Shown: positions 1 to 64,000 of the stretch, piece after piece
How positions within the stretch are numbered: position 1 is the first letter of the stretch
Layout: the number at the start of each line of letters is the position of its first letter
Origin: Robertmurraya dakarensis
GTDB taxonomy: Bacteria; Bacillota; Bacilli; Bacillales; Cytobacillaceae
Direction of reading: 5' to 3'
Assembly (NCBI RefSeq): GCF_900156875.1
Contig: NZ_LT707409.1
Span: 268,008 to 332,007 of the forward strand
Length of the DNA stretch: 64,000 nt
Program-made: the position numbers and the translations under genes
Notes under the pieces: generated by a model
What the model was told of the DNA's origin: nothing
What the model saw: the letters and a program-made list of their open reading frames with translations, nothing else
The model's database searches: none

Positions 1-1440
1 AAGCCCAGTGGTAATATGTCAAGCACTAAAATTCAATGAATTGGAAATTAATATTGTCTTTCATTGAAAAGTGTTTAAAAAAGAGTATACCTAATAAACC
101 TCACACTATTTTCAATTTTTTACCAATACTTTCAAGTGTGAAGCTGGGTGTTTGAAAGGGTGTGAATGAGAAGTTTTAATCTCTCCTTTCGGGTGGTGTG
201 TACAACTGATTGGTGCGTAGTAGCGAAAACACCAATCGTACCAGTTTTCTTGCGGTTAAGACGAGAGCGCGTTTGTGTTTATGTTTTGGAACTTCATCGT
301 ACTTCTTTGTGTAAAAAGCTTTATATTCAGAGTCGTACTTTCGGATCTTATCGGCAGCTTGAATAAGGTAGTAACGCAGGTATTTATTACCTGTCCTCAT
401 TCTAGCCGTTTCCTGGGATTCGAATTCGCCTGATTGGTTCTGGTTCCATACCAAACCTGCATATTTCGCTAAGGCATGATGATCTTTAAATCGCTTTATA
501 TCGCTAATTTCAGCTATCAACCCTGCCGCATAAACGTCTCCAATTCCTTTTACAGACGTTAGGGTTTGCGGTATGCCTTTCATTAACTTGGCAATTTCTT
601 TATCCAGACGCTTTACCTGTGACTCGATATGTTGAATGGTACTTAAAGTAACAGACATCGAAATATTTACGGGGTCCTGCATAGCCTTATTCAGCCGGTA
701 AGATGATCTAGCCAACTTTTGAAGGTATTTTGCGATTTCCTCTGGCTTTTCAAATCGGTTTTTTCCTTTATCTTGCAGGAACTCGACGAGTTCCTCGAGG
801 CTCATTTCAGCGATCGTTTCGGGCTCTAGTTCCTCCATGACAGCCATACTCGTAGCTCCGAATTTATCTGAAAATGGATTATCCTGTCTCAGTCCACTGA
901 ACTTTAAAAAGAGCTGGTTAAGGAAATACGTTTTATTTCGGGCAATCTCCCGCATAAAATGAAACCTTGTTCGCGTTAAGCGCTGAAGAGCTTCATATTG
1001 TATGGCATCTTTCATTTGGGCTGGCAGTCGGCCAAAGCGCAAGTGGTCAGCGATGACCCAGGCATCTATGCGATCGTTTTTTACAAGAGAATCATACCCT
1101 TTTTTGAAACGAGCGACTTTTCTCGCATTTAGTACGTAGATAGAGGCTTGAAACTTAGGTTCATAGCCTTTCATTTGGTCTTGTAGATAATGGGCAAGGT
1201 GCCAACTGTAAAGATCAGTGGCTTCCATCCCAATCTTCAATTGGTTGGCCTGACTTTTTTCCGCAGTTTCTAGCATTCGTTTGATCAGGGTTTCGGCCCC
1301 GGTTTGATCATTAGAAACAGAAAAGTCGGCGAGTGTGGACCCGTCCTCCTTCATGAAATGGACATGATGGGACTTCAAGCTTACATCTACACCAACAAGC
1401 ATTTGTGACATACCAATCACCTCCAGTATGTAAGTTAATC
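1..1440 (-). mobile_element. IS110-family insertion sequence, left part cut by window edge
   Basis: One transposase gene on the minus strand makes up most of this element, and its downstream non-coding end reaches the window edge. IS110 elements usually lack classic terminal inverted repeats, and I saw none. The right boundary is set loosely at about 1440, because coding-like sequence of another gene begins at 1447, only about 35 bp upstream of the transposase start. The long non-coding end is therefore the downstream side (1-175), which in IS1111-type members of this family is where the guide (bridge) RNA is encoded. Its exact left end lies outside the window. Confidence 0.75.
176..1411 (-). 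CDS. IS110-family transposase (DEDD recombinase)
   Basis: This is a 411-residue transposase of the IS110/IS1111 family, an enzyme with an RuvC-like DEDD catalytic domain that moves the element through guide-RNA-directed recombination. The N-terminus carries the expected VGVDVSLKSHHVHF strand with the first catalytic Asp. The C-terminal half holds the IS116/IS110/IS902 domain, with VKGIGDVYAAGLIAEI and KYAGLVWNQNQSGEF. The start is placed at ATG 1411 because a GGAGG site lies 8 nt upstream. A GTG three codons earlier overlaps that site and is unlikely. The reading frame is intact, so the element may be active. Confidence 0.9.
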   Translation of the reverse strand: MSQMLVGVDVSLKSHHVHFMKEDGSTLADFSVSNDQTGAETLIKRMLETAEKSQANQLKIGMEATDLYSWHLAHYLQDQMKGYEPKFQASIYVLNARKVARFKKGYDSLVKNDRIDAWVIADHLRFGRLPAQMKDAIQYEALQRLTRTRFHFMREIARNKTYFLNQLFLKFSGLRQDNPFSDKFGATSMAVMEELEPETIAEMSLEELVEFLQDKGKNRFEKPEEIAKYLQKLARSSYRLNKAMQDPVNISMSVTLSTIQHIESQVKRLDKEIAKLMKGIPQTLTSVKGIGDVYAAGLIAEISDIKRFKDHHALAKYAGLVWNQNQSGEFESQETARMRTGNKYLRYYLIQAADKIRKYDSEYKAFYTKKYDEVPKHKHKRALVLTARKLVRLVFSLLRTNQLYTPPERRD

Positions 1441-1446
1441 AAGAAC

Positions 1447-1714
1447 GTTCAGACCTGGGTGCCCACGGGAATCATCGATGTCTTCCTCGTCATCAGCACT
1501 CAAAGAAAAGAAGTCCATCATGAGCGCTACACTCACTTCTTTTACGGCGGCGCAACCAGTGGTTAGACCTTCAATAATGAACCATGGGTAGCAGGCTTAT
1601 GAAGCAGTACACCAAAGTGTCCGCAAGGGGGAGAAGCAATATCCTGATACGATCCTGTCGGTTCCATTGTCCCATGAGCAGGTCTATGAACGCTATAAAA
1701 AAATGACGGAGTAA
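1447..1714 (+). pseudogene. Decayed remnant of an unidentified gene next to the IS110 element
   Basis: Two protein-like plus-strand stretches in different frames suggest one broken gene. The first (1447-1563) reads VQTWVPTGIIDVFLVIS and ends in FFYGGATSG before a TAG at 1564. The second (1592-1714) reads QAYEAVHQSVRKGEKQ, continues YPDTILSVPLSHEQVYERYK and ends at TAA 1712. A stop (1589-1591) and a frame change separate them, and there is no start codon with a ribosome binding site. I do not recognise the family. The first stretch also reads open on the minus strand, so its coding direction is an inference. Confidence 0.4.
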
Positions 1715-1849
1715 AACGCTGGAGCTTCCTCCATTCTCCGCCATTTCTCGATATTCAGTTAAAGGCATTTCAAAGAAGCAGTAGGGAAACTATCCCCCTG
1801 CGAAATAAGAACAACACATTAATCTATTATTGATAGTTTGAACTTTACC

Positions 1850-1913
1850 TCGGCTTCCCCATCAGGTGGGTGAAACAAGGGTAAAACTAAAATATTTAAG
1901 ATGGGGAAGCCGA
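1850..1913. repeat. 14-bp perfect inverted repeat, 36-nt loop
   Basis: The arms are TCGGCTTCCCCATC (1850-1863) and its exact complement at 1900-1913. No T-run follows on either side, so this is not an ordinary terminator. It may be a leftover end of a mobile element or a structured leader of the lipoprotein gene at 2025. Otherwise 1720-2024 holds no gene that I can see. Confidence 0.5.
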
Positions 1914-2024
1914 AAGGCTAACCTTGATAACCTATAGGAATCTAGAGTGAATTTTAGAGGATCCGGATCAACTGGAAATTCTTCTAGAAAGAGCTCTTAC
2001 TAGTACTATACGAGGGGGAAAAGG

Positions 2025-3104
2025 ATGAAGATGAAACAATCATTTTTCAAAAAATTAGCATTTTTTGCTACTATGTTGGCTTTACTTATGCTTGCCGCAT
2101 GCAGCGGTGGAGGAGAAAAAGCGAGTACTGGAGGCAATAATGAAGGAAATGATAAAGAACAAACTTTTAAATTGAGAATGAACTCAACTTATACCCCGCC
2201 TATAGAAGGATCTCCGACTTATATTGCTCAAGAAGAGTTTGCGGAGCTGGTGAAAGAAAAGACCAATGGCCGAGTAGAAATCGAGATCTTCTATAGTAAC
2301 CAATTGGCTGGCCAATCAGAATCCTTAGATGCACTTGCACGTGGTACGTTTGATATACAGGTGACAACGCCGGTTGCTTGGGCTGATAGGATCCCGGAAG
2401 GAAACTGGTCAGCGATGCCGTATGCATGGAAATCAGAAGAACATCTTAGGCATTTACTCCGAAATACGGAAGTAGGAGAATTGTACTCGGAAGCATTGGG
2501 GGATTATGGTGTCAAGCCGTTACACTATTATTTTAGTGCTTCAACAGGCTTTCTTTCCAAGAAACCAATAACAAAGCCCGAGGATGCCAATGGAATGGTC
2601 ATCGCTTCTGTAGGTTCGCTTTTGGGAGATTATTATAAAGCGATGGGAGCTGGAACGGCAAATATTCCATTTAGTGATTATTATGAGGCGCTGCTTCGCG
2701 GAACAATTGATGCGATTGCCTTTCCTTACTATTCTTTAGAATCGATGAAACTAGCGGAGGTAGTCGATTATATCACGATACCGGGCGGGCAGTCTCCTTC
2801 TTTTGGGGTGATCGTGATAAGTCAATTGACATGGGATAAACTCCCAAGTGATCTTCAGGATAGCATTATGGAAGCTTCATTAGAAATTGAAGAGAAAATG
2901 ATTCCGGCATCAAGAGCGTTTACTGACAGAGGGATCGAGTACGCTAAGGAACAAGGGCTAGAGGTAGTGGAAACGACAGATGAGGTTTATCAGGAATTTG
3001 TGGAAATCGCCAAGGAAACATACTGGGCAGGCTTTGCAGATATTAATGAGCGTAGTAAAAGAATGATAGAAGTAATCGAGGAAAATTTAGATTATCAAGA
3101 GTAA
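2025..3104 (+). CDS. Orphan TRAP transporter substrate-binding lipoprotein (DctP family), copy 1
   Basis: This 359-residue DctP-type extracytoplasmic receptor would bind an organic acid outside the membrane and pass it to a DctQ/DctM permease. It has a lipoprotein signal peptide with lipobox LMLAAC near residue 26, then a Gly/Ser linker. Family sequence is visible as NGRVEIEIFYSNQLAGQ, IPEGNWSAMPYAWKSEEH and the LLRGTIDAIAFPYYSLE helix. A GAGGGGGAAAAGG site precedes the ATG. No permease genes follow, which is unusual because TRAP receptors are normally in an operon with QM. It is a close paralogue of the gene at 7592 and more distant from the one at 13443. It may share the DctQM pair at 14618-16553 or be an orphan receptor. 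Confidence 0.88.
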   Translation: MKMKQSFFKKLAFFATMLALLMLAACSGGGEKASTGGNNEGNDKEQTFKLRMNSTYTPPIEGSPTYIAQEEFAELVKEKTNGRVEIEIFYSNQLAGQSESLDALARGTFDIQVTTPVAWADRIPEGNWSAMPYAWKSEEHLRHLLRNTEVGELYSEALGDYGVKPLHYYFSASTGFLSKKPITKPEDANGMVIASVGSLLGDYYKAMGAGTANIPFSDYYEALLRGTIDAIAFPYYSLESMKLAEVVDYITIPGGQSPSFGVIVISQLTWDKLPSDLQDSIMEASLEIEEKMIPASRAFTDRGIEYAKEQGLEVVETTDEVYQEFVEIAKETYWAGFADINERSKRMIEVIEENLDYQE

Positions 3105-3172
3105 AAGCAAGTGATGCTGATTGAGATGAGAAGTAAATTACATTTTATTCGAGTCTTTAGGGAAAACCAAGG

Positions 3173-3201
3173 TTGTGTCCGGTAAATTTCTTTTTGATAT
3201 A
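3173..3201 (+). promoter_or_regulatory. Probable sigma-A promoter of the glutaredoxin-like gene
   Basis: A TTGTGT -35 element (3173-3178) and a GATATA -10 element (3196-3201) are separated by 17 bp and lie about 55 bp upstream of the ATG at 3255. Confidence 0.5.
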
Positions 3202-3254
3202 AGGAGTTTCGTGCAACAGACACAGATTTAATAAGGAAAGGAGGAAGGAAAAAA

Positions 3255-3485
3255 ATGAATGATATCACCGTCTATACAACCAATACATGACCTTATTGCG
3301 ACATGATGAAACAATTCCTTGAGGGTCAAGGATTAACCTACAAAGAAGTAAATGTTCAGTCAGACCAGGAAGCGGCTCAAAAGTTAGTAGAAGAAACAGG
3401 GCAGATGGGCGTTCCGCAGACGAAAGTCAATGGCCACTGGGTCCTTGGTTTTGATCCGGAAACGCTGATGACATATGTTAAATAA
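3255..3485 (+). CDS. Glutaredoxin-like protein with in-frame TGA in place of the first active-site Cys (candidate selenoprotein, or nonsense mutant)
   Basis: A strong GGAGG site precedes ATG 3255. Reading begins MNDITVYTTNT, then meets TGA at 3288-3290, then continues PYCDMMKQFLEGQGL in the same frame for 64 more codons. Glutaredoxins have a CPYC redox motif and a thioredoxin fold, and here TGA sits exactly at the N-terminal (nucleophilic) Cys. The rest is undamaged: the cis-Pro region MGVPQTKVNG and the C-terminal GFDPETLMTYV helix are present and the total of 76 residues is normal. The gene has its own promoter and terminator. A 7-bp hairpin (3316-3332) lies at SECIS-like distance. If TGA is read as selenocysteine the active site is UPYC. 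If not, the gene makes an 11-residue stub and is a recent pseudogene. Restart at ATG 3303 would lose the active site. Confidence 0.75.
3316..3332 (+). promoter_or_regulatory. SECIS-like hairpin downstream of the in-frame TGA
   Basis: TCCTTGA (3316-3322) pairs perfectly with TCAAGGA (3326-3332) around a GGG loop (3323-3325). The loop starts 33 nt after the TGA. Bacterial SECIS elements, as I recall the consensus, have a short upper stem, a small loop with a G in its first two positions, and a loop about 16-37 nt after the UGA. This hairpin meets all three. A 7-bp stem can also arise by chance inside a coding sequence. Confidence 0.45.
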
Positions 3486-3504
3486 GTTTATGTAAGGATT
3501 TTAG

Positions 3505-3538
3505 GAGACCAGATCGTTAGTGATTTGGTCTTTTTTTA
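3505..3538 (+). terminator. Rho-independent terminator of the glutaredoxin-like gene
   Basis: GACCAGATC (3507-3515) pairs with GATTTGGTC (3522-3530) with one G-T wobble, followed by a seven-T run. This shows the gene is a monocistronic unit. Confidence 0.8.
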
Positions 3539-3595
3539 TTTTAATAGAGACAAGAGGAGTCCGCTGCAGGATGCTTTGTTTTTTGATATTAGGGG

Positions 3596-3624
3596 TTTCC
3601 TTTAGTAAAAAAGTATATTATAAT
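3596..3624 (+). promoter_or_regulatory. Possible promoter that originally served the TRAP receptor gene now at 7592
   Basis: A perfect -10 TATAAT (3619-3624) lies 17 bp after a weak TTTCCT (3596-3601). If the two IS copies are removed, the next gene downstream is the receptor gene at 7592. Confidence 0.4.
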
Positions 3625-3633
3625 TTTTATAAT

Positions 3634-3673
3634 TATCTGTATATTTGAAATAATCAAAATTATTATACAGATA
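3634..3673. promoter_or_regulatory. 10-bp perfect inverted repeat, likely operator
   Basis: TATCTGTATA (3634-3643) and TATACAGATA (3664-3673) are exact complements separated by 20 bp, just downstream of the possible promoter at 3596. The TATCTG half-site recurs in the dyads upstream of the IclR gene near 10.8 kb. From here to 3876 I see no supportable gene. Confidence 0.45.
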
Positions 3674-3884
3674 TAAATGAAGAGATTTTTATAGACTTAG
3701 GAAAGGATGGTTCGAGCAGTTCAAGAGGTGATTCTACAGAGGTTGAAGAAATTTTCCTTGAAAACAACTGTTAGGTGGATTATAGCGCAAGGGCCTTTTA
3801 GTAAGTAAGAATTACGTGTGAAAAATGAATAACTTTTTGTTGCAGCATGCATATGAACAATTTTTTTTGCAATCAAAATGGGAA

Positions 3885-5722
3885 GGTAGTGTAAAAAGTT
3901 CTATGAAAACTTAACACTAACCCTTTGATTCCTTCCAGTTTTTATGTGGTAAGGCCACGCAATCGCTCTTGACAAACACGCCAATGGTTTAACAAAAGGC
4001 TATCAAGGGCGAAGAGGACAAAAAGAAGGCATACCAAATAAGCCCTTGGTTGTTTCCATTTTAAACCATTGGCAAGTTCGGTTTGTCAAGAGTTCGCTCC
4101 GCCGATTGCTGAATAGCTTAAGGGCTCTGCTAAACAAAAAGTTAGGCTACCTGTTGCTCGATAATCCATTGTTGGGCTAACTCTATAAGCTTTGTCCAAC
4201 GTGCTGGCATGGTGGGAAGCCCTTGTAATTGAGGGTTTACCACAGGCACTTTTCCTTCTAAGGATGCATGAGGCCGTAGAAAATTAAAATAGGCCACAAA
4301 CAAAGTGACAAAGGATACAGATCCTTTTTCCGAACCAAATCCATGAGTCGAGCGATAGTTGCCTTTAAATGTTCGATTGAGCCTCTCTATAATCTGTTTT
4401 AAAGGTCTGTATTCCGTTGAGACTGGGTCTTCATTTGTAAGCCCAATCACTTGCTTCACATCAAAAGAAATATCATGCTGAGCGAAAAAGTGTTGTGCTA
4501 AAAGATAGATTGGGTTTCCATCCACTACAAAAGTAAGGTCTTTTGGAATCTCTTTCATCTTTACTAACACTTCATCTATCGCACGAATGGCTGACGCTGT
4601 ATCTCGATTGGCAGACACCGGGTAAGATAGGATGATCTTTTTCACTGCGTCAAAAAAGAAAAACAAATAATGCCAGCGTCCATTCACTCGAATATAAGTT
4701 TCATCACCACAAAATTGATCTGAAAGATCATACGGATAGTGATCGACGTAAGGCTTAAGCAAGAGCGCAACACTATTTTCGTAGTTCAATATCGTCTGAT
4801 GAGAAATCATAACTCCGTGAACATCCTGCATAATCGCGGCTGTTTTACGGGCCGAAAGGCCATAGTTTACATGATAGGTCAATATAAGTCCTAAGGTATG
4901 TGGGGATGCATAAATCCTAGATAAATCCACTCTCGGCAACTCTGGTGAATCTTTGGATAAAGGTTGAAATTCAATATGAAACTGACGAAAAATGTATCTC
5001 AGTTTAAATGCCTGAGGGTCCTTTCTAAACCTTTTCTTCTCTTTTGAAGACATTGCGTTTATTTTCTTTTGATAGTAAGAACAATCATTGTTTTTACATT
5101 TGTACACATCAAAGTCTTTACGTTCCTTGATTTTTTCTAGAGTCTTCGAACAATGAGGGCACTTCAAAATGGCCTCTTTGGAATAACGGCTTTTATCATT
5201 GAAAAGACAGGAACAGACTTTGCATAGATACTGTCCTTTATCTCCATTATTGGCATAAAGGTAATCTGATGGAGCACCACACTTTGGACAGTTCATAGAT
5301 TTAGGGACTGAAATTTTTGCATTCTTACGCCTTTGAACAGGTTTAAGGGGTTTCCCGTTTTTCTCTAAGTATTCAGTAAGGAGAAGTTGATAATCGAGAT
5401 TTTCTAGTAGTTCTATGATCGGTAGATCATCTACCTGAAGTTTACGATAGGGTTTATTCACCGGCTGTTCTGTTGGCTTATCAAACATACTTTTACCAAT
5501 TAATAAGGTAAGTAATGTTCGAATCATTTGTTCTTGATAGTTTATAAAAGTTAATAAATAGGTTATAATTTGAGGGTACAAATTGTCACTTCCATTCTAG
5601 GTTGTTGGGTGTGTGGTAACCTCAATTATCCTTAGAATTCAGGGGGTGGCAATTTTTTTGCTTATAAAGCCCTCTATCAAGGTATTTAATAGCCTATTTC
5701 TTATAAAAGTTTTGACAATACG
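3885..5722 (-). mobile_element. IS6-like insertion sequence, copy 1 (1838 bp)
   Basis: The ends are GGTAGTGTAAAAAG on the left and the complement of CGTATTGTCAAAAC on the right. The two ends match at about 15 of 19 positions from the second base. Copies of AATGGGAA lie directly outside both ends (3877-3884 and 5723-5730), an 8-bp target duplication as in the IS6 family. The element contains one transposase gene on the minus strand and is base-for-base the same as copy 2 wherever I compared them. Confidence 0.88.
4142..5581 (-). CDS. IS6-like DDE transposase with zinc ribbons, copy 1
   Basis: This 479-residue transposase has two zinc ribbons (CPKC...CKVC around residues 98-123 and CPHC...CKNNDC around 141-167). 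A helix-turn-helix region (SARKTAAIMQDV) follows near 243-254. The DDE core has D293 in CGDETYIRVNGRWHYL, D354 in FVVDGN and E399 in QIIERLNRTFK. The DETYI/WHYL signature and the 8-bp duplication point to an IS6/IS240-type enzyme, although this protein is about twice the usual IS6 length because of the zinc-ribbon N-terminus. Translation appears to start at TTG 5581 behind a GGAAGTG site. Confidence 0.88.
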   Translation of the reverse strand: MYPQIITYLLTFINYQEQMIRTLLTLLIGKSMFDKPTEQPVNKPYRKLQVDDLPIIELLENLDYQLLLTEYLEKNGKPLKPVQRRKNAKISVPKSMNCPKCGAPSDYLYANNGDKGQYLCKVCSCLFNDKSRYSKEAILKCPHCSKTLEKIKERKDFDVYKCKNNDCSYYQKKINAMSSKEKKRFRKDPQAFKLRYIFRQFHIEFQPLSKDSPELPRVDLSRIYASPHTLGLILTYHVNYGLSARKTAAIMQDVHGVMISHQTILNYENSVALLLKPYVDHYPYDLSDQFCGDETYIRVNGRWHYLFFFFDAVKKIILSYPVSANRDTASAIRAIDEVLVKMKEIPKDLTFVVDGNPIYLLAQHFFAQHDISFDVKQVIGLTNEDPVSTEYRPLKQIIERLNRTFKGNYRSTHGFGSEKGSVSFVTLFVAYFNFLRPHASLEGKVPVVNPQLQGLPTMPARWTKLIELAQQWIIEQQVA

Positions 5723-5730
5723 AATGGGAA

Positions 5731-7568
5731 GGTAGTGTAAAAAGTTCTATGAAAACTTAACACTAACCCTTTGATTCCTTCCAGTTTTTATGTGGTAAGG
5801 CCACGCAATCGCTCTTGACAAACACGCCAATGGTTTAACAAAAGGCTATCAAGGGCGAAGAGGACAAAAAGAAGGCATACCAAATAAGCCCTTGGTTGTT
5901 TCCATTTTAAACCATTGGCAAGTTCGGTTTGTCAAGAGTTCGCTCCGCCGATTGCTGAATAGCTTAAGGGCTCTGCTAAACAAAAAGTTAGGCTACCTGT
6001 TGCTCGATAATCCATTGTTGGGCTAACTCTATAAGCTTTGTCCAACGTGCTGGCATGGTGGGAAGCCCTTGTAATTGAGGGTTTACCACAGGCACTTTTC
6101 CTTCTAAGGATGCATGAGGCCGTAGAAAATTAAAATAGGCCACAAACAAAGTGACAAAGGATACAGATCCTTTTTCCGAACCAAATCCATGAGTCGAGCG
6201 ATAGTTGCCTTTAAATGTTCGATTGAGCCTCTCTATAATCTGTTTTAAAGGTCTGTATTCCGTTGAGACTGGGTCTTCATTTGTAAGCCCAATCACTTGC
6301 TTCACATCAAAAGAAATATCATGCTGAGCGAAAAAGTGTTGTGCTAAAAGATAGATTGGGTTTCCATCCACTACAAAAGTAAGGTCTTTTGGAATCTCTT
6401 TCATCTTTACTAACACTTCATCTATCGCACGAATGGCTGACGCTGTATCTCGATTGGCAGACACCGGGTAAGATAGGATGATCTTTTTCACTGCGTCAAA
6501 AAAGAAAAACAAATAATGCCAGCGTCCATTCACTCGAATATAAGTTTCATCACCACAAAATTGATCTGAAAGATCATACGGATAGTGATCGACGTAAGGC
6601 TTAAGCAAGAGCGCAACACTATTTTCGTAGTTCAATATCGTCTGATGAGAAATCATAACTCCGTGAACATCCTGCATAATCGCGGCTGTTTTACGGGCCG
6701 AAAGGCCATAGTTTACATGATAGGTCAATATAAGTCCTAAGGTATGTGGGGATGCATAAATCCTAGATAAATCCACTCTCGGCAACTCTGGTGAATCTTT
6801 GGATAAAGGTTGAAATTCAATATGAAACTGACGAAAAATGTATCTCAGTTTAAATGCCTGAGGGTCCTTTCTAAACCTTTTCTTCTCTTTTGAAGACATT
6901 GCGTTTATTTTCTTTTGATAGTAAGAACAATCATTGTTTTTACATTTGTACACATCAAAGTCTTTACGTTCCTTGATTTTTTCTAGAGTCTTCGAACAAT
7001 GAGGGCACTTCAAAATGGCCTCTTTGGAATAACGGCTTTTATCATTGAAAAGACAGGAACAGACTTTGCATAGATACTGTCCTTTATCTCCATTATTGGC
7101 ATAAAGGTAATCTGATGGAGCACCACACTTTGGACAGTTCATAGATTTAGGGACTGAAATTTTTGCATTCTTACGCCTTTGAACAGGTTTAAGGGGTTTC
7201 CCGTTTTTCTCTAAGTATTCAGTAAGGAGAAGTTGATAATCGAGATTTTCTAGTAGTTCTATGATCGGTAGATCATCTACCTGAAGTTTACGATAGGGTT
7301 TATTCACCGGCTGTTCTGTTGGCTTATCAAACATACTTTTACCAATTAATAAGGTAAGTAATGTTCGAATCATTTGTTCTTGATAGTTTATAAAAGTTAA
7401 TAAATAGGTTATAATTTGAGGGTACAAATTGTCACTTCCATTCTAGGTTGTTGGGTGTGTGGTAACCTCAATTATCCTTAGAATTCAGGGGGTGGCAATT
7501 TTTTTGCTTATAAAGCCCTCTATCAAGGTATTTAATAGCCTATTTCTTATAAAAGTTTTGACAATACG
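5731..7568 (-). mobile_element. IS6-like insertion sequence, copy 2 (1838 bp)
   Basis: This is an identical second copy in the same orientation as copy 1, offset by exactly 1846 bp. AATGGGAA lies on both sides (5723-5730 and 7569-7576), so the two copies share the central duplication. The right end carries a TTGACA at 7558-7563 that points out of the element. The element ends 23 bp before the start codon of the TRAP receptor gene at 7592. Confidence 0.88.
5988..7427 (-). CDS. IS6-like DDE transposase with zinc ribbons, copy 2
   Basis: This protein is identical in all 479 residues to that of copy 1: two N-terminal zinc ribbons, then the catalytic D293, D354 and E399. Both frames are intact. 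Identity between copies means the duplication is very recent, or kept uniform by gene conversion, or an assembly artefact. Confidence 0.88.
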   Translation of the reverse strand: MYPQIITYLLTFINYQEQMIRTLLTLLIGKSMFDKPTEQPVNKPYRKLQVDDLPIIELLENLDYQLLLTEYLEKNGKPLKPVQRRKNAKISVPKSMNCPKCGAPSDYLYANNGDKGQYLCKVCSCLFNDKSRYSKEAILKCPHCSKTLEKIKERKDFDVYKCKNNDCSYYQKKINAMSSKEKKRFRKDPQAFKLRYIFRQFHIEFQPLSKDSPELPRVDLSRIYASPHTLGLILTYHVNYGLSARKTAAIMQDVHGVMISHQTILNYENSVALLLKPYVDHYPYDLSDQFCGDETYIRVNGRWHYLFFFFDAVKKIILSYPVSANRDTASAIRAIDEVLVKMKEIPKDLTFVVDGNPIYLLAQHFFAQHDISFDVKQVIGLTNEDPVSTEYRPLKQIIERLNRTFKGNYRSTHGFGSEKGSVSFVTLFVAYFNFLRPHASLEGKVPVVNPQLQGLPTMPARWTKLIELAQQWIIEQQVA

Positions 7569-7591
7569 AATGGGAAATAGGGGGGAAAAAG

Positions 7592-8671
7592 ATGAAATAT
7601 CGTATGAACTATTTTAAGAAATTACCAGCTTTAACATTCTTTATGCTGCTGGCTGTGCTGATGCTTGCGGCATGCAGCGGAGGGGGAGAAAAGGCAAATT
7701 CTGGTGGAGATGGAGAAGGGGCTGGTGAAGAAGAAACATATAAACTCAGATTTAACTCACAAGTTCCTCCTTCTGTTGAAGGGTCTCCTACTTATATTGC
7801 ACAAGAGGTTTTTGCTGATATGGTAGAAGAAAGAACAAACGGCCGGGTGGAGATTGAGATCTTCTATAATAACCAGTTGGCCGGTCAAGCGGAATCCTTA
7901 GATGCATTAGCACGCGGAACGATTGATTTGCAGTTTTCTCCGCCGATTGCATGGGCCGATAAAATCCCTGAAGGAAACTGGTCTTCGATGCCATATGCAT
8001 GGAAATCTGAGGAGCATGTACTGCACTTGCTTCGCGAAACGGAATTCGGTGAACTGTATGACCAAGCTTTAGAGGAATATGGTGTGAAAACATTACACTA
8101 CTATTTTAGTGCCGGAGCTGGTTATCTCTCTAATGCACCAATTGCAAAGCCTGAAGATTTAAAAGGAAAGGTAGTGAACTCTTTAGGTCTAGCAAATGAA
8201 TTTTATAAGGCAACCGGGTCAGGACTAGCAAGTATTCCTTTTGCTGATTATTACGAAGGTTTGCTTCGCGGAACGATTGATGTGGTCATGTTCCCTTATT
8301 ATTCCCTAGAGACGATGAAACTTTCAGAAGTAGTAGATTATATTTCCGTACCAGGAGTGAATAATCCTTCTATAGGGATCGTCGCGGTTAGCCTTAAAAC
8401 TTGGGAAAAACTTCCTAAAGACTTACAAGACATTATTCAGGAAGTATCATTAGAAATAGAACAAATGGGAGTACCCGCCTCAAAAGCATTTACAGAGAGA
8501 GGAATTGAATACGGAAAAGAACAAGGTGTCGAGGTTATAGAAATGTCTGACGAAGATTATCAAGAATTCGTAGAGATTTCCAAAGAAACATACTGGGCAA
8601 AGTTTGCGGAAATGAGTGACCGCACGAAGAAAATGGTAGAAATAGTCGAGGAAAATTTAGACTGGGAATAG
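7592..8671 (+). CDS. Orphan TRAP transporter substrate-binding lipoprotein (DctP family), copy 2
   Basis: This is a 359-residue DctP receptor and a close paralogue of the protein at 2025, with the same length and near-identical blocks such as NGRVEIEIFYNNQLAGQ and ESLDALARGTIDL. The lipobox is LMLAAC. The ribosome binding site AGGGGGG survives in the 15 bp before the ATG. The sequence immediately upstream of position 7569 is IS DNA, so the original promoter and leader (near 3596-3876) are now about 3.7 kb away. Expression would need an outward IS promoter. No DctQ or DctM follows. Confidence 0.88.
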   Translation: MKYRMNYFKKLPALTFFMLLAVLMLAACSGGGEKANSGGDGEGAGEEETYKLRFNSQVPPSVEGSPTYIAQEVFADMVEERTNGRVEIEIFYNNQLAGQAESLDALARGTIDLQFSPPIAWADKIPEGNWSSMPYAWKSEEHVLHLLRETEFGELYDQALEEYGVKTLHYYFSAGAGYLSNAPIAKPEDLKGKVVNSLGLANEFYKATGSGLASIPFADYYEGLLRGTIDVVMFPYYSLETMKLSEVVDYISVPGVNNPSIGIVAVSLKTWEKLPKDLQDIIQEVSLEIEQMGVPASKAFTERGIEYGKEQGVEVIEMSDEDYQEFVEISKETYWAKFAEMSDRTKKMVEIVEENLDWE

Positions 8672-8694
8672 TAATTCCATGATGGTCGCACTGA

Positions 8695-8716
8695 CCCTCG
8701 GTATCACTACCGAGGG
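8695..8716 (+). terminator. 9-bp perfect hairpin after the receptor gene
   Basis: CCCTCGGTA (8695-8703) and TACCGAGGG (8708-8716) form a perfect stem with a TCAC loop 23 bp after the stop. Only a short T stretch (GTTT) follows, so termination may be weak. Confidence 0.5.
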
Positions 8717-8782
8717 GTTTGAAGCCTTTATGACAAAATGCATGCTGCAACCAAAGGGTATTCAATAAGAACGAATGAAAAG

Positions 8783-8828
8783 AGGGATGGTTCTATTGCG
8801 ATAAAACCGGGCAATAGAAACTGTCCCT
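8783..8828. repeat. REP-like imperfect palindrome
   Basis: AGGGATGGTTCTATTGC (8783-8799) faces GCAATAGAAACTGTCCCT (8811-8828). The arms match except for one or two positions. GGGACxGTT...AACxGTCCC dyads of this kind are a common dispersed intergenic repeat in Bacillaceae (from memory). The rest of 8717-9132 shows a TTGACA at 8924 that may belong to the MFS promoter, and nothing else that I can support. Confidence 0.5.
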
Positions 8829-9132
8829 TTGTGATTTAAAGCAGCTTTCTTTTGAAAAAAAGACCAATGTCCTTTGAGAATAAAAACCTCAATTTTTATC
8901 ATAACATGGCGAGTGTAAATTGCTTGACAATGGATTTGAAAAATAAGAGTATTACATATGCAAAAGGTAATTTTTTGATAATCACCGTTATTATGCTTTA
9001 TAAGTTTACTAACAGGAGAGTTTTTGTTAAGTGCAATTGAAATGATGGAGGTATAAGTAAACGAATTTGTGCATTTACTAAATATTGCCTTGAGCATTTT
9101 TTGATTAGTTAGATTAAGCAGGGGGAAAACAC

Positions 9133-10587
9133 ATGGATATGAACGCACAGGTGAAGGAACAAGATGGATCAGGAAGTGAGTTAAAGACTGCTCCCATCAT
9201 CATTTCATTTGTAGTAGCCGGGTTTATAGGTTTGTTTAGTGAAACAGCCTTGAATATGGCATTAAATAATTTAATTACAAGCTTCGGTATACATGAAACG
9301 ACAGCTCAATGGTTAACCACTGGATATTTGCTGACATTAGGGATACTAGTTCCAGTTTCAGGTTTGATACTGCAATGGTTTACGACGAGACAACTATTTA
9401 TTGCATCATTAATTGCTTCCATCATAGGAACTTTTATTGCGGCGATTGCGCCAACTTTTAGTGTTCTCATGATTGCGAGAGTGGTTCAGGCGATTGGAAC
9501 GGCGTTACTCCTCCCGCTTATGTTTAATACCATTCTTATGATTATCCCTCCTTATAAAAGAGGACGTGTGATGGGGGTTATTGGTCTTGTCATCATGTTT
9601 GCTCCTGCAGTAGGACCAACGATCTCTGGATTAATTCTGAAAAGTTTATCATGGCATTGGATTTTCTGGATCTCACTTCCTTTACTAATTGGAGCGCTTA
9701 TTTATGGAATTATTTTCATGGGGAATGTCACAACGCCAACAAAGCCGAAAATTGATATTTTGTCGATCATACTATCAACAATCGGATTTGGTGGAGTCGT
9801 ATTTGGATTTAGTAATGCAGGTGAAGGCGGCGGCTGGGGAAGCCCAACGGTTATTGCTGCAATGGTGGCAGGTGGTGTTGGATTGCTGTTATTTACGATT
9901 CGCCAATTAAAGATGAAGCAGCCAATTTTGGACTTGCGCGCTTTCAAATATCCGATGTTTACAATGGGGTTATTAATGGTCGTAGTTTGTATGATGATCA
10001 TCTTATCTTCCATGATCTTGTTACCACTTTATCTACAAACTTCATTGGCACTCAGCACATTTGCTGCAGGACTGCTGCTATTGCCTGGAGGGATCATTAA
10101 CGGATTACTTTCACCGGTAATGGGCGGATTATTTGACCGTTTTGGACCAAAGTGGTTAGTAATTTCTGGAATCGTCGTCGTGACAGCGGCTATGTTCGGC
10201 TTTTCCACTATTACAATGGAAACAACAGCGCCATTTATTATCGGACTTCATATTGTGACAATGGTGGGAATATCGATGATTATGATGCCAGCACAGACAA
10301 ATGGATTAAATCAATTACCACCAGAACTATATCCACATGGCACAGCGATTATGAATACCTTACAGCAAGTAGCAGGAGCAATTGGCACAGCGGTTGCCAT
10401 TTCAATCTTGTCATCTGGTGCAAACAACTTTATGAGTACAGTAGAAGATAAACAAAACCCTCTAAATCAAGTGCTTGCCTTCACGGCAGGAATTCAAGAT
10501 GCGTTCGTATTTGCGATCGTCGCATCTTTTGTAGGGCTAATCATTTCGTTCTTTATAAAACGAGTGCAAGTTGAACATCAACTGTAA
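9133..10587 (+). CDS. MFS multidrug efflux transporter, DHA2 (EmrB/QacA) family, 14 TM
   Basis: This 484-residue proton-coupled exporter has about 14 hydrophobic segments, the DHA2 topology. The first periplasmic region reads FGIHETTAQWLTTGYLL, typical of this family. RVVQAIGTALLLPLMFNTI and the antiporter motif C equivalent (MFAPAVGPTISGLIL) are present, as is GLFDRFGPKWLVISG in the second half. The start follows an AGGGGG site. No regulator gene adjoins it, and a terminator closes it, so it is a single-gene unit. The substrate cannot be told from sequence. Confidence 0.88.
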   Translation: MDMNAQVKEQDGSGSELKTAPIIISFVVAGFIGLFSETALNMALNNLITSFGIHETTAQWLTTGYLLTLGILVPVSGLILQWFTTRQLFIASLIASIIGTFIAAIAPTFSVLMIARVVQAIGTALLLPLMFNTILMIIPPYKRGRVMGVIGLVIMFAPAVGPTISGLILKSLSWHWIFWISLPLLIGALIYGIIFMGNVTTPTKPKIDILSIILSTIGFGGVVFGFSNAGEGGGWGSPTVIAAMVAGGVGLLLFTIRQLKMKQPILDLRAFKYPMFTMGLLMVVVCMMIILSSMILLPLYLQTSLALSTFAAGLLLLPGGIINGLLSPVMGGLFDRFGPKWLVISGIVVVTAAMFGFSTITMETTAPFIIGLHIVTMVGISMIMMPAQTNGLNQLPPELYPHGTAIMNTLQQVAGAIGTAVAISILSSGANNFMSTVEDKQNPLNQVLAFTAGIQDAFVFAIVASFVGLIISFFIKRVQVEHQL

Positions 10588-10601
10588 GGCATGAAGAACA
10601 G

Positions 10602-10637
10602 ACCTCTTATTCTCTTTGAGAATTAGGGGTTTTTTTA
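10602..10637 (+). terminator. Terminator of the MFS gene
   Basis: ACCTCTTATTCTC pairs with GAGAATTAGGGGT around a TTT loop with one mismatch and a wobble, followed by a run of T. Confidence 0.75.
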
Positions 10638-10783
10638 TATGAACAAAGGCTTGCTTTATCACTAATGGAAAGTGAATACCTAATGAATTCGCAATCCTAT
10701 ATTAACTCTTTTGGGCTAGCCTTCTTCTACCTAAAGGCTTGGAACCTCGAAGTCAGATCTTCATGGTTATTTCTCCTATCAAA

Positions 10784-10800
10784 TATCTGAATATAAGATA
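10784..10800. promoter_or_regulatory. Dyad TATCT-7-AGATA upstream of the IclR gene
   Basis: The arms TATCT (10784-10788) and AGATA (10796-10800) resemble the palindrome at 10879 and may be a second binding site for the same regulator. The remainder of 10641-10870 is AT-rich with no gene visible. Confidence 0.3.
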
Positions 10801-10873
10801 AGATTTTTAAATATAACAAAATATTAAAAATAATTTATTATTTTTGAAAAAATAAAAAATTCTGAAAAATACA

Positions 10874-10903
10874 TTGACTTATCTGATTAGATAATATTAT
10901 AAT
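10874..10903 (+). promoter_or_regulatory. Promoter of the iclR-type gene with an embedded palindromic operator
   Basis: TTGACT (10874-10879) and a perfect TATAAT (10898-10903) are 18 bp apart. TTATCTGATTAGATAA (10879-10894) is an inverted repeat with 6-bp arms that fills the spacer, which suggests autorepression by the IclR protein. Confidence 0.6.
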
Positions 10904-10956
10904 TTTCTTATCATACGGAAAAAGGTCCATATTGTGAAAAAAGGGTGTTGAAAATT

Positions 10957-11715
10957 ATGTCGATTCAATCGCTAGACCGTGCTTTTATGATTATTGAACT
11001 TTTTAAACATACGGATCAAGGCTTAACTGTTAAGGAAATACAAGAATTGTCCTGTTTGCCTAAAGGTACTATCTATCGTTTTCTCTCTGAGTTGGAAAAA
11101 TACGGTTACATTCAGCAAGATAAACGAACAAAGGTTTATTCATTAGGATTGAAACTGCTTGAATTGGGTATGATCGTTTTAGAACAAATCGACATAAGAA
11201 AAAAAGCATTCCCCTTTTTAGAGAAACTGAGATTGTATACAAATGAGAATGTTAACTTAGCAATTCTCGATCGCAATGAAGTGATGTATTTGGAAAGGCT
11301 TGAAAGTGCAAAAATTCTTCGCTTGAGTGTTCGAATAGGTTCAAGAGTTCCAATTTATTGCTCTTCTACAGGAAAAGTGATATTAGCATTCCAATCAGAA
11401 AGTAAAATAATGGATATATTAAATGAGGTTCAATTTGTGCCTTTTACTAGTAGAACAATTTCGGATAAAGGACAGCTAACGGAAGAGTTAAAAATAATAA
11501 GGGAAAAAGGTTACGCAATCAGTGATAGAGAGCTGTTTGAAGATGTAGTGACGGTTGCTGTTCCAATTTTTGATCATATGGGAAATGTCGAAATAGCATG
11601 TAATATATCAACTCCTTATTTTAGATTCGATAAAAATCACTTTGAATCAAACTTTCTCCCCGTTTTAATAGAGACGGGTAAAGAAATATCAAAAGCAATA
11701 GGGTATCGCCAGTAA
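10957..11715 (+). CDS. IclR-family transcriptional regulator
   Basis: This 252-residue regulator has an N-terminal winged helix-turn-helix (SIQSLDRAFMIIELFKHT, then LTVKEIQELSCLPKGTIYRF) and a C-terminal IclR effector-binding domain. The latter includes SRVPIYCSSTGKVILAF, REKGYAISDRE and VTVAVPIFDHMGNV. ATG 10957 is chosen because AAAGGGTG lies 9 nt upstream. A GTG four codons earlier overlaps that site. It heads the cluster of CoA ligases, TRAP transporter and amidases in the same orientation and probably controls it in response to the pathway's acid or its CoA ester. Confidence 0.9.
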   Translation: MSIQSLDRAFMIIELFKHTDQGLTVKEIQELSCLPKGTIYRFLSELEKYGYIQQDKRTKVYSLGLKLLELGMIVLEQIDIRKKAFPFLEKLRLYTNENVNLAILDRNEVMYLERLESAKILRLSVRIGSRVPIYCSSTGKVILAFQSESKIMDILNEVQFVPFTSRTISDKGQLTEELKIIREKGYAISDRELFEDVVTVAVPIFDHMGNVEIACNISTPYFRFDKNHFESNFLPVLIETGKEISKAIGYRQ

Positions 11716-11780
11716 AGGACTAATTGCCAGATAACATTATTGATAATTCATATGATTTAATTTTATAGGGGTGGAATACA

Positions 11781-13328
11781 GTGAATCAGATAGGGTATTT
11801 GATCGAGAGAAGTTCCAGCTATTACAAAGACGACATCGCTGTAATAGACCATGGAAATGGGGTGGAGTATTCGTTTAGAACGGTTAACGAGTATTCCAAT
11901 GCGTTAGCACGAAGGTTGAGTAAATTGGGTTTGGAAAAAGGCGACAGAATTGCCATTATGTGTTTTAACAGTATCGAGTTTATTGTATCAGATTTTGCTC
12001 TAGCTAAAAGCGGATTAGTAAGGGTACCAATTAATCCTTTTTTAGCCAAAGCAGAAGTCGAGTATATTATAAGAGATTCTGGTGCCCGTTGTGTCATTTT
12101 CGACCATCAGTTTACTTCAATTATTAGTGATATCCAAAGGGAGAAAAAGGAAAGTCTACCCTTTTTAATTTCTAATAAAACTAATGAAAATGAATCAATA
12201 GTATATTCTTTAAAAGAAATATTAAAAAATGAGTCCGGAGAAAGCTTTTTAGTTGAAACCTCGAATGAGGATATTTATCAAATATTATATACATCTGGAA
12301 CAACGGGCAAGCCTAAGGGAGCGATAATAAGTTATAAGTCTAGATTAATAACCATTAATAATGTACTAGCTGATGAATTACATATAAAGTCAGGCGACCG
12401 GATGTTGCATATGGCTTCACTATCTCATGGGAGCGGTTCCAAGGTTTTGCCGCATTTTGTTAAAGGGGCAACTAATGTCTTATGTAGAAAGTTTTCACCC
12501 GAATTATTTTTTCAGGTTGTTGAAAAGTATAAAGTAACAACAACTTTCTTAGTTCCTACTATGATTGGTATGTTATTAGACTATGAAGACAGAACGAAGT
12601 ATGATTTTAGTTCATTAGAAACAGTATTATATGCAGCTTCACCAATACCTAAAGAAATGTTAAAAAGGGCATTGGATGTATTCGGGCCTATTTTGGTGCA
12701 GGTTTATGCTTTAACTGAAGCACCAAATCCAGTATTAGTTCTATCAAAGATTGACCATGAACGTAGCGCAAATAGCGGTAAGATCTTAGAATCTGCAGGA
12801 AGAGAAGTAACAAATGTCCGTGTAGATATTTTTGATAATCAAGATAATCCCGTTAATGTAAACGAAATAGGTGAAGTGGTTATTAGCGGAGAACATATAA
12901 TGAGTGGCTATTGGAATAACACTCTTGCTACCTCTGAAACAATTAAAAAAGGGTGGCTTTATACTGGTGATTTGGGTTACAGAGATGAGAAAGGGTATGT
13001 TTTTATTGTAGGCCGAAAAAAAGACATGGTTATTTCTGGTGGCTACAATGTGTATGCTAGAGAAGTCGAAGACATCATCTATAAGATTGAAGGGATACAT
13101 GAAGTGGCTGTGATCGGAGAACCTGATCATAAATGGGGAGAAAAGGTGGTTGCACATCTTGTTTCCAATAAAGTTACAAGTGAAGAGGAGATTATAAATC
13201 ATTGTAAAAAATATTTAGCTAGCTATAAGATCCCTAAAAATATCTACTTTCATCAAACTCTTCCGAAGAATGCTAATGGGAAGATAGATAAAAATAAATT
13301 AAAAGAAAGACATAAAATTAACAATTAA
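11781..13328 (+). CDS. AMP-binding acyl-CoA ligase (class I adenylate-forming), first of two
   Basis: This 515-residue ligase would activate a carboxylic acid with ATP and CoA by way of an acyl-adenylate. The P-loop YTSGTTGKPKGAI is near residue 170, followed by YALTEAPNP (A5-like) and YTGDLGYRDEKGYVFIVGR (A7/A8). The C-terminal Lys sits in PKNANGKIDKNKL. Translation starts at GTG behind AGGGGTGG. It is 65 bp downstream of the regulator and upstream of the TRAP genes. It is distantly similar to the ligase at 19883, so the pathway has two activation steps or two substrates. The acid cannot be predicted. Confidence 0.88.
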   Translation: MNQIGYLIERSSSYYKDDIAVIDHGNGVEYSFRTVNEYSNALARRLSKLGLEKGDRIAIMCFNSIEFIVSDFALAKSGLVRVPINPFLAKAEVEYIIRDSGARCVIFDHQFTSIISDIQREKKESLPFLISNKTNENESIVYSLKEILKNESGESFLVETSNEDIYQILYTSGTTGKPKGAIISYKSRLITINNVLADELHIKSGDRMLHMASLSHGSGSKVLPHFVKGATNVLCRKFSPELFFQVVEKYKVTTTFLVPTMIGMLLDYEDRTKYDFSSLETVLYAASPIPKEMLKRALDVFGPILVQVYALTEAPNPVLVLSKIDHERSANSGKILESAGREVTNVRVDIFDNQDNPVNVNEIGEVVISGEHIMSGYWNNTLATSETIKKGWLYTGDLGYRDEKGYVFIVGRKKDMVISGGYNVYAREVEDIIYKIEGIHEVAVIGEPDHKWGEKVVAHLVSNKVTSEEEIINHCKKYLASYKIPKNIYFHQTLPKNANGKIDKNKLKERHKINN

Positions 13329-13442
13329 TTTCTGAAGATTCCGTCTTCCTATAAAGTAATCCGTAAGTCTATAATCATTGGTTAAAATTATTTTTTAAAA
13401 TAATTTTATATATTTTATTTAGAAATTAAAGGGGTGTGCTGT

Positions 13443-14504
13443 ATGAAGAAAATATTTAGTTTTGTGTTTTTACTGATTTTTGCGAGCGTGGCTGGTTGTT
13501 CACAAGGCGCAGGAACATCAAATGGATCTTCTGAAGGTAGTAATTCATCAAAAGCAGATGTAATAGAATGGGATTTATCATTATGGGGTGGACCTCGTGA
13601 ATGGACTACTACTGTTGAAGATTGGGCAGAAGAAATGAATAAAAGAACCGAGGGACGCTGGAAAATTACCATACACTATGGAGAAGCGATTTCAAGTGCA
13701 ACAGATAATCTACAAGGAATAGAAGATGGACTTTTTGAAGCAGCAGCAGTGGCACCAATGTATACACCCGGTGTTCTGCCGTTAAATGAAGTAATTGGTT
13801 TACCATTTTTATCACCATTAGACCATGAACATTTGAGCCTTTTTCAAAAAGCAGCTTGGGAGCATCCTGCTTTACTAGAAGAACTAGAACAACATAATGC
13901 GGTTCCGTTGTTACACAGTGTACCATCACAATACAATTACACAGGAAAAGTAAAAATAGAAAAAGTTGAAGATTTTGAAGGGGTACGGATTGCTGGTATG
14001 GATGCGTCTCAAGGACGCGTTTTTGAAAAATTTGGAGCTGTTCCTAACCCAATGCCAGCACCAGATTTATACAGTTCATTGGATCGTGGAACAATTGATG
14101 GAGTCATCTTTCCCTATACCTATGGTCATGTAGCTTATGGTTTCCATGAAGTATCAAAATATACCACTACAGGCATAGCTGCGGGTACGCCAGCCAGCTT
14201 CTATATTGCAAATAAGGCAGCATGGGATGCATTACCAGATGATATTAAAGAGATTCATAATGAATATATGAACGATTGGCATAAAATCTCCTCAGCACCT
14301 TATTATGAAGCTGATGAAAAGAATTTACCAATGTTCAAGGAAAACTTAGAGCATACAGAGCTTCCAGAGAGTGAACGCCAAAAGCTATTAGATGCTTCTG
14401 AGGAAATTTGGCAGGAATGGGTTGACAAATATGCAGACAGAGGACCTACTCAAGATATTCTTGATTATATGTTAGAAAAACGCAATGAAATAGCAGGATT
14501 CTAA
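13443..14504 (+). CDS. dctP: TRAP transporter substrate-binding lipoprotein (DctP)
   Basis: This 353-residue receptor has a signal peptide and lipobox SVAGC near residue 18. The mature part has the DctP fold: NKRTEGRWKITIHYGEAIS, LNEVIGLPFLSPLDHEH and YSSLDRGTIDGVIFPYTYG. ATG 13443 is preferred because AGGGGTG lies 6 nt upstream. The GTG at 13434 overlaps that site. It is followed by its own DctQ and DctM genes. It diverges clearly from the orphan receptors at 2025 and 7592, for example in its binding-site region around the conserved Arg/Tyr positions. Confidence 0.9.
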   Translation: MKKIFSFVFLLIFASVAGCSQGAGTSNGSSEGSNSSKADVIEWDLSLWGGPREWTTTVEDWAEEMNKRTEGRWKITIHYGEAISSATDNLQGIEDGLFEAAAVAPMYTPGVLPLNEVIGLPFLSPLDHEHLSLFQKAAWEHPALLEELEQHNAVPLLHSVPSQYNYTGKVKIEKVEDFEGVRIAGMDASQGRVFEKFGAVPNPMPAPDLYSSLDRGTIDGVIFPYTYGHVAYGFHEVSKYTTTGIAAGTPASFYIANKAAWDALPDDIKEIHNEYMNDWHKISSAPYYEADEKNLPMFKENLEHTELPESERQKLLDASEEIWQEWVDKYADRGPTQDILDYMLEKRNEIAGF

Positions 14505-14528
14505 ACCGTATTCAACATTGAAAATACA

Positions 14529-14568
14529 TATAGCACACGGGCACACATTTGTGGGCCCATGTGCTATA
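14529..14568 (+). terminator. 14-bp stem-loop between dctP and dctQ
   Basis: TATAGCACACGGGC (14529-14542) pairs with GCCCATGTGCTATA (14555-14568), with one mismatch. No T-run follows. It probably protects the dctP message 3' end or reduces read-through, giving more receptor than permease, as is common for binding-protein operons. Confidence 0.55.
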
Positions 14569-14617
14569 AAGAGTATACTGGTTGTTCATTGATAATAATT
14601 GAAGGGAGTTGATTATT

Positions 14618-15178
14618 TTGAGTAATTCTCCGAAACAATATAAATCTGGGTTTGAAAAATTTTTGACTTTTATAGAGGATCAGCTAATTTTGCTAGGTTG
14701 TGTTTTTTTATTTATGATGATGCTACTAGTAACAGCAGATGTAACAGGTCGTTATTTTTTTAATAAACCAATAGCAGGCCAAATAGAGATAACAGAAATG
14801 TTTATGGTCTTATCTATATATCTTGGTATGGCTTACACCCAACGTGAGAAAGGGCACGTTGGCATGGATCTTTTTGTAAATAAAGTATTACGAGGCACTG
14901 CTAACAGAATATCAAATTTCCTTGTTCTAATTTTATCATTAATAATAAACCTGTTGATTGCCTATTATTCTTTCACAAGAACGATTACGACCTATCAACA
15001 AGGTGGAGAAAGTATGTATTTAGGAATCCCTATGTGGCCTCTTCCTCTATTTGTTTCTATCGGTTCCATAGTACTTTGTTTACGGTTGATATACGAAAGT
15101 AAAGAAAGTATAACGAAAGACCCCACAGTGGAGACTTACGATCAAAGTATTTATGAGCAAAGTAATAAGAAAATGTAA
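14618..15178 (+). CDS. dctQ: TRAP transporter small permease subunit (DctQ)
   Basis: This is a 186-residue membrane protein with four hydrophobic helices, the DctQ size and topology. Family sequence VTADVTGRYFFNKPIAGQIEITE lies between helices 1 and 2, followed by AYTQREKGHVGMDLF. The start is TTG 14618, set by AAGGGAG 9 nt upstream. It forms the membrane complex with DctM and takes substrate from DctP using the sodium gradient. Confidence 0.9.
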   Translation: MSNSPKQYKSGFEKFLTFIEDQLILLGCVFLFMMMLLVTADVTGRYFFNKPIAGQIEITEMFMVLSIYLGMAYTQREKGHVGMDLFVNKVLRGTANRISNFLVLILSLIINLLIAYYSFTRTITTYQQGGESMYLGIPMWPLPLFVSIGSIVLCLRLIYESKESITKDPTVETYDQSIYEQSNKKM

Positions 15179-15248
15179 ATTACGTATTTAATCTAATATA
15201 AGCGCTTCTTGTGAGTAAGGATGTTAACTATTAATGGAGGTGAACAAT

Positions 15249-16553
15249 TTGACAGATTTTCAGATAGGTTTAATGGGAATGGTTTTGTTAGTTATCTTAA
15301 TACTTCTCTCCATGAGAATTGCATACGCAGTTGCAATTGTTGGTTTATTAGGACTCGTGTTACTTCAAGGGTGGGCACCAGGCACATCCATGCTTGGAAC
15401 CGTCCCGGTTTCAGTAGTGGGAACGTATGCCTACAGTTCGATTCCTTTGTTCGTTCTAATGGGTTATTTCGCTTATTATTCGGGTGTAACAGATGATCTC
15501 TTTGACGTTGCAAAGACTTGGTTTCAACATATCCGTGGAGGTCTACCTATTGCGACAGTATTAGCTAGTGCAGGTTTTGCAGCTGTTTCTGGTTCGAGTA
15601 GTGCGGCTACTAGTGTACTTGGTAAAGTTTCAATACCACAAATGGATCAATCCGGTGTAGATAATAAATTGTCCACGGGAGTAATCGCAATGGGTGGTTG
15701 TTTAGCAGCATTAATTCCGCCTAGTACTATCATGATCATTTACGGTATTATTACGGAGAAGTCAATAGCGGCGATGTTAATTGCCGGAATTATACCAGGT
15801 ATTTTAACAGTTATTATTTATATTTTGATGATCTATATTCGAGTACGTATCAACCCTAATTTAGCACCGATTGCCCCAAAAATGCCTTGGAAGGAACGTA
15901 TTTTATCGCTTCGGAAGACATATGGAATGATTTTACTAGTGATATTAGTAATCGGAGGAATTTATTTAGGGATCTTTACCCCTACAGAAGCAGCTGGTGT
16001 TGGTGCGTTTGGTGCACTAGTACTAGGATTAATTTTAAGAAAAATCAAACTTAAAGAGATTAAAATCTCTTTAATCGAAACTATCAAAACTAGTGCAATG
16101 ATATTTGCGATCATGATCGGGATATCGATGTTTATTCGCTTCTTAGCTCTATCAGGATTAGCATCATTCTTAAAAGATACAGTAACGAATTTGCCTGTTG
16201 CACCAATTTACATTTTAATCGTTATGCTATTAATATATTTAATTTTGGGAATGTTTATGGATGCAGTCAGTATGATGATGTTAACTCTGCCAATTTTTTT
16301 CCCAATTGTTGATGCTCTAGGTTTTCATGCAATATGGTTCGGGATTATTGTTGTAAAAATGGCAGAGATCGGATTGGTTACCCCACCTGTTGGACTCAAC
16401 TGTTTTATTGTAAAAGGAGTAGCTCCAAAGGTTCCACTTGGTGAAATATTCAAAGGTGTTGTGCCTTTTATTGCAGCAGAATTTGTCGTGGTCGCAATTC
16501 TAATCGCTTTCCCAGAAATAGTCACATTTTTACCAGATCTACTGAAAAACTAA
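15249..16553 (+). CDS. dctM: TRAP transporter large permease subunit (DctM)
   Basis: This 434-residue protein of about 12 membrane segments is the transport subunit of the TRAP system. Typical sequence includes SSIPLFVLMGYFAYYSG, FAAVSGSSSAATSVLGKV, ALIPPSTIMIIYGIITE and GLVTPPVGLNCFIVKG. The GGAGGTG site is followed 6 nt later by TTG 15249, which I take as the start. The in-frame ATG at 15234 lies inside the ribosome binding site. Its gene lies 70 bp after dctQ. Confidence 0.9.
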   Translation: MTDFQIGLMGMVLLVILILLSMRIAYAVAIVGLLGLVLLQGWAPGTSMLGTVPVSVVGTYAYSSIPLFVLMGYFAYYSGVTDDLFDVAKTWFQHIRGGLPIATVLASAGFAAVSGSSSAATSVLGKVSIPQMDQSGVDNKLSTGVIAMGGCLAALIPPSTIMIIYGIITEKSIAAMLIAGIIPGILTVIIYILMIYIRVRINPNLAPIAPKMPWKERILSLRKTYGMILLVILVIGGIYLGIFTPTEAAGVGAFGALVLGLILRKIKLKEIKISLIETIKTSAMIFAIMIGISMFIRFLALSGLASFLKDTVTNLPVAPIYILIVMLLIYLILGMFMDAVSMMMLTLPIFFPIVDALGFHAIWFGIIVVKMAEIGLVTPPVGLNCFIVKGVAPKVPLGEIFKGVVPFIAAEFVVVAILIAFPEIVTFLPDLLKN

Positions 16554-16628
16554 AGCTATTAATCTTTAAAAGTATAAATTGAACATAACGTAATTCCATA
16601 TTATTTCAAAGAAAGAAAGGTGATTTTA

Positions 16629-16814
16629 ATGAAGGAGGAAATTCGTTCAATTTTGACATTTAGAGGCTTAAATATTCCTAAAAAGGATTATGATACTTTG
16701 TCAGAACGGTGGCAGTATATACTTTCTTTAAGAGGAGAGGTAAAAGACGACAGTCCAAATCCTGCTAATATAGCTTTACGTTATATGGTAGAAAGAGGAA
16801 CTTCAAATGAATAG
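16629..16814 (+). CDS. Small GatC/AtzG-like protein, probable amidase partner
   Basis: This 61-residue protein overlaps the start of the first amidase by 8 bp, so the two are translationally coupled. It has no signal peptide, is largely helical (EEIRSILTFRGLNIPKKDY, LSERWQYILSL) and ends DDSPNPANIALRYMVERG. Small helical proteins of this size accompany amidase-signature enzymes as GatC (with GatA) or AtzG (with AtzE). Similarity here is one of size, position and helical character, so the partner role is an inference. ATG 16629 is preferred, with AAAGGTG upstream. Confidence 0.6.
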   Translation: MKEEIRSILTFRGLNIPKKDYDTLSERWQYILSLRGEVKDDSPNPANIALRYMVERGTSNE

Positions 16815-18207
16815 TGAATTAGCATCAAAATCAATTACAGATTTAGCCCCTCTTATTAAAGGAAAAGAAGTATCACCTGTAGAATTAACAGAAGCTGTTT
16901 TAACTCAAGCAGAGGTAAATAACGGAAATATAAATGCGTACATTAAAATTACCTCAGACGAGGCAAGGCAAGCTGCCAAGAAAGCAGAAGACGAAATTGT
17001 AAAGGGAAATTATCGAGGGTCATTACACGGTATTCCGATGGCTTTAAAAGATATTTTCTATTTTAAAGATGAAATCGTAACTGTTGGTTCAAAAATCAGT
17101 AAGGATTTTGTACCAGATTTCGATGCAACTGTCGTTTCAAAATTGAAAAAGGCAGGAGTCATCTTCACGGGGAAACTTAATTTACATGAGTACGCATGGG
17201 GAACAACAACGAATAATCCTCATTACGGGGCTTGTCGAAACCCTTGGAATTTCGAAAGGATACCAGGGGGATCCAGTGGTGGATCAGGAGCAGCAGTTGC
17301 TGCAAATATGACGACCGCATCTTTAGGGACAGATACTGGAGGGTCGGTACGTATTCCTGCTTCAGCTTGCGGTATTATCGGACTTAAACCGACATACGGA
17401 CGAGTTAGTAAGTACGGTTGTTTCCCTTTGGCATCATCACTTGATCATATTGGTCCGATGACAAAAACTGTCCACGACGCTAGCATTCTCCTTGAGTTGA
17501 TTGCTGGTTTTGATAAAAAAGATACTACAACAATTGATACGCCAACGGAGAAGTATTCAAGCGATTTGTCCGATGGAGTTAAAGATATCGTTATTGGAAT
17601 AGAAGAGGATTATTTTTTTAAAGATGTAGACTCTGAAGTTGAGAAACTGACAAAAAGCGCGATTCATTCATTAGAAAGAATGGGGGCAAGGATAGAAAGA
17701 GTTTCTGTTCCCTCATTATTAGAATTAGAATATGCACAAATGATAACGGTTGCAGCAGAAGCTGGCAGTGTACATCGTCAAAATCTCCAAATATGCTCTG
17801 AGCAGTTTGGAGAGGATGTTAGAGTGTCAGCGGAATTTGGACAATTAGTCTCAGCAGTTGAGTATTTAAGGGCGCAACAAATCCGTTATAAGATAAGCTC
17901 AGATTTTAAAGAACTATTTAACAAAATAGATGTATTAATCAGTCCAACTTTACCATTCATTCCTCCTGCTATCGGGTCTAGCAAAGCTCTGTTAAATGGG
18001 GAAGAGGTGAATTTATCGGACATCATGCGCTTAACAAGACCGGCTAACTTAACTGGCTTACCGGCAATAAGTATCCCATGTGGCTTAAGTGAGGGGTTAC
18101 CAATAGGAATGCAAATTATCGGTGCTCCCTTTAAGGAAAGTATCATATTAAGAGTAGCAAAAGCATTTGAAAATACTTATTCATTGAGAGGATTAACAGT
18201 ATCATAA
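16807..18207 (+). CDS. Amidase (amidase-signature family), first paralogue
   Basis: This 466-residue serine hydrolase has the Ser-cisSer-Lys triad: the Lys in IPMALKDIFYFKDE, the cis-Ser in PGGSSGGSGAAVAANM and the nucleophile Ser in LGTDTGGSVRIPAS. It has the GatA/AtzE fold length and no signal peptide, so it acts in the cytoplasm. It would hydrolyse an amide taken up by the adjacent TRAP transporter to a carboxylate plus ammonia or amine. It is translationally coupled to the small protein upstream. The substrate is unknown. The lack of a GatB neighbour argues against a role in Gln-tRNA synthesis. Confidence 0.9.
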   Translation: MNSELASKSITDLAPLIKGKEVSPVELTEAVLTQAEVNNGNINAYIKITSDEARQAAKKAEDEIVKGNYRGSLHGIPMALKDIFYFKDEIVTVGSKISKDFVPDFDATVVSKLKKAGVIFTGKLNLHEYAWGTTTNNPHYGACRNPWNFERIPGGSSGGSGAAVAANMTTASLGTDTGGSVRIPASACGIIGLKPTYGRVSKYGCFPLASSLDHIGPMTKTVHDASILLELIAGFDKKDTTTIDTPTEKYSSDLSDGVKDIVIGIEEDYFFKDVDSEVEKLTKSAIHSLERMGARIERVSVPSLLELEYAQMITVAAEAGSVHRQNLQICSEQFGEDVRVSAEFGQLVSAVEYLRAQQIRYKISSDFKELFNKIDVLISPTLPFIPPAIGSSKALLNGEEVNLSDIMRLTRPANLTGLPAISIPCGLSEGLPIGMQIIGAPFKESIILRVAKAFENTYSLRGLTVS

Positions 18208-18313
18208 AAATAGAAGTAAGATGGCCCATTGATACACCGTTTTAAGCAGAACAAGATTCTTTATGTCAAATGTCCACTTTTAAAAATTGGTTATTTTTGT
18301 GAGGAGTATGATC

Positions 18314-19717
18314 ATGACAAAATTGGCAAAAAAAACGATTAGAGAAATATCGGATCTGATAAAAACAAAACAGATATCGCCAGTAGAAATTACCGAGGAT
18401 ACCCTTAAACAAATAGACTCTTATAATGAGAAAATAAATGCTTACATTAAAATATCGGCAGACGAGGCTAGATTAGCGGCTAAAAAAGCAGAAGAAGAAA
18501 TTTCACATGGTAATTATCGAGGAACTTTACATGGAATTCCAATGGCACTAAAAGATATTTTTTATTTCAAAGATGAGATCGTTACTATAGGATCAAAAAT
18601 TCATGGGGAATTCGTACCGAGCTTTGATGGGACTGTCATTTCAAAACTCAAAGAGGCAGGCGCCATTTTTACAGGTAAACTTAATTTACATGAGTACGCC
18701 TGGGGGGCTACTACCAATAACCCTCATTACGGTGCCTGTCGAAATCCGTGGAATGTAGACAATGTTCCGGGTGGATCAAGTGGCGGTTCAGGGGCTGCTG
18801 TAGCAGGTGATATGACGATTGCCTCCTTAGGAACCGATACAGGCGGGTCAATTCGTATACCTGCGGCGCTATGTGGAATTGTTGGATTGAAACCTACCTA
18901 TGGCCGAGTAAGTAAACATGGATGTTTTCCGCTTTGCTGGACATTGGACCATATCGGGCCTATGACTAAAACGGTAGAGGATGCTGCCATTTTATTAGAG
19001 TATATTGCTGGATATGACATAAATGACAGTACATCAATTAATACACCAGTAGAAACATATACAGAGCATGTATCCGCAGGGGTCAAGAATATCGTAATCG
19101 GTATTGAAGAAGACTACTTCTTTAAGAATATTGATTCTGAGGTGAATCGTCTTGTTAGAAAAGCTATTTCTAGTCTGGAAGAAATGGGGGCTAAAGTAGA
19201 GATTATCTCAATCCCTTCGATGAATAAATTACTATATGCTCAATCAATTACAATGTTGACAGAAGCTAGTGCTGTGCATCATCAAAATTTACGATTAAGA
19301 CCACAAGATTTTGGGGAAGACGTTAGGATGGTACTTGAGTTAGGGGAAATTCCATCAGCTGTAGATTATTTAGAGGCACAGGAATTACGTACTCAATTTC
19401 AATTAGAGTTTAAGAAAGTATTTGAAAAGATTGATGTATTAATCAGTCCGACTTTACCTTTCGTATCTTCTAGGATTGATTCAGGTCACGTTATCATTAA
19501 CGGCAGAGAGGAGAAGTTTTCAGAAAATGTGAGCCGATTAACTCGGCCCGGTAACTTTCTTGGGTATCCGGCAATTAGTATTCCATGTGGACTTAGCAAT
19601 GGGCTTCCTGTTGGAATGCAAATAATGGGCGCACCATTTAAAGAATCGACCATATTGAGAGTGGCGGGAGCATTAGAAAAAACGAATCCTTTAATGGGCT
19701 TAAGACCGAACTTATAA
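18314..19717 (+). CDS. Amidase (amidase-signature family), second paralogue
   Basis: This 467-residue amidase is very similar to the protein at 16807 along its whole length, for example NLHEYAWGATTNNPHYGACR and GTDTGGSIRIPAALCGIVG. The triad residues are conserved. ATG 18314 is chosen because GAGGAG lies 7 nt upstream. A closer ATG and earlier in-frame codons overlap that site. The tandem arrangement suggests duplication and specialisation for related amides, or two subunits of one enzyme. It lacks its own GatC-like partner. Confidence 0.9.
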   Translation: MTKLAKKTIREISDLIKTKQISPVEITEDTLKQIDSYNEKINAYIKISADEARLAAKKAEEEISHGNYRGTLHGIPMALKDIFYFKDEIVTIGSKIHGEFVPSFDGTVISKLKEAGAIFTGKLNLHEYAWGATTNNPHYGACRNPWNVDNVPGGSSGGSGAAVAGDMTIASLGTDTGGSIRIPAALCGIVGLKPTYGRVSKHGCFPLCWTLDHIGPMTKTVEDAAILLEYIAGYDINDSTSINTPVETYTEHVSAGVKNIVIGIEEDYFFKNIDSEVNRLVRKAISSLEEMGAKVEIISIPSMNKLLYAQSITMLTEASAVHHQNLRLRPQDFGEDVRMVLELGEIPSAVDYLEAQELRTQFQLEFKKVFEKIDVLISPTLPFVSSRIDSGHVIINGREEKFSENVSRLTRPGNFLGYPAISIPCGLSNGLPVGMQIMGAPFKESTILRVAGALEKTNPLMGLRPNL

Positions 19718-19882
19718 TCAATACAACATGATTTATAGAAATACCAGGGTTACAACCTATCAGTCTTTTAATGGATATAAATCAAATACTTTTTTGCAAC
19801 CCCTCACACTAAAGCTTCATTTATGAGTTCTATTTTTTAGGTATTAAAAATTTATATTAGTTGTCGTGTATAGGAGGGAACC

Positions 19883-21418
19883 ATGGAAAAAATAAAGATA
19901 GATTTTATGAATGTAGGTTTTATGTTAAAGAGGAATGCGCGGCACTATCCCGACAAGCTTGCCATTATTGTAGGGGATACAAGATTGACCTATAAAGATT
20001 TTAATGATCGAGTAAATCAAACTGCAGATGTCCTTACAAAGTTTGGGGTTAATAAAGGCGACAGGGTTGCAATGCTTCTATCAAACTCAATTGAAATGCT
20101 TGAGCTTTTTTGGGCTACAGCAAAAATAGGAGCAGTTATAGTTCCATTAAATCCTATGGTAAAAGGGAAAGACAATTCCTTTATCATTAATAATTGTCAA
20201 CCTAAATTACTAATAGCTGGAGAGAGCTATTGGGATGAAGTCATTGCTATTAAGGATGATTTGGTATCAATTTCAACCTTTATGTACGTTGGGAATAAGG
20301 CTATGGCTGGTACAATTAATTATAGAATTGAGAGAGAGCAAGCAGCAAAAACAGAACCTGATGTTGAGGTCTTTGAAGATGACGATTACAACATCATGTA
20401 TTCTTCAGGGACAACAGGTCTACCAAAGGGGATAGTGCATACTCATAGAACAAGAATTATGTACGCTTTTCTTCGATGTGTTGAGCATAGCGTGTCATAT
20501 GATAGTAAAGTTCTTGGAGCGGGAAGTTTAGTGTTTAATGGATCTCTTGCTTTTATGTTTCCTGCAATTTGCGCAGGGGCTACATATGTATTAATGACAA
20601 AATTTAATAGTGAAAAAGCATTAAAATTGCTGGAAAAAGAAGGTATTACACATACCACGCTTGTACCTACTCAAATCATCTCTATACTAGATTCACCAAA
20701 TTTTGCGGAGGAAAAACTATCAAACTTAAAAGTATTATTAACACTAGGTGCACCACTCCCACTCAGTCGTAAAAAAGAAGTTTGTGAAAAACTTCCTGGC
20801 CGTTTATTTGAATTATATGGACTGACAGAAGGATTTTCAACATCACTTCGACCAGAGTATGTACTAAAAAAAGCTGGATCTGTAGGCCCTCCTATGGTCT
20901 TTAGTGAAAATAAAATTGTGGATGAAAATGGGGAAGTTTTGCCTGTAGGGGCAGTTGGCGAAATAGTGGGTCGTGGGCCTACAGTAATGGCTGGATATTA
21001 TAATAATGATGAAACAACCAAAAACACAATAGTGGACAAAAATTGGGTTAAAACAGGTGATCTTGGATATTGTGATGAAGAAGGATTCTTATATATTATT
21101 GATCGTAAGAAAGATATGATTATCTCAGGAGGAGTGAATATTTATCCTCGAGATATAGAAGAAGTGATAAGTAGTCATCCAGATGTTTCAGAATGTGCTG
21201 TATTTGGTGTCCCACATGAAAAATGGGGTGAGACTCCAATTTCACATGTAATTATTAAGGATGGAGCCACAATTACAGAAAAGGAACTATTAGCTTGGGT
21301 TAACGAACGGGTGTCCGCGCGCTATCATAAAATAAATAGCTTAAAAATTGTGAAAGACTTTCCGAGAAGTGCATCCGGAAAAATTCTCAAGCGAAACATG
21401 AAGAAAGTTTATATTTGA
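19883..21418 (+). CDS. AMP-binding acyl-CoA ligase, second of two
   Basis: This 511-residue adenylate-forming ligase has YSSGTTGLPKGIVHTH (P-loop), ELYGLTEGFST and KTGDLGYCDEEGFLYIIDR. The closing PRSASGKILKRNMKK carries the catalytic Lys. It ends the gene set that starts with the IclR regulator, and a terminator follows. It would convert the acid released by the amidases to a CoA thioester. The acid is not predictable from sequence alone. Confidence 0.88.
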   Translation: MEKIKIDFMNVGFMLKRNARHYPDKLAIIVGDTRLTYKDFNDRVNQTADVLTKFGVNKGDRVAMLLSNSIEMLELFWATAKIGAVIVPLNPMVKGKDNSFIINNCQPKLLIAGESYWDEVIAIKDDLVSISTFMYVGNKAMAGTINYRIEREQAAKTEPDVEVFEDDDYNIMYSSGTTGLPKGIVHTHRTRIMYAFLRCVEHSVSYDSKVLGAGSLVFNGSLAFMFPAICAGATYVLMTKFNSEKALKLLEKEGITHTTLVPTQIISILDSPNFAEEKLSNLKVLLTLGAPLPLSRKKEVCEKLPGRLFELYGLTEGFSTSLRPEYVLKKAGSVGPPMVFSENKIVDENGEVLPVGAVGEIVGRGPTVMAGYYNNDETTKNTIVDKNWVKTGDLGYCDEEGFLYIIDRKKDMIISGGVNIYPRDIEEVISSHPDVSECAVFGVPHEKWGETPISHVIIKDGATITEKELLAWVNERVSARYHKINSLKIVKDFPRSASGKILKRNMKKVYI

Positions 21419-21439
21419 ATCATGGATTTTTGGATAATT

Positions 21440-21480
21440 AATGCTCAGTGGTACATATTCACTGAGCATTGTTTATTTAA
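21440..21480 (+). terminator. Terminator at the end of the TRAP-amidase cluster
   Basis: AATGCTCAGTG (21440-21450) and CACTGAGCATT (21460-21470) form a perfect 11-bp stem, followed by a T-rich tail. Confidence 0.75.
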
Positions 21481-21553
21481 TTGTTGCTAGAATTTTCTAA
21501 ATTAGAGTCTCTTATTTTACCAACACATTTATAGCTGATGTTCTTAGACTAGT

Positions 21554-21583
21554 TTGTCAAGGTGTTTTGAAATTTGGTAATAT
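21554..21583 (+). promoter_or_regulatory. Probable promoter of the channel-like gene
   Basis: TTGTCA (21554-21559) and TAATAT (21578-21583) lie 18 bp apart, 45 bp before the start codon. Confidence 0.4.
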
Positions 21584-21627
21584 ATTATTATTAGTTAAAT
21601 AATTGTGTGTAGAATGGGGGGGATTCG

Positions 21628-22218
21628 TTGAAGATATTTCAGCGTGTGTACGAAGGATTGATGCTGATCCTCGTATTATTCACGATTATTTCCCTCTGGA
21701 ATGACGATCCGTATTATTCCACTATTAATCTCGTAGTATGGTTCGTGTTTGTTATTGATTTCTTTGTACGTCTTTTTCATTCCGAAAATAAATGGGAGTT
21801 TCTTAAAAAGAACCCTTTATTAGTGATTGCCATTATTCCGTTTGATCAATTTTTCCAGGTAGCTCGCATCGTTCGAGTCATTTATTTATTTCGGATTAAG
21901 ACGATCACCAAATACTACATCCAGCCTTTCATCGAGAAATTAAGCTATCAATCAAAGGTACTCATCTTTCTAACTTTATTCGGATTGCTTTCATTAGAAG
22001 CTGCTTTAATTTACTTCCTGGAAGAAAGCGCAGGCTCATTATGGCAATCCTTTTATTATGTGTTCGGTCATATGATGTTCTTTGGACATGAACTATTTGT
22101 TATTGAACATACTGTAACAATTTGGTTATTATCATTCACGTCGATTATTGGGATTGCTTTGCATGGTCTTGCTATTCAGTGGATTTTCACGAGTGTAGAA
22201 ACCTTTTTCAAAAAATAA
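21628..22218 (+). CDS. Voltage-sensor ion-channel-like membrane protein with atypical pore
   Basis: This 196-residue protein has about six hydrophobic segments in the order of a voltage-gated channel. Segment 4 carries positively charged residues at regular spacing (ARIVRVIYLFRIK), like an S4 helix. A pore-helix-like stretch (LWQSFYYVFGHMMFFGHELF) lies between the last two helices. The potassium selectivity filter TVGYG is absent, replaced by FFGHE. It may be a degenerate or unusual cation channel, or a voltage-sensing protein without a potassium pore. Start is TTG behind GGGGGG. The gene stands alone between two terminators. Confidence 0.6.
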   Translation: MKIFQRVYEGLMLILVLFTIISLWNDDPYYSTINLVVWFVFVIDFFVRLFHSENKWEFLKKNPLLVIAIIPFDQFFQVARIVRVIYLFRIKTITKYYIQPFIEKLSYQSKVLIFLTLFGLLSLEAALIYFLEESAGSLWQSFYYVFGHMMFFGHELFVIEHTVTIWLLSFTSIIGIALHGLAIQWIFTSVETFFKK

Positions 22219-22244
22219 GTAAATTGTAGAGCATTACTAAAAAG

Positions 22245-22272
22245 CAGGAGCCTCGTGTATCGAGGCTGCCTG
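22245..22272. terminator. Bidirectional hairpin between convergent genes
   Basis: AGCCTCG and CGAGGCT form a perfect 7-bp stem around TGTAT, extended by CAGG/CCTG beyond a one-base bulge. Confidence 0.55.
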
Positions 22273-22290
22273 TTCAAGTCTTTTAAACAA

Positions 22291-22659
22291 TTAGGATTGA
22301 TGGCCCGTTAATTCTAGTATTTTATTGTAGGAATTTGTATAATGTTCCGGCTTAGGATCTTCTCCTTGTATCTTTGGTACATCAAAGTCAGAGAGAACAA
22401 AATGATGTTCGGGTGTCACATCATGCCGGGCTAAGCAGCTTTTCGTACAGGCAAGAACACAGCCATCGATGGCAATAATCGGGCGGCCAGATTTGGCCGT
22501 TCTTACAAGAGGCTTTACATCTCCGCCGACACCAGCAATACAGGACATTTCAGCAATTTTTTCGCGATCCATTTTGATGGCAATCATATTGGCTGTTTGT
22601 GCAGCCGACGAACATCCAGAACATGAATAAACGAGCGGTAAATCATTCTTCCTCAACAT
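22291..22659 (-). CDS. DGC-domain protein (putative zinc-binding)
   Basis: This 122-residue cytoplasmic protein belongs to the DGC family, named for the Asp-Gly-Cys motif seen here in IAIDGCVLACTKSCLARH. Further Cys pairs occur near the N-terminus (YSCSGCSSAAQ) and middle (MSCIAGVGG), so it probably binds a metal. The molecular function of the family is not established. It lies 20 bp downstream of the acyl-CoA dehydrogenase in the same operon. GGAGG is 5 nt before the ATG. Confidence 0.8.
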   Translation of the reverse strand: MLRKNDLPLVYSCSGCSSAAQTANMIAIKMDREKIAEMSCIAGVGGDVKPLVRTAKSGRPIIAIDGCVLACTKSCLARHDVTPEHHFVLSDFDVPKIQGEDPKPEHYTNSYNKILELTGHQS

Positions 22660-22679
22660 CTACACCTCCATAACTATGA

Positions 22680-23822
22680 CTATATTTCTAACATCAATTT
22701 ACTTAAGTTCGATCGCATGACATCGTTATTACCAAAATGAATCGTTAATGAACGTGCGTCTCGATAGAGTTTTTCAAGTGGGAGATCTCTTGAATAGCCA
22801 TACATTCCATGTAATTGAATAGCACTGTCGATGATTTTTAACGCCTTTTCAGTAGTATTAATTTTTGCCTGGAAGATAGTTGGGATTGGACCTGGTTTGC
22901 TATTTTCTTTATCGTAAGCAGCCTGATATAGTAGACTTCTAGCAGCTTGAGCTTCAATCATCATATCAGCAAACCGAAGTTGAACAGCACCAATTTCACC
23001 TAATTTTTGTCCAAGAATCGTTCTTTCACGGAGATGTGTTTTGGTCATATCTGCCGCTGTTTGTGCTAACCCAAGCGCAATGGCTCCTGCACCAAGACCA
23101 GCTAATCCGCCGACTGCACCCATTACTTGTAATCCTCCGCCAATTGGACCAAGCAGTGAGTCTGCTGGGACCCGGCATTCATTAAATAGTAATTCACCTG
23201 TGGGAAGTTCTTGCATGCCTAACTTTTCCTCAAGCTTGCCAAAAGTAAATCCAGGAGTATCTTTTTCTATTAAAAACATACTTAAACCGGTCTTTCCTGG
23301 TTCTAGTTCAGTTTTAGCCATCACGAGGTATAAGTCTGCAAACCCAGCACCGCTAATAAAGGTCTTCGTTCCGTTAAGTATGTAGGAGCCATTCTCCTTG
23401 CGGGCTGTTGTTTGAATGGCAAATGGGCTGCTTCCTCCGCTTGCTTCAGTCCCGGCTAAAGCGCAAATTAAGTTTCCCTTTGCTAACTGTGGTAAGTATT
23501 CACTTTTTTGAAGACTGTTTCCAAATGCTAGAATAGCAAAAGAGGATGCAAGATGAGTGTTATAAAGGAATGCAGCAGGCGGACATTCTTTTGCAATTTC
23601 CTCCATTGTAATTAGAAAACTATAAGTATCCACATTGGTTCCTTTGAAAGACTCCGGCAGCATTAGTCCCATTAAACCTTGTTTGGAAAGTAATTCGAAA
23701 ACTTCTTTCAACTCTTCCGCTTCTTGTTCCAATCTTTGAGAGATAGACGCCACTTTCTCTTTAGAAAAATCCCTTACCATTTTCTGGAGCTTATAGTGTT
23801 CTTCGGTAAATAAGATATTCAT
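22680..23822 (-). CDS. Acyl-CoA dehydrogenase
   Basis: This 380-residue FAD enzyme would introduce the alpha-beta double bond into an acyl-CoA. The three-domain layout is visible: N-terminal helices, the middle sheet (CALAGTEASGGSSPFAIQTTA and NGTKTFISGAGFADLYLVMAK) and the C-terminal helices (LHGMYGYSRDLPLEKLYRDA). The C-terminal motif IHFGNNDVMRSNLSKLML is the usual ending. A GGAG site precedes the ATG. It is the first gene of a two-gene operon with the DGC protein. Confidence 0.9.
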   Translation of the reverse strand: MNILFTEEHYKLQKMVRDFSKEKVASISQRLEQEAEELKEVFELLSKQGLMGLMLPESFKGTNVDTYSFLITMEEIAKECPPAAFLYNTHLASSFAILAFGNSLQKSEYLPQLAKGNLICALAGTEASGGSSPFAIQTTARKENGSYILNGTKTFISGAGFADLYLVMAKTELEPGKTGLSMFLIEKDTPGFTFGKLEEKLGMQELPTGELLFNECRVPADSLLGPIGGGLQVMGAVGGLAGLGAGAIALGLAQTAADMTKTHLRERTILGQKLGEIGAVQLRFADMMIEAQAARSLLYQAAYDKENSKPGPIPTIFQAKINTTEKALKIIDSAIQLHGMYGYSRDLPLEKLYRDARSLTIHFGNNDVMRSNLSKLMLEI

Positions 23823-23951
23823 TTTTTAACTCCTTTCAAACGTAATTACTATCTAAATATTTAGTACAATCTTATTGGAAATCGGAATATTTTTCCGTGA
23901 AATTTGTCACGAAATAGACAAATCTTTGATATTTTTGAAAAAGATCATGTA

Positions 23952-23972
23952 ACCTAAGAGGGAGACTTAGGT
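23952..23972. repeat. 7-bp inverted repeat upstream of the vWA gene
   Basis: ACCTAAG (23952-23958) and CTTAGGT (23966-23972) form a dyad in the divergent intergenic region. It may be an operator. No T-run follows. Confidence 0.3.
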
Positions 23973-24044
23973 AAATGGTTTTCTCTACCTAAAACAACAG
24001 CAAGTATGTTAATATATTCCATATTAAAAGGTGAGGTGAGCAAA

Positions 24045-24713
24045 TTGAGTAGTATTAGTTTATTAAAGAAGAATGTTGGTGTTATTTTAGAAAAGAAGAA
24101 TTTGAACAATGTGGTGGCGAGAGTGGGGCTAGTGCTCGATATTTCAGGTTCAATGAGAAAGCTCTATAAAAATGGAACTGTCCAAAAAGTAGTGGAGAGA
24201 ATTCTTGCTGTTGCCAGTAGATTTGATGATGATGGACAATTGGATGTCTGGGTGTATGATAATGAATTCTCGCGCCTAAAACCAGTGTCAGAGATCGATT
24301 TTGAAAACTATGTGGAAGAGTATATTTTAAACAATGATTTAATTCATAAGTTCGGGCGTAATGATGAGCCGCCTGTGATGGAGGATGTGATTGCCAAATA
24401 TACTGTTGAAGATCCTAGCAATCACCCGACGTTTATTGTTTTCATCAATGATGGCGGCTGCAAGAAAACAATTAAAAAACCGGTCGTCCAATCGTCCGAT
24501 AAACCAATATTTTGGCAGTTTGTAGGGATCGGCGATGCTAACTTTGAAACATTGCAGAAGTTAGATGAAATGGAAGGGCGCTTTATCGATAACGCGAACT
24601 TCTTTCACATTCAAGATGTTGAAAAAATCAGCGACGAAGAACTTTACAACCAGCTATTAAATGAATTTCCAAGCTGGTTAAAGGAAGCAAAGGAAAAGGG
24701 AGTATTGTCTTAA
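24045..24713 (+). CDS. vWA-domain protein, TerF/tellurium-resistance-like
   Basis: This 222-residue cytoplasmic protein is almost entirely a von Willebrand A domain. The metal-ion adhesion site is intact, with DISGSM near residue 32 and the later FINDGG. The TerF/TerY-type pattern DGQLDVWVYDNEF and WQFVGIGDANFETLQKLDEM is clear. Such domains bind Mg and partner proteins, and here there are no other ter genes nearby. Start is TTG 24045 with AGGTGAGGTG just upstream. An earlier in-frame ATG at 24006 lacks a site. Confidence 0.8.
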   Translation: MSSISLLKKNVGVILEKKNLNNVVARVGLVLDISGSMRKLYKNGTVQKVVERILAVASRFDDDGQLDVWVYDNEFSRLKPVSEIDFENYVEEYILNNDLIHKFGRNDEPPVMEDVIAKYTVEDPSNHPTFIVFINDGGCKKTIKKPVVQSSDKPIFWQFVGIGDANFETLQKLDEMEGRFIDNANFFHIQDVEKISDEELYNQLLNEFPSWLKEAKEKGVLS

Positions 24714-24765
24714 GTTTCACTTAGAAGATTTCGCAGCTATAATGAATGTGAGATGGGAGGTTTAG

Positions 24766-25449
24766 ATGTTGAAATTACATAAACGAAGCATTTTTTATCT
24801 TTTGATGATCACCTTGTTGGCTGTATTTTTAACAGGCTGTGGCGGTACGCAGGAGAAAAATGCTGAAGATACAACGGAGAATAAACCTAGTGAAAACAAT
24901 GAAAATACTGCGTATCCCAGTGATGTGGAGGAACGTCCTGTTGTGACGATGACGATGGAAGGTGGTCAGGAGATTCTAATCGAGTTGTATCCGGAAGCTG
25001 CTCCTAATACAGTGGCAAACTTTATTTCGTTAGTTGAGGACGGCTATTATGACGGACTTATTTTCCACCGCGTGATCCCTGATTTCATGATTCAAGGTGG
25101 AGACCCGGATGGAAATGGCACGGGCGGTCCTGGATATTCTATTGCAGGTGAGTTCATGTCAAATGGATTTGAAGCAAATACAGTGAAACATGAACGTGGA
25201 GTTCTCTCTATGGCGCGAACAGGCGAACCAAATTCAGCTGGATCGCAGTTTTTCATCATGGTGAAGGATTCACCTCATTTGGATGGTGATTATGCAGGAT
25301 TCGGAAAGGTTATTGAAGGAATGGAAGTCGTTGACAGCATTGTTGCCGTTGAAAGAGATGGGATGGACAAGCCCCTAGAGGATCAAAAGATAGAATCCAT
25401 CACGGTAGACACGAAAGGGTATGACTATCCCGAGCCAGAAGTTCAATAA
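24766..25449 (+). CDS. Lipoprotein peptidyl-prolyl cis-trans isomerase, cyclophilin type
   Basis: This 227-residue protein has a lipobox VFLTGC near residue 25, an acidic linker, then a complete cyclophilin domain. The catalytic region LIFHRVIPDFMIQGGDPDGNG and the SAGSQFFIMVKDSPHLDGDYAGFGKV block are present. It should be anchored outside the membrane and help fold secreted proteins. The Trp that binds cyclosporin in eukaryotic cyclophilins is His here, as in many bacteria. GGGAGG is just before the ATG. Confidence 0.92.
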   Translation: MLKLHKRSIFYLLMITLLAVFLTGCGGTQEKNAEDTTENKPSENNENTAYPSDVEERPVVTMTMEGGQEILIELYPEAAPNTVANFISLVEDGYYDGLIFHRVIPDFMIQGGDPDGNGTGGPGYSIAGEFMSNGFEANTVKHERGVLSMARTGEPNSAGSQFFIMVKDSPHLDGDYAGFGKVIEGMEVVDSIVAVERDGMDKPLEDQKIESITVDTKGYDYPEPEVQ

Positions 25450-25458
25450 AATGAATGA

Positions 25459-25486
25459 AATCCACCCTATCGAGATGGGGTGGATT
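25459..25486. terminator. Bidirectional terminator-like hairpin
   Basis: AATCCACCC (25459-25467) and GGGTGGATT (25478-25486) pair perfectly between the convergent cyclophilin gene and the small gene that follows. The hairpin includes the stop of the latter. Confidence 0.55.
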
Positions 25487-25778
25487 CTTCGTTATGCATT
25501 CTCTGTTCATAGGATACCCCTTCGATGTCTAAATTAAATAGATTGAACTTTTCAGCTTCAATGAGTTCCTCGCCATACTGAATGATGTCCTTTCTACGGG
25601 CTTGAAACATTCTTTTTCCATGCATTTTCCCGCCAAACCAGCCTTTTTTTACACCTCTGAGGATAAATGTATAATGATTTTGCTCTTCCTGATTATAGAT
25701 GCCTAGCATTTTTTTCACGATGTTCGCTGCCTCGGGGATCGTCACATAGCCAGGATCCAAGTGATAACGTCTCGGCAT
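25467..25778 (-). CDS. Hypothetical 103-residue protein, possible small DNA-binding protein
   Basis: I do not recognise this family. The protein is basic and soluble, starting MPRRYHLDPGYVTIPEAANIVKK. The VTIPEAANIVKKMLGI stretch resembles the helix-turn-helix of excisionase/MerR-like proteins, followed by a basic stretch (GGKMHGKRMFQARRKD). GGAGGG lies 5 nt before the ATG, and base composition matches the neighbours, so the gene is probably real. Confidence 0.65.
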   Translation of the reverse strand: MPRRYHLDPGYVTIPEAANIVKKMLGIYNQEEQNHYTFILRGVKKGWFGGKMHGKRMFQARRKDIIQYGEELIEAEKFNLFNLDIEGVSYEQRMHNEESTPSR

Positions 25779-26005
25779 AGAATCCCTCCATCTATTAATT
25801 TCCTTACTATTTTTTATGCTGATGATAGAGAAATATGACTAAAAACGATCAATTAATCTTGTAGGATGCTAAAACAGAGTGTAAGTTTACCACAAGCGGA
25901 TTTCGTTGATTGGTGATGAATTTTATTGTTGAAATTGAAGAAAATACGTAGGTGTGTTTGATTGTTGGGAGAAGTGGAAAACAAGTTATAGATGGAGGTT
26001 TTTAT

Positions 26006-27127
26006 ATGAATTCAAAATACGCACCATTGTTTGAACCGTATGATTTTCGAAGTGGTGTTCAGGTGAAAAATCGTGTGGTGATGGCACCGATGACGAATTT
26101 TTCATCTAATCAGGATGGAACAGTGTCCGATGCAGAGGTGCAATATTATGCAAGACGATCTGGCGGAGTGGGGATGGTTATAACAGCATGTACATATGTC
26201 ACGCCTAACGGCAAAGGGTTTCATGGCGAATTTGCAGGAGATCGTGATGAAATGATTCCTAGCCTCAAAAAACTGGCAGATGCGATAAAAGAACAGGGTG
26301 CTATAGCAATTCTGCAGATTTTTCATGGCGGCAGACAGGTTCCGCCTGAATTGGTCAATGGAGATGTCGTGAGTGCAAGTGCTGTGCCATCAGAAGGAGA
26401 TGGAAAGCCGGTGCCGCGGGAATTAAGTCATGAAGAAGTGGAATCCATTATACGTGATTTTGGCGAAACAACTCGGAGAGCCATTGAAGCCGGATATGAT
26501 GGTGTTGAAATTCATGGTGCAAACGGCTATCTGATCCAGCAATTCTTCTCCCCTCATTCTAACCGGCGTGAAGACGAGTGGGGTGGAAGCTTCGATAAGC
26601 GCTTTGCCTTTCCTTTTGCAGTAGTGGATGAAGTGAAAAAAGTGGTGGCGGAACATGCGAAGTCTTCATTTATGGTGGGCTATCGGTTTTCACCGGAAGA
26701 GGCAGAGACGCCAGGAATTACGATGGCGGATACACTAGAGTTAATTGATAAACTGGCTGATAAAGACCTTGATTATCTCCATGTGTCTCTGCAGGATTTC
26801 TGGTCGGTCGCGAGAAGGGGAGTGGACGATTCACGCCCGCGCATTGCTTTAATTCAAGAAAAAGTCGGTGATCGTGTGCCGGTAATCGGTGTTGGGTCCA
26901 TTCATACTGCAGATGATGCCTTGAAGGCCATCGAAACAGGAGTGCAATTGATTGCATTAGGACGCGAAATCATCATCGACCCTGATTGGGTTCAAAAAGT
27001 GAAAGAAGGAAAAGAATCAGAAATCGTCACCAAAATCGATAAAAGTAAGCAAAAAGAGCTCGTAGTTCCAGATCCGCTTTGGAACGCGATCATTCATACA
27101 CCTGGATGGTTCCCGGGGATAGATTAA
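26006..27127 (+). CDS. NADH-dependent flavin oxidoreductase, old yellow enzyme family (YqiG-like)
   Basis: This 373-residue FMN enzyme has the size and sequence style of Bacillus subtilis YqiG (from memory). It would reduce activated C=C bonds of enones or other electrophiles. The TIM-barrel landmarks are present: NRVVMAPMTNFSSNQDGTVS, the GYDGVEIHGANGYLIQQFFS block and EDEWGGSFDKR. ATG 26006 follows GGAGG by 7 nt, while an upstream in-frame GTG at 25952 has no comparable site. No terminator separates its stop from the tandem-repeat array that begins at once downstream. Confidence 0.9.
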   Translation: MNSKYAPLFEPYDFRSGVQVKNRVVMAPMTNFSSNQDGTVSDAEVQYYARRSGGVGMVITACTYVTPNGKGFHGEFAGDRDEMIPSLKKLADAIKEQGAIAILQIFHGGRQVPPELVNGDVVSASAVPSEGDGKPVPRELSHEEVESIIRDFGETTRRAIEAGYDGVEIHGANGYLIQQFFSPHSNRREDEWGGSFDKRFAFPFAVVDEVKKVVAEHAKSSFMVGYRFSPEEAETPGITMADTLELIDKLADKDLDYLHVSLQDFWSVARRGVDDSRPRIALIQEKVGDRVPVIGVGSIHTADDALKAIETGVQLIALGREIIIDPDWVQKVKEGKESEIVTKIDKSKQKELVVPDPLWNAIIHTPGWFPGID

Positions 27128-29745
27128 TGGGACGGATATGGCGATGAAGGCCGGAATTCGATAGGAGATACTGGAAAAAAGTCATCATTAAGGGGATGAA
27201 GACTGTAGCAGGAGTAGTAGCTGATGGAAGTGGTCATCATCAAGGAGATGAAGACCGCAACTCCGGTGGAAGCGCTGAAAAAAGGTCATCATCAAGGGGA
27301 TGAAGACCAATCCATTGGAAGAAGCGCAGGCAAACGGTCATCACCAAGCGGATGAAGACCAATCCATGGGAAGGAGCTTGGGGAAACGGTCATCATCAAG
27401 GGGATGAAGACCAATCCATTGGAAGAAGCGCAGGCAAACGGTCATCACCAAGCGGATGAAGACCAATCCATGGGAAGGAGCTTGGGGAAACGGTCATCAT
27501 CAAGGGGATGAAGACCAATCCATTGGAAGAAGCGCAGGCAAACGGTCATCACCAAGCGGATGAAGACCAATCCATGGGAAGGAGCTTGGGGAAACGGTCA
27601 TCATCAAGGGGATGAAGACCAATCCATTGGAAGAAGCGCAGGCAAACGGTCATCACCAAGCGGATGAAGACCAATCCATGGGAAGGAGCTTGGGGAAACG
27701 GTCATCATCAAGGGGATGAAGACCAATCCATTGGAAGAAGCGCAGGCAAACGGTCATCACCAAGCGGATGAAGACCAATCCATGGGAAGGAGCTTGGGGA
27801 AACGGTCATCATCAAGGGGATGAAGACCAATCCATTGGAAGAAGCGCAGGCAAACGGTCATCACCAAGCGGATGAAGACCAATCCATGGGAAGGAGCTTG
27901 GGGAAACGGTCATCATCAAGGGGATGAAGACCAATCCATTGGAAGAAGCGCAGGCAAACGGTCATCACCAAGCGGATGAAGACCAATCCATGGGAAGGAG
28001 CTTGGGGAAACGGTCATCATCAAGGGGATGAAGACCAATCCATTGGAAGAAGCGCAGGCAAACGGTCATCACCAAGCGGATGAAGACCAATCCATGGGAA
28101 GGAGCTTGGGGAAACGGTCATCATCAAGGGGATGAAGACCAATCCATTGGAAGAAGCGCAGGCAAACGGTCATCACCAAGCGGATGAAGACCAATCCATG
28201 GGAAGGAGCTTGGGGAAACGGTCATCATCAAGGGGATGAAGACCAATCCATTGGAAGAAGCGCAGGCAAACGGTCATCACCAAGCGGATGAAGACCAATC
28301 CATGGGAAGGAGCTTGGGGAAACGGTCATCATCAAGGGGATGAAGACCAATCCATTGGAAGAAGCGCAGGCAAACGGTCATCACCAAGCGGATGAAGACC
28401 AATCCATGGGAAGGAGCTTGGGGAAACGGTCATCATCAAGGGGATGAAGACCAATCCATTGGAAGAAGCGCAGGCAAACGGTCATCACCAAGCGGATGAA
28501 GACCAATCCATGGGAAGGAGCTTGGGGAAACGGTCATCATCAAGGGGATGAAGACCAATCCATTGGAAGAAGCGCAGGCAAACGGTCATCACCAAGCGGA
28601 TGAAGACCAATCCATGGGAAGGAGCTTGGGGAAACGGTCATCATCAAGGGGATGAAGACCAATCCATTGGAAGAAGCGCAGGCAAACGGTCATCACCAAG
28701 CGGATGAAGACCAATCCATGGGAAGGAGCTTGGGGAAACGGTCATCATCAAGGGGATGAAGACCAATCCATTGGAAGAAGCGCAGGCAAACGGTCATCAC
28801 CAAGCGGATGAAGACCAATCCATGGGAAGGAGCTTGGGGAAACGGTCATCATCAAGGGGATGAAGACCAATCCATTGGAAGAAGCGCAGGCAAACGGTCA
28901 TCACCAAGCGGATGAAGACCAATCCATGGGAAGGAGCTTGGGGAAACGGTCATCATCAAGGGGATGAAGACCAATCCATTGGAAGAAGCGCAGGCAAACG
29001 GTCATCACCAAGCGGATGAAGACCAATCCATGGGAAGGAGCTTGGGGAAACGGTCATCATCAAGGGGATGAAGACCAATCCATTGGAAGAAGCGCAGGCA
29101 AACGGTCATCACCAAGCGGATGAAGACCAATCCATGGGAAGGAGCTTGGGGAAACGGTCATCATCAAGGGGATGAAGACCAATCCATTGGAAGAAGCGCA
29201 GGCAAACGGTCATCACCAAGCGGATGAAGACCAATCCATGGGAAGGAGCTTGGGGAAACGGTCATCATCAAGGGGATGAAGACCAATCCATTGGAAGAAG
29301 CGCAAGCAAACGGTCATCACCAAGCGGATGAAGACCAATCCATAGAAAGGAGCTTGGGGAAACGGTCATCATTAAGGGGATGAAGACCGTAGCAGGAGTA
29401 GTATCTGATGGAAGTGGTCATCATCAAGGCAATGAAGACCGCAACTCCGGTGGAAGCGCTGAAAAAAGGTCATCATCAAGCGGATGAAGACCAATCCATA
29501 GAAAGGAGCTTGGGGAAACGGTCATCATCAAGGAGATGAAGACCAATCCATGGGAAGGAGCGCAGGCAAACGGTCATCATCAAGCGGATGAAGCCCAATC
29601 CATAGAAAGGAGCTTGGGAAAACGGTCATCATCAAGGGGATGAAGACCAATCCATGGGAAGGAGCTTGGGGAAACGGTCATCATCAAGGAAATGAGGACC
29701 GAATCTTGGCTGGAAGCACTGTAAAAAGGTCTTCATCACTCCTAA
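27128..29745. repeat. Minisatellite: 49 units of 52 bp, with 20 tandem copies of a 104-bp dimer in the centre
   Basis: Every unit from 27180 to 29727 is exactly 52 bp (49 x 52 = 2548). Each opens with a GGTCATCAtC...GATGAAGACC dyad around a short AAGGG or AAGCG loop. The central 40 units (27284-29363) alternate between type A (…CCAATCCATTGGAAG…) and type B (…CCAATCCATGGGAAGG…), giving 20 nearly identical 104-bp dimers. Two divergent units precede them and seven follow. A more decayed unit seems to fill 27128-27179, and a partial one starts at 29728. The first pair (27180-27283) and the pair at 29364-29467 are the same variant dimer. 104 is not a multiple of three and no long open frame exists, so it is non-coding. 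Confidence 0.95.
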
Positions 29746-29752
29746 AAATCAG

Positions 29753-29786
29753 AAAAAAGCGAATGAGCAGCCTCATTCGCTTTTTT
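29753..29786. terminator. Strong bidirectional terminator of the GGDEF gene
   Basis: AAAAAAGCGAATGAG (29753-29767) and CTCATTCGCTTTTTT (29772-29786) form a perfect 15-bp stem with a CAGC loop, giving T-runs in both directions. It separates the array from the minus-strand gene. Confidence 0.85.
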
Positions 29787-30873
29787 CATTGTTGGGAGAA
29801 TAGATAGTGATTTGATTGCGGCCGTTTCTTTTAGATTGATAAAGTGATTGATCTGCTTGCCCAATTACTTTTTTTAGACTAGTGTCGCCAATCATTTCGG
29901 AAACGCCAATGGAAATGGTTAGTTTAATGGGGGTCATACCTTCCGTATTAAAGGTCATGGCTTGAACTTTTTCACGCATGGCCTCCACTAATTCTACTAG
30001 TTCATACTCCGCGTTTACCGCAATATAAAGGATAAACTCTTCTCCGCCGTATCTTCCGATCATACACTTGATATTTTTATGCTTGGAAGTTTCCGTTGTA
30101 ATGACAGTTGAAACATTTTTTAAGATACAATCACCGCTTAAATGTCCGTATGTATCGTTAATCACTTTAAAGTGATCAATGTCGATCATGACAATATACG
30201 ATTTAGTGTAAGAATGCTTAATCGTTTCAACTTTCTCTTTGAAGTAACGAATATTATATAAGCCAGTTAAGGGATCTCGTTCGGCGAGATACTCTAGTTT
30301 TTTCTTCAAGTCAATTTCTCTTTCCGTATTTCTAATAAACACATACAACATGAAAGCAGTCAAATTAAATGAAGAAAACCGGATCAGTGCAATTTTTTCA
30401 AAAATAGCCCAGCCATCAGGTAAAATAAATATGATCGGTATATCAGATAGCAGCCAGGCTGTACTGATTATGATGAAAAAGCTGGAGTATCCATTTGAAA
30501 ATCTCATATTTCTAAAAAGAAGAGCTGTGCAAACGGGTAAAATCATTCCGAAAATTACACCGGGTACGGCACCTTCACCCCCGATGCCAAGTCTCCATAA
30601 GCTGGTAATAAGCAGGGCTGATAGTCCATTCTTCCACCCCCACTTAAATGCAAAAATGGCTAGCGGAATCAGCCGCAAATCAAACTGATAGCCCCCAAAA
30701 GTAATCGGTAAATAAAAGATGAGGATAACCGTAATGGAAACAACGGAAATCATCGCATATGAAAACAAAAAACGAGTGAACTTTTCTTTATTTATGACAA
30801 TGGCATCAAGGCATAAGTGCATAAATAGTATTAAAGCAATATTTGAGAGGATGGATTGAATCATCTCTTGCAT
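29773..30873 (-). CDS. Membrane diguanylate cyclase (5TM-LYT sensor plus GGDEF)
   Basis: This 366-residue protein has about six membrane segments in its first 190 residues, resembling the 5TM-5TMR_LYT sensor of LytS-type proteins (FDLRLIPLAIFAFKWGWKNG). A GGDEF domain follows: RDPLTGLYNIRYFKEK, DIDHFKVINDTYGHLSGD and the active-site loop RYGGEEF. The conserved motif implies c-di-GMP synthesis. ATG 30873 is chosen because GGAGG lies 8 nt upstream. The partner effectors are not in this window. Confidence 0.88.
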   Translation of the reverse strand: MQEMIQSILSNIALILFMHLCLDAIVINKEKFTRFLFSYAMISVVSITVILIFYLPITFGGYQFDLRLIPLAIFAFKWGWKNGLSALLITSLWRLGIGGEGAVPGVIFGMILPVCTALLFRNMRFSNGYSSFFIIISTAWLLSDIPIIFILPDGWAIFEKIALIRFSSFNLTAFMLYVFIRNTEREIDLKKKLEYLAERDPLTGLYNIRYFKEKVETIKHSYTKSYIVMIDIDHFKVINDTYGHLSGDCILKNVSTVITTETSKHKNIKCMIGRYGGEEFILYIAVNAEYELVELVEAMREKVQAMTFNTEGMTPIKLTISIGVSEMIGDTSLKKVIGQADQSLYQSKRNGRNQITIYSPNNEKSE

Positions 30874-31064
30874 GCGGGGTACCTCCAATAAGATACACAT
30901 AGGTTGGACTAGCAATCAATTATTTAATAGAAATCATAGATTTTCAAAAATGTTGGTTCAATTCACTATTTTACTACACTAGCACCGTAACATTTCATAT
31001 TGAATGTGTACTATTTTTAAAACTTGTATATGGTAAAATAATGTAAATAGAAAGAGGTGAAAAG

Positions 31065-31391
31065 ATGGAGTGGGAGACACTTCCGAGTTGGTTTTGGGCT
31101 ATGTATTATCTGTTTTTGCTTGTAACATTAGGGCTTGCGATCGTGAATACTATAAAAAAGAAATTCTATCGTTTGTCGGTTATGGCAATCATGCTATGTA
31201 TTATGGTTCCAGTTGTGAGTATGATGAATAGTGTTGACAGAGCGAAGGGGATGAATGAAATGGACCACTTGGCTGCGCAGCTGCAGCAAGGTTCAATCTG
31301 GTCTATATTTGCAGCGGCTGGTTTTACATACCTTTGTGGATATTGGGTTTATTTTATCATGAAGAGAAAAGTGAAAGCTAAAGTATACTAA
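31065..31391 (+). CDS. Hypothetical 108-residue membrane protein
   Basis: I do not recognise this family. There are three predicted membrane segments (WFWAMYYLFLLVTLGLAIV, LSVMAIMLCIMVPVVSMM and IWSIFAAAGFTYLCGYWVYF) and short basic tails (TIKKKF, MKRKVKAK). AGAGGTG precedes the ATG and a terminator follows the stop, so it is a single-gene unit. Confidence 0.7.
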   Translation: MEWETLPSWFWAMYYLFLLVTLGLAIVNTIKKKFYRLSVMAIMLCIMVPVVSMMNSVDRAKGMNEMDHLAAQLQQGSIWSIFAAAGFTYLCGYWVYFIMKRKVKAKVY

Positions 31392-31397
31392 TAGATG

Positions 31398-31430
31398 AAA
31401 GCAATGCTGATATAACAGCGTTGCTTTTTC
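31398..31430 (+). terminator. Terminator of the small membrane-protein gene
   Basis: AAAGCAATGCTG (31398-31409) pairs with CAGCGTTGCTTT (31416-31427), with one wobble, then continues in T. Confidence 0.8.
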
Positions 31431-31567
31431 ATGTTTTTACTAAAATAAACGCGCAAAATGCATGTATTAATTGGAAATGAGAATCCTAATTTACAGTGCT
31501 GTGAACTCTAGAAAGTGGATGGGGGAATTAACAGAAAGGAAGGTTAAACAATGGCTGGCTTATGATA

Positions 31568-31589
31568 GATGACCGGCATGCCGGGCATC
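31568..31589. promoter_or_regulatory. 22-bp near-perfect palindrome in the catalase leader
   Basis: CCGGCATGCCGG (31573-31584) is a perfect 12-bp palindrome, extended outward by GATG/CATC after one mismatch. It lies 78 bp before the catalase start and is much more GC-rich than its surroundings. It may be an operator or a hairpin. A four-codon frame with a good AGGAAGG site (ATG 31552) ends just before it. Confidence 0.4.
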
Positions 31590-31667
31590 AATGTGCCTCC
31601 AATTCTGTATATTAATTCCAAGAAAGGGAACAAGATAAAGGTAATAATTTTATAGGAGGTTTTTATC

Positions 31668-33314
31668 TTGGCAGAAAATAATGATAAAAATGCGTCAAAC
31701 AGTCAAGACGTAGAACGTGAAACGTTGACAACGCGCCAGGGCCATCCTGTGTCGGATAACCAAAATATCCGCACGATAGGAAATCGCGGTCCAGCCACTC
31801 TTGAGAACTATCATTTTATTGAAAAAATTTCCCACTTTGATCGTGAAGAGGTGCCTGAACGTGTCGTTCATGCTCGAGGGTCCGGAGCTTTTGGTTATTT
31901 TGAAACGTATGGAAAAGTCGGGGATGAACCGGTCGAGAAGTATACGCGTGCAAAAGTATTTTCGGGCGCAGGGAAGAAAACGCCATTAATGGTTCGTTTT
32001 TCTACTGTGGCAGGGGCAAAGGATTCCCCGGAAACGGCTCGAGATCCGCGCGGCTTTGCGGTTAAAATGTATACGGAGGATGGTAACTGGGACCTGGTTG
32101 GGAACAACTTGAAGATTTTCTTTATTCGTGATGCGATGAAGTTCCCTGATATGATACACGCATTTAAGCCTGATCCGGCGTCAAATGTTCCGCATCCACA
32201 GAGAATGTTTGATTTTGTATCCCGTACACCTGAGGCTACCCATATGATTACATTCCTATTCTCTCCATGGGGAATTCCGGCTACATACCGTCATATGCAG
32301 GGTTCTGGTGTTAATACTTATAAGTGGGTCAATGCCAAAGGTGAGGCTGTGCTGGTGAAGTATCATTGGGAGCCAAAGCAGGGGATCCGCAATTTAACGC
32401 AGGAAGAGGCAGATTCCATTCAGGCAAAGAATGTAGGTCATGCAACTCAAGATTTGTATGAGGCAATTGAACGCGGAGATTATCCGGAATGGGAGCTTTT
32501 TGTGCAAATCATGGAGGATGATTATCATCCAGAACTTGATTTTGATCCGCTTGATGATACAAAGCTTTGGCCAGAAGACAAATTTCCGTGGCTGCCGGTG
32601 GGACGTATGGTGTTGGATCGTAACCCAGTCGATTTCCATGCGGAGATTGAACAAGCTGCGTTTGGGACGGGAGTTCTTGTCGATGGAATGGACTTTTCAG
32701 ATGATAAAATGCTGCAAGGTCGTACGTTTTCTTACTCTGATACACAGCGCTACCGCGTAGGAGGTAATTACCTGCAGCTGCCTGTGAATAGACCAAAAAC
32801 ACCTGTCCGCACCAATCAGCGCCGCGGTCAAATGGATGTTCGTGACCCGAACGAAGCGGGCGAACCGCATATCAACTATGAGCCATCTATGCTCGGCGGC
32901 TTGAAGGAAGCGGACACTGAAGGGCGAGCACCGCATCAGCCGACGTACAATGGAGCTGCCATGAGTGCACCGATTGATCGTCCGAATAACTACGGACAAG
33001 CAGGGCACACGTATCGGAGTTTTGAGGATTGGGAGCGCGACGAATTAATCAAAAACCTTTCCGAAGCGCTTGCAGTATGCGATAAAAAAATTCAGGATGC
33101 GATGATCGAGCACTTCACCCAGGCTGATGAAGACTATGGCCGTCGAGTGAAGGAAGGCATCGCAATGAAGACGAAGGAACTTGAAGGCATGAACAAGGAA
33201 AATAAAGTTCCAGGCCGTGAAGCAGGAAAAACCAAATACGGTCAAGGATCAATAGCAGCGAACGAAGCAGCTAAAGACGCTGTTAAGAAAGGCCACGAAG
33301 CGGATCCATATTAA
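31668..33314 (+). CDS. katX: Heme catalase, KatX-like
   Basis: This 548-residue monofunctional catalase breaks down hydrogen peroxide. The catalytic His is in [18 protein letters not shown], the distal Asn region in [20 protein letters not shown] and the heme-ligand Tyr region in [21 protein letters not shown]. Its length and its conserved start ([20 protein letters not shown]) resemble the spore catalase KatX of Bacillus subtilis (from memory) more than the shorter KatA. The tail ends HEADPY, like KatX. Start is TTG with TAGGAGG 7 nt upstream. A spore location is an inference from the family. Confidence 0.88.
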
Positions 33315-33334
33315 TGTTGATTTAAGAATAGTAG

Positions 33335-33386
33335 AGGTTGTCAGATGAGTTGGTAAGAAACTAACTTTCGGGCAGCCTTTTTATTT
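33335..33386 (+). terminator. Terminator of the catalase gene
   Basis: AGGTTGTC (33335-33342) pairs with GGCAGCCT (33371-33378) with two wobbles, enclosing an inner AGTTGGT/ACTAACT stem, followed by a T-run. Confidence 0.7.
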
Positions 33387-33539
33387 TGTGCCTGACTTGT
33401 ATGAATTTTTTGGGCAATTTTCAACAAACCTAAAGCCGGGGATTATAAGGAAATCCCAAAAAAACATTGCTTTAGAATATTTTGACAGGAAATAAGGGAC
33501 TTTATAAACATAATAGGAAATAAAAGGGAGGACATCGGG

Positions 33540-35111
33540 ATGATTCAGATCAGAAGGAGTCCTTTAAAGAAAACTGCAAAAAAGAAACCAGAGGATAAAC
33601 AGACTTCTTCAGAGGATATTCCTTTATCCAAACAATTGAACGAGAGTCTTGATTTTTTCAAATCACTATACAAGGACAGTTCTGATGTTATGTTCCGATC
33701 GTTCCTTATTGGGGATCGTGACGCTTCGATTATTTATATCGAGGGCTTAAGTGATGTAGAAAAGCTAGATGAATTCGTACTCAATAAACTGATGAATAAA
33801 AATGAGATTGATATGACCAACTTGGTGTCCTCCTTAAAGAATTCTTTGCCCATTTCGAATTTGAGAAACATTACTACGTACAAGCAATGTATAGAGGATA
33901 TTGCAAATGGCAACCCGGTCCTGCTGATTGATGGATATGAAGCGGCTTATTCATTAGGCTTGGTGAAATTTGAAAAGCGTGCGATAGAAGAGCCTGCTGC
34001 GGAGTCAGGCATTCGCGGACCGAGAGAGGGTTTTACCGAATCATTAGGTGTCAATACAGCATTGGTGCGGAGGATTATAAAGGACCCGGCTCTTAAAATG
34101 AAACCGCTTCATGTTGGTACCTATACGAAAACGAAAGTAGTGGTCTCGTATATTGAAGGTCTGGTCGACTCAACATTACTTGAGGAAATTGAAAACCGCA
34201 TAAATCGGATTGAGATTGATGGGATTCTAGAAAGTGGTTACATTGAAGAATTTATCGAAGATCATCCCTATTCGCCTTTTCCACAGGTGTTATATTCGGA
34301 ACGTCCGGATGTGGTCAGTGCGAATCTGTTGGAGGGAAGAACCATCATCATGATTGATGGTACGCCTTTTGCATTGATTGCTCCTGTTAGTTTCTTTAGT
34401 TTATTTCAATCACAAGAAGATTATTATGAAAGGTTTTGGATCGGAACCTTTATACGAATGCTGCGCTTTCTGTTTTTGGCGGTGTCTCTCTTTTTACCAT
34501 CAATTTATGTGGCCATTACCACGTTTCATCAGGAAATGATCCCAACCGATCTTTTGCTCAGTATTGCTTCTTCGAGAGAAGGCGTGCCGTTTCCAGCGAT
34601 TGTGGAGGCGATTATGATGGAGTTTGCTTTTGAGGCTCTGCGCGAGGCGGGGGTGAGGCTGCCGAAACAAATTGGGTCGGCTGTTAGTATTGTCGGTGCC
34701 CTTGTGATTGGACAAGCAGCGGTGGAAGCAGGGATCGTATCGGCCCCAATGGTCATTGTGGTCAGCATAACTGGGATTGCTTCGTTCTTAATTCCGCGTT
34801 ACTCCATTGGTCTTGCGATTCGATTGCTCCGGTTCCCAATTATTATATTAGCAGGATTTTTAGGGTTAATCGGAGTGATGTTGGCGTTTATCATTCTCCT
34901 TATTCATTTAGCGAATCTAAAATCATTTGGGCTGCCGTACTTAAGTCCAATTTCTACTACTCAAAAAAATGCTCTAAGAGATACAATCATCCGTTCTCCA
35001 TTATGGAAGATGGATGTGCGGCCGCAATTGACAGGAAATGTGGATCTTACTAGGCAGGGAAGTCATTTGAAACCGAATGTTGACCAAGGGCCTGGTGAGG
35101 GTGGATCGTAA
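33540..35111 (+). CDS. Spore germination receptor subunit A (GerA/GerKA family)
   Basis: This 523-residue protein is the A subunit of a nutrient germinant receptor in the spore inner membrane. The N-terminal soluble domain (SSDVMFRSFLIGDRDASIIYIEGL) is followed by the conserved HPYSPFPQVLYSERPD motif. A membrane region then has about five segments (LFLAVSLFLPSIYVAITTFH, AVSIVGALVIGQAAVEAG). Its gene is the first of four in an ABCD operon. A GGGAGG site precedes the ATG. A CATAATA at 33509 resembles a sigma-G -10 element, as expected for forespore expression, though TTGACA at 33482 also allows a sigma-A promoter. Confidence 0.92.
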   Translation: MIQIRRSPLKKTAKKKPEDKQTSSEDIPLSKQLNESLDFFKSLYKDSSDVMFRSFLIGDRDASIIYIEGLSDVEKLDEFVLNKLMNKNEIDMTNLVSSLKNSLPISNLRNITTYKQCIEDIANGNPVLLIDGYEAAYSLGLVKFEKRAIEEPAAESGIRGPREGFTESLGVNTALVRRIIKDPALKMKPLHVGTYTKTKVVVSYIEGLVDSTLLEEIENRINRIEIDGILESGYIEEFIEDHPYSPFPQVLYSERPDVVSANLLEGRTIIMIDGTPFALIAPVSFFSLFQSQEDYYERFWIGTFIRMLRFLFLAVSLFLPSIYVAITTFHQEMIPTDLLLSIASSREGVPFPAIVEAIMMEFAFEALREAGVRLPKQIGSAVSIVGALVIGQAAVEAGIVSAPMVIVVSITGIASFLIPRYSIGLAIRLLRFPIIILAGFLGLIGVMLAFIILLIHLANLKSFGLPYLSPISTTQKNALRDTIIRSPLWKMDVRPQLTGNVDLTRQGSHLKPNVDQGPGEGGS

Positions 35112-35147
35112 TTTTTCTGCGTAATGTGGTATGGAGGTGATATTAAA

Positions 35148-36242
35148 GTGCTGGAAAAAGGCAGAATATCCACGCTTCAAATGGAGTTTATCATAGTCCC
35201 AGCGGTTCTTGCTACATCTATTCTATCTATACCTGCTATCACAGGGAGACTCGCCCGGCACGATATGTGGATGACTCCAATCATAGGATCCATAACCGGT
35301 TTTTTAATCGTATTCATTATATGGAAACTGCATCAATTCTATCCGAAAATGACGCCGGTTCAATATATGGAGGAAATTATTGGTAAGATTGCTGGAAGAG
35401 CATTTGGCTTTTCCTTAATTCTTGTATTCTTGCACCGAACAGGCATTTCAGTCCGAGATTATTCGGATTTCTTAACTTCAAACGTGATGTTACATACACC
35501 CGAGCTTGTCTTTACCATCTCGATGATCTTTGTATGTGCATTGGCGGCTCGCGGCGGGATTGAAGTCATCGCTAGAACTGCAGTAATTTGCACTGCCTTA
35601 TTTATGGGTACCGCTATTGTTTTGCTTTTACTTATTAAAGATATTGACATCACTTATATGCTGCCTATTTTTGAAAATGGAGTACTTCCTGTATTAAAAG
35701 GGGGATTTATAAACCATTCGTGGTTTACTGATTTTTTTTTCTTGGGCTTTATTTTCCCTTTTCTAAATAACCAGGAAAAGGGGTTAAAGGCAGGGATGCG
35801 CTCCTCCTTTGTTGTCATGTTCATCTTTGTTTATTTGAATTTTTTTGTACTAACATTAATAGGTATTTCTTGCATCAATCAATTTTATCCTGTATATGCC
35901 ATTGTTCGTGCCATTAGCGTATTTGAATTCTTTGAAAATTTTGAAGTGCTCGTTACCGCTTCGTGGGTACTAGGGAATTTTGTAAAGTTTTCCTTTTTTC
36001 TCTATGTAATCAGCTTAAGTTTGGGGCAGTTATTCAGGTTGTCTGATTTCAGAATTCTCGTTTTTCCTATGGGATTACTGTTGATGTTTTTTGGTTATTG
36101 GGATTTACCAAATCTTGTTGCATCCAGAAAGTATTTAGCCCAAATCCATCCGTTTGTAATGACATTCTTTCAATTCTTGCTTCCTCTTTTCCTTTTAATG
36201 ATTGCGATATTCCGCAAAAAATGGAGGGAAAAGCGCAGATGA
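35148..36242 (+). CDS. Spore germination receptor subunit B (GerKB-type permease-like)
   Basis: This 364-residue protein has about ten membrane segments and belongs to the endospore germination permease family, related to amino-acid transporters. It binds the germinant. Family sequence is seen in EKGRISTLQMEFIIVPAVLATSIL near the start and VRAISVFEFFENFEVLVTASWV later. GTG 35148 is taken as the start, 8 nt after GGAGGTG. The stop overlaps the start of the C-subunit gene as ATGA. Confidence 0.9.
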   Translation: MLEKGRISTLQMEFIIVPAVLATSILSIPAITGRLARHDMWMTPIIGSITGFLIVFIIWKLHQFYPKMTPVQYMEEIIGKIAGRAFGFSLILVFLHRTGISVRDYSDFLTSNVMLHTPELVFTISMIFVCALAARGGIEVIARTAVICTALFMGTAIVLLLLIKDIDITYMLPIFENGVLPVLKGGFINHSWFTDFFFLGFIFPFLNNQEKGLKAGMRSSFVVMFIFVYLNFFVLTLIGISCINQFYPVYAIVRAISVFEFFENFEVLVTASWVLGNFVKFSFFLYVISLSLGQLFRLSDFRILVFPMGLLLMFFGYWDLPNLVASRKYLAQIHPFVMTFFQFLLPLFLLMIAIFRKKWREKRR

Positions 36243-37406
36243 GGAAGATTCTTTTAGTCATTATTCTTTGCACTCCACTCCTCTCAAGCTGCTGGGATCG
36301 AACGGAGATGCAGGATTTATCCATCATAACAGCGGCTGCTATTGATGTAATTAAAGATGAAAAAATAAGAATATCCGTCCAGATTTTTATTCCTCGTTCC
36401 ATCGCTAGCGGTACGACTGGAGAAGATCCTAGTCTAGGTTATACGTTTGTAAGGGAGGGAGAGGGAGATAGTCTGGGCGAAGCCATTGGTATGTTACAAA
36501 TGAATGTACCTAGAGAACTATTTTGGGGGCAATGTAAAATTTATATTTTTGGCCGAAAGATGGCTGAAAGTGGCATTCGTGAGGGAATTGATTATCTTGC
36601 CCGACATCCCGGACCAAGAGGGGGCTCATACTTGTATGTAAGTGAAGGGGACGGAAAGGAGCTCTTGATGTTAGTACCACCGTTAGAAAGATTTTCTGGT
36701 GAGGCTTTAAGAAAGTTAACAAAAGACGAGATAGGCATGATTACGAATGTGAGAGATGTGGATATGGACTTGATGGAAGAAGGTGAAAGTACATCTATGC
36801 CATTAATAAAGGTGTTGAAATCGAAGGAGAACGCGAGAAAATCTCATGAGACAATACCAGTTATAAATGGAACGGCAATATTTAAGAAAGATAAGATGGT
36901 GGATTCCTAAACTATCCAGGAAACATTGGGGCTAATTTGGTTAAAGAAAAGTGTAAAAAACAGTACATTCTCCGTTAAGCCAGAGGGGGAAGATGGGAAA
37001 ATCACGATGACACCAACATTGGGGAGTGTGAAAATGCGGCCTGAAATTGAGAATGGCCAATGGATCATGAACTTGAAAGTCGTCGTGGAGGGTTCAAAAT
37101 GAGACACATTTAAATTTAATGGATGAAGATGTGATTAAAAAAATAGAAGAGGATTATCAGGAAGTGATTAAAGATAGATTAACAAAAACGATAGACAAAC
37201 TACAGCTGCAATCTAAGACAGATATTATTGGATTTGGCAGGCGTTTTCATCAGAGGTATCCTCAAGAATGGAAAAAGGTGCAATCTAACTGGGATGAAAA
37301 GTATTCAGAGGTAAAAGTGAACATTGATGTGGAGGCGACGATCAGAAGACCAGGGTTTATTGGTCCGCCCGCAGCTCTTCCACAGGATGAGGTGAAGGAA
37401 TCATGA
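36239..37406 (+). pseudogene. Spore germination receptor subunit C (GerKC-type lipoprotein), broken by a stop and a frameshift
   Basis: The ATG at 36239 overlaps the B-subunit stop. The protein starts as a lipoprotein (TPLLSSC, lipobox near residue 15) with the family motif CWDRTEMQDL. The frame meets TAA at 36908-36910 inside a conserved region. The same frame continues TIQETLGLIWLKKSVKNST up to TGA at 37100. Homology resumes one frame over from 37101 (ETHLNLMDEDVIKKIEEDY) and ends at TGA 37404. The full product would be about 388 residues. With two independent lesions the C subunit is probably non-functional, so this receptor is likely inactive. Confidence 0.85.
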
Positions 37407-37624
37407 ACTGGACGATGATGATTTTAGTTCAAATTTCCGTATGGGCGATTGTCTTTTTTGATTGGAAGAAATTGAAACAGAGCACTAAAAAGGAAAAAAT
37501 CGTGATTGCTTCTATTCTAGGAATATCGATTGTGCTTTCCTTATTTAATTTGGAACATATACCAGGGCTTGTCACGGTATTTGAGACCATTTTTAAACCT
37601 TTAGGGAAAATGTTGGAAGTTTGA
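37403..37624 (+). CDS. Small germination receptor D-like subunit
   Basis: This 73-residue protein has two membrane segments (MMILVQISVWAIVFFDW and IVIASILGISIVLSLF) joined by a basic loop (KKLKQSTKKEK). It overlaps the end of the C gene by 4 bp as ATGA. Small two-helix D subunits occur in many Bacillus ger operons, and its size, topology and position fit. The frame is intact although the preceding gene is broken. Confidence 0.75.
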   Translation: MNWTMMILVQISVWAIVFFDWKKLKQSTKKEKIVIASILGISIVLSLFNLEHIPGLVTVFETIFKPLGKMLEV

Positions 37625-37639
37625 CCAATATGTAACTAA

Positions 37640-37665
37640 AAAAGCTGCCAATAGAGGCAGCTTTT
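37640..37665. terminator. Bidirectional terminator between the ger operon and the AAA gene
   Basis: AAAAGCTGCC (37640-37649) and GGCAGCTTTT (37656-37665) form a perfect 10-bp stem with A-runs and T-runs outside. Confidence 0.8.
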
Positions 37666-37669
37666 ACAA

Positions 37670-38902
37670 TTATATACGCCGGCTGTGTTTGCGGAGGTAT
37701 TTCTCCACGTCATTATAGAGACCGCCTTGGTTTGCGTATTTAACATAGTTCTTCGCCGTCCGCAACCATTCCAATGTGGAGGGCTGTTGGCTCTGCAGTG
37801 CTAGAAGTAAATCCTCATTGTTGAGCGGCCGTTCAACTCCTGTGCTCAAAATTTCTTCTATTAAATTCTCTGAGGCAAGTTCGACGACATTTTCAATATC
37901 AGCACCTGAGAAAAACTCTGTCTGTGCCGCAAGTGTTGCGGTATTAATTTCTTCCGCAAATCTTCCATGTAACTTCAGTTTGAAAATTTCTTCCCGTGCA
38001 TTTTCGTCTGGCGGAGCAACAAAAATTAAACGATCAAATCGTCCCGGCCTTTTCAGGGCATGATCGACATCCCATGGCGTATTGGTAGCAGCCATAACCA
38101 GTACTTCGTCCGTACTTGTATCGATTCCTTCCATCTCCGATAAAAAAGTGTCAATAACTCCCCGTGTGTTTGAAGACGATTTGGAACGGCTAAAACCAAT
38201 CGTATCGACTTCATCAAAAAAGAGGATGCTGGGTTTTTGAAAACGCGCTTTATCAAAAATCTCCTTTAAATTCCGTTCACTTACGCCAATATATGGATCT
38301 AGTATATCGGTGATTCGTACAGGGTAGAAGCGGGCGTTACATTCACCTGCCGTGGCTCTTGCGATAAAGGTCTTCCCGCACCCCGGAGGGCCGTAAAGAA
38401 GGACACCGCCGCCCACTTTTTTTCGGAACTTGGCAAACAGCCCTTTGTTGAAAAAGGGACTGATAATGCGGAGGTGAATAGTCTTTTTAAGGTCATCCAG
38501 ACCTGCGACATCGGAAAAGGTCACTTCGCGAATCTCTTCTTGTTCAAACTTGTTGCCGCCATTGCCTCTAATGACTTTGAGCATGGGTTTGATTTTAGTT
38601 TGAAGTTCATTCACGAGGGGAGTCGTTGGTCCTTTAGGGATGTTAACTTCCGCATCATCCTTAGCCGCTTCAGCAGTTTCCACACTTTTCTCTTGTTGAA
38701 CTTGCACACTTACTTTCGTCAATTCCTTAATCATGTCCATTTTTAAATCATCGTCCGGGCAAGTGGCAATTGCGGTAGAGAGTGACTGAATTGCTTCCAT
38801 ATAGCGGCCGTTATCAGCCAATTCTTTTCCAAGCCAATAGCGGGCCTGATGATCATTTGGATCTTTTTCCACCATTTGTTGCAGCCAATTTATTTTGTCC
38901 AT
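37670..38902 (-). CDS. AAA+ ATPase with N-terminal TPR segment
   Basis: This 410-residue cytoplasmic protein starts with a TPR-like helical pair (DHQARYWLGKELADNGRYME) and then has an AAA domain of the FtsH/SpoVK/p97 class. Walker A is GVLLYGPPGCGKT, Walker B is SILFFDEVDTI, and the second region of homology ends in RPGRFDRLIFVAPPD, which supplies the arginine finger. There is no protease domain, so it is probably a remodelling ATPase. ATG 38902 lies 8 nt after AGGAGG. It is the last gene of a three-gene operon, 5 bp after the TPR gene, which suggests that the TPR membrane protein is its partner. Confidence 0.85.
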   Translation of the reverse strand: MDKINWLQQMVEKDPNDHQARYWLGKELADNGRYMEAIQSLSTAIATCPDDDLKMDMIKELTKVSVQVQQEKSVETAEAAKDDAEVNIPKGPTTPLVNELQTKIKPMLKVIRGNGGNKFEQEEIREVTFSDVAGLDDLKKTIHLRIISPFFNKGLFAKFRKKVGGGVLLYGPPGCGKTFIARATAGECNARFYPVRITDILDPYIGVSERNLKEIFDKARFQKPSILFFDEVDTIGFSRSKSSSNTRGVIDTFLSEMEGIDTSTDEVLVMAATNTPWDVDHALKRPGRFDRLIFVAPPDENAREEIFKLKLHGRFAEEINTATLAAQTEFFSGADIENVVELASENLIEEILSTGVERPLNNEDLLLALQSQQPSTLEWLRTAKNYVKYANQGGLYNDVEKYLRKHSRRI

Positions 38903-38907
38903 AGGTT

Positions 38908-39777
38908 TCACCTCCTAATTTTCCTAATCAACCTTACAATCGGCAACGAAATCCATGTATAAATTACGAATAGCATATAAACTAACAACCAGATGGCAGC
39001 CAGCGTCGGGAATCCAACTGCCTGGAGCAGAAACATGACCCCAAGCCCAATTACCCAAAAAACAAGAGGACCGCCAAACTTCATAATGAGTCTATTAGGT
39101 GCTGACAGGGGATGGTTCTGTATGTCCATTTCTTCTAAAATAGCTAAAAGCTTTTTGTCTTCCGGGTTTAGTAGAAAGGCTTGGCGAAAGTGTTCTTTCG
39201 CCTCTGCGACTCTATCCTGAAGGGAGGCCAGTACTCCCAGTTGTATCAGTTTCGCTAGTTCACTATCAGATGAATTCATGTATTGCTCCAATGCCGTCAT
39301 TTGTTGTTTGCCTTTACTAGTTAACCCTTCTAGGCGCAAATAATAGCGAAGAACATGGGCATCTTCCGGGTCCAACTCTAATGCCTTATATATCAGTGCT
39401 TTTGCTTTTTTTCGCTGCCCAGCTTTTGCCATTAAAAAAGCATAGCTTGCATGCGTTCTTACATCAGTTGGGTTTAAGCGAAGGGTTTCTAGAAACGCTT
39501 CCTCTGCCTTTTGAAATCTTTCTGTTTCGAGATATAAATGGCCTAGGATAGGGAAAACTACTGCTCGGTTCATTCCTAATCTCATCGATTCAATCAGCTG
39601 CTCTTCTGCAACATCATAGTCATTTAATTGATAATGGCTGAAGCCTAACATATACCAAAGACGACCATTTTCGATTTGCTCATTCATGGCTTCTTTTATT
39701 AATTTGATGGTGTGTTCGTAACGCTGTATTTGAAAATAGTACTCGATGGTTTCCATGGACAGGCTTTTTTCTTCCAT
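38908..39777 (-). CDS. TPR protein with C-terminal membrane anchor
   Basis: This 289-residue protein has at least four TPR repeats (for example GRLWYMLGFSHYQLNDYDVAEEQL, FPILGHLYLETERFQKAEEAF and ASYAFLMAKAGQRKKAKALIYKAL). Two hydrophobic segments near the C-terminus (PLVFWVIGLGVMFLLQAVGF and AIWLLVYMLFVIYTWI) anchor it, leaving the TPR part in the cytoplasm. It probably tethers the AAA ATPase encoded immediately downstream. Its own function is unknown. Confidence 0.8.
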   Translation of the reverse strand: MEEKSLSMETIEYYFQIQRYEHTIKLIKEAMNEQIENGRLWYMLGFSHYQLNDYDVAEEQLIESMRLGMNRAVVFPILGHLYLETERFQKAEEAFLETLRLNPTDVRTHASYAFLMAKAGQRKKAKALIYKALELDPEDAHVLRYYLRLEGLTSKGKQQMTALEQYMNSSDSELAKLIQLGVLASLQDRVAEAKEHFRQAFLLNPEDKKLLAILEEMDIQNHPLSAPNRLIMKFGGPLVFWVIGLGVMFLLQAVGFPTLAAIWLLVYMLFVIYTWISLPIVRLIRKIRR

Positions 39778-39806
39778 CCCTTATGTACACCTACCATTCA
39801 TAGAAT

Positions 39807-40253
39807 TCACGCCATCATTTGGATAAGGATGACTTCAATAACAACGGAAATGAGAACCCAGAGGAGCCCTTGTTTATAGAGAACTTCTGTGTTGCCGCCA
39901 ACTGCAAGGTGCTCTTTAAACGGTTTTTTGAGCATAAAATAATAGAAAATAAAACAAAGTACGCCGAAGGCTTTTACAATATTGTCGACATTAGAGTCAG
40001 CGATGTTCAACATCCCAGTGCTTATTGCGTAAACGACGAATGTCTTGCAAATGAACAGGATGACACTAATAGCGACTAGCAGCTGAATGAGTTTTTTCTC
40101 AAGACGAAGCCACTGCGCATTGCGGATTCCCAGCACCGTTACGCCAATAATGCCGCCAAAAAAAGCAACTAAAAATAGACCGCTAATATTATAGCTTTTG
40201 GTTTTCGTAACGGCATGATCTTGCAAACTCGGTGAATATAAATCCCCTTGCAT
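39807..40253 (-). CDS. Hypothetical four-helix membrane protein
   Basis: I do not recognise this 148-residue family. It has about four membrane segments (ISGLFLVAFFGGIIGVTVLG, LIQLLVAISVILFICKTFVVY, AFGVLCFIFYYFML and LLWVLISVVIEVILIQM). AAGGGGG lies 7 nt before the ATG. It is the first gene of the operon with the TPR and AAA proteins, 29 bp upstream of the TPR gene, and is probably a membrane component of the same machine. Confidence 0.7.
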   Translation of the reverse strand: MQGDLYSPSLQDHAVTKTKSYNISGLFLVAFFGGIIGVTVLGIRNAQWLRLEKKLIQLLVAISVILFICKTFVVYAISTGMLNIADSNVDNIVKAFGVLCFIFYYFMLKKPFKEHLAVGGNTEVLYKQGLLWVLISVVIEVILIQMMA

Positions 40254-40674
40254 CTTCTAACCCCCTTATTCGATGATGGCAGCAGGAAAATTATGTATCT
40301 TCACATTCATTCATTATATTATAAAAAGGGTAAATAATAACGGATGATGAGAGGGTTTCAAGGAAAATGGGAATGAATTCCTAATAAAGGTATAGTAAAA
40401 ATGTGATTGAGGACCCTTGAAAATAGGGAGATATAGGAAAAAGTTGATTGACTAGATTATGTCCTGTAATAATAAGAGATTTCTTTTAGAATAGCAGCAA
40501 CTGTAGAATTTCTCGTTATAGACGAAGTCTACCATAATATAGTACGATGGAAGTCTGACTAACGGAGAGTTGTTATGATAAAGAAATGTCTTCTTTGGGA
40601 AGAATAATGACTAGGGACAGGTTTATGAGATGCCATAAAGCCTCCGTTCGAGTAAAAATATGGGGTGTAAAAGA
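40254..40674. other. Intergenic region without a supportable gene
   Basis: The region is AT-rich. The only coding-like item is a 10-codon frame at 40575 (ATG after GGAGAG) reading MIKKCLLWEE, which could be a leader peptide or chance. No hairpin terminator or RNA gene is recognised. Confidence 0.5.
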
Positions 40675-40884
40675 ATGAATAAACGATGGACAATTGATAA
40701 AATCAAAGAATTTGTTGAGAAGAATTCAAATAGTAAGCTGTTAACGACAGAATATCACGGTTTTTCTCAAAAATTGCAATTTGAATGTGCGTGCGGAAGC
40801 ACTTTTGAAAAAACATTTACGAAATTTAAAAATAATAATCAACGCAAATGTGATGTTTGCCAGCCGCCGAAAGCTTCACGGTAA
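40675..40884 (+). CDS. Small zinc-ribbon protein
   Basis: This 69-residue basic protein has a helix (TIDKIKEFVEKNSNSKLL), a beta stretch, and four Cys in a ribbon pattern (FECACGSTFEKTF then RKCDVCQPP). Such modules occur at the front of phage-type homing endonucleases and as stand-alone proteins of unknown role. Here nothing follows it, so it is either a complete small protein or the remaining part of a larger gene. ATG 40675 follows GGGGTG. Confidence 0.65.
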   Translation: MNKRWTIDKIKEFVEKNSNSKLLTTEYHGFSQKLQFECACGSTFEKTFTKFKNNNQRKCDVCQPPKASR

Positions 40885-41036
40885 AGTTGACGATATACTA
40901 ATTGATTAAACGAGCGGCATACAGGTGCAGACTAGTAAATTGCAATGTAAATAGGGTGAGAAAGTGTTGATTTTTTCACCTTATTTTGCACGAGGTAAAT
41001 GTGTTTGAAAAATAAAGGGACAAATTCCTTTTAAAT

Positions 41037-41200
41037 TGGGAAATACCCATATTTCCTAAACATTAAAGGGAGTTTTTCCCGTTATATGATCGGAATCCTT
41101 GGATTTTGCCTTTATTAGAGTGGATAAGCGGAAATTCTCCTCTTATTTATCCTTCTCAGGCTTCTTCTGTATACATTAGCGGGAAATTCTCCGCCTAAAT
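41037..41200. repeat. Degenerate short direct repeats of a GGGAAATTCTCC-type element
   Basis: Related segments occur near 41037, 41068, 41130 and 41180. The clearest pair is GCGGAAATTCTCCTCTTAT and GCGGGAAATTCTCCGCCTAA. Each is a small dyad, and spacing is uneven (about 30-60 bp). This looks like a decayed intergenic repeat family. Confidence 0.4.
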
Positions 41201-41232
41201 AAAGCATGGCAAAATTCATTGCCATGCTTTTT
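41201..41232. terminator. Terminator of ddh
   Basis: AAAGCATGGCAA (41201-41212) and TTGCCATGCTTT (41219-41230) form a perfect 12-bp stem that works in both directions. Confidence 0.8.
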
Positions 41233-41258
41233 ATCAGTTATTTAACCTGTTATACCTC

Positions 41259-42245
41259 TTATAAATAATCTCTTCTTAATTCTTCTGCAGATTTCGGTGA
41301 AATATAGCTTGGTGCGATATCAAATGCTGTTTTTGCACCGTATTGTTTTTCCTGGCTTAGACGGTAGGCCGCGCGTGCATAGGCCACTAGCACACTTGCT
41401 GTAAATTCAGGATTGCTTTCTAATTTTAAAGAAAACTCATAAATTTGCTTGTTGTCTTCTCCTGTATTACCACCGCGAATCACAAATCCGCCGTGCGGTG
41501 CTTTTGAGTGGTCACGAGCTAATTCTTCTTCTGAGATAAAATTCACTTCTGTATCATAGTCAGCGAAATAGTTTGGCATCGTCTTAATTTCATTTTCGAT
41601 CGCTGCTTTATCTGCGCCTTCTTCAGCAACAATATAGCAAACACGGCGATGCTTTTCAGCTGTTGTTAAAACAGGACTTACACCGCTGCGTACTCTTTCC
41701 ATTGCATCATCCGATGGAATCGTGTATTGTACACCATTTTTCACTCCATTCACACGTCTTACTGCATCTGAATGTCCTTGGCTTAGGCCTTTTCCCCAGA
41801 ATGTATAGTTTTCACCATTCGGTAAAACAGCTTCAGCTAATACACGGTTAAGAGAGAATAAGCCTGGATCCCAGCCTACTGAGATAATCGCTGTTGTGTT
41901 ATGCTTGCTCGCCACTTCATTCACAGATTGATAGAATTCAGGAATTTTCGCGTGCGTATCAAAGCTATCGACTGTGTTGAACATGCTTGCGAATTGAGGA
42001 GTTTGTTCTGGCAGGTCTGTGGCAGAGCCTCCGCAAAGCAGCATAACATCAATCTTATCTTTAAAATCACTTGCATTTGAAATATGTACAGCTTGGACGC
42101 TTGCATCATCAAGTTGCAGATTTTCTGGATCTCTTCTCGTAAAAACGGCAACTAACTCCATGTCTGGATTTTGTTTGATCGCTTTAACGGCACCTTTTCC
42201 AAGATTTCCGTAACCAACGATTCCTAATTTGATTTTTGTAGTCAT
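41259..42245 (-). CDS. ddh: meso-Diaminopimelate dehydrogenase
   Basis: This 328-residue NADPH enzyme makes meso-diaminopimelate in one step from tetrahydrodipicolinate and ammonia, bypassing the acylated branch of lysine and peptidoglycan synthesis. The Rossmann motif GIVGYGNLGKGAVKAI and the family segments ISVGWDPGLFSLNRVLAEAVLP, WGKGLSQGHSDAVRRVNGVK and HGGFVIRGG are all present. ATG 42245 lies 8 nt after AAGGAG, and an upstream TTG is less likely. It stands alone in its operon. Confidence 0.93.
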   Translation of the reverse strand: MTTKIKLGIVGYGNLGKGAVKAIKQNPDMELVAVFTRRDPENLQLDDASVQAVHISNASDFKDKIDVMLLCGGSATDLPEQTPQFASMFNTVDSFDTHAKIPEFYQSVNEVASKHNTTAIISVGWDPGLFSLNRVLAEAVLPNGENYTFWGKGLSQGHSDAVRRVNGVKNGVQYTIPSDDAMERVRSGVSPVLTTAEKHRRVCYIVAEEGADKAAIENEIKTMPNYFADYDTEVNFISEEELARDHSKAPHGGFVIRGGNTGEDNKQIYEFSLKLESNPEFTASVLVAYARAAYRLSQEKQYGAKTAFDIAPSYISPKSAEELRRDYL

Positions 42246-42459
42246 AGTCAAGTCTCCTTTTTGTCGAATTGATATTTCTTTTATATTCTAAGAATGTAGA
42301 ATAATAAGAGAATCACTCTAAATCTATCGAAGATTTCCTTCATTATAATATGGGAATAATCATTTTTGAAAGTATTTCATCATTTTTCTGAAAATAATAG
42401 AATCATTGTCATCCTATGAATATAAAAAAGTCCGAACTGAATGTCCGGACAGTTGGCAG

Positions 42460-43671
42460 CTAATCGCGATTAACGACTTTTGAACCTTTATAAAAAACGG
42501 ATTTAATTTTATCGATTTCGGTCATTTCTAATCCTGGAATTCCCTCGGCCGCTAAGAAGTTCGCATCCATTCCAGGTGCCAGCATACCAAACTGTTTCTC
42601 TTTTCCTAAGAGTTTGGCAGGGTGATAGGTGAGAAGGGCAAGAATGTCATTTTCGTCAAATCTGTCCTTCAGCAGCTGCATGGATGGGTGAGAGATGAGC
42701 ATTAGTGATTCTGGTCCACGCAAGGAACGATCCTTAAATGGGAGCCATTGAACATGTTCGTAAGGCGGCAAATAGGCATCAGTTGAAATCGAGACAGGTA
42801 TCTTTTTTTCTACTAACTCGGCAATCTCATCAGGTGAATTTGGACGTAAATGCGTTCCGCCCATCGGTGTCGCGACAATAGGAATGCCTTTGATCGCAGC
42901 GTATTCTATTTGTTCCTTAGTCATACCGTGAGCATGATGCAGCACATCAAAACCAGCTTCCAGTGCCAACTCTATTCCTTTTTCTCCGGCTACATGGCAG
43001 CCAATTTTCTTTCCTAATCCATGATAAATGTTGACGATTTCTTTTAACTCATTCAGTGTGTAAATGATTTCTCCTGCTTTTGGTACGTCTTCAGGTGTGA
43101 AATTGGCAGGAGTAGCATTGATAAAGACATTTTCACCAGGATAATCGCTGTTTTCTGCTATCTTTCTGACCAAGCTAGGGGACGTTAAATCTGACTGTGG
43201 CACTTCTTTTGAACTTGTCACAGACGTGAAGTGAGCCATTTCCTCAAAACCGACAGAGATGCTGGTTGCAGCAAAAGAAATATCGATAGGAAAATCTTTA
43301 ACAATTTTTCGATAATCAGCGATTGTGAAATCGCATAAAGGATGCCCGCAAATTTGCTCCCCTAAAGCGGTGATTCCTGAAGCTAATGCTTGAAAAAGAA
43401 TTCCTTTTCCAGCAATAAAATGTGTTTCCGGTGTAACTGGATATAGAGAGGCAGGGGCGAATTCCAGTAAATGTGTATGACAATCGACGAGCCCAGGGGT
43501 GATGACATAGTTTGAATAATCGAGTACATCTATGCCTGTGGAATGGGCCCGCAATTTATCCCAAGCGTCTACTTTGGAAATCTTTCCATTTTCGATCAGC
43601 ATGGCCCCGTTTTGAATGCTTCCCATGGAGCTGACAGTCACAAGTTTTTTACCGCGAATCAAATATTTCAT
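42460..43671 (-). CDS. Amidohydrolase family protein (metal-dependent)
   Basis: This 403-residue protein has the imidazolonepropionase/prolidase-like amidohydrolase layout. There is an N-terminal beta sandwich, then PGLVDCHTHLLEF with the HxH metal site, a later His in KKIGCHVAGEKGIELALEAG and HHAHG, and the Asp in VSISTDAYLPP. It would hydrolyse a cyclic amide or similar bond in the cytoplasm. It lies 6 bp after a nucleoside-recognition membrane protein, so the two probably handle the same compound. The substrate is not predictable. Confidence 0.85.
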   Translation of the reverse strand: MKYLIRGKKLVTVSSMGSIQNGAMLIENGKISKVDAWDKLRAHSTGIDVLDYSNYVITPGLVDCHTHLLEFAPASLYPVTPETHFIAGKGILFQALASGITALGEQICGHPLCDFTIADYRKIVKDFPIDISFAATSISVGFEEMAHFTSVTSSKEVPQSDLTSPSLVRKIAENSDYPGENVFINATPANFTPEDVPKAGEIIYTLNELKEIVNIYHGLGKKIGCHVAGEKGIELALEAGFDVLHHAHGMTKEQIEYAAIKGIPIVATPMGGTHLRPNSPDEIAELVEKKIPVSISTDAYLPPYEHVQWLPFKDRSLRGPESLMLISHPSMQLLKDRFDENDILALLTYHPAKLLGKEKQFGMLAPGMDANFLAAEGIPGLEMTEIDKIKSVFYKGSKVVNRD

Positions 43672-43677
43672 TATTCA

Positions 43678-44772
43678 TCACACCAACAATGGAGTCAGCC
43701 AATAGCCTAATATGACGGCCGTTATGATACGAAGAATCAAGCCGATAATCGCTGCCCCCAACACTTCTCTTTCTGTCAAACCGGAGGATTCAGCCCAAGT
43801 GACGGGTACTTGACCGAAGATGACCGATAATGGCAATCCAGAATTCGCTAGAACAAATGAACCGACAATCAATCTTGGATCGATGGTCGCCGCGAGTTCG
43901 GCTAGTTGAGCAACCGCTAAAGTTGGAGCCGCCAGTATGGAAACAATTCCGGTCGTTGGTTCAATACTTAAGAATGTCAGACTGGAGGACAGGCCGCTTT
44001 CAATAAATCCCCAAATGCCAGCAAATTTCAGACCACCAATGAATAAAAATACGGCAGCCACGGCAGGGATGATCGTTAGAAAAAGGAGTTCCGCTCCTTC
44101 TTTTGCTGATGAGAAAATGGTTTGTAGGAATCTAGTATTCGGTGTGAAGCGGGGAAGCTCGATTAACTCTACTTTTCGAGTATCCCGATAAATTGTTTTT
44201 GAAAGAATGAACGGAACGACAATCATCGGTACAAAAATCGATAAAATAACTAATGGAAAAGCGCTGATGTTAAAGGCAGCAAGCGCGATAAGCCCGAGTA
44301 CAAAGGTGGCAAAGGATTGCGGAGATTGAATCATCGTCGCCACGGCCATTTTCTGTTCCGCTTTTGTAGCATTTGCTTTTACTAAAATGGGGCCGGCAAT
44401 TTTCCCTGCGGCATTAATGTCGCCAAGAATGTTGTAGACGCTCGGTACAACAACAGATGGATTGATGTTCATCCATTTCATAAAGGGCGTGAAAATTCGT
44501 ATGAGTCCGTCTGTGAACCCAAGCCTTTCTAATATTCTTCCGGTGATAACGCTTACAATGATAGCTACTCCAATTTCACTCGTTAGAAAAATATCAACCA
44601 CAACCGGTTTGACTTCCTGCAACATGATGTTGAACAGCTGAGATAAGGAATTAGGAGCAAATAACAGCAGAAGGAAGGACCCAAACACTAAAAGAACCCC
44701 AATGACCTCCCACATATGCCATTTGGTCCGAGATCCCGTCACCATAGACTGCGGAGATTGATCCTTTTTCAT
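43678..44772 (-). CDS. Nucleoside-recognition (gate) domain membrane protein, YjiH-like
   Basis: This 364-residue protein has about ten membrane segments and two gate-type regions, as in YjiH-like proteins. Sequences include ITGRILERLGFTDGLIRIFTPFM, PSVYNILGDINAAGKIAGPIL and ANSGLPLSVIFGQVPVTWAE. The family is thought to transport small molecules, but this is not proven. ATG 44772 is 8 nt after GGAGG. It is co-transcribed with the amidohydrolase. Confidence 0.8.
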   Translation of the reverse strand: MKKDQSPQSMVTGSRTKWHMWEVIGVLLVFGSFLLLLFAPNSLSQLFNIMLQEVKPVVVDIFLTSEIGVAIIVSVITGRILERLGFTDGLIRIFTPFMKWMNINPSVVVPSVYNILGDINAAGKIAGPILVKANATKAEQKMAVATMIQSPQSFATFVLGLIALAAFNISAFPLVILSIFVPMIVVPFILSKTIYRDTRKVELIELPRFTPNTRFLQTIFSSAKEGAELLFLTIIPAVAAVFLFIGGLKFAGIWGFIESGLSSSLTFLSIEPTTGIVSILAAPTLAVAQLAELAATIDPRLIVGSFVLANSGLPLSVIFGQVPVTWAESSGLTEREVLGAAIIGLILRIITAVILGYWLTPLLV

Positions 44773-44898
44773 AGAAAACACCTCCAAACTTTATTACTGA
44801 TTATCATATTCTTGTAGGTGAATGTGGTGCTTGTGAAAAGGGGAGAGGACCGAAGTTGTTTAAGGTGTGCTAGTATTTGAATTCAGCATGAAATTAAA

Positions 44899-44934
44899 TA
44901 AAAAAGCACCAAATCCTGTGATGGATTTGGTGCT
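44899..44934 (-). terminator. Terminator of the small CPHC-protein gene
   Basis: AGCACCAAATCC and GGATTTGGTGCT (44905-44934) form a perfect 12-bp stem with a six-base loop. Read on the minus strand it is followed by a T-run. Confidence 0.85.
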
Positions 44935-44948
44935 ATGGTTAATGAAGA

Positions 44949-45119
44949 TCATTTCGAACTGCTAATGTACGTTTCAAGTGCAGGGTGGAATTCCTTTTGG
45001 AAATGTTGATCTGGACATGCTTTTATGATGATTCCTTTAACGATATTGGATTGATTTGTTTCTAACGTTTTATGGCAATGCGGGCATTTTTCACTAAAAA
45101 GGCGTTTAAATAGATTCAT
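44949..45119 (-). CDS. Small 56-residue CPHC-motif protein
   Basis: A short open frame on the minus strand with a strong AAGGAGGG site 6 nt before ATG and a proper terminator after its stop. The protein starts MNLFKRLFSEKCPHCHKTLE and ends HPALETYISSSK. The CPHC and a later Cys (IIIKACPDQHF) suggest a zinc or redox site. I do not recognise the family, but signals at both ends make it very likely a real gene. Confidence 0.75.
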   Translation of the reverse strand: MNLFKRLFSEKCPHCHKTLETNQSNIVKGIIIKACPDQHFQKEFHPALETYISSSK

Positions 45120-45287
45120 AGGTAGCCCTCCTTATTCCTTTAATTCCTATATATTTAATATGAATTATAATGGGAAGTCCGAAAAATTTCAATAAGCAAT
45201 TCGAAGTGCAGCGAATATCCTTGTTATTTTATGAATCTAGTAAAGTTTGGTGAAAGACATTCTAGTAATGTTGGCCTTCATGTATAT

Positions 45288-45316
45288 TTGCCAATTTTCG
45301 AATTCAGTAGTATAGT
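45288..45316 (+). promoter_or_regulatory. Probable sigma-A promoter of the gamma-carbonic-anhydrase-like gene
   Basis: TTGCCA (45288-45293) and TATAGT (45311-45316) are 17 bp apart, 56 bp before the start codon. Confidence 0.55.
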
Positions 45317-45372
45317 TATATTCATAATTTTCTAAATTTACATTTTTAATAGAAATCAAGGGAGGGGTAACA

Positions 45373-45894
45373 TTGATCTATTCGCTAAAAGGGAAATCTC
45401 CGCAAATACATTCTTCCGTGTATTTGGCTCCGGGGAGTCATGTATTGGGAGATATTATTTTAGAAGAAAATGTGACGGTGTTATTTAATGCTGTGATTCG
45501 GGCAGAGGCTGCTCAAATCAGGATCGGAAAAGGGTCCAATATTCAAGATAATTCGACTGTTCATGTGGATAGTGGATATCCGGTGAATGTTGGGGAAAAC
45601 TGTGTTGTTGGGCATAATGTCATTTTGCATGGCTGTACGGTTGAAGATGGATGTTTGATTGGGATGGGAGCTACGGTCATGAATGGCGCTGTGATTGGCA
45701 CAGGATCAATTGTTGCTGCGGGTGCATTAGTGCCTGAAGGAAAAATCATCGAGCCTGGGGTGCTGGTAGCGGGTGTCCCTGCAAAAGTGGTTCGCAAACT
45801 CTCAAAAGAAGAAATCAAAGGAATTGGAAAAGGTGCGGACGCCTACAAAAACATCGGGCGCATGTATACAGAAGAAGGAATCTTTGATAAGTAG
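45373..45894 (+). CDS. Gamma-carbonic-anhydrase-like hexapeptide-repeat protein
   Basis: This 173-residue protein has a left-handed beta-helix made of hexapeptide repeats (IRIGKGSNIQDNSTVHVD, VGENCVVGHNVILHGCTVEDGCLIGMGA) and belongs to the gamma-CA/YrdA/YtoA group. The three metal-ligand His positions are visible: the first in TVHVD and the other two in VGHNVILHGC. Whether it hydrates carbon dioxide or only binds metal is not known for most members. Start is TTG, 6 nt after GGAGGGG. Confidence 0.9.
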   Translation: MIYSLKGKSPQIHSSVYLAPGSHVLGDIILEENVTVLFNAVIRAEAAQIRIGKGSNIQDNSTVHVDSGYPVNVGENCVVGHNVILHGCTVEDGCLIGMGATVMNGAVIGTGSIVAAGALVPEGKIIEPGVLVAGVPAKVVRKLSKEEIKGIGKGADAYKNIGRMYTEEGIFDK

Positions 45895-45954
45895 CCACTC
45901 ACCTTTTCTAATAGACTGATAATCTCATGATTAATACATTTTGGGTCTGAAGGA

Positions 45955-46085
45955 TGGTTCTAAAGGCCGCTTGAGCTTGGTTTTATCGTATACCCGGCCA
46001 TTAGAAAATTCTAAAGGCCCCCCTGACCCTTTTTTACCGCTTTTGCGGACATTAGAAAATTCTAATGGCCACTGGGGCCTTATTT
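45955..46085. repeat. Intergenic repeats containing TTAGAAAATTCTAA
   Basis: Two copies of ATTAGAAAATTCTAAxGGCC (near 46001 and 46052) and a decayed third copy near 45960 lie about 50 bp apart. Read on the minus strand they give a 61-codon frame with the peptide repeat PLEFSNxR. I treat that as a by-product of the repeat, because no ribosome binding site is convincing. Confidence 0.5.
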
Positions 46086-46141
46086 TTTCAATATAAGGGC
46101 CATGAGAACACTCCAAATAACTCTTCTATGTCATCCACTGC

Positions 46142-47902
46142 CTACTCCCCAACATTCCAAGGCGTTAACCGTTTCTTTTGTGACTGCGATTCCAGCATCT
46201 TAAGCAAGATATTTTGAATCATTTTTGTTTCGGCTGTGGCATACCTGGGGTGTGCTAAATTTTTCTCCTCCAGCGGGTCGAAGGACAAATTGTATAATTC
46301 GTATTGTTCCGGAACGGGTTCATTTTTCGTCGTCTTCACTTCAACCGCTGCCTCACGATGATCTGAAAGAGCAAAGGACCCTTTTGTGATCACAACTTCG
46401 TCTTCCACATTCGGATTGCTCCAAAATTGCGGGTTATCGTAGTAACGCGAAAGCTTCCAGATCTCTTCCCGTTGATTTCCCCCGGTCTTTAATTTCGTAA
46501 TCACCGTTTCCAAGTGATTGGGCTGCGAAACCGATTCATAAGGTTCACCCAGCAGTGTTTCTTGATGCAGCCCTTTAGAAAATTCATCATCTGTCATAAA
46601 ATACAGAGGCTCATTGGCACGTGGAAATTCCTCATTTCCATAAAGCAGCGGAGTAAGATCACGCCCAACAAGGGGCTGTACCTCTGAATGATCCTCACGT
46701 AGTTTATCCTGAACTTCTTGTATCGAAATGCCAGCAAGGCTCAATAATGTCGGAATCACGTCGACATGGCTTGTAAGCATCTTGGTTTCCTTTTTACCAG
46801 AGAAAAGTTTAGGGCTGTGAATGATAAACGGGACATGAATGGATTCTTCATAGGCATTATGCCATTTCTGGAACAATCCTCCATGGGCCCCGAGTAAATC
46901 ACCATGATCGGATGTAAAGACGACAATCGTATTTTCTCTAAAAATGGACTGTTGTAGAGCTTGATACACCTTGAACATTTCATGATCTGCTTCTTTTTGC
47001 AGTGAGTAATAAAGTCTTCTGAAAAAGAGGCTATCCCTCGTCGGCTGCAGGGCTTTTTGATACGTATCACGATAGGAGGCATGGGCTGTTGGCTTAGTAT
47101 CTAGTGATTCTGCCGCTGTCGGAGCTGGTGGAATTGGAGGAACAGTGGGGTCTATTTTAAAATCAAAGGTAGGAAGTAATCTTGTAAATAAGCCATTTAG
47201 CGTAATATCATGCGGGTTAATAAAAGACGACACAATGAGCCACGGCTCAGAATCCTTGGAATGGCCTTCTTCCAGCTCTTTCAGCAGCGTTACGACTTCT
47301 TCTGCGTATACACTATCCCGCCCGCGGATTCCAGTTGAAGCTGATGAACCTGAATTTCTCGGGTCCGTGCCATGTGGTTCAGGACCTATCCAGTCTGAAA
47401 AACCATACTCATTAAGGCGGTCTGCCTGTTCATAAATTTGTTCATTCTTGAGATTCCGTTCTCCTGTACTAGGATCATAGCTTGGCAGGGCGTCCTTTGT
47501 ACCAGGGATGATAATGTCTTCGTTTGAGATATGCCATTTTCCTTTCCAAAAAGTACGATAGCCGGCAGCGCGGAAGTAATCTCCAAGAGTTGGTACACTG
47601 TTAGGGTCCAGCCAAAACTGGTCGGCATCAAACGATCCTTTGGCGGCACCAGGGGTTTGGGTTACGCCATGAAGTGATGGATACTGTCCTGTAAAAAGCG
47701 TTGTCCTGCTGGGGGAACAAGCGGTACTTCCAATATAGTGATTTAAGAAGCTCATACTATTTTCTTCTAATAGACGGTGGGTTTTTAAATGGGTTCTGCG
47801 CCATTTCTTTAATTCTTCATTTTCATATACCGTTGGAAAACGTTCTTCATCGACCATTATAAAAAGGAAATTTGGCATGATGCCAGGTTTTTTCTTTGTC
47901 AC
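46142..47902 (-). CDS. Sulfatase family protein (formylglycine-dependent type)
   Basis: This 586-residue hydrolase has the sulfatase signature ACSPSRTTLFTGQYPSLHG, whose Cys is normally converted to formylglycine. It also has metal-binding Asp/His residues (IMVDEERFP near the start, VVFTSDHGDLLGAHG later) and the substrate-pocket segment KGKWHIS. No signal peptide is visible, so it appears cytoplasmic. GTG 47902 follows GGGAGGG by 7 nt. A formylglycine-generating enzyme gene is not in the window. Phosphonate monoester hydrolase activity is an alternative within this family. Confidence 0.85.
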   Translation of the reverse strand: MTKKKPGIMPNFLFIMVDEERFPTVYENEELKKWRRTHLKTHRLLEENSMSFLNHYIGSTACSPSRTTLFTGQYPSLHGVTQTPGAAKGSFDADQFWLDPNSVPTLGDYFRAAGYRTFWKGKWHISNEDIIIPGTKDALPSYDPSTGERNLKNEQIYEQADRLNEYGFSDWIGPEPHGTDPRNSGSSASTGIRGRDSVYAEEVVTLLKELEEGHSKDSEPWLIVSSFINPHDITLNGLFTRLLPTFDFKIDPTVPPIPPAPTAAESLDTKPTAHASYRDTYQKALQPTRDSLFFRRLYYSLQKEADHEMFKVYQALQQSIFRENTIVVFTSDHGDLLGAHGGLFQKWHNAYEESIHVPFIIHSPKLFSGKKETKMLTSHVDVIPTLLSLAGISIQEVQDKLREDHSEVQPLVGRDLTPLLYGNEEFPRANEPLYFMTDDEFSKGLHQETLLGEPYESVSQPNHLETVITKLKTGGNQREEIWKLSRYYDNPQFWSNPNVEDEVVITKGSFALSDHREAAVEVKTTKNEPVPEQYELYNLSFDPLEEKNLAHPRYATAETKMIQNILLKMLESQSQKKRLTPWNVGE

Positions 47903-48056
47903 AGTAAATCCCTCCCAATAAAGCATTCATGCCATATAGTATGTAGATGACCAAATTTCTGATTACTAAAAAAGATATTGAGCTGCATTCTGTACCGCAC
48001 TCAACGAAAGTATCCTCCATATGATATTGGGAAGTATGACATGGGGGAGAATCACT

Positions 48057-49760
48057 ATGAACAATAACAGAATAGAGAGGGTTTTGTTTCCGGTTTCTAT
48101 TAAAACGATAGGTGGACAAAAATGGGGCTATATCGATCAAAGCGGACAGTTTCAAATTTATCCGCAATTTACAGAAGCAGATGGTTTTCAGGATAATGGA
48201 CTTGCCATTGTCTGGGTTGATCAGCAGGCCGGGGTCATCGACAAAACGGGGAAGTTTGTGATTCCTCCAATTTATGAATGGATACAGCCGTTTTCTGAGG
48301 GACTTGCTGTTGCTTTATTAGAAGGAAAAGGGAATTTGGTAGTGGATGAAAAAGGGCAGGTAGTGACTGCTAAGCATTATCCATATATAAGCAATTACAA
48401 AGAGGGTCGTGCCTATTTTCAAGATGGAAACCTTTCTGGTTATCTTGATGAAAAAGGAAGAGAAGTTATTCCGCCAAGATATGAATATGCCAATGATTTT
48501 CATGATGGTAAGGCACTTGTTAAAATAAAGGAACAGAATTATGCTCTGATCAACAAAAATGGGGAAGTGCTGCAACCTTATTTTTACGAAATGATGGGGG
48601 ATTATGGAGAAGGTTTCATTTCTTTCAGGAAAAAGTACGATAGCAAGTCAGGATATGTGAATGAAGCTGGTAAAGTCGTGATCCCGCCTCGTTTTACAAG
48701 TGCCATGCCGTTTGAAAAGGGCAGGGCGATTGTTAATCTTTCGGAGAACAGCAAGTATCAATACGGGCTGATTGCTAAGAATGGATCCTATGTCATTCCC
48801 CCGTTTTATCATGATATTAATATAATAGGAGAAACTCGTGTTTCCCTTGGAAAAGCGATTGACCCAGAATATCCGTCTATAGGTTCTGTCTTTGCCGTCG
48901 CTGATAGTAAAACAGGGCGGTTGCTTACTGACTTTCTCTACGACACTGTCCATGATTATGATGGAGAATTCAGTTCGGTGATACAAGGCACAGAGTCCTT
49001 TTTTATAAATAAAATGGGGCAGAAAGTGCCGTACCTTCCTGTTATAGATGGCATCGGCCATCTTAGTATAGAGGGGGGAGTGATCAAAGCGTTTGTTGAT
49101 GAACGAATCTCTTATTATGATTTAAAAGGCAGCTTGATTTGGACGCAAAACCAGACCATTCCTCTGACTAAAAAGATCAGTATAATAGAAGAAAAATACA
49201 GACCTAATAAAAATTATCTCGTTTATTATCCGCAGATCATCGGAGTGGCTTCACAAAACAATGTTAATCAAAAATTGAAGGAGCTATCACAAGTAAAGCC
49301 TATCCCAGCTCACGAGCCATTATATTATAGTTATTCCGGGGATTTTACCGTGGTCTTATTTCAAAAGTACTTGCTTGAATTGGAGCTTACAGGATATGAG
49401 TATCCTTTTGGGGCCGCGCATGGCATGCCGACCCTAACGCATGTGAACCTTGATTTGCGGACTGGCCGAATGTATCGCCTCCAAGATTTATTTAAAAGAG
49501 GAAGAGATTATATCAATGTCATTAGTGACATCATTAATAAGAAAATAAATGAACAGCCTGAGTATTATTTTTCACAGGATGAGCCGGCTGTGATTAAAGA
49601 AGACCAGCCGTTTTATGTCACAAATGAACAACTGGTCATCTACTTTGCTCCCTATGAAATTGCGTCTTTTGCTGTCGGGTTTCCGGAATTTGAAATTCCT
49701 TATAGAGAAATTCGTTCAATCATCGATAAAAATGGAGCTTTTTGGAGATCGTTTCATTAA
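48057..49760 (+). CDS. WG-repeat protein with C-terminal DUF3298-like domain
   Basis: This 567-residue protein begins with a series of WG (KWG) repeats of about 45 residues each: KWGYIDQSGQFQIYPQF, AGVIDKTGKFVIPPIYE, SGYLDEKGREVIPPRYE and YGLIAKNGSYVIPPFYH. The C-terminal 170 residues resemble the DUF3298/RsiV-type fold (FGAAHGMPTLTHVNLDL, VIYFAPYEIASFAVGFPEFEIPY). There is no signal peptide. Its role is unknown. ATG 48057 has GGGGGAG 7 nt upstream. The gene is divergent from the sulfatase. Confidence 0.85.
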   Translation: MNNNRIERVLFPVSIKTIGGQKWGYIDQSGQFQIYPQFTEADGFQDNGLAIVWVDQQAGVIDKTGKFVIPPIYEWIQPFSEGLAVALLEGKGNLVVDEKGQVVTAKHYPYISNYKEGRAYFQDGNLSGYLDEKGREVIPPRYEYANDFHDGKALVKIKEQNYALINKNGEVLQPYFYEMMGDYGEGFISFRKKYDSKSGYVNEAGKVVIPPRFTSAMPFEKGRAIVNLSENSKYQYGLIAKNGSYVIPPFYHDINIIGETRVSLGKAIDPEYPSIGSVFAVADSKTGRLLTDFLYDTVHDYDGEFSSVIQGTESFFINKMGQKVPYLPVIDGIGHLSIEGGVIKAFVDERISYYDLKGSLIWTQNQTIPLTKKISIIEEKYRPNKNYLVYYPQIIGVASQNNVNQKLKELSQVKPIPAHEPLYYSYSGDFTVVLFQKYLLELELTGYEYPFGAAHGMPTLTHVNLDLRTGRMYRLQDLFKRGRDYINVISDIINKKINEQPEYYFSQDEPAVIKEDQPFYVTNEQLVIYFAPYEIASFAVGFPEFEIPYREIRSIIDKNGAFWRSFH

Positions 49761-49769
49761 CCCTGATAT

Positions 49770-49815
49770 AAGAAGGGGCACTCACGTTAAAATGAGTGCC
49801 CCTTCTTCATTTTTT
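49770..49815 (+). terminator. Strong terminator of the WG-repeat gene
   Basis: AAGAAGGGGCACTCA (49770-49784) and TGAGTGCCCCTTCTT (49793-49807) form a perfect 15-bp stem followed by a T-run. Confidence 0.88.
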
Positions 49816-49855
49816 CGAATATAAGTCCCGCTGAAATAGAATCCATGTTCAATTC

Positions 49856-49869
49856 TTTAAGCGCTTTCA
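49856..49869 (+). promoter_or_regulatory. cre-like site (CcpA) upstream of the TAXI TRAP genes
   Basis: TTTAAGCGCTTTCA fits the catabolite-response consensus TGWAANCGNTNWCA at all but the second position. It lies 270 bp before the permease start, so glucose repression of the transporter is plausible. The rest of 49816-50138 shows no gene. Confidence 0.45.
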
Positions 49870-50138
49870 TTTGGCTGGTAAAAACAAAAATACTTAGCAT
49901 CTGTTTTTAAAATAATGTTCGATTTTTTCCGGTTAAAACTTTAAATAAATATGAGGTGAGAAAGTTTTTTTATGGAGAGCTAAATAACTAGTTTTCTATT
50001 AAATGAAGTTAGACTATTAAAGCATGTGATTAACTACTACTTTAAAGCCTCTTCGTATTGACGTACTAAAGAAACTACACTAATATAGAATAAACCACAG
50101 AAGATTTATATTTTTTCAACAATAAGGAGGTGGCTGCC

Positions 50139-52067
50139 TTGAGCAAGGAAATGGAATTAGTAGAGAAAGTTGATAGTGAGTTTCGTGTTCGTACATACAT
50201 AGGTAAAACTGCAAAGGCTGTGACTGGACTAGCAGTGCTTTGGTCGGTTTTTCAAATATTTGCTGCAGGTTCAGGTGTTTTTGATGCGATCTCCTTAAGA
50301 GCATGGCATATGATGTTTCTTCTCGTTGTTACATTCTTACTTTATCCTGCTACAAAAAAAGGCAAACGGGAGCTTAAGTTCCCTTCAGTATTCGATATTA
50401 TTCTTATCTTATTAAGTATAGCGTCAACCGGGTATTTACTAGCTTCCTATAAAACGATTGTGCTAAGAGGAGGCTTTCTGCTGCTGCCAGATTACATATT
50501 TGGTGCGATCGGCATTTTGATGATTTTTGAAGCGGCACGCAGGGTGGTTGGAAATCTAGCAATCTTAGCTTTAATATTTTTCCTATATAATTTCTTCGGT
50601 CCGATGGTCCCTGGTATTTTTGGACATGGCGGTTTTAGCATCAAGCGGATCATTGATTATTTGTTCTACGGAAGCGAAGGGGTTTTTGGAATCGCAATCG
50701 GTGTTTCCGCAACCTTTGTGTTCTTGTTTATCTTATTTGGTGCTTTTTTAAGCAGAAGCGGATTCAGTCAATTTATTAATGATTTCGCATTAACGATTGC
50801 AGGGCGTTCTCCAGGAGGACCGGCAAAAGTGGCAGTCATTGCCAGCAGTTTAATGGGTATGATCAATGGCAGTGCCCTGGCCAATGTGGCAACAACGGGG
50901 ACACTGACCATTCCTCTTATGAAAAAAAATGGCTATAAGGCCAGATTTGCTGCCGCTGTTGAAGCGGTTGCCTCAACAGGCGGTCAATTTGCTCCGCCGA
51001 TCATGGGGGCAGCAGGATTTGTGATGGCAGAGTATTTAGGTGTTTCTTATACAGTAGTCATGATTGCCGCGATTATTCCGGCGTTTCTCTATTATTTAAC
51101 CTTGATCATGGTGGTTCATTTTGAAGCGAAACGTCTTGGGTTAAAAGGTCTTTCGAAGGATAATATTCCGAAAGCAATGGATGTGCTGAAGAAACAAGGA
51201 CATCTGTCTCTTCCATTAATTGTATTAATGGGAATGCTATTTATGGGGTACACCCCGCTGTACGCAGCAGTGTTTTCAATTGTCGCCTGTGTAGTCGCAA
51301 GCTGGCTGCGCAAGGAAACGAGAATGGGTCTAAAAGACATCATCTTAGCGCTTGAAGAAGGGGCGAAAGGTGCAGTGGGCGTTGCCGTTGCCTGTGCCGT
51401 TATTGGTGTCATCATTGGAACAGTGTCACTAACAGGTCTCGGTCTGAACTTTGGTTATGCGGTGATGAATTATACGAATGATAGCTTGCTCATCGCCGGG
51501 CTGCTCGTGATGATTATGAGCATCATTTTGGGAATGGGCGTACCTGGTGTGGCAGCGTATGTCATTGTTGCAACAGTTGGTGCTCCTGTATTAATTAATC
51601 TTGGTGTTTCACCGCTTGCTGCTCATATGTTTGTGTTAATTTACGCTTGTTTATCCAATATCACACCGCCAGTGGCACTTGCTTCTTATGTGGCGGCAGG
51701 GATTGCAGGGACCAATCAAAATCAGGTGTCCTTAACTGCCGTAAAGCTTGGATTAACCGGGTTTATCCTGCCATTCTTCTTTATTTTTAATCCGGCGCTG
51801 CTCCTTGGAGCAAATCCGTATTCTGAGAGTATTATCCCTGCGATTACTGCGATTATTGGATGTATTTCACTTGCAGCAGGGCTTCAGGGCTGGCTGCTGA
51901 CGAAAGCGAATGTGGTTCAGAGGGTTATTTTTGCAGCAGTTGGTATTTTAATGATTACACCAGGTAGTTTAACGGACTATATTGGGATTGGTTTATTAAT
52001 AATAGTTATAGCTTGGCAGTGGGCTGCAAAAAGAAAAGTGGCCCAAATCAGTCAGACTATTAACTAA
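50139..52067 (+). CDS. TRAP transporter fused permease (DctQM, TAXI type)
   Basis: This 642-residue membrane protein combines the small and large TRAP permease subunits. The first 130 residues carry four helices (DctQ part). The remainder is DctM-like with IAIGVSATFVFLFILFGAFLS, SSLMGMINGSALANVATTGTLTIP, GGQFAPPIMGAAGFVMAEYLG and ACLSNITPPVALASYVAAGIAG. Fused permeases pair with TAXI receptors, and one is encoded 32 bp downstream. TTG 50139 has AAGGAGG 8 nt upstream. Substrates of TAXI systems are poorly known (glutamate or other organic acids). Confidence 0.92.
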   Translation: MSKEMELVEKVDSEFRVRTYIGKTAKAVTGLAVLWSVFQIFAAGSGVFDAISLRAWHMMFLLVVTFLLYPATKKGKRELKFPSVFDIILILLSIASTGYLLASYKTIVLRGGFLLLPDYIFGAIGILMIFEAARRVVGNLAILALIFFLYNFFGPMVPGIFGHGGFSIKRIIDYLFYGSEGVFGIAIGVSATFVFLFILFGAFLSRSGFSQFINDFALTIAGRSPGGPAKVAVIASSLMGMINGSALANVATTGTLTIPLMKKNGYKARFAAAVEAVASTGGQFAPPIMGAAGFVMAEYLGVSYTVVMIAAIIPAFLYYLTLIMVVHFEAKRLGLKGLSKDNIPKAMDVLKKQGHLSLPLIVLMGMLFMGYTPLYAAVFSIVACVVASWLRKETRMGLKDIILALEEGAKGAVGVAVACAVIGVIIGTVSLTGLGLNFGYAVMNYTNDSLLIAGLLVMIMSIILGMGVPGVAAYVIVATVGAPVLINLGVSPLAAHMFVLIYACLSNITPPVALASYVAAGIAGTNQNQVSLTAVKLGLTGFILPFFFIFNPALLLGANPYSESIIPAITAIIGCISLAAGLQGWLLTKANVVQRVIFAAVGILMITPGSLTDYIGIGLLIIVIAWQWAAKRKVAQISQTIN

Positions 52068-52099
52068 TTATGTATATATAAAAAGGGGAGGTCTACAAA

Positions 52100-53113
52100 A
52101 TGTTAAGAAAGAAAAAAGGCTTTCTAGTATCAATGATGCTAGGTGCAGCCCTTGTGTTAGGTGCATGCGGCGGCGGAGATTCTTCAAGTCAAGAAGGTGG
52201 CAGCAGTGAAGAAGGAGCTAAACAGCAAAATTTAAATTTCCCTACAGCAGGAACAACGGGTACCATCTATCCGCTAGGTTCAGCGATGGCAAATCTTTGG
52301 GGTACTGAAATTGAAGGGTTACGTGTCAATGCTCAAGCTTCTAATGGCGGAGTTGACAACTTGAACCAAATGAAAGAAGGAGAAGCGCATATTTCATTCG
52401 CTACTTCCGGGATCATTTGGGAAGCTTATAATGGTGAAAGAGGATTTAAAGATCGTAAATACGAAGATGTTCGTATTGTAGCTGGTCTTTACTACAATCC
52501 TAATCAGTTTGTTGTTCGAGAAGGTTCAGACATTGAATCTGTTGGTGATTTAAAAGGAAAGAAATTTGCACCAGGTTCAACAGGAAGCACACCGGAAGTT
52601 GAATCAAGCATTATTTTACCAGCGTATGGAATTAACTATCCAGATGATATCAATGCTAACTTTGTTGGATTCACAGAAGCGATTGATTTAATGAGAAACA
52701 AGCAAATTGACGGTGCTTTAATCCAAGCAGGTCTTCCAACTGCGGCAGTTACAGAAATGACTTCAACTGCTGATGGAAAATTAATCGGCATTGAGCCAGA
52801 AATCCGTAAACAATTAATGGAAGAATATCCATGGTACTCTGAAATGACAATCCCAGCTGGTACATATGAAAACCAGGAAGAGGATGTTGACACACTTGCG
52901 ATTAAAATGATGTTAATGGCTGATGCATCTGTTGATGAAGAAACCATCTACCAAATGACAAAAGTATTCTGGGAAAACCTAGACCAGCTTGAGTCTACAC
53001 ATGCGATCGTCAAGCAAATGGAAATCGAAAATGCAGTAACAGAGCTTGCAGGTATTCCATTGCATGATGGTGCGAAGCGTTATTATGAAGAGCAAGGTTT
53101 ATTAGAAGAATAG
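52100..53113 (+). CDS. TAXI-family TRAP substrate-binding lipoprotein
   Basis: This 337-residue receptor has lipobox LVLGACGGG near residue 23 and a Ser/Glu-rich linker. The TAXI domain opens with PTAGTTGTIYPLGSAMANLW. Further family sequence is NAQASNGGVDNLNQMKEGEA and GKKFAPGSTGSTPEVESS. It is exported and lipid-anchored and works with the fused permease encoded upstream. AGGGGAGG precedes the ATG. Confidence 0.92.
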   Translation: MLRKKKGFLVSMMLGAALVLGACGGGDSSSQEGGSSEEGAKQQNLNFPTAGTTGTIYPLGSAMANLWGTEIEGLRVNAQASNGGVDNLNQMKEGEAHISFATSGIIWEAYNGERGFKDRKYEDVRIVAGLYYNPNQFVVREGSDIESVGDLKGKKFAPGSTGSTPEVESSIILPAYGINYPDDINANFVGFTEAIDLMRNKQIDGALIQAGLPTAAVTEMTSTADGKLIGIEPEIRKQLMEEYPWYSEMTIPAGTYENQEEDVDTLAIKMMLMADASVDEETIYQMTKVFWENLDQLESTHAIVKQMEIENAVTELAGIPLHDGAKRYYEEQGLLEE

Positions 53114-53124
53114 AGGGTTTTGGG

Positions 53125-53160
53125 AGAGTCAGGACAATTTTGTTCTGGCTCTTTATTTTC
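53125..53160 (+). terminator. Terminator of the TAXI operon
   Basis: AGAGTCAGGACA pairs with TGTTCTGGCTCT, with two wobbles, and is followed by a T-rich tail. Confidence 0.7.
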
Positions 53161-53174
53161 GATTCAATCGTACA

Positions 53175-53217
53175 AAAAATGCCCTCTCCAAATGTAATGC
53201 ATGGAGAAGGCATTTTT
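53175..53217. terminator. Terminator of the carnitine operon (minus strand)
   Basis: AAAAATGCC and TCTCCA on the left pair with TGGAGA and GGCATTTTT on the right, with a one-base mismatch between the two blocks. It lies just beyond the stop of the thioesterase gene. Confidence 0.75.
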
Positions 53218-53237
53218 ATCGTGTAGAGCTTGATAGG

Positions 53238-53711
53238 TCACTTCCGTATTCCAATCACTCTACCAGCCTGTTTAGGCTTCGGAAGATCTTGCTGCGAGTT
53301 ACCTAAGTTTTCAATGGCAGCTTGGATAGAAGAAGGGAAGGGAGATGGCCGTCCTTCCTTCATATCCATGCCCATGAGCATTTGCTCACTTGTTGCAAGG
53401 GGTGCGCCGTCAGCGTTAAACATTGTGAAAAAGGCATGCATTCTTTTAGAATCGTAATCTAATAGTTGAATATCCACGTGCAGTTCCTCATCTTTATGTG
53501 CTTCCTGTAAATAACATAGATGAGTTTCCAAAGTATAAATTGAATACTGATGTTCTTCACGAAAGGCTTCATCAATCCCTAAATCTACCATCAGTTTATC
53601 AACAGCCAAACTGAATACAAGGGCATAAGCGTGGTCTGTCATATGACCGTTATAATCAATCCAATCATGGCGTACATAATCTTGTAAAAGAGGATTTTGA
53701 ATAGAACTCAT
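53238..53711 (-). CDS. cdhB: Hotdog thioesterase, probable betainyl-CoA thioesterase (CdhB)
   Basis: This 157-residue protein has the 4-hydroxybenzoyl-CoA thioesterase fold with the motif DYNGHMTDHAYALVF near the N-terminus. Alone this gives only acyl-CoA thioesterase. Its place as third gene after the cleavage enzyme and carnitine dehydrogenase, the same order as cdhCAB of Pseudomonas aeruginosa (from memory), makes hydrolysis of betainyl-CoA to glycine betaine and CoA the likely step. GGAGG is 8 nt upstream of the ATG. It lies 69 bp after cdhA. Confidence 0.82.
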   Translation of the reverse strand: MSSIQNPLLQDYVRHDWIDYNGHMTDHAYALVFSLAVDKLMVDLGIDEAFREEHQYSIYTLETHLCYLQEAHKDEELHVDIQLLDYDSKRMHAFFTMFNADGAPLATSEQMLMGMDMKEGRPSPFPSSIQAAIENLGNSQQDLPKPKQAGRVIGIRK

Positions 53712-53780
53712 ATAAGATTCCTCCTAACTATAGTGATCGCAGAAGTGTACTTCTGCGCCATCTGAATTTCTTTTAAAAAA

Positions 53781-54743
53781 TTATATTTTCCCATTCAAGT
53801 TTGCCCCAGGCCAATATTTTGAAAGCAGCTGCTGCAATTCGATTAAGAAATCGTCGCGTCTTTGTTCCAATTCAGAGATCGTGGTTCCGGCCGTTTGCTG
53901 TTCACAGCCATTAATGACTTGATTGCTTAACTCCTCCGTTAATTCTGGTGCGACTAATTTTGTCCAAGGCAGCTTCAGCGCAGGACCGAATTGTTCCAGC
54001 ATATGTCTCATCCCTTGTTCTCCGCCGGCAAGATGAAGCGTTAAGAAGGGGCCCATTAATGCCCAGCGCAGACCAGGCCCATAGATAATCGCAGCATCGA
54101 CTTCTTCTGTTGTTGCAATTCCGTCGTTCACGAGATGAAGGGCTTCACGCCAAATGGCTTCCATTAAGCGGTCGGCGACATGACCTTCGATTTCAGCATT
54201 GATGACTAGCGGCTTCATTTCAATAGATGAATAGAATTGTTCAGCAGTTTCTACCACTTCAGGTGCAGTCTTTTTCCCGCCGACTAATTCTACTAAAGGA
54301 ATTAAATAAACAGGGTTGAATGGATGTGCAACAATGATACGTTCAGGACGTTCACAATCTGCCTGAAGGGTTGATGGCATCAGCCCAGAGGTGCTGGATG
54401 CAATGATAGCATCAGGTTTTGCAAAAGAGTCGATTTGAGCAAGCAGCCCTCGCTTTAATTCTTCACGTTCAGGAGCATTTTCCTGGATCAAATCTGCATG
54501 AGCAACCGCCTTTGCGAGGTCGGGTTCAAAGGTAAGCCGATCTTTTGAGGCCCCTTCGGCAAGTCCTTGTTTTTCAAGAGCTGGCCAAGCTTGTTCAACT
54601 GCGGCACGCATACGTGCTTCAGCATTCGGTGCAGGGTCTGTTGCAATGACATCATAGCCTTGTGATAAAAAGCGGCCAATCCATCCGTTTCCGATTACAC
54701 CTGTTCCAACTACGGTTACGTTTTTAATAGATTGTGAGTTCAT
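53781..54743 (-). CDS. cdhA: L-carnitine 3-dehydrogenase (CdhA/LcdH)
   Basis: This 320-residue NAD enzyme of the 3-hydroxyacyl-CoA dehydrogenase family has the Rossmann motif VVGTGVIGNGWIGRF, the catalytic region SSTSGLMPSTLQ plus HPFNPVYLIPLVELVGG, and the C-terminal helical domain (YGPGLRWALMGPFLTLHLAGG). It oxidises L-carnitine to 3-dehydrocarnitine. The assignment rests on family resemblance and on the two neighbouring carnitine-pathway enzymes. It begins 2 bp after cdhC, so the two are translationally coupled. Confidence 0.88.
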   Translation of the reverse strand: MNSQSIKNVTVVGTGVIGNGWIGRFLSQGYDVIATDPAPNAEARMRAAVEQAWPALEKQGLAEGASKDRLTFEPDLAKAVAHADLIQENAPEREELKRGLLAQIDSFAKPDAIIASSTSGLMPSTLQADCERPERIIVAHPFNPVYLIPLVELVGGKKTAPEVVETAEQFYSSIEMKPLVINAEIEGHVADRLMEAIWREALHLVNDGIATTEEVDAAIIYGPGLRWALMGPFLTLHLAGGEQGMRHMLEQFGPALKLPWTKLVAPELTEELSNQVINGCEQQTAGTTISELEQRRDDFLIELQQLLSKYWPGANLNGKI

Positions 54744-54745
54744 AT

Positions 54746-55639
54746 TTATTCAGCCTTTCCGTGCGGGTTTTTTAATCCTAAAAATGTTCGTGCTTCAGCA
54801 GGTGTCATCGGACTAGCGCCTAGACCAGCCATAATGGAAGCTGCTTTTTCTACCAATTGTGCATTGGTTGCGAATACGCCCTTATCGAGATAAAGATTGT
54901 CTTCCAAACCAACACGTACATTTCCGCCTAGAAGCATTGATTGAATTGCCATTGGCATTTGCATTCTGCCGATTCCAAAAGCAGACCAGTGTGCATTTTC
55001 AGGAAGCTTATCACGCATATACAACATGGTTTCCGCGTCTGCGTCTGCTCCCCATGGAATGCCGAGACAGAATTGGAACATTGGATCGCCATCAATTAGG
55101 CCTTCATCGATTAATTGCTTCGCAAAACGAAGATGTCCGGTGTCAAAGCATTCTAATTCTGGCTTTACACCGCTTTTTTGAATAAGACTTGCTTGTTTGC
55201 GAAGCCAATCAGTTGTGCTTATGTACAACTGATCCCCGAAATTGACACTTCCACAATCAAGGGTGCACAACTCTGGCAGCAAGGCACCAACCGGCTCATG
55301 CCGTTCTTCAGGTGTTTGCATATCAGTTCCAGGACCGCCAACGGCAGGGTTTTCTTCACTTGGAATCCAGTCACCTCCACCTCCAGACGTTAAATTTAAG
55401 ATCACATCTGTATCGGATTCACGTACTCTTTCCACGACCTCGCGAAACAAATTTGTATCGTGGCTGATTCCGCCAGTTTTTGGATCACGAACATGGATAT
55501 GGGCAATCGTTGCACCAGCCTTTGCAGCATCAATGGCCGATTTCGCAATTTCATCTGGTGTAACGGGTACATGTGGGCTTTTGTGTGCAGTATCTCCAGC
55601 ACCTGTGACGGCACAAGTTAAAATGACATTTTTACGCAT
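54746..55639 (-). CDS. cdhC: Dehydrocarnitine cleavage enzyme, BKACE family (CdhC)
   Basis: This 297-residue beta-keto-acid cleavage enzyme has the zinc-binding motif [23 protein letters not shown] and the [21 protein letters not shown] segment. It would transfer the acyl part of 3-dehydrocarnitine to CoA from acetyl-CoA, giving betainyl-CoA and acetoacetate. Substrate specificity within BKACE varies widely, and the choice here is based on the adjoining carnitine dehydrogenase and thioesterase. GGAGG precedes the ATG. Confidence 0.88.
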
Positions 55640-55663
55640 ATGAATTCCTCCTCATATAAAATA

Positions 55664-55700
55664 AAAAAAGAAAATGGTTTCTCTTCCCATTTTCTTTTTT
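55664..55700 (-). terminator. Terminator or attenuator between gbsR-like gene and cdhC
   Basis: AAAAAAGAAAATGG (55664-55677) and CCATTTTCTTTTTT (55687-55700) form a perfect 14-bp stem, followed on the minus strand by a T-run. It lies in the 81-bp gap before cdhC, so the cdh genes either depend on read-through or have their own promoter. Confidence 0.75.
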
Positions 55701-55720
55701 GGACATCAAAGTAGTGTAAC

Positions 55721-56257
55721 TTACGGTTTTGGAACATGCTTAAAGATTTCTCCGCTTTGGAAAAACTCGACAAGATTGGCAATCCATTGATAATAATTGA
55801 GCCATTCCTTTGTTTCTAACAGCAGCTCATTAATCCTTTGTTCCGTATCTTCATTGATCTTTCCGCTGTCCAAGACAGCATTCAGCTCAGCTGACAACTT
55901 CTTTTCAAACATCTTGTTTTTCTGAATAGCTTTTTGCCAGTTGGAGGTGAATAGCGAGATGAAGGTTTGATAATAATCTTGTTCTACATTATAAAGGTCT
56001 TTTCGAACACCTTTTTCAAACACTTTTTCTGCTATATTTAGGTCAACCATCTCACGGACGACCTGACTCATTCGCGTTTTACTCATACCTGTTGCAGTTG
56101 ACAGTTCATCAAGTGTCATCGGCTTTCTATTGATATAAATAATCCCAAGAACACGGCCAACAGTAGTAGATACTCCGAATGTGTGCATATTGTCCGCGAT
56201 TTTATCAACGAACTGTTCTTCTAAATGTTTAAGTTTATCTCCTGGTTGTTCATTCAA
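55721..56257 (-). CDS. GbsR-type MarR-family transcriptional regulator
   Basis: This protein of about 178 residues has a winged helix (STTVGRVLGIIYINRKPMTLDELSTATGMSKTRMSQVVREM) and a helical C-terminus (WLNYYQWIANLVEFFQSGEIF), as in GbsR, the choline-responsive repressor of glycine-betaine genes, and OpcR. TTG 56257 is preferred because AAGGGTG lies 6 nt upstream. An ATG at 56281 without a clear site would add eight residues. It lies between the cdh genes and the divergent opuC operon and probably controls both in response to a quaternary amine. Confidence 0.85.
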   Translation of the reverse strand: MNEQPGDKLKHLEEQFVDKIADNMHTFGVSTTVGRVLGIIYINRKPMTLDELSTATGMSKTRMSQVVREMVDLNIAEKVFEKGVRKDLYNVEQDYYQTFISLFTSNWQKAIQKNKMFEKKLSAELNAVLDSGKINEDTEQRINELLLETKEWLNYYQWIANLVEFFQSGEIFKHVPKP

Positions 56258-56426
56258 ATGAATCACCCTTCCACTATCCATCTACAATGCCACTTTAACA
56301 TAACTTACAGGAATTCCTAAAATTAGCATTAGAGAGTATTAAAGAGTATTTAGGAGAATTTATAAGCAAAGTATACATTAAACTTTGTACAATAAAAAGT
56401 TTACGTGAATATTGTGTAATTTGTAC

Positions 56427-56438
56427 AGTTTATAAACT
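56427..56438. promoter_or_regulatory. Palindrome AGTTTATAAACT between gbsR-like gene and opuC
   Basis: A perfect 12-bp palindrome lies in the divergent intergenic region, surrounded by AAACTTT/AAAGTTT and TTGTACA/TGTACAA variants between 56380 and 56460. It is a reasonable candidate binding region for the GbsR-like protein. Confidence 0.45.
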
Positions 56439-56546
56439 TTATATTTTACAAACTTTACTTTATACTGAGTACATTGCTGAGTGTTGACGAATGCTATTCG
56501 CGATTCACAAGTTAATTAATAGAAAAAACATGGAGGTGGCTTACCT

Positions 56547-57686
56547 TTGTTGAAATTTGATAATGTTTCGAAGGTATATAAAGGTGGAAAAAAAGCGGTT
56601 CAGAATTTAACCTTAGAATTTGAAAAAGGTGAATTCATTTGTTTTATCGGTCCGAGTGGATGCGGGAAGACAACAACAATGAAAATGATTAATCGCTTAA
56701 TCGAACCAACTGGAGGAAGTATTTCTATAAATGGTGTAAACATTATGGATAAGGACCCGGTTCAACTAAGAAGAGAAATTGGCTATGTGATCCAGCAGAT
56801 CGGGTTATTTCCTCATATGACCATTCAAGAAAATATCTCTCTAGTATTGAAACTATTAAAATGGCCGGAGGAAAAGCGCCGTGAACGGGCAAAAGAATTA
56901 TTGACGCTTGTTGATATGACACCAGATTATTTGGAAAAGTATCCTCATGAATTGAGTGGAGGGCAGCAGCAGCGTATTGGAGTTCTACGTGCATTAGCCG
57001 CTGATCAGCCGCTTATTTTAATGGATGAACCATTTGGTGCGCTAGATCCAATCACAAGAGATTCTTTGCAGGAAGAATTCAAAAAGCTGCAAAAGAAGCT
57101 TGATAAAACGATCGTCTTCGTTACCCATGATATGGACGAGGCGATTAAATTAGCCGATCGAATTGTGATCATGCGTGATGGCCAATTAGTGCAATGCGAC
57201 ACTCCTGATGAGATTTTACGAAATCCTGCTGATGAATTTGTTGAAGAGTTCATTGGGAAAGATCGTCTTGTACAAGCAAGACCGAATATTCAAACAGTCG
57301 AGCAAATTATGAATCCAAATCCTAGTACGATTACAGGAGATGGCACTTTATCAGAAGCGATTCAATTAATGAAGCAAAATCGAGTGGATTCTTTACTTGT
57401 AGTCGATGAAAACAAGGTGTTACAAGGCTTTATTGATGTTGAAATCATTGATCAAAAACGGAAAAAAGCAACCCGCGTTTCCGATGTAGTCGAGTCTGAG
57501 CTATTTACGGTTGAAAAAGGAACACTCGTTCGTGATACGATTCGTAAAATTCTAAAAAGAGGGATGAAGTACGTACCGGTAATCGATGAAGAAAAACGTC
57601 TAATTGGAATTGTGACAAGAGCTAGCTTAGTAGATATTGTCTATGATTCTATCTGGGGCGAGGACGAAATTTCAAACATAGGATAG
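56547..57686 (+). CDS. opuCA: Quaternary-amine ABC transporter ATPase (OpuCA-like)
   Basis: This 379-residue ATPase has Walker A ([12 protein letters not shown]), signature [16 protein letters not shown], Walker B ([12 protein letters not shown]) and the His switch ([11 protein letters not shown]). Two CBS domains follow from about residue 250 ([21 protein letters not shown] and [21 protein letters not shown]), which in OpuCA-type ATPases sense ionic strength or c-di-AMP. Start is TTG with GGAGG upstream. It energises uptake of carnitine, choline or betaine. Confidence 0.9.
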
Positions 57687-57699
57687 GAGGGAGTTGACC

Positions 57700-59284
<1,585 letters not shown>

Positions 59285-59301
59285 AACGGGGAGGTGACAG
59301 G

Positions 59302-59979
59302 ATGGATGTCATTCAAGATATAATCGTTTATTATTCGCAAAATGCAGGCTATGTGTGGGAGCAGTTTTACCGGCATTTTCTAATGTCTGCTTACGGGGTA
59401 TTGTTTGCTGCGATTGTAGCAATTCCGCTTGGAATCCTCATCGCAAGGCATCATAAATTAAGCACATGGGTCATTTCACTGGCAAATATCATTCAAACCA
59501 TTCCGGCGCTGGCGATGCTTGCAGTGCTGATGCTTGTGATGGGACTCGGAACTAACACGGTTGTATTTTCTTTATTTCTATACTCGCTATTGCCAATCAT
59601 TAAAAATACGTATACCGGGATCCGCAATGTCGATCATGCCTTGCTTGAATCTGGTAAAGCGATGGGAATGACAAAGTTCCAAGTGCTGCGCATGGTCGAA
59701 CTGCCGCTGGCCATGTCGGTCATCATGGCAGGATTAAGAACAGCATTGGTCATTACAATTGGGATTGCTACCATCGGTACTTTTATCGGTGCTGGTGGAT
59801 TAGGGGATATCATTCTGCGTGGTACGAATGCCACTGATGGAACGGCCATCATTCTAGCAGGTGCGATTCCTACAGCATTAATGGCTGTGATTGCTGATAT
59901 CGTGATGGGCTATCTTGAAAAGAAATTATCACCGAATAAGAAAAGAAAATGCACACAGCATCAACAGCAGGCAACATAA
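59302..59979 (+). CDS. opuCD: Quaternary-amine ABC transporter permease (OpuCD-like)
   Basis: This 225-residue permease is a homologue of the one at 57700, with the EAA loop LLESGKAMGMTKFQVLRMVELPLAMS and a basic C-terminus (EKKLSPNKKRK). The GGGGAGG site precedes the ATG. It completes the four-gene transporter with two different permeases, as in the OpuB and OpuC systems of Bacillus. Confidence 0.9.
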   Translation: MDVIQDIIVYYSQNAGYVWEQFYRHFLMSAYGVLFAAIVAIPLGILIARHHKLSTWVISLANIIQTIPALAMLAVLMLVMGLGTNTVVFSLFLYSLLPIIKNTYTGIRNVDHALLESGKAMGMTKFQVLRMVELPLAMSVIMAGLRTALVITIGIATIGTFIGAGGLGDIILRGTNATDGTAIILAGAIPTALMAVIADIVMGYLEKKLSPNKKRKCTQHQQQAT

Positions 59980-59986
59980 ACATATC

Positions 59987-60022
59987 GTCCATCCTGACAT
60001 TGATTTGGGATGGACTTTTTTT
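59987..60022 (+). terminator. Terminator after opuCD
   Basis: GTCCATCC (59987-59994) and GGATGGAC (60008-60015) pair perfectly and are followed by seven T. The hydrolase gene that follows is therefore only partly linked to the transporter. Confidence 0.8.
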
Positions 60023-60040
60023 AAAAGGAGGAAGTGACGA

Positions 60041-61759
60041 ATGGAAATTCAAGAAATATTACTGGAGAAAAACGTTCCTTGTAAAATGAGGGATGGGGTA
60101 ACATTGTATGCAGATATTTACCGCCCAAAGATGGAAGGGAAATTCCCGGTATTGCTGACACGCCTTCCTTATAATAAGGATTTGCCATTCTATTCGCATC
60201 GCTATCTTGATACAAACAGACTGGTTCAGAATGGATATATTGTAATTGTACAAGATGTAAGAGGAAGATTTAATTCTGAAGGAAAATTTTATCCTTTTTT
60301 ACATGAAGCAGAAGACGGTTATGACACGGTGGAATGGGCAGCTTCATTGCCTTACAGCAATGGAAATGTAGGCATGTTCGGTTTGTCTTATTATGGGTAT
60401 ACGCAGCTATTGGCAGCGACGGAGCAGCCGCCGCATTTAAAGGCGATTTTTCCTGCAATGACATTAAATGATTGGCGCAACAATTCCTTGAATGACGGAG
60501 GGAAGTTTCTTGTCGCATCAGCAGAAACATGGGCACTTGAATCGGTTGCTCCTGATCAGCTGAAAAGGAAGCATGGTGACGCGCAGGAATATGAAAGTAT
60601 GATGAAAAAGCTCGTTGAGTACGACAATGACATTGAGCAATGGTATCAGTATAGACCGGTTGAACAGTGGCCGCCGTTAAAAGAATTGGGGGTTGCGGAG
60701 TATTTCTTTGAAATGTTGAATGGAAGCCTGCCTGAGGAGTATTCCGAGAAAATGAGTATCCTCCACAAATATCCACAAATCAACGTACCTGCTTATCATA
60801 TCGCCGGATGGTACGATAATCTGTTAGAATCAACGCTCAAGAACTATAGCGAGTTGCAAAAAAGCGGCCAAGCACAGCAGAAATTAATCATCGGCCCATG
60901 GGGGCATGGTCTGTTTAGCTCGGTGATTGGTGAGAGAAATTTTGGTGTTCATTCTTCGGAAGATGGGATTGATTTAACTGGTCTGCATATTTCTTGGTTT
61001 GATCAGTGGTTAAAGGGAAAAATTGCTCATGAAAATGAGGCTCCGGTTAAATTGTTCGTAATGGGGATCAATGAATGGCGTGATGAATACGAATGGCCGT
61101 TAGCTAGAACAACGTACATGTCTTATTTTTTACATAGCAAGGGGCATGCCAATACCCGTTTTGGTGATGGTTCTTTAAGTGTGGAACAGCCGGGAAGTGA
61201 GAAGGTGGATACGTTTGTTTACGATCCAGGTAACCCTGTTCCTACAAATGGCGGAGGAACGTTATATGCGGGCGTAAATACGCTGGGGCCTAAGGATCAG
61301 CGGATATTGGAAGAAAGAGAGGATGTGTTAGTCTACACATCAGAACCTCTGGAGTCACCACTGGAAGTAACAGGCTCCGTGAAAGTGAAGCTATGGGCAA
61401 AAACAGATGCTGAGGATACGGATTTTACCGTAAAGCTCATGGACGTACTTCCAGATGGCAAGGCCTATAATTTAACGGACGGAATTGTTCGCGCCAAGTA
61501 CCGAACTGGTCATGATATTGGTGAAAAGATTAAAGGTGAAATCTTGGAGTATGAAATGGAATTGTGGCCTACGAGCAATGTATTTCTGCCGGGGCACTGT
61601 ATACGAATTGAAATCTCCTCTAGTAATTTTCCGAAATATGATCCCAACTTAAACACAGGTGAGACGATGATTTCGAGTGTGGAGCATAAGATTGCGAAGC
61701 AAACGATTTATCATGATGAAAAATATCCTTCGCAAATTATTTTGCCTGTTATTGGGTAA
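60041..61759 (+). CDS. CocE/NonD-family hydrolase (X-Pro dipeptidyl-peptidase-like)
   Basis: This 572-residue alpha/beta hydrolase has the nucleophile motif GLSYYG, the oxyanion region VQDVRGRFNSEGKF, a His in GPWGHG and a C-terminal jelly-roll domain (YTSEPLESPLEVTGSVKVKLW). Members cleave esters such as cocaine or acylated amino acids, or peptides. No signal peptide is present. Its place right after the carnitine importer suggests an ester of a quaternary amine, for example an acylcarnitine, but a terminator lies between, so this is only an inference. Confidence 0.82.
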   Translation: MEIQEILLEKNVPCKMRDGVTLYADIYRPKMEGKFPVLLTRLPYNKDLPFYSHRYLDTNRLVQNGYIVIVQDVRGRFNSEGKFYPFLHEAEDGYDTVEWAASLPYSNGNVGMFGLSYYGYTQLLAATEQPPHLKAIFPAMTLNDWRNNSLNDGGKFLVASAETWALESVAPDQLKRKHGDAQEYESMMKKLVEYDNDIEQWYQYRPVEQWPPLKELGVAEYFFEMLNGSLPEEYSEKMSILHKYPQINVPAYHIAGWYDNLLESTLKNYSELQKSGQAQQKLIIGPWGHGLFSSVIGERNFGVHSSEDGIDLTGLHISWFDQWLKGKIAHENEAPVKLFVMGINEWRDEYEWPLARTTYMSYFLHSKGHANTRFGDGSLSVEQPGSEKVDTFVYDPGNPVPTNGGGTLYAGVNTLGPKDQRILEEREDVLVYTSEPLESPLEVTGSVKVKLWAKTDAEDTDFTVKLMDVLPDGKAYNLTDGIVRAKYRTGHDIGEKIKGEILEYEMELWPTSNVFLPGHCIRIEISSSNFPKYDPNLNTGETMISSVEHKIAKQTIYHDEKYPSQIILPVIG

Positions 61760-61766
61760 CGAAATG

Positions 61767-61797
61767 GAGATCAGGTTCCTTTGGGATCTGGTCTTTT
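61767..61797 (+). terminator. Terminator of the CocE-type gene
   Basis: GATCAGGTTCC (61768-61778) pairs with GGGATCTGGTC (61782-61792) with three wobbles, then T-rich sequence. The rest of 61798-62147 is AT-rich with no gene visible. Confidence 0.6.
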
Positions 61798-62147
61798 CTA
61801 TTGGGAAGAGCACGGTCTTATGGACCAGATTTGCTGTTTTCCGCTGGTTTTGGGCGTTTAGAAATTGTCTAACAGACCAGAGCAGAGGATTTCGAGATGA
61901 TTTGGGTCTTTAGAGCATTTCTATTGACCGTTTTCGGTGTTTTCTACTTCAGTTTTGGTCTTGATGCGGTTTTTTTATTATTTTTGGATTATTTTGGTAG
62001 AATCAGGTCGATAAATAATTTTATTAATACATTATTGGAATATTTTAGGATAATTAAGTTGTAAATCGATTTTATAAAAAGGAATAAATTGCCGGAATAG
62101 AGGGGAAACTCACTATAACCCCTTGAATAAACTTTTTACCCCTTAAG

Positions 62148-62172
62148 AAGAGCCTTGATGATCAAGGTTCTT
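62148..62172 (+). terminator. Terminator-like hairpin in the leader of the Rrf2 gene
   Basis: AAGAGCCTTGA (62148-62158) and TCAAGGTTCTT (62162-62172) form an 11-bp stem with one wobble. T-rich sequence follows, 60 bp before the next start codon. It may end upstream transcription or act as an attenuator. Confidence 0.5.
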
Positions 62173-62231
62173 TCTTGCATTTTTTCACTGTAACATTTAT
62201 GATTACAGTACCATCTCTTAGGAGGATTAAG

Positions 62232-62645
62232 ATGAATAGTGACTTCACTTTGGCAGTTCACAGTTTAACCCTTCTGTCACTGCTTCCAGACAGGATGTCA
62301 ACAAGTGACGCCATTGCGGAGAGCGCTTGTGTACACCCGGTTAGAATACGAAAAGTATTAGGACTTTTAAAAAAACAAGGGTTTATACAATCAAGGGAAG
62401 GTACTGGTGGAGGGTTTGTTTTTACGAAAGAACCGAGTGAGGTTAGTTTGTGGGATCTTTACCAGCTAACGGCGAATGGAACAATACAGCCCAAATGTCC
62501 AAAATCGAATCATGAGTGCATCGTTGGTTCAAATATGAAGCATGTTCTAACCTCGATCTTTGAGGATGGGGAAGAGTATTTAGGCAGTTTTCTCAATCAA
62601 TATACCATTCAGGATATCGTAAAACAGGTAAAACAGGAGTCATAA
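62232..62645 (+). CDS. Rrf2-family transcriptional regulator (YwnA-like)
   Basis: This 137-residue regulator has an N-terminal winged helix (DFTLAVHSLTLLSLLP, then HPVRIRKVLGLLKKQGFIQSREGTGGGF). A short linker with two Cys (PKCPKSNHEC) and a C-terminal helix follow. The three-Cys Fe-S pattern of IscR is not complete, which fits the YwnA-type subgroup. ATG 62232 has TAGGAGG upstream. The target genes are not evident. Confidence 0.85.
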   Translation: MNSDFTLAVHSLTLLSLLPDRMSTSDAIAESACVHPVRIRKVLGLLKKQGFIQSREGTGGGFVFTKEPSEVSLWDLYQLTANGTIQPKCPKSNHECIVGSNMKHVLTSIFEDGEEYLGSFLNQYTIQDIVKQVKQES

Positions 62646-62736
62646 GCAAATCTCTTTTCATTTTGCAGCATTCTAGCTAAAATGTAAAAATAAATATTAC
62701 AGTTCAGTAAAAAAACATTTAGGGTGGTGAAGGCGA

Positions 62737-63114
62737 ATGGAACAGAATCAACTTGAAGTGGGGAAATGGGTGAAAGGCAATAATCGAGATGGAGCAATGT
62801 TTCATGGATTTATCGATCATGTTGAACCGTTCCTTAACAAAGTCTTTGTGAGAGTGGTCAATAGTGATCATGAGGAGATTATCGGAAAAACCATCTCCAT
62901 GCATGAATCAAAAGTAACTAGCATTGAACCTGTAACGAACTATTCAAAAGGAGCGATACTCGATTTAATCGATGTGGCATTGCTTATAAAAGATGAAAAA
63001 TGGTTTGCTGAATTGTCATCACAATTAGAAGCAATCACGAAAAAAGGAAATGCTGATTCATCCGTTAAGAAGACTGTAAGTGGCAATGGACGGGATACAA
63101 TAGGAAGAATCTAA
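62737..63114 (+). CDS. IDEAL-domain protein
   Basis: This 125-residue protein has an N-terminal beta-rich part (VGKWVKGNNRDGAMFHGFIDHVE) and a helical IDEAL-type motif (ILDLIDVALLIKDEKWFAELSSQL), a short Firmicute domain probably used for protein contacts. The tail is disordered (KKGNADSSVKKTVSGNG). AGGGTGG lies before the ATG. The function is unknown. Confidence 0.75.
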   Translation: MEQNQLEVGKWVKGNNRDGAMFHGFIDHVEPFLNKVFVRVVNSDHEEIIGKTISMHESKVTSIEPVTNYSKGAILDLIDVALLIKDEKWFAELSSQLEAITKKGNADSSVKKTVSGNGRDTIGRI

Positions 63115-63273
63115 TAGAGTTATTGACCCGTTTTATGAGGGCTGATACAGAAGCAGAGGGGACTCCCTTTGCTTTTTTAATAGGATAAAGAGGACCAAGG
63201 TTTTAGTGTTTTGATATAATCTAATCACATGGTGATTATGTTGTAGATCGAAACAAGAACGGAGAGAAGAGAA

Positions 63274-64000
63274 TTGAGTAAGAAATCAAAACCTCGAAAA
63301 CGCAAGACTATGGATGAATTCGAGGCAGATTATGATGATGTATTTTATTTTATTGCGGGATACACAGATGGCGGGGCCCCATACGGATTAACTTGGGAAG
63401 AGGTCGTTTCCCAAGAATTGCAGTTTCGGCCTGCAAGGAAAAAAGAAGCGAAAGCGGTGGCTGAACTCATTCATCTAGCAATTGGAGATATTGCCGAAAA
63501 GCTCACAGGACAAACGAAGACAGATAATATCCGTGAAACGCTAGCTAATTTTTTCCGTGAAGAGAATAATCGTCTGAGCCATCAAAATACTATGGTGGCA
63601 GATATTTATGATGAAGCAGCGGGAATTGTGATTACCTATCCTGGAGAAGATGCGGCTATGTTGGACGAACCAATTTTGAAGAGATTAAGAAAGAAAAGAA
63701 GGAATGAAGAAATTATCCTGGATAAAGAAGCAGATGAGGGCGATTTTTACATAGATACACTTTGTGTTCATGAAAGGTTTCGCGGCTGCGGGATCGGAAC
63801 GGCACTTATCAATCAAGCAGAAAAAATTGCGAAACAAAAGGGTTACACTAGAATTTCTCTCAATGTTGACCGAGATAATCCGTCTGCTAAGAAACTGTAT
63901 AAAAGTCTTGGATACCATGAGCAAAAAACAATTCAGATTAAAGGACATCCTTATGATTATATGGTGAAAATACTTGATGACATAAAGGATAGTAAAAGTG
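63274..64000 (+). CDS. GNAT N-acetyltransferase with N-terminal extension, cut by window edge
   Basis: An open frame from TTG 63274 (GGAGAG upstream) runs without a stop to the window edge, at least 242 residues. Residues 1-45 are basic then acidic (KSKPRKRKTMDEFEADYDD) and include FIAGYTDGGAPYGLTWEE, which resembles short stand-alone Bacillus proteins (from memory). A GNAT domain follows from about residue 48 (LQFRPARKKEAKAVAELIHLA). The acetyl-CoA site is visible as VHERFRGCGIGTALINQAE, then SLNVDRDNPSAKKLYKSLGY. The acceptor is unknown. Confidence 0.85.
   Translation, partial: MSKKSKPRKRKTMDEFEADYDDVFYFIAGYTDGGAPYGLTWEEVVSQELQFRPARKKEAKAVAELIHLAIGDIAEKLTGQTKTDNIRETLANFFREENNRLSHQNTMVADIYDEAAGIVITYPGEDAAMLDEPILKRLRKKRRNEEIILDKEADEGDFYIDTLCVHERFRGCGIGTALINQAEKIAKQKGYTRISLNVDRDNPSAKKLYKSLGYHEQKTIQIKGHPYDYMVKILDDIKDSKS

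Follow-up and report, generated by a model that had tools for sequence, protein, structure and literature searches.

A glutaredoxin frame with TGA at the active site

A 76-codon glutaredoxin frame lies at 3255–3485 on the forward strand of the window, the 64,000-nucleotide stretch of DNA analysed here. It opens with ATG (3255–3257), closes with TAA (3483–3485), and has a TGA at codon 12 (3288–3290) as its sole interruption. The features of the locus are as follows:

3237–3244, + strand: ribosome binding site AAAGGAGG, 10 nt 5′ of the ATG, read from the sequence
3255–3485, + strand: putative selenocysteine (Sec) glutaredoxin gene, 76 codons plus TAA, product beginning MNDITVYTTNT-U-PYC; PF00462, 68.8 bits; model mean pLDDT 90.9
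3288–3290, + strand: in-frame TGA, codon 12, at the nucleophile position of (U/C)PYC, read here as Sec
3316–3332, + strand: SECIS-like hairpin TCCTTGA-GGG-TCAAGGA, 7 bp, loop 3323–3325 starting 33 nt after the UGA
3503–3534, + strand: terminator-like stem-loop with a T run, 14 pairs, 4 of them G-C

A first-pass annotation of this DNA had described the frame as intact from start to stop apart from a TGA replacing the first Cys of CPYC, and this could be read directly, with no other lesion. It had also taken the expression signals to be intact. The ribosome binding site AAAGGAGG and the terminator-like stem at 3503–3534 stood, and the promoter did not: a simple scan of 3090–3700 gave no sigma-70-like site upstream of the redoxin gene, and the one site in this interval, where shuffles average 2.2, lies downstream of the gene. 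Ordinary gene calling would probably report an 11-residue peptide here, or a 60-amino-acid fragment without the active site.

Family and fold of the predicted protein

When the TGA was read as a residue, the protein scored 68.8 bits for PF00462 (Glutaredoxin), a model with a cut-off of 22.9. None of the NCBIfam models, for which U was sent as C, reached its cut-off. The best match was the YruB-family model TIGR02196, with 86.0 bits just below the cut-off of 88.55. NrdH (TIGR02194) scored 50.3 against 85.75, and the UXX-star models NF041212, NF041211, NF041114 and NF047338 were all below their cut-offs, the best being NF041212 with 50.3 against 66. The UXX-star, NrdH and YruB labels were not adopted because these curated cut-offs were unmet. 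Two members of the Cys clade described below were scored against the YruB cut-off; L046 passed and L042 failed.

The predicted structure was a glutaredoxin fold of high confidence (mean pLDDT 90.9). The best PDB matches were cGrx2, cGrx1 (Clostridium oremlandii) and Bacillus cereus BC3987. We found that cGrx2 came first by fold (Foldseek E 1.2e-6) and cGrx1 first by sequence, and that the highest query TM-score listed, 0.85, belonged to BC3987 (3ZIJ).

Selenocysteine machinery in the same genome

The window's genome (5.48 Mb, 11 contigs) was searched for selA, selB, selC and selD and for further selenoproteins, as the first-pass annotation had proposed. All components were present over their curated cut-offs: SelA (564.5 bits), SelB (361.9 bits, in a 637-codon open frame), SelD (400.2 bits) and a tRNA-Sec with anticodon TCA (57.1 bits). 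Three further genes of the genome (L148, L153 and L157) contain an in-frame TGA and so resemble selenoprotein genes as well: selD and a pair of formate dehydrogenase-like genes. The SelD frame reads AG-U-GCKIGP around its TGA and has a 7-bp hairpin with the loop GTT from nt 34. In both formate dehydrogenase-like genes the TGA is followed by a codon for H and then by a short hairpin around GGTCT.

The TGA is conserved in relatives

A search of 151 genomes (the window's own and 150 others) showed that at least 25 carry a glutaredoxin gene whose codon 12 is TGA, comprising 24 at 80% identity or more, the own genome included, and the distant G122. SelA and SelB were over their cut-offs in all 25, and SelA was over its cut-off in 109 of the 151; the co-occurrence of the TGA copy with SelA gave a Fisher p of 1.5e-4, uncorrected for kinship. 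Additional TGA copies came from a family search of 193 genomes. When named genomes were scanned, the best 80 of 113 included members from Mesobacillus, Neobacillus, Cytobacillus, Bacillus suaedaesalsae and other taxa; TGA copies occur in records titled Neobacillus mesonae and Mesobacillus subterraneus. SelA was over its cut-off in G314, G564, G406, G122 and G093, and SelB in G837, G596 and G614; G256 and G258 gave no SelA over the cut-off. G256 was removed from the Sec set, as its TGA lies elsewhere in a Cys copy and SelA is not over the cut-off.

For comparison at codon level, 125 loci entered an extraction that required TGA, TGT or TGC, then PYC, then VP; 123 were fitted and two (L143 and L145) were dropped. 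After removal of identical sequences, the set for synonymous sites held 42 different TGA and 51 different Cys sequences. In all 42 different close copies listed, the single internal TGA was at codon 12, and the 41 copies other than the window's own were 79–92% identical to it. Codon 12 was TGT or TGC in the 51 different homologue sequences, the extraction pattern having required TGA, TGT or TGC there. An alignment of orthologues at this codon had been suggested as a check; it revealed that close homologues in other genera keep TGA and that Cys copies exist as well. The expectation that a Sec-glutaredoxin would be unusual in Bacillaceae had to be given up, as the window gene is one of a clade with members in Mesobacillus, Neobacillus, Cytobacillus and other records.

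Several further observations were made during these searches. Glutaredoxin matches with an internal TAA occurred in G014 and G050. Six plasmid records matched, at no more than 66.7% identity, and a phage search for the redoxin gave no match. Two records assigned to Chryseobacterium sp. ISL-80 (L071/L135) and Pseudomonas sp. ISL-84 (L099) hold redoxin genes of Bacillaceae type, and their titles look wrong; the L071 copy is identical to that in G059, a genome of the window's family. Two TGA copies look decayed: that of Salirhabdus (L178/L139, G564) has a broken N-terminal frame, and that of Mesobacillus boroniphilus (L137/L181) has a frame change near the C-terminus.

Downstream of the TGA, dN/dS between the own copy and nine relatives was 0.04–0.10 in the six pairs with finite dS, and among all copies the median was 0.07 and the maximum 0.67 (749 of 861 pairs, dS 0.2–3). 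The protein is under purifying selection downstream of the TGA. This result, together with the shared position of the TGA across 42 distinct copies spanning several genera, the full Sec machinery in the genome and a hairpin frozen at synonymous sites (below), argues against a pseudogene in which TGC or TGT was turned into TGA by chance mutation or sequencing error. TGT and TGC are indeed one base from TGA; with Cys at codon 12, seven codons are one step from TGA, so that a chance hit would fall there about once in seven; and the broken N-terminal frame in Salirhabdus and the late frame change in M. boroniphilus demonstrate that copies do decay elsewhere. Taking both sides, we regard a pseudogene as extremely improbable.

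The hairpin downstream of the TGA

A perfect 7-bp hairpin with a GGG loop 33 nt past the TGA had been reported in the first reading and was confirmed at 3316–3332. PMC13188914 gives a model of bacterial SECIS elements in which the loop has 3–9 nt, the stem 4–16 bp and the distance from the UGA is 16–37 nt, with a G among the first two loop bases and a minimum free energy of −7.5 kcal/mol or lower. The loop (3 nt, GGG), stem (7 bp) and spacing (32) of the window hairpin are within these published limits. The energy limit was not clearly reached: the bare 17-nt hairpin has −6.8 kcal/mol against −7.5, and the hairpin in a 54-nt stretch has −7.6 kcal/mol in four relatives (L030, L031, L036 and L067). 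The own 54-nt stretch favours a different fold of −10.1 kcal/mol, part of which lies where the ribosome would sit. The Cys form L046 folds to −11.0 kcal/mol over 54 nt, as low as any Sec form. Such energies are ordinary, since 62 of 500 synonymous-codon shuffles of the own copy were as low, and 48 of 500 for L046.

We also determined how often a comparable hairpin (at least 7 bp, with G as first or second loop base) follows a TGA triplet in the window. On both strands, 132 of 2616 triplets had one, the own included; in 27 of the 2616 it was also at −7.5 kcal/mol or lower, and the own hairpin (−6.8) was not among these. With this background of about 5%, the hairpin by itself is weak evidence for SECIS. 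A thermodynamic proof was accordingly dropped, given energies ordinary against synonymous shuffles and a similar hairpin at 5% of TGA triplets. What lifts the hairpin above chance is its conservation in relatives, so that the case for SECIS rests on evolution and not on the hairpin taken alone.

In the 42 TGA sequences, codons 21 (TTC), 22 (CTT), 23 (GAG) and 25 (CAA) were invariant, and codon 26 (GGA) had one change. Mean synonymous diversity at these five hairpin codons was 0.0095, versus 0.46 at 49 other codons, and none of 100000 random five-codon sets was as low. In the 51 Cys sequences, the diversity of the hairpin codons was 0.28–0.76, and most Cys homologues had no hairpin. The sole stem change, GGA to GGG, which leaves a G-U pair, belongs to the Salirhabdus copy with the broken N-terminal frame. 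Near-fixation in TGA copies extends past the hairpin, to codons 14–16, 19 and 20.

Five more distant Sec copies were available, G122 and ones from the order and class searches. Four of them, G122 and G406 (both UPHC) together with G596 and G614 (both UPAC), have the loop at nt 33 with the sequence GGA, and their apical pairs are changed yet still paired. The fifth, G837 (L186, UPYC), has a different hairpin of 8 bp with the loop GGT from nt 23, as read from the fold, and is perhaps a separate origin of Sec use. For covariation, 13 chosen sequences (9 close and 4 distant, G837 left out) were aligned. All 91 of 91 cells were paired, and the four distant sequences had two pairs in which both partners were changed. 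None of 500 shuffles reached the covariation score for these 13 sequences, and sliding the partners lowered it; the count of two pairs changed on both sides was equalled by 339 of 500 shuffles. The covariation stands on one deep split, and the four distant copies may represent one event.

Low-level readthrough of UGA occurs in Bacillus. SelB-independent decoding of the codon by a near-cognate tRNA (Trp or Cys) has this general background on its side, and no finding of the present analysis favours it. Such decoding fits neither the synonymous conservation of the hairpin, which TGA copies show and most Cys copies lack, nor the presence of SelA over its cut-off in 28 of 28 TGA genomes (the 25 above with G314, G406 and G564; 17 further TGA genomes lie outside this set). 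We consider near-cognate readthrough very improbable, and decoding through SECIS remains the preferred reading.

Exchange of Sec and Cys

A tree of 97 sequences with codon 12 removed needed 5 Sec/Cys label changes, compared to 32.3 in shuffles, and none of 500 shuffles was as low. Four Cys copies, L082 (G070), L028 (G034), L161 (G258) and L040 (G051), were placed inside the Sec clade. The branch containing them had a support of 96/90, with the individual placements less certain. These copies differ in what is left of the hairpin: complete in L082 (L029/L082), stem kept with the loop G lost in L161, partly decayed in L028, which departs from the Sec form in both loop and stem, and lost in L040. 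No SelA match was found in G258. The SelB of G051 (L189, G051:C1:349800-352900) shifts frame near the position of codon 465 in the own SelB, a change that may be a sequencing error. G034 and G070 have kept SelA and SelB despite their Cys redoxin, so loss of the machinery cannot account for all Sec-to-Cys switches.

The nested copies also bear on the idea that the hairpin is conserved for reasons unrelated to Sec, for instance to stabilise the mRNA or to terminate transcription from the opposite strand. The reverse strand at 3332–3316 does read as a terminator-like site, the stem persists in two Cys copies (L029/L082 and L161), and the synonymous freeze is wider than the hairpin. This idea is opposed by the loss of the hairpin in most Cys homologues, by the departure of the L161 loop and of the L028 loop and stem from the Sec form, and by the loop G and position, which fit the SECIS model of PMC13188914. 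We judge it highly unlikely that the hairpin is kept for a purpose other than Sec insertion.

SpoVK-like and HflX-like genes (named by eye) were both found within 3.5 kb in 27 of 80 named loci, of which 6 were Sec and 21 Cys. This shared setting indicates that one site can hold either form. Closely related Sec and Cys copies, among them some that lie next to these two markers and some that retain a remnant SECIS hairpin, offer matched enzyme pairs on which the reasons for keeping or dropping Sec can be tested.

Genomic setting

The window gene is not at the SpoVK/HflX site; its nearest neighbours are a TRAP substrate-binding gene and transposases, the latter named by eye. Two identical 479-amino-acid transposase-like ORFs (by eye) lie downstream of the redoxin gene on the reverse strand (4142–5581 and 5988–7427), and a 414-amino-acid transposase-like ORF (by eye) lies at 176–1420, and a further copy of it precedes the window. 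Genes for related TRAP substrate-binding proteins (DctP) are at 2025–3104 and 7592–8671, with two more in L150 upstream and transposase-like ORFs between.

When ORFs around 31 loci (29 TGA, 2 Cys) were clustered with those of the window, no window ORF was in the ten clusters common to at least 5 of the 31 loci; three ORFs of the window, lying roughly 6 to 13 kb off, each had relatives at a single Sec locus. The idea of a conserved neighbour of the Sec gene was dropped, as no widely shared cluster includes a window ORF. No copy of the Sec clade was found in six other genomes of the own genus, two of them only 80–81% complete, and one of the six held a Cys homologue of 59%. This absence suggests that the window copy was probably gained laterally.

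Upstream regions of the homologues were found to share a palindrome, TACC-N-GGTA, which occurred within 150 nt in 24 of the 51 Cys and 9 of the 42 Sec copies, where shuffles expect 0.35 and 0.25; in three of the 24 Cys cases it was more than 125 nt upstream. It is seen, for example, upstream of L097, L103, L110, L027 and L043. We take it to resemble a CsoR/CstR-type operator. TACC-N6-GGTA was absent from the 64-kb window. Within 3.5 kb, a CsoR/CstR-type repressor was present at 13 of 80 loci (none Sec), TusA-rhodanese at 19 of 80 (2 Sec) and TauE at 6 of 80 (2 Sec), one member of each of these clusters having been checked by Pfam. Among Sec loci, persulfide-type neighbours were found only at L085 and L086, and the window gene had none.

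Proposed mechanism and role

Collectively, these data make it very likely that the gene encodes a real selenoprotein, a glutaredoxin-family redoxin with Sec as the nucleophile (UPYC) whose UGA would be decoded through SECIS. The proposal of the first-pass annotation that UGA is decoded as Sec draws support from the machinery, from the TGA in relatives and from a hairpin within most SECIS limits. Two of the three results that it had named as refuting, a genome lacking selB/selC and close orthologues that all have Cys, were examined, and both outcomes spoke for recoding. In this mechanism, the 7-bp hairpin, with its GGG loop beginning 33 nt past the UGA, would recruit SelB, which would bring Sec-tRNA-Sec to the UGA at codon 12. 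If Sec were not supplied, translation would be expected to halt at codon 12.

From the frame, the machinery and the conservation, all read in sequence, we infer Sec insertion, and by analogy a reductant may be proposed as well. BC3987 (NrdH) is reduced by thioredoxin reductase (PMC8564101), and cGrx1 is described as a native selenoprotein (PMC7642778). Both are fold neighbours of the redoxin, for which thioredoxin reductase is the probable reductant, as it is for BC3987. The redoxin may reduce disulfides or persulfides, and the persulfide role would stand mainly on the neighbours of Cys relatives. A more far-reaching reading is that of a separate, mobile Bacillaceae Sec-glutaredoxin subfamily for the handling of sulfane sulfur (persulfide) or selenide, partly repressed by a CsoR/CstR-type protein, in which Sec would have an advantage against persulfides and repeated Sec-to-Cys switches, some in place, would leave decaying SECIS remnants; as a whole, we consider this rather unlikely. 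The analysis indicates that Bacillaceae genera represented in culture collections (Mesobacillus, Neobacillus and Cytobacillus) have a conserved Sec-glutaredoxin.

Comparison with known systems

Sec-glutaredoxin (UxxC) is listed as a selenoprotein family in PMC13188914 and PMC9312934. A 2006 survey (PMC1794560) assigns it to Geobacter sulfurreducens, Alkaliphilus metalliredigenes and Moorella thermoacetica; for Bacillales, the survey gives three selenoproteins. Our search of open-licence literature found no published Sec-glutaredoxin from Bacillaceae, so the absence of a report is not established. The Sec-glutaredoxin type is thus already known, and what appears new here, as judged from open-licence literature, is the Bacillaceae clade.

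Compared with YruB (TIGR02196), the window protein has Sec in place of the first Cys. The UXX-star families are likewise glutaredoxin-like and are named (seleno)proteins by NCBI, whereas the window protein has a second active-site Cys (UPYC). The closest likeness is in cGrx1 and the UxxC glutaredoxins (PF00462), with which it shares the glutaredoxin fold, a U(or C)PxC active site and, as predicted, a Sec nucleophile. It differs from cGrx1, which PMC7642778 proposes as the reductant of a selenoprotein MsrA, in being only about 34–37% identical to it and in belonging to another lineage.
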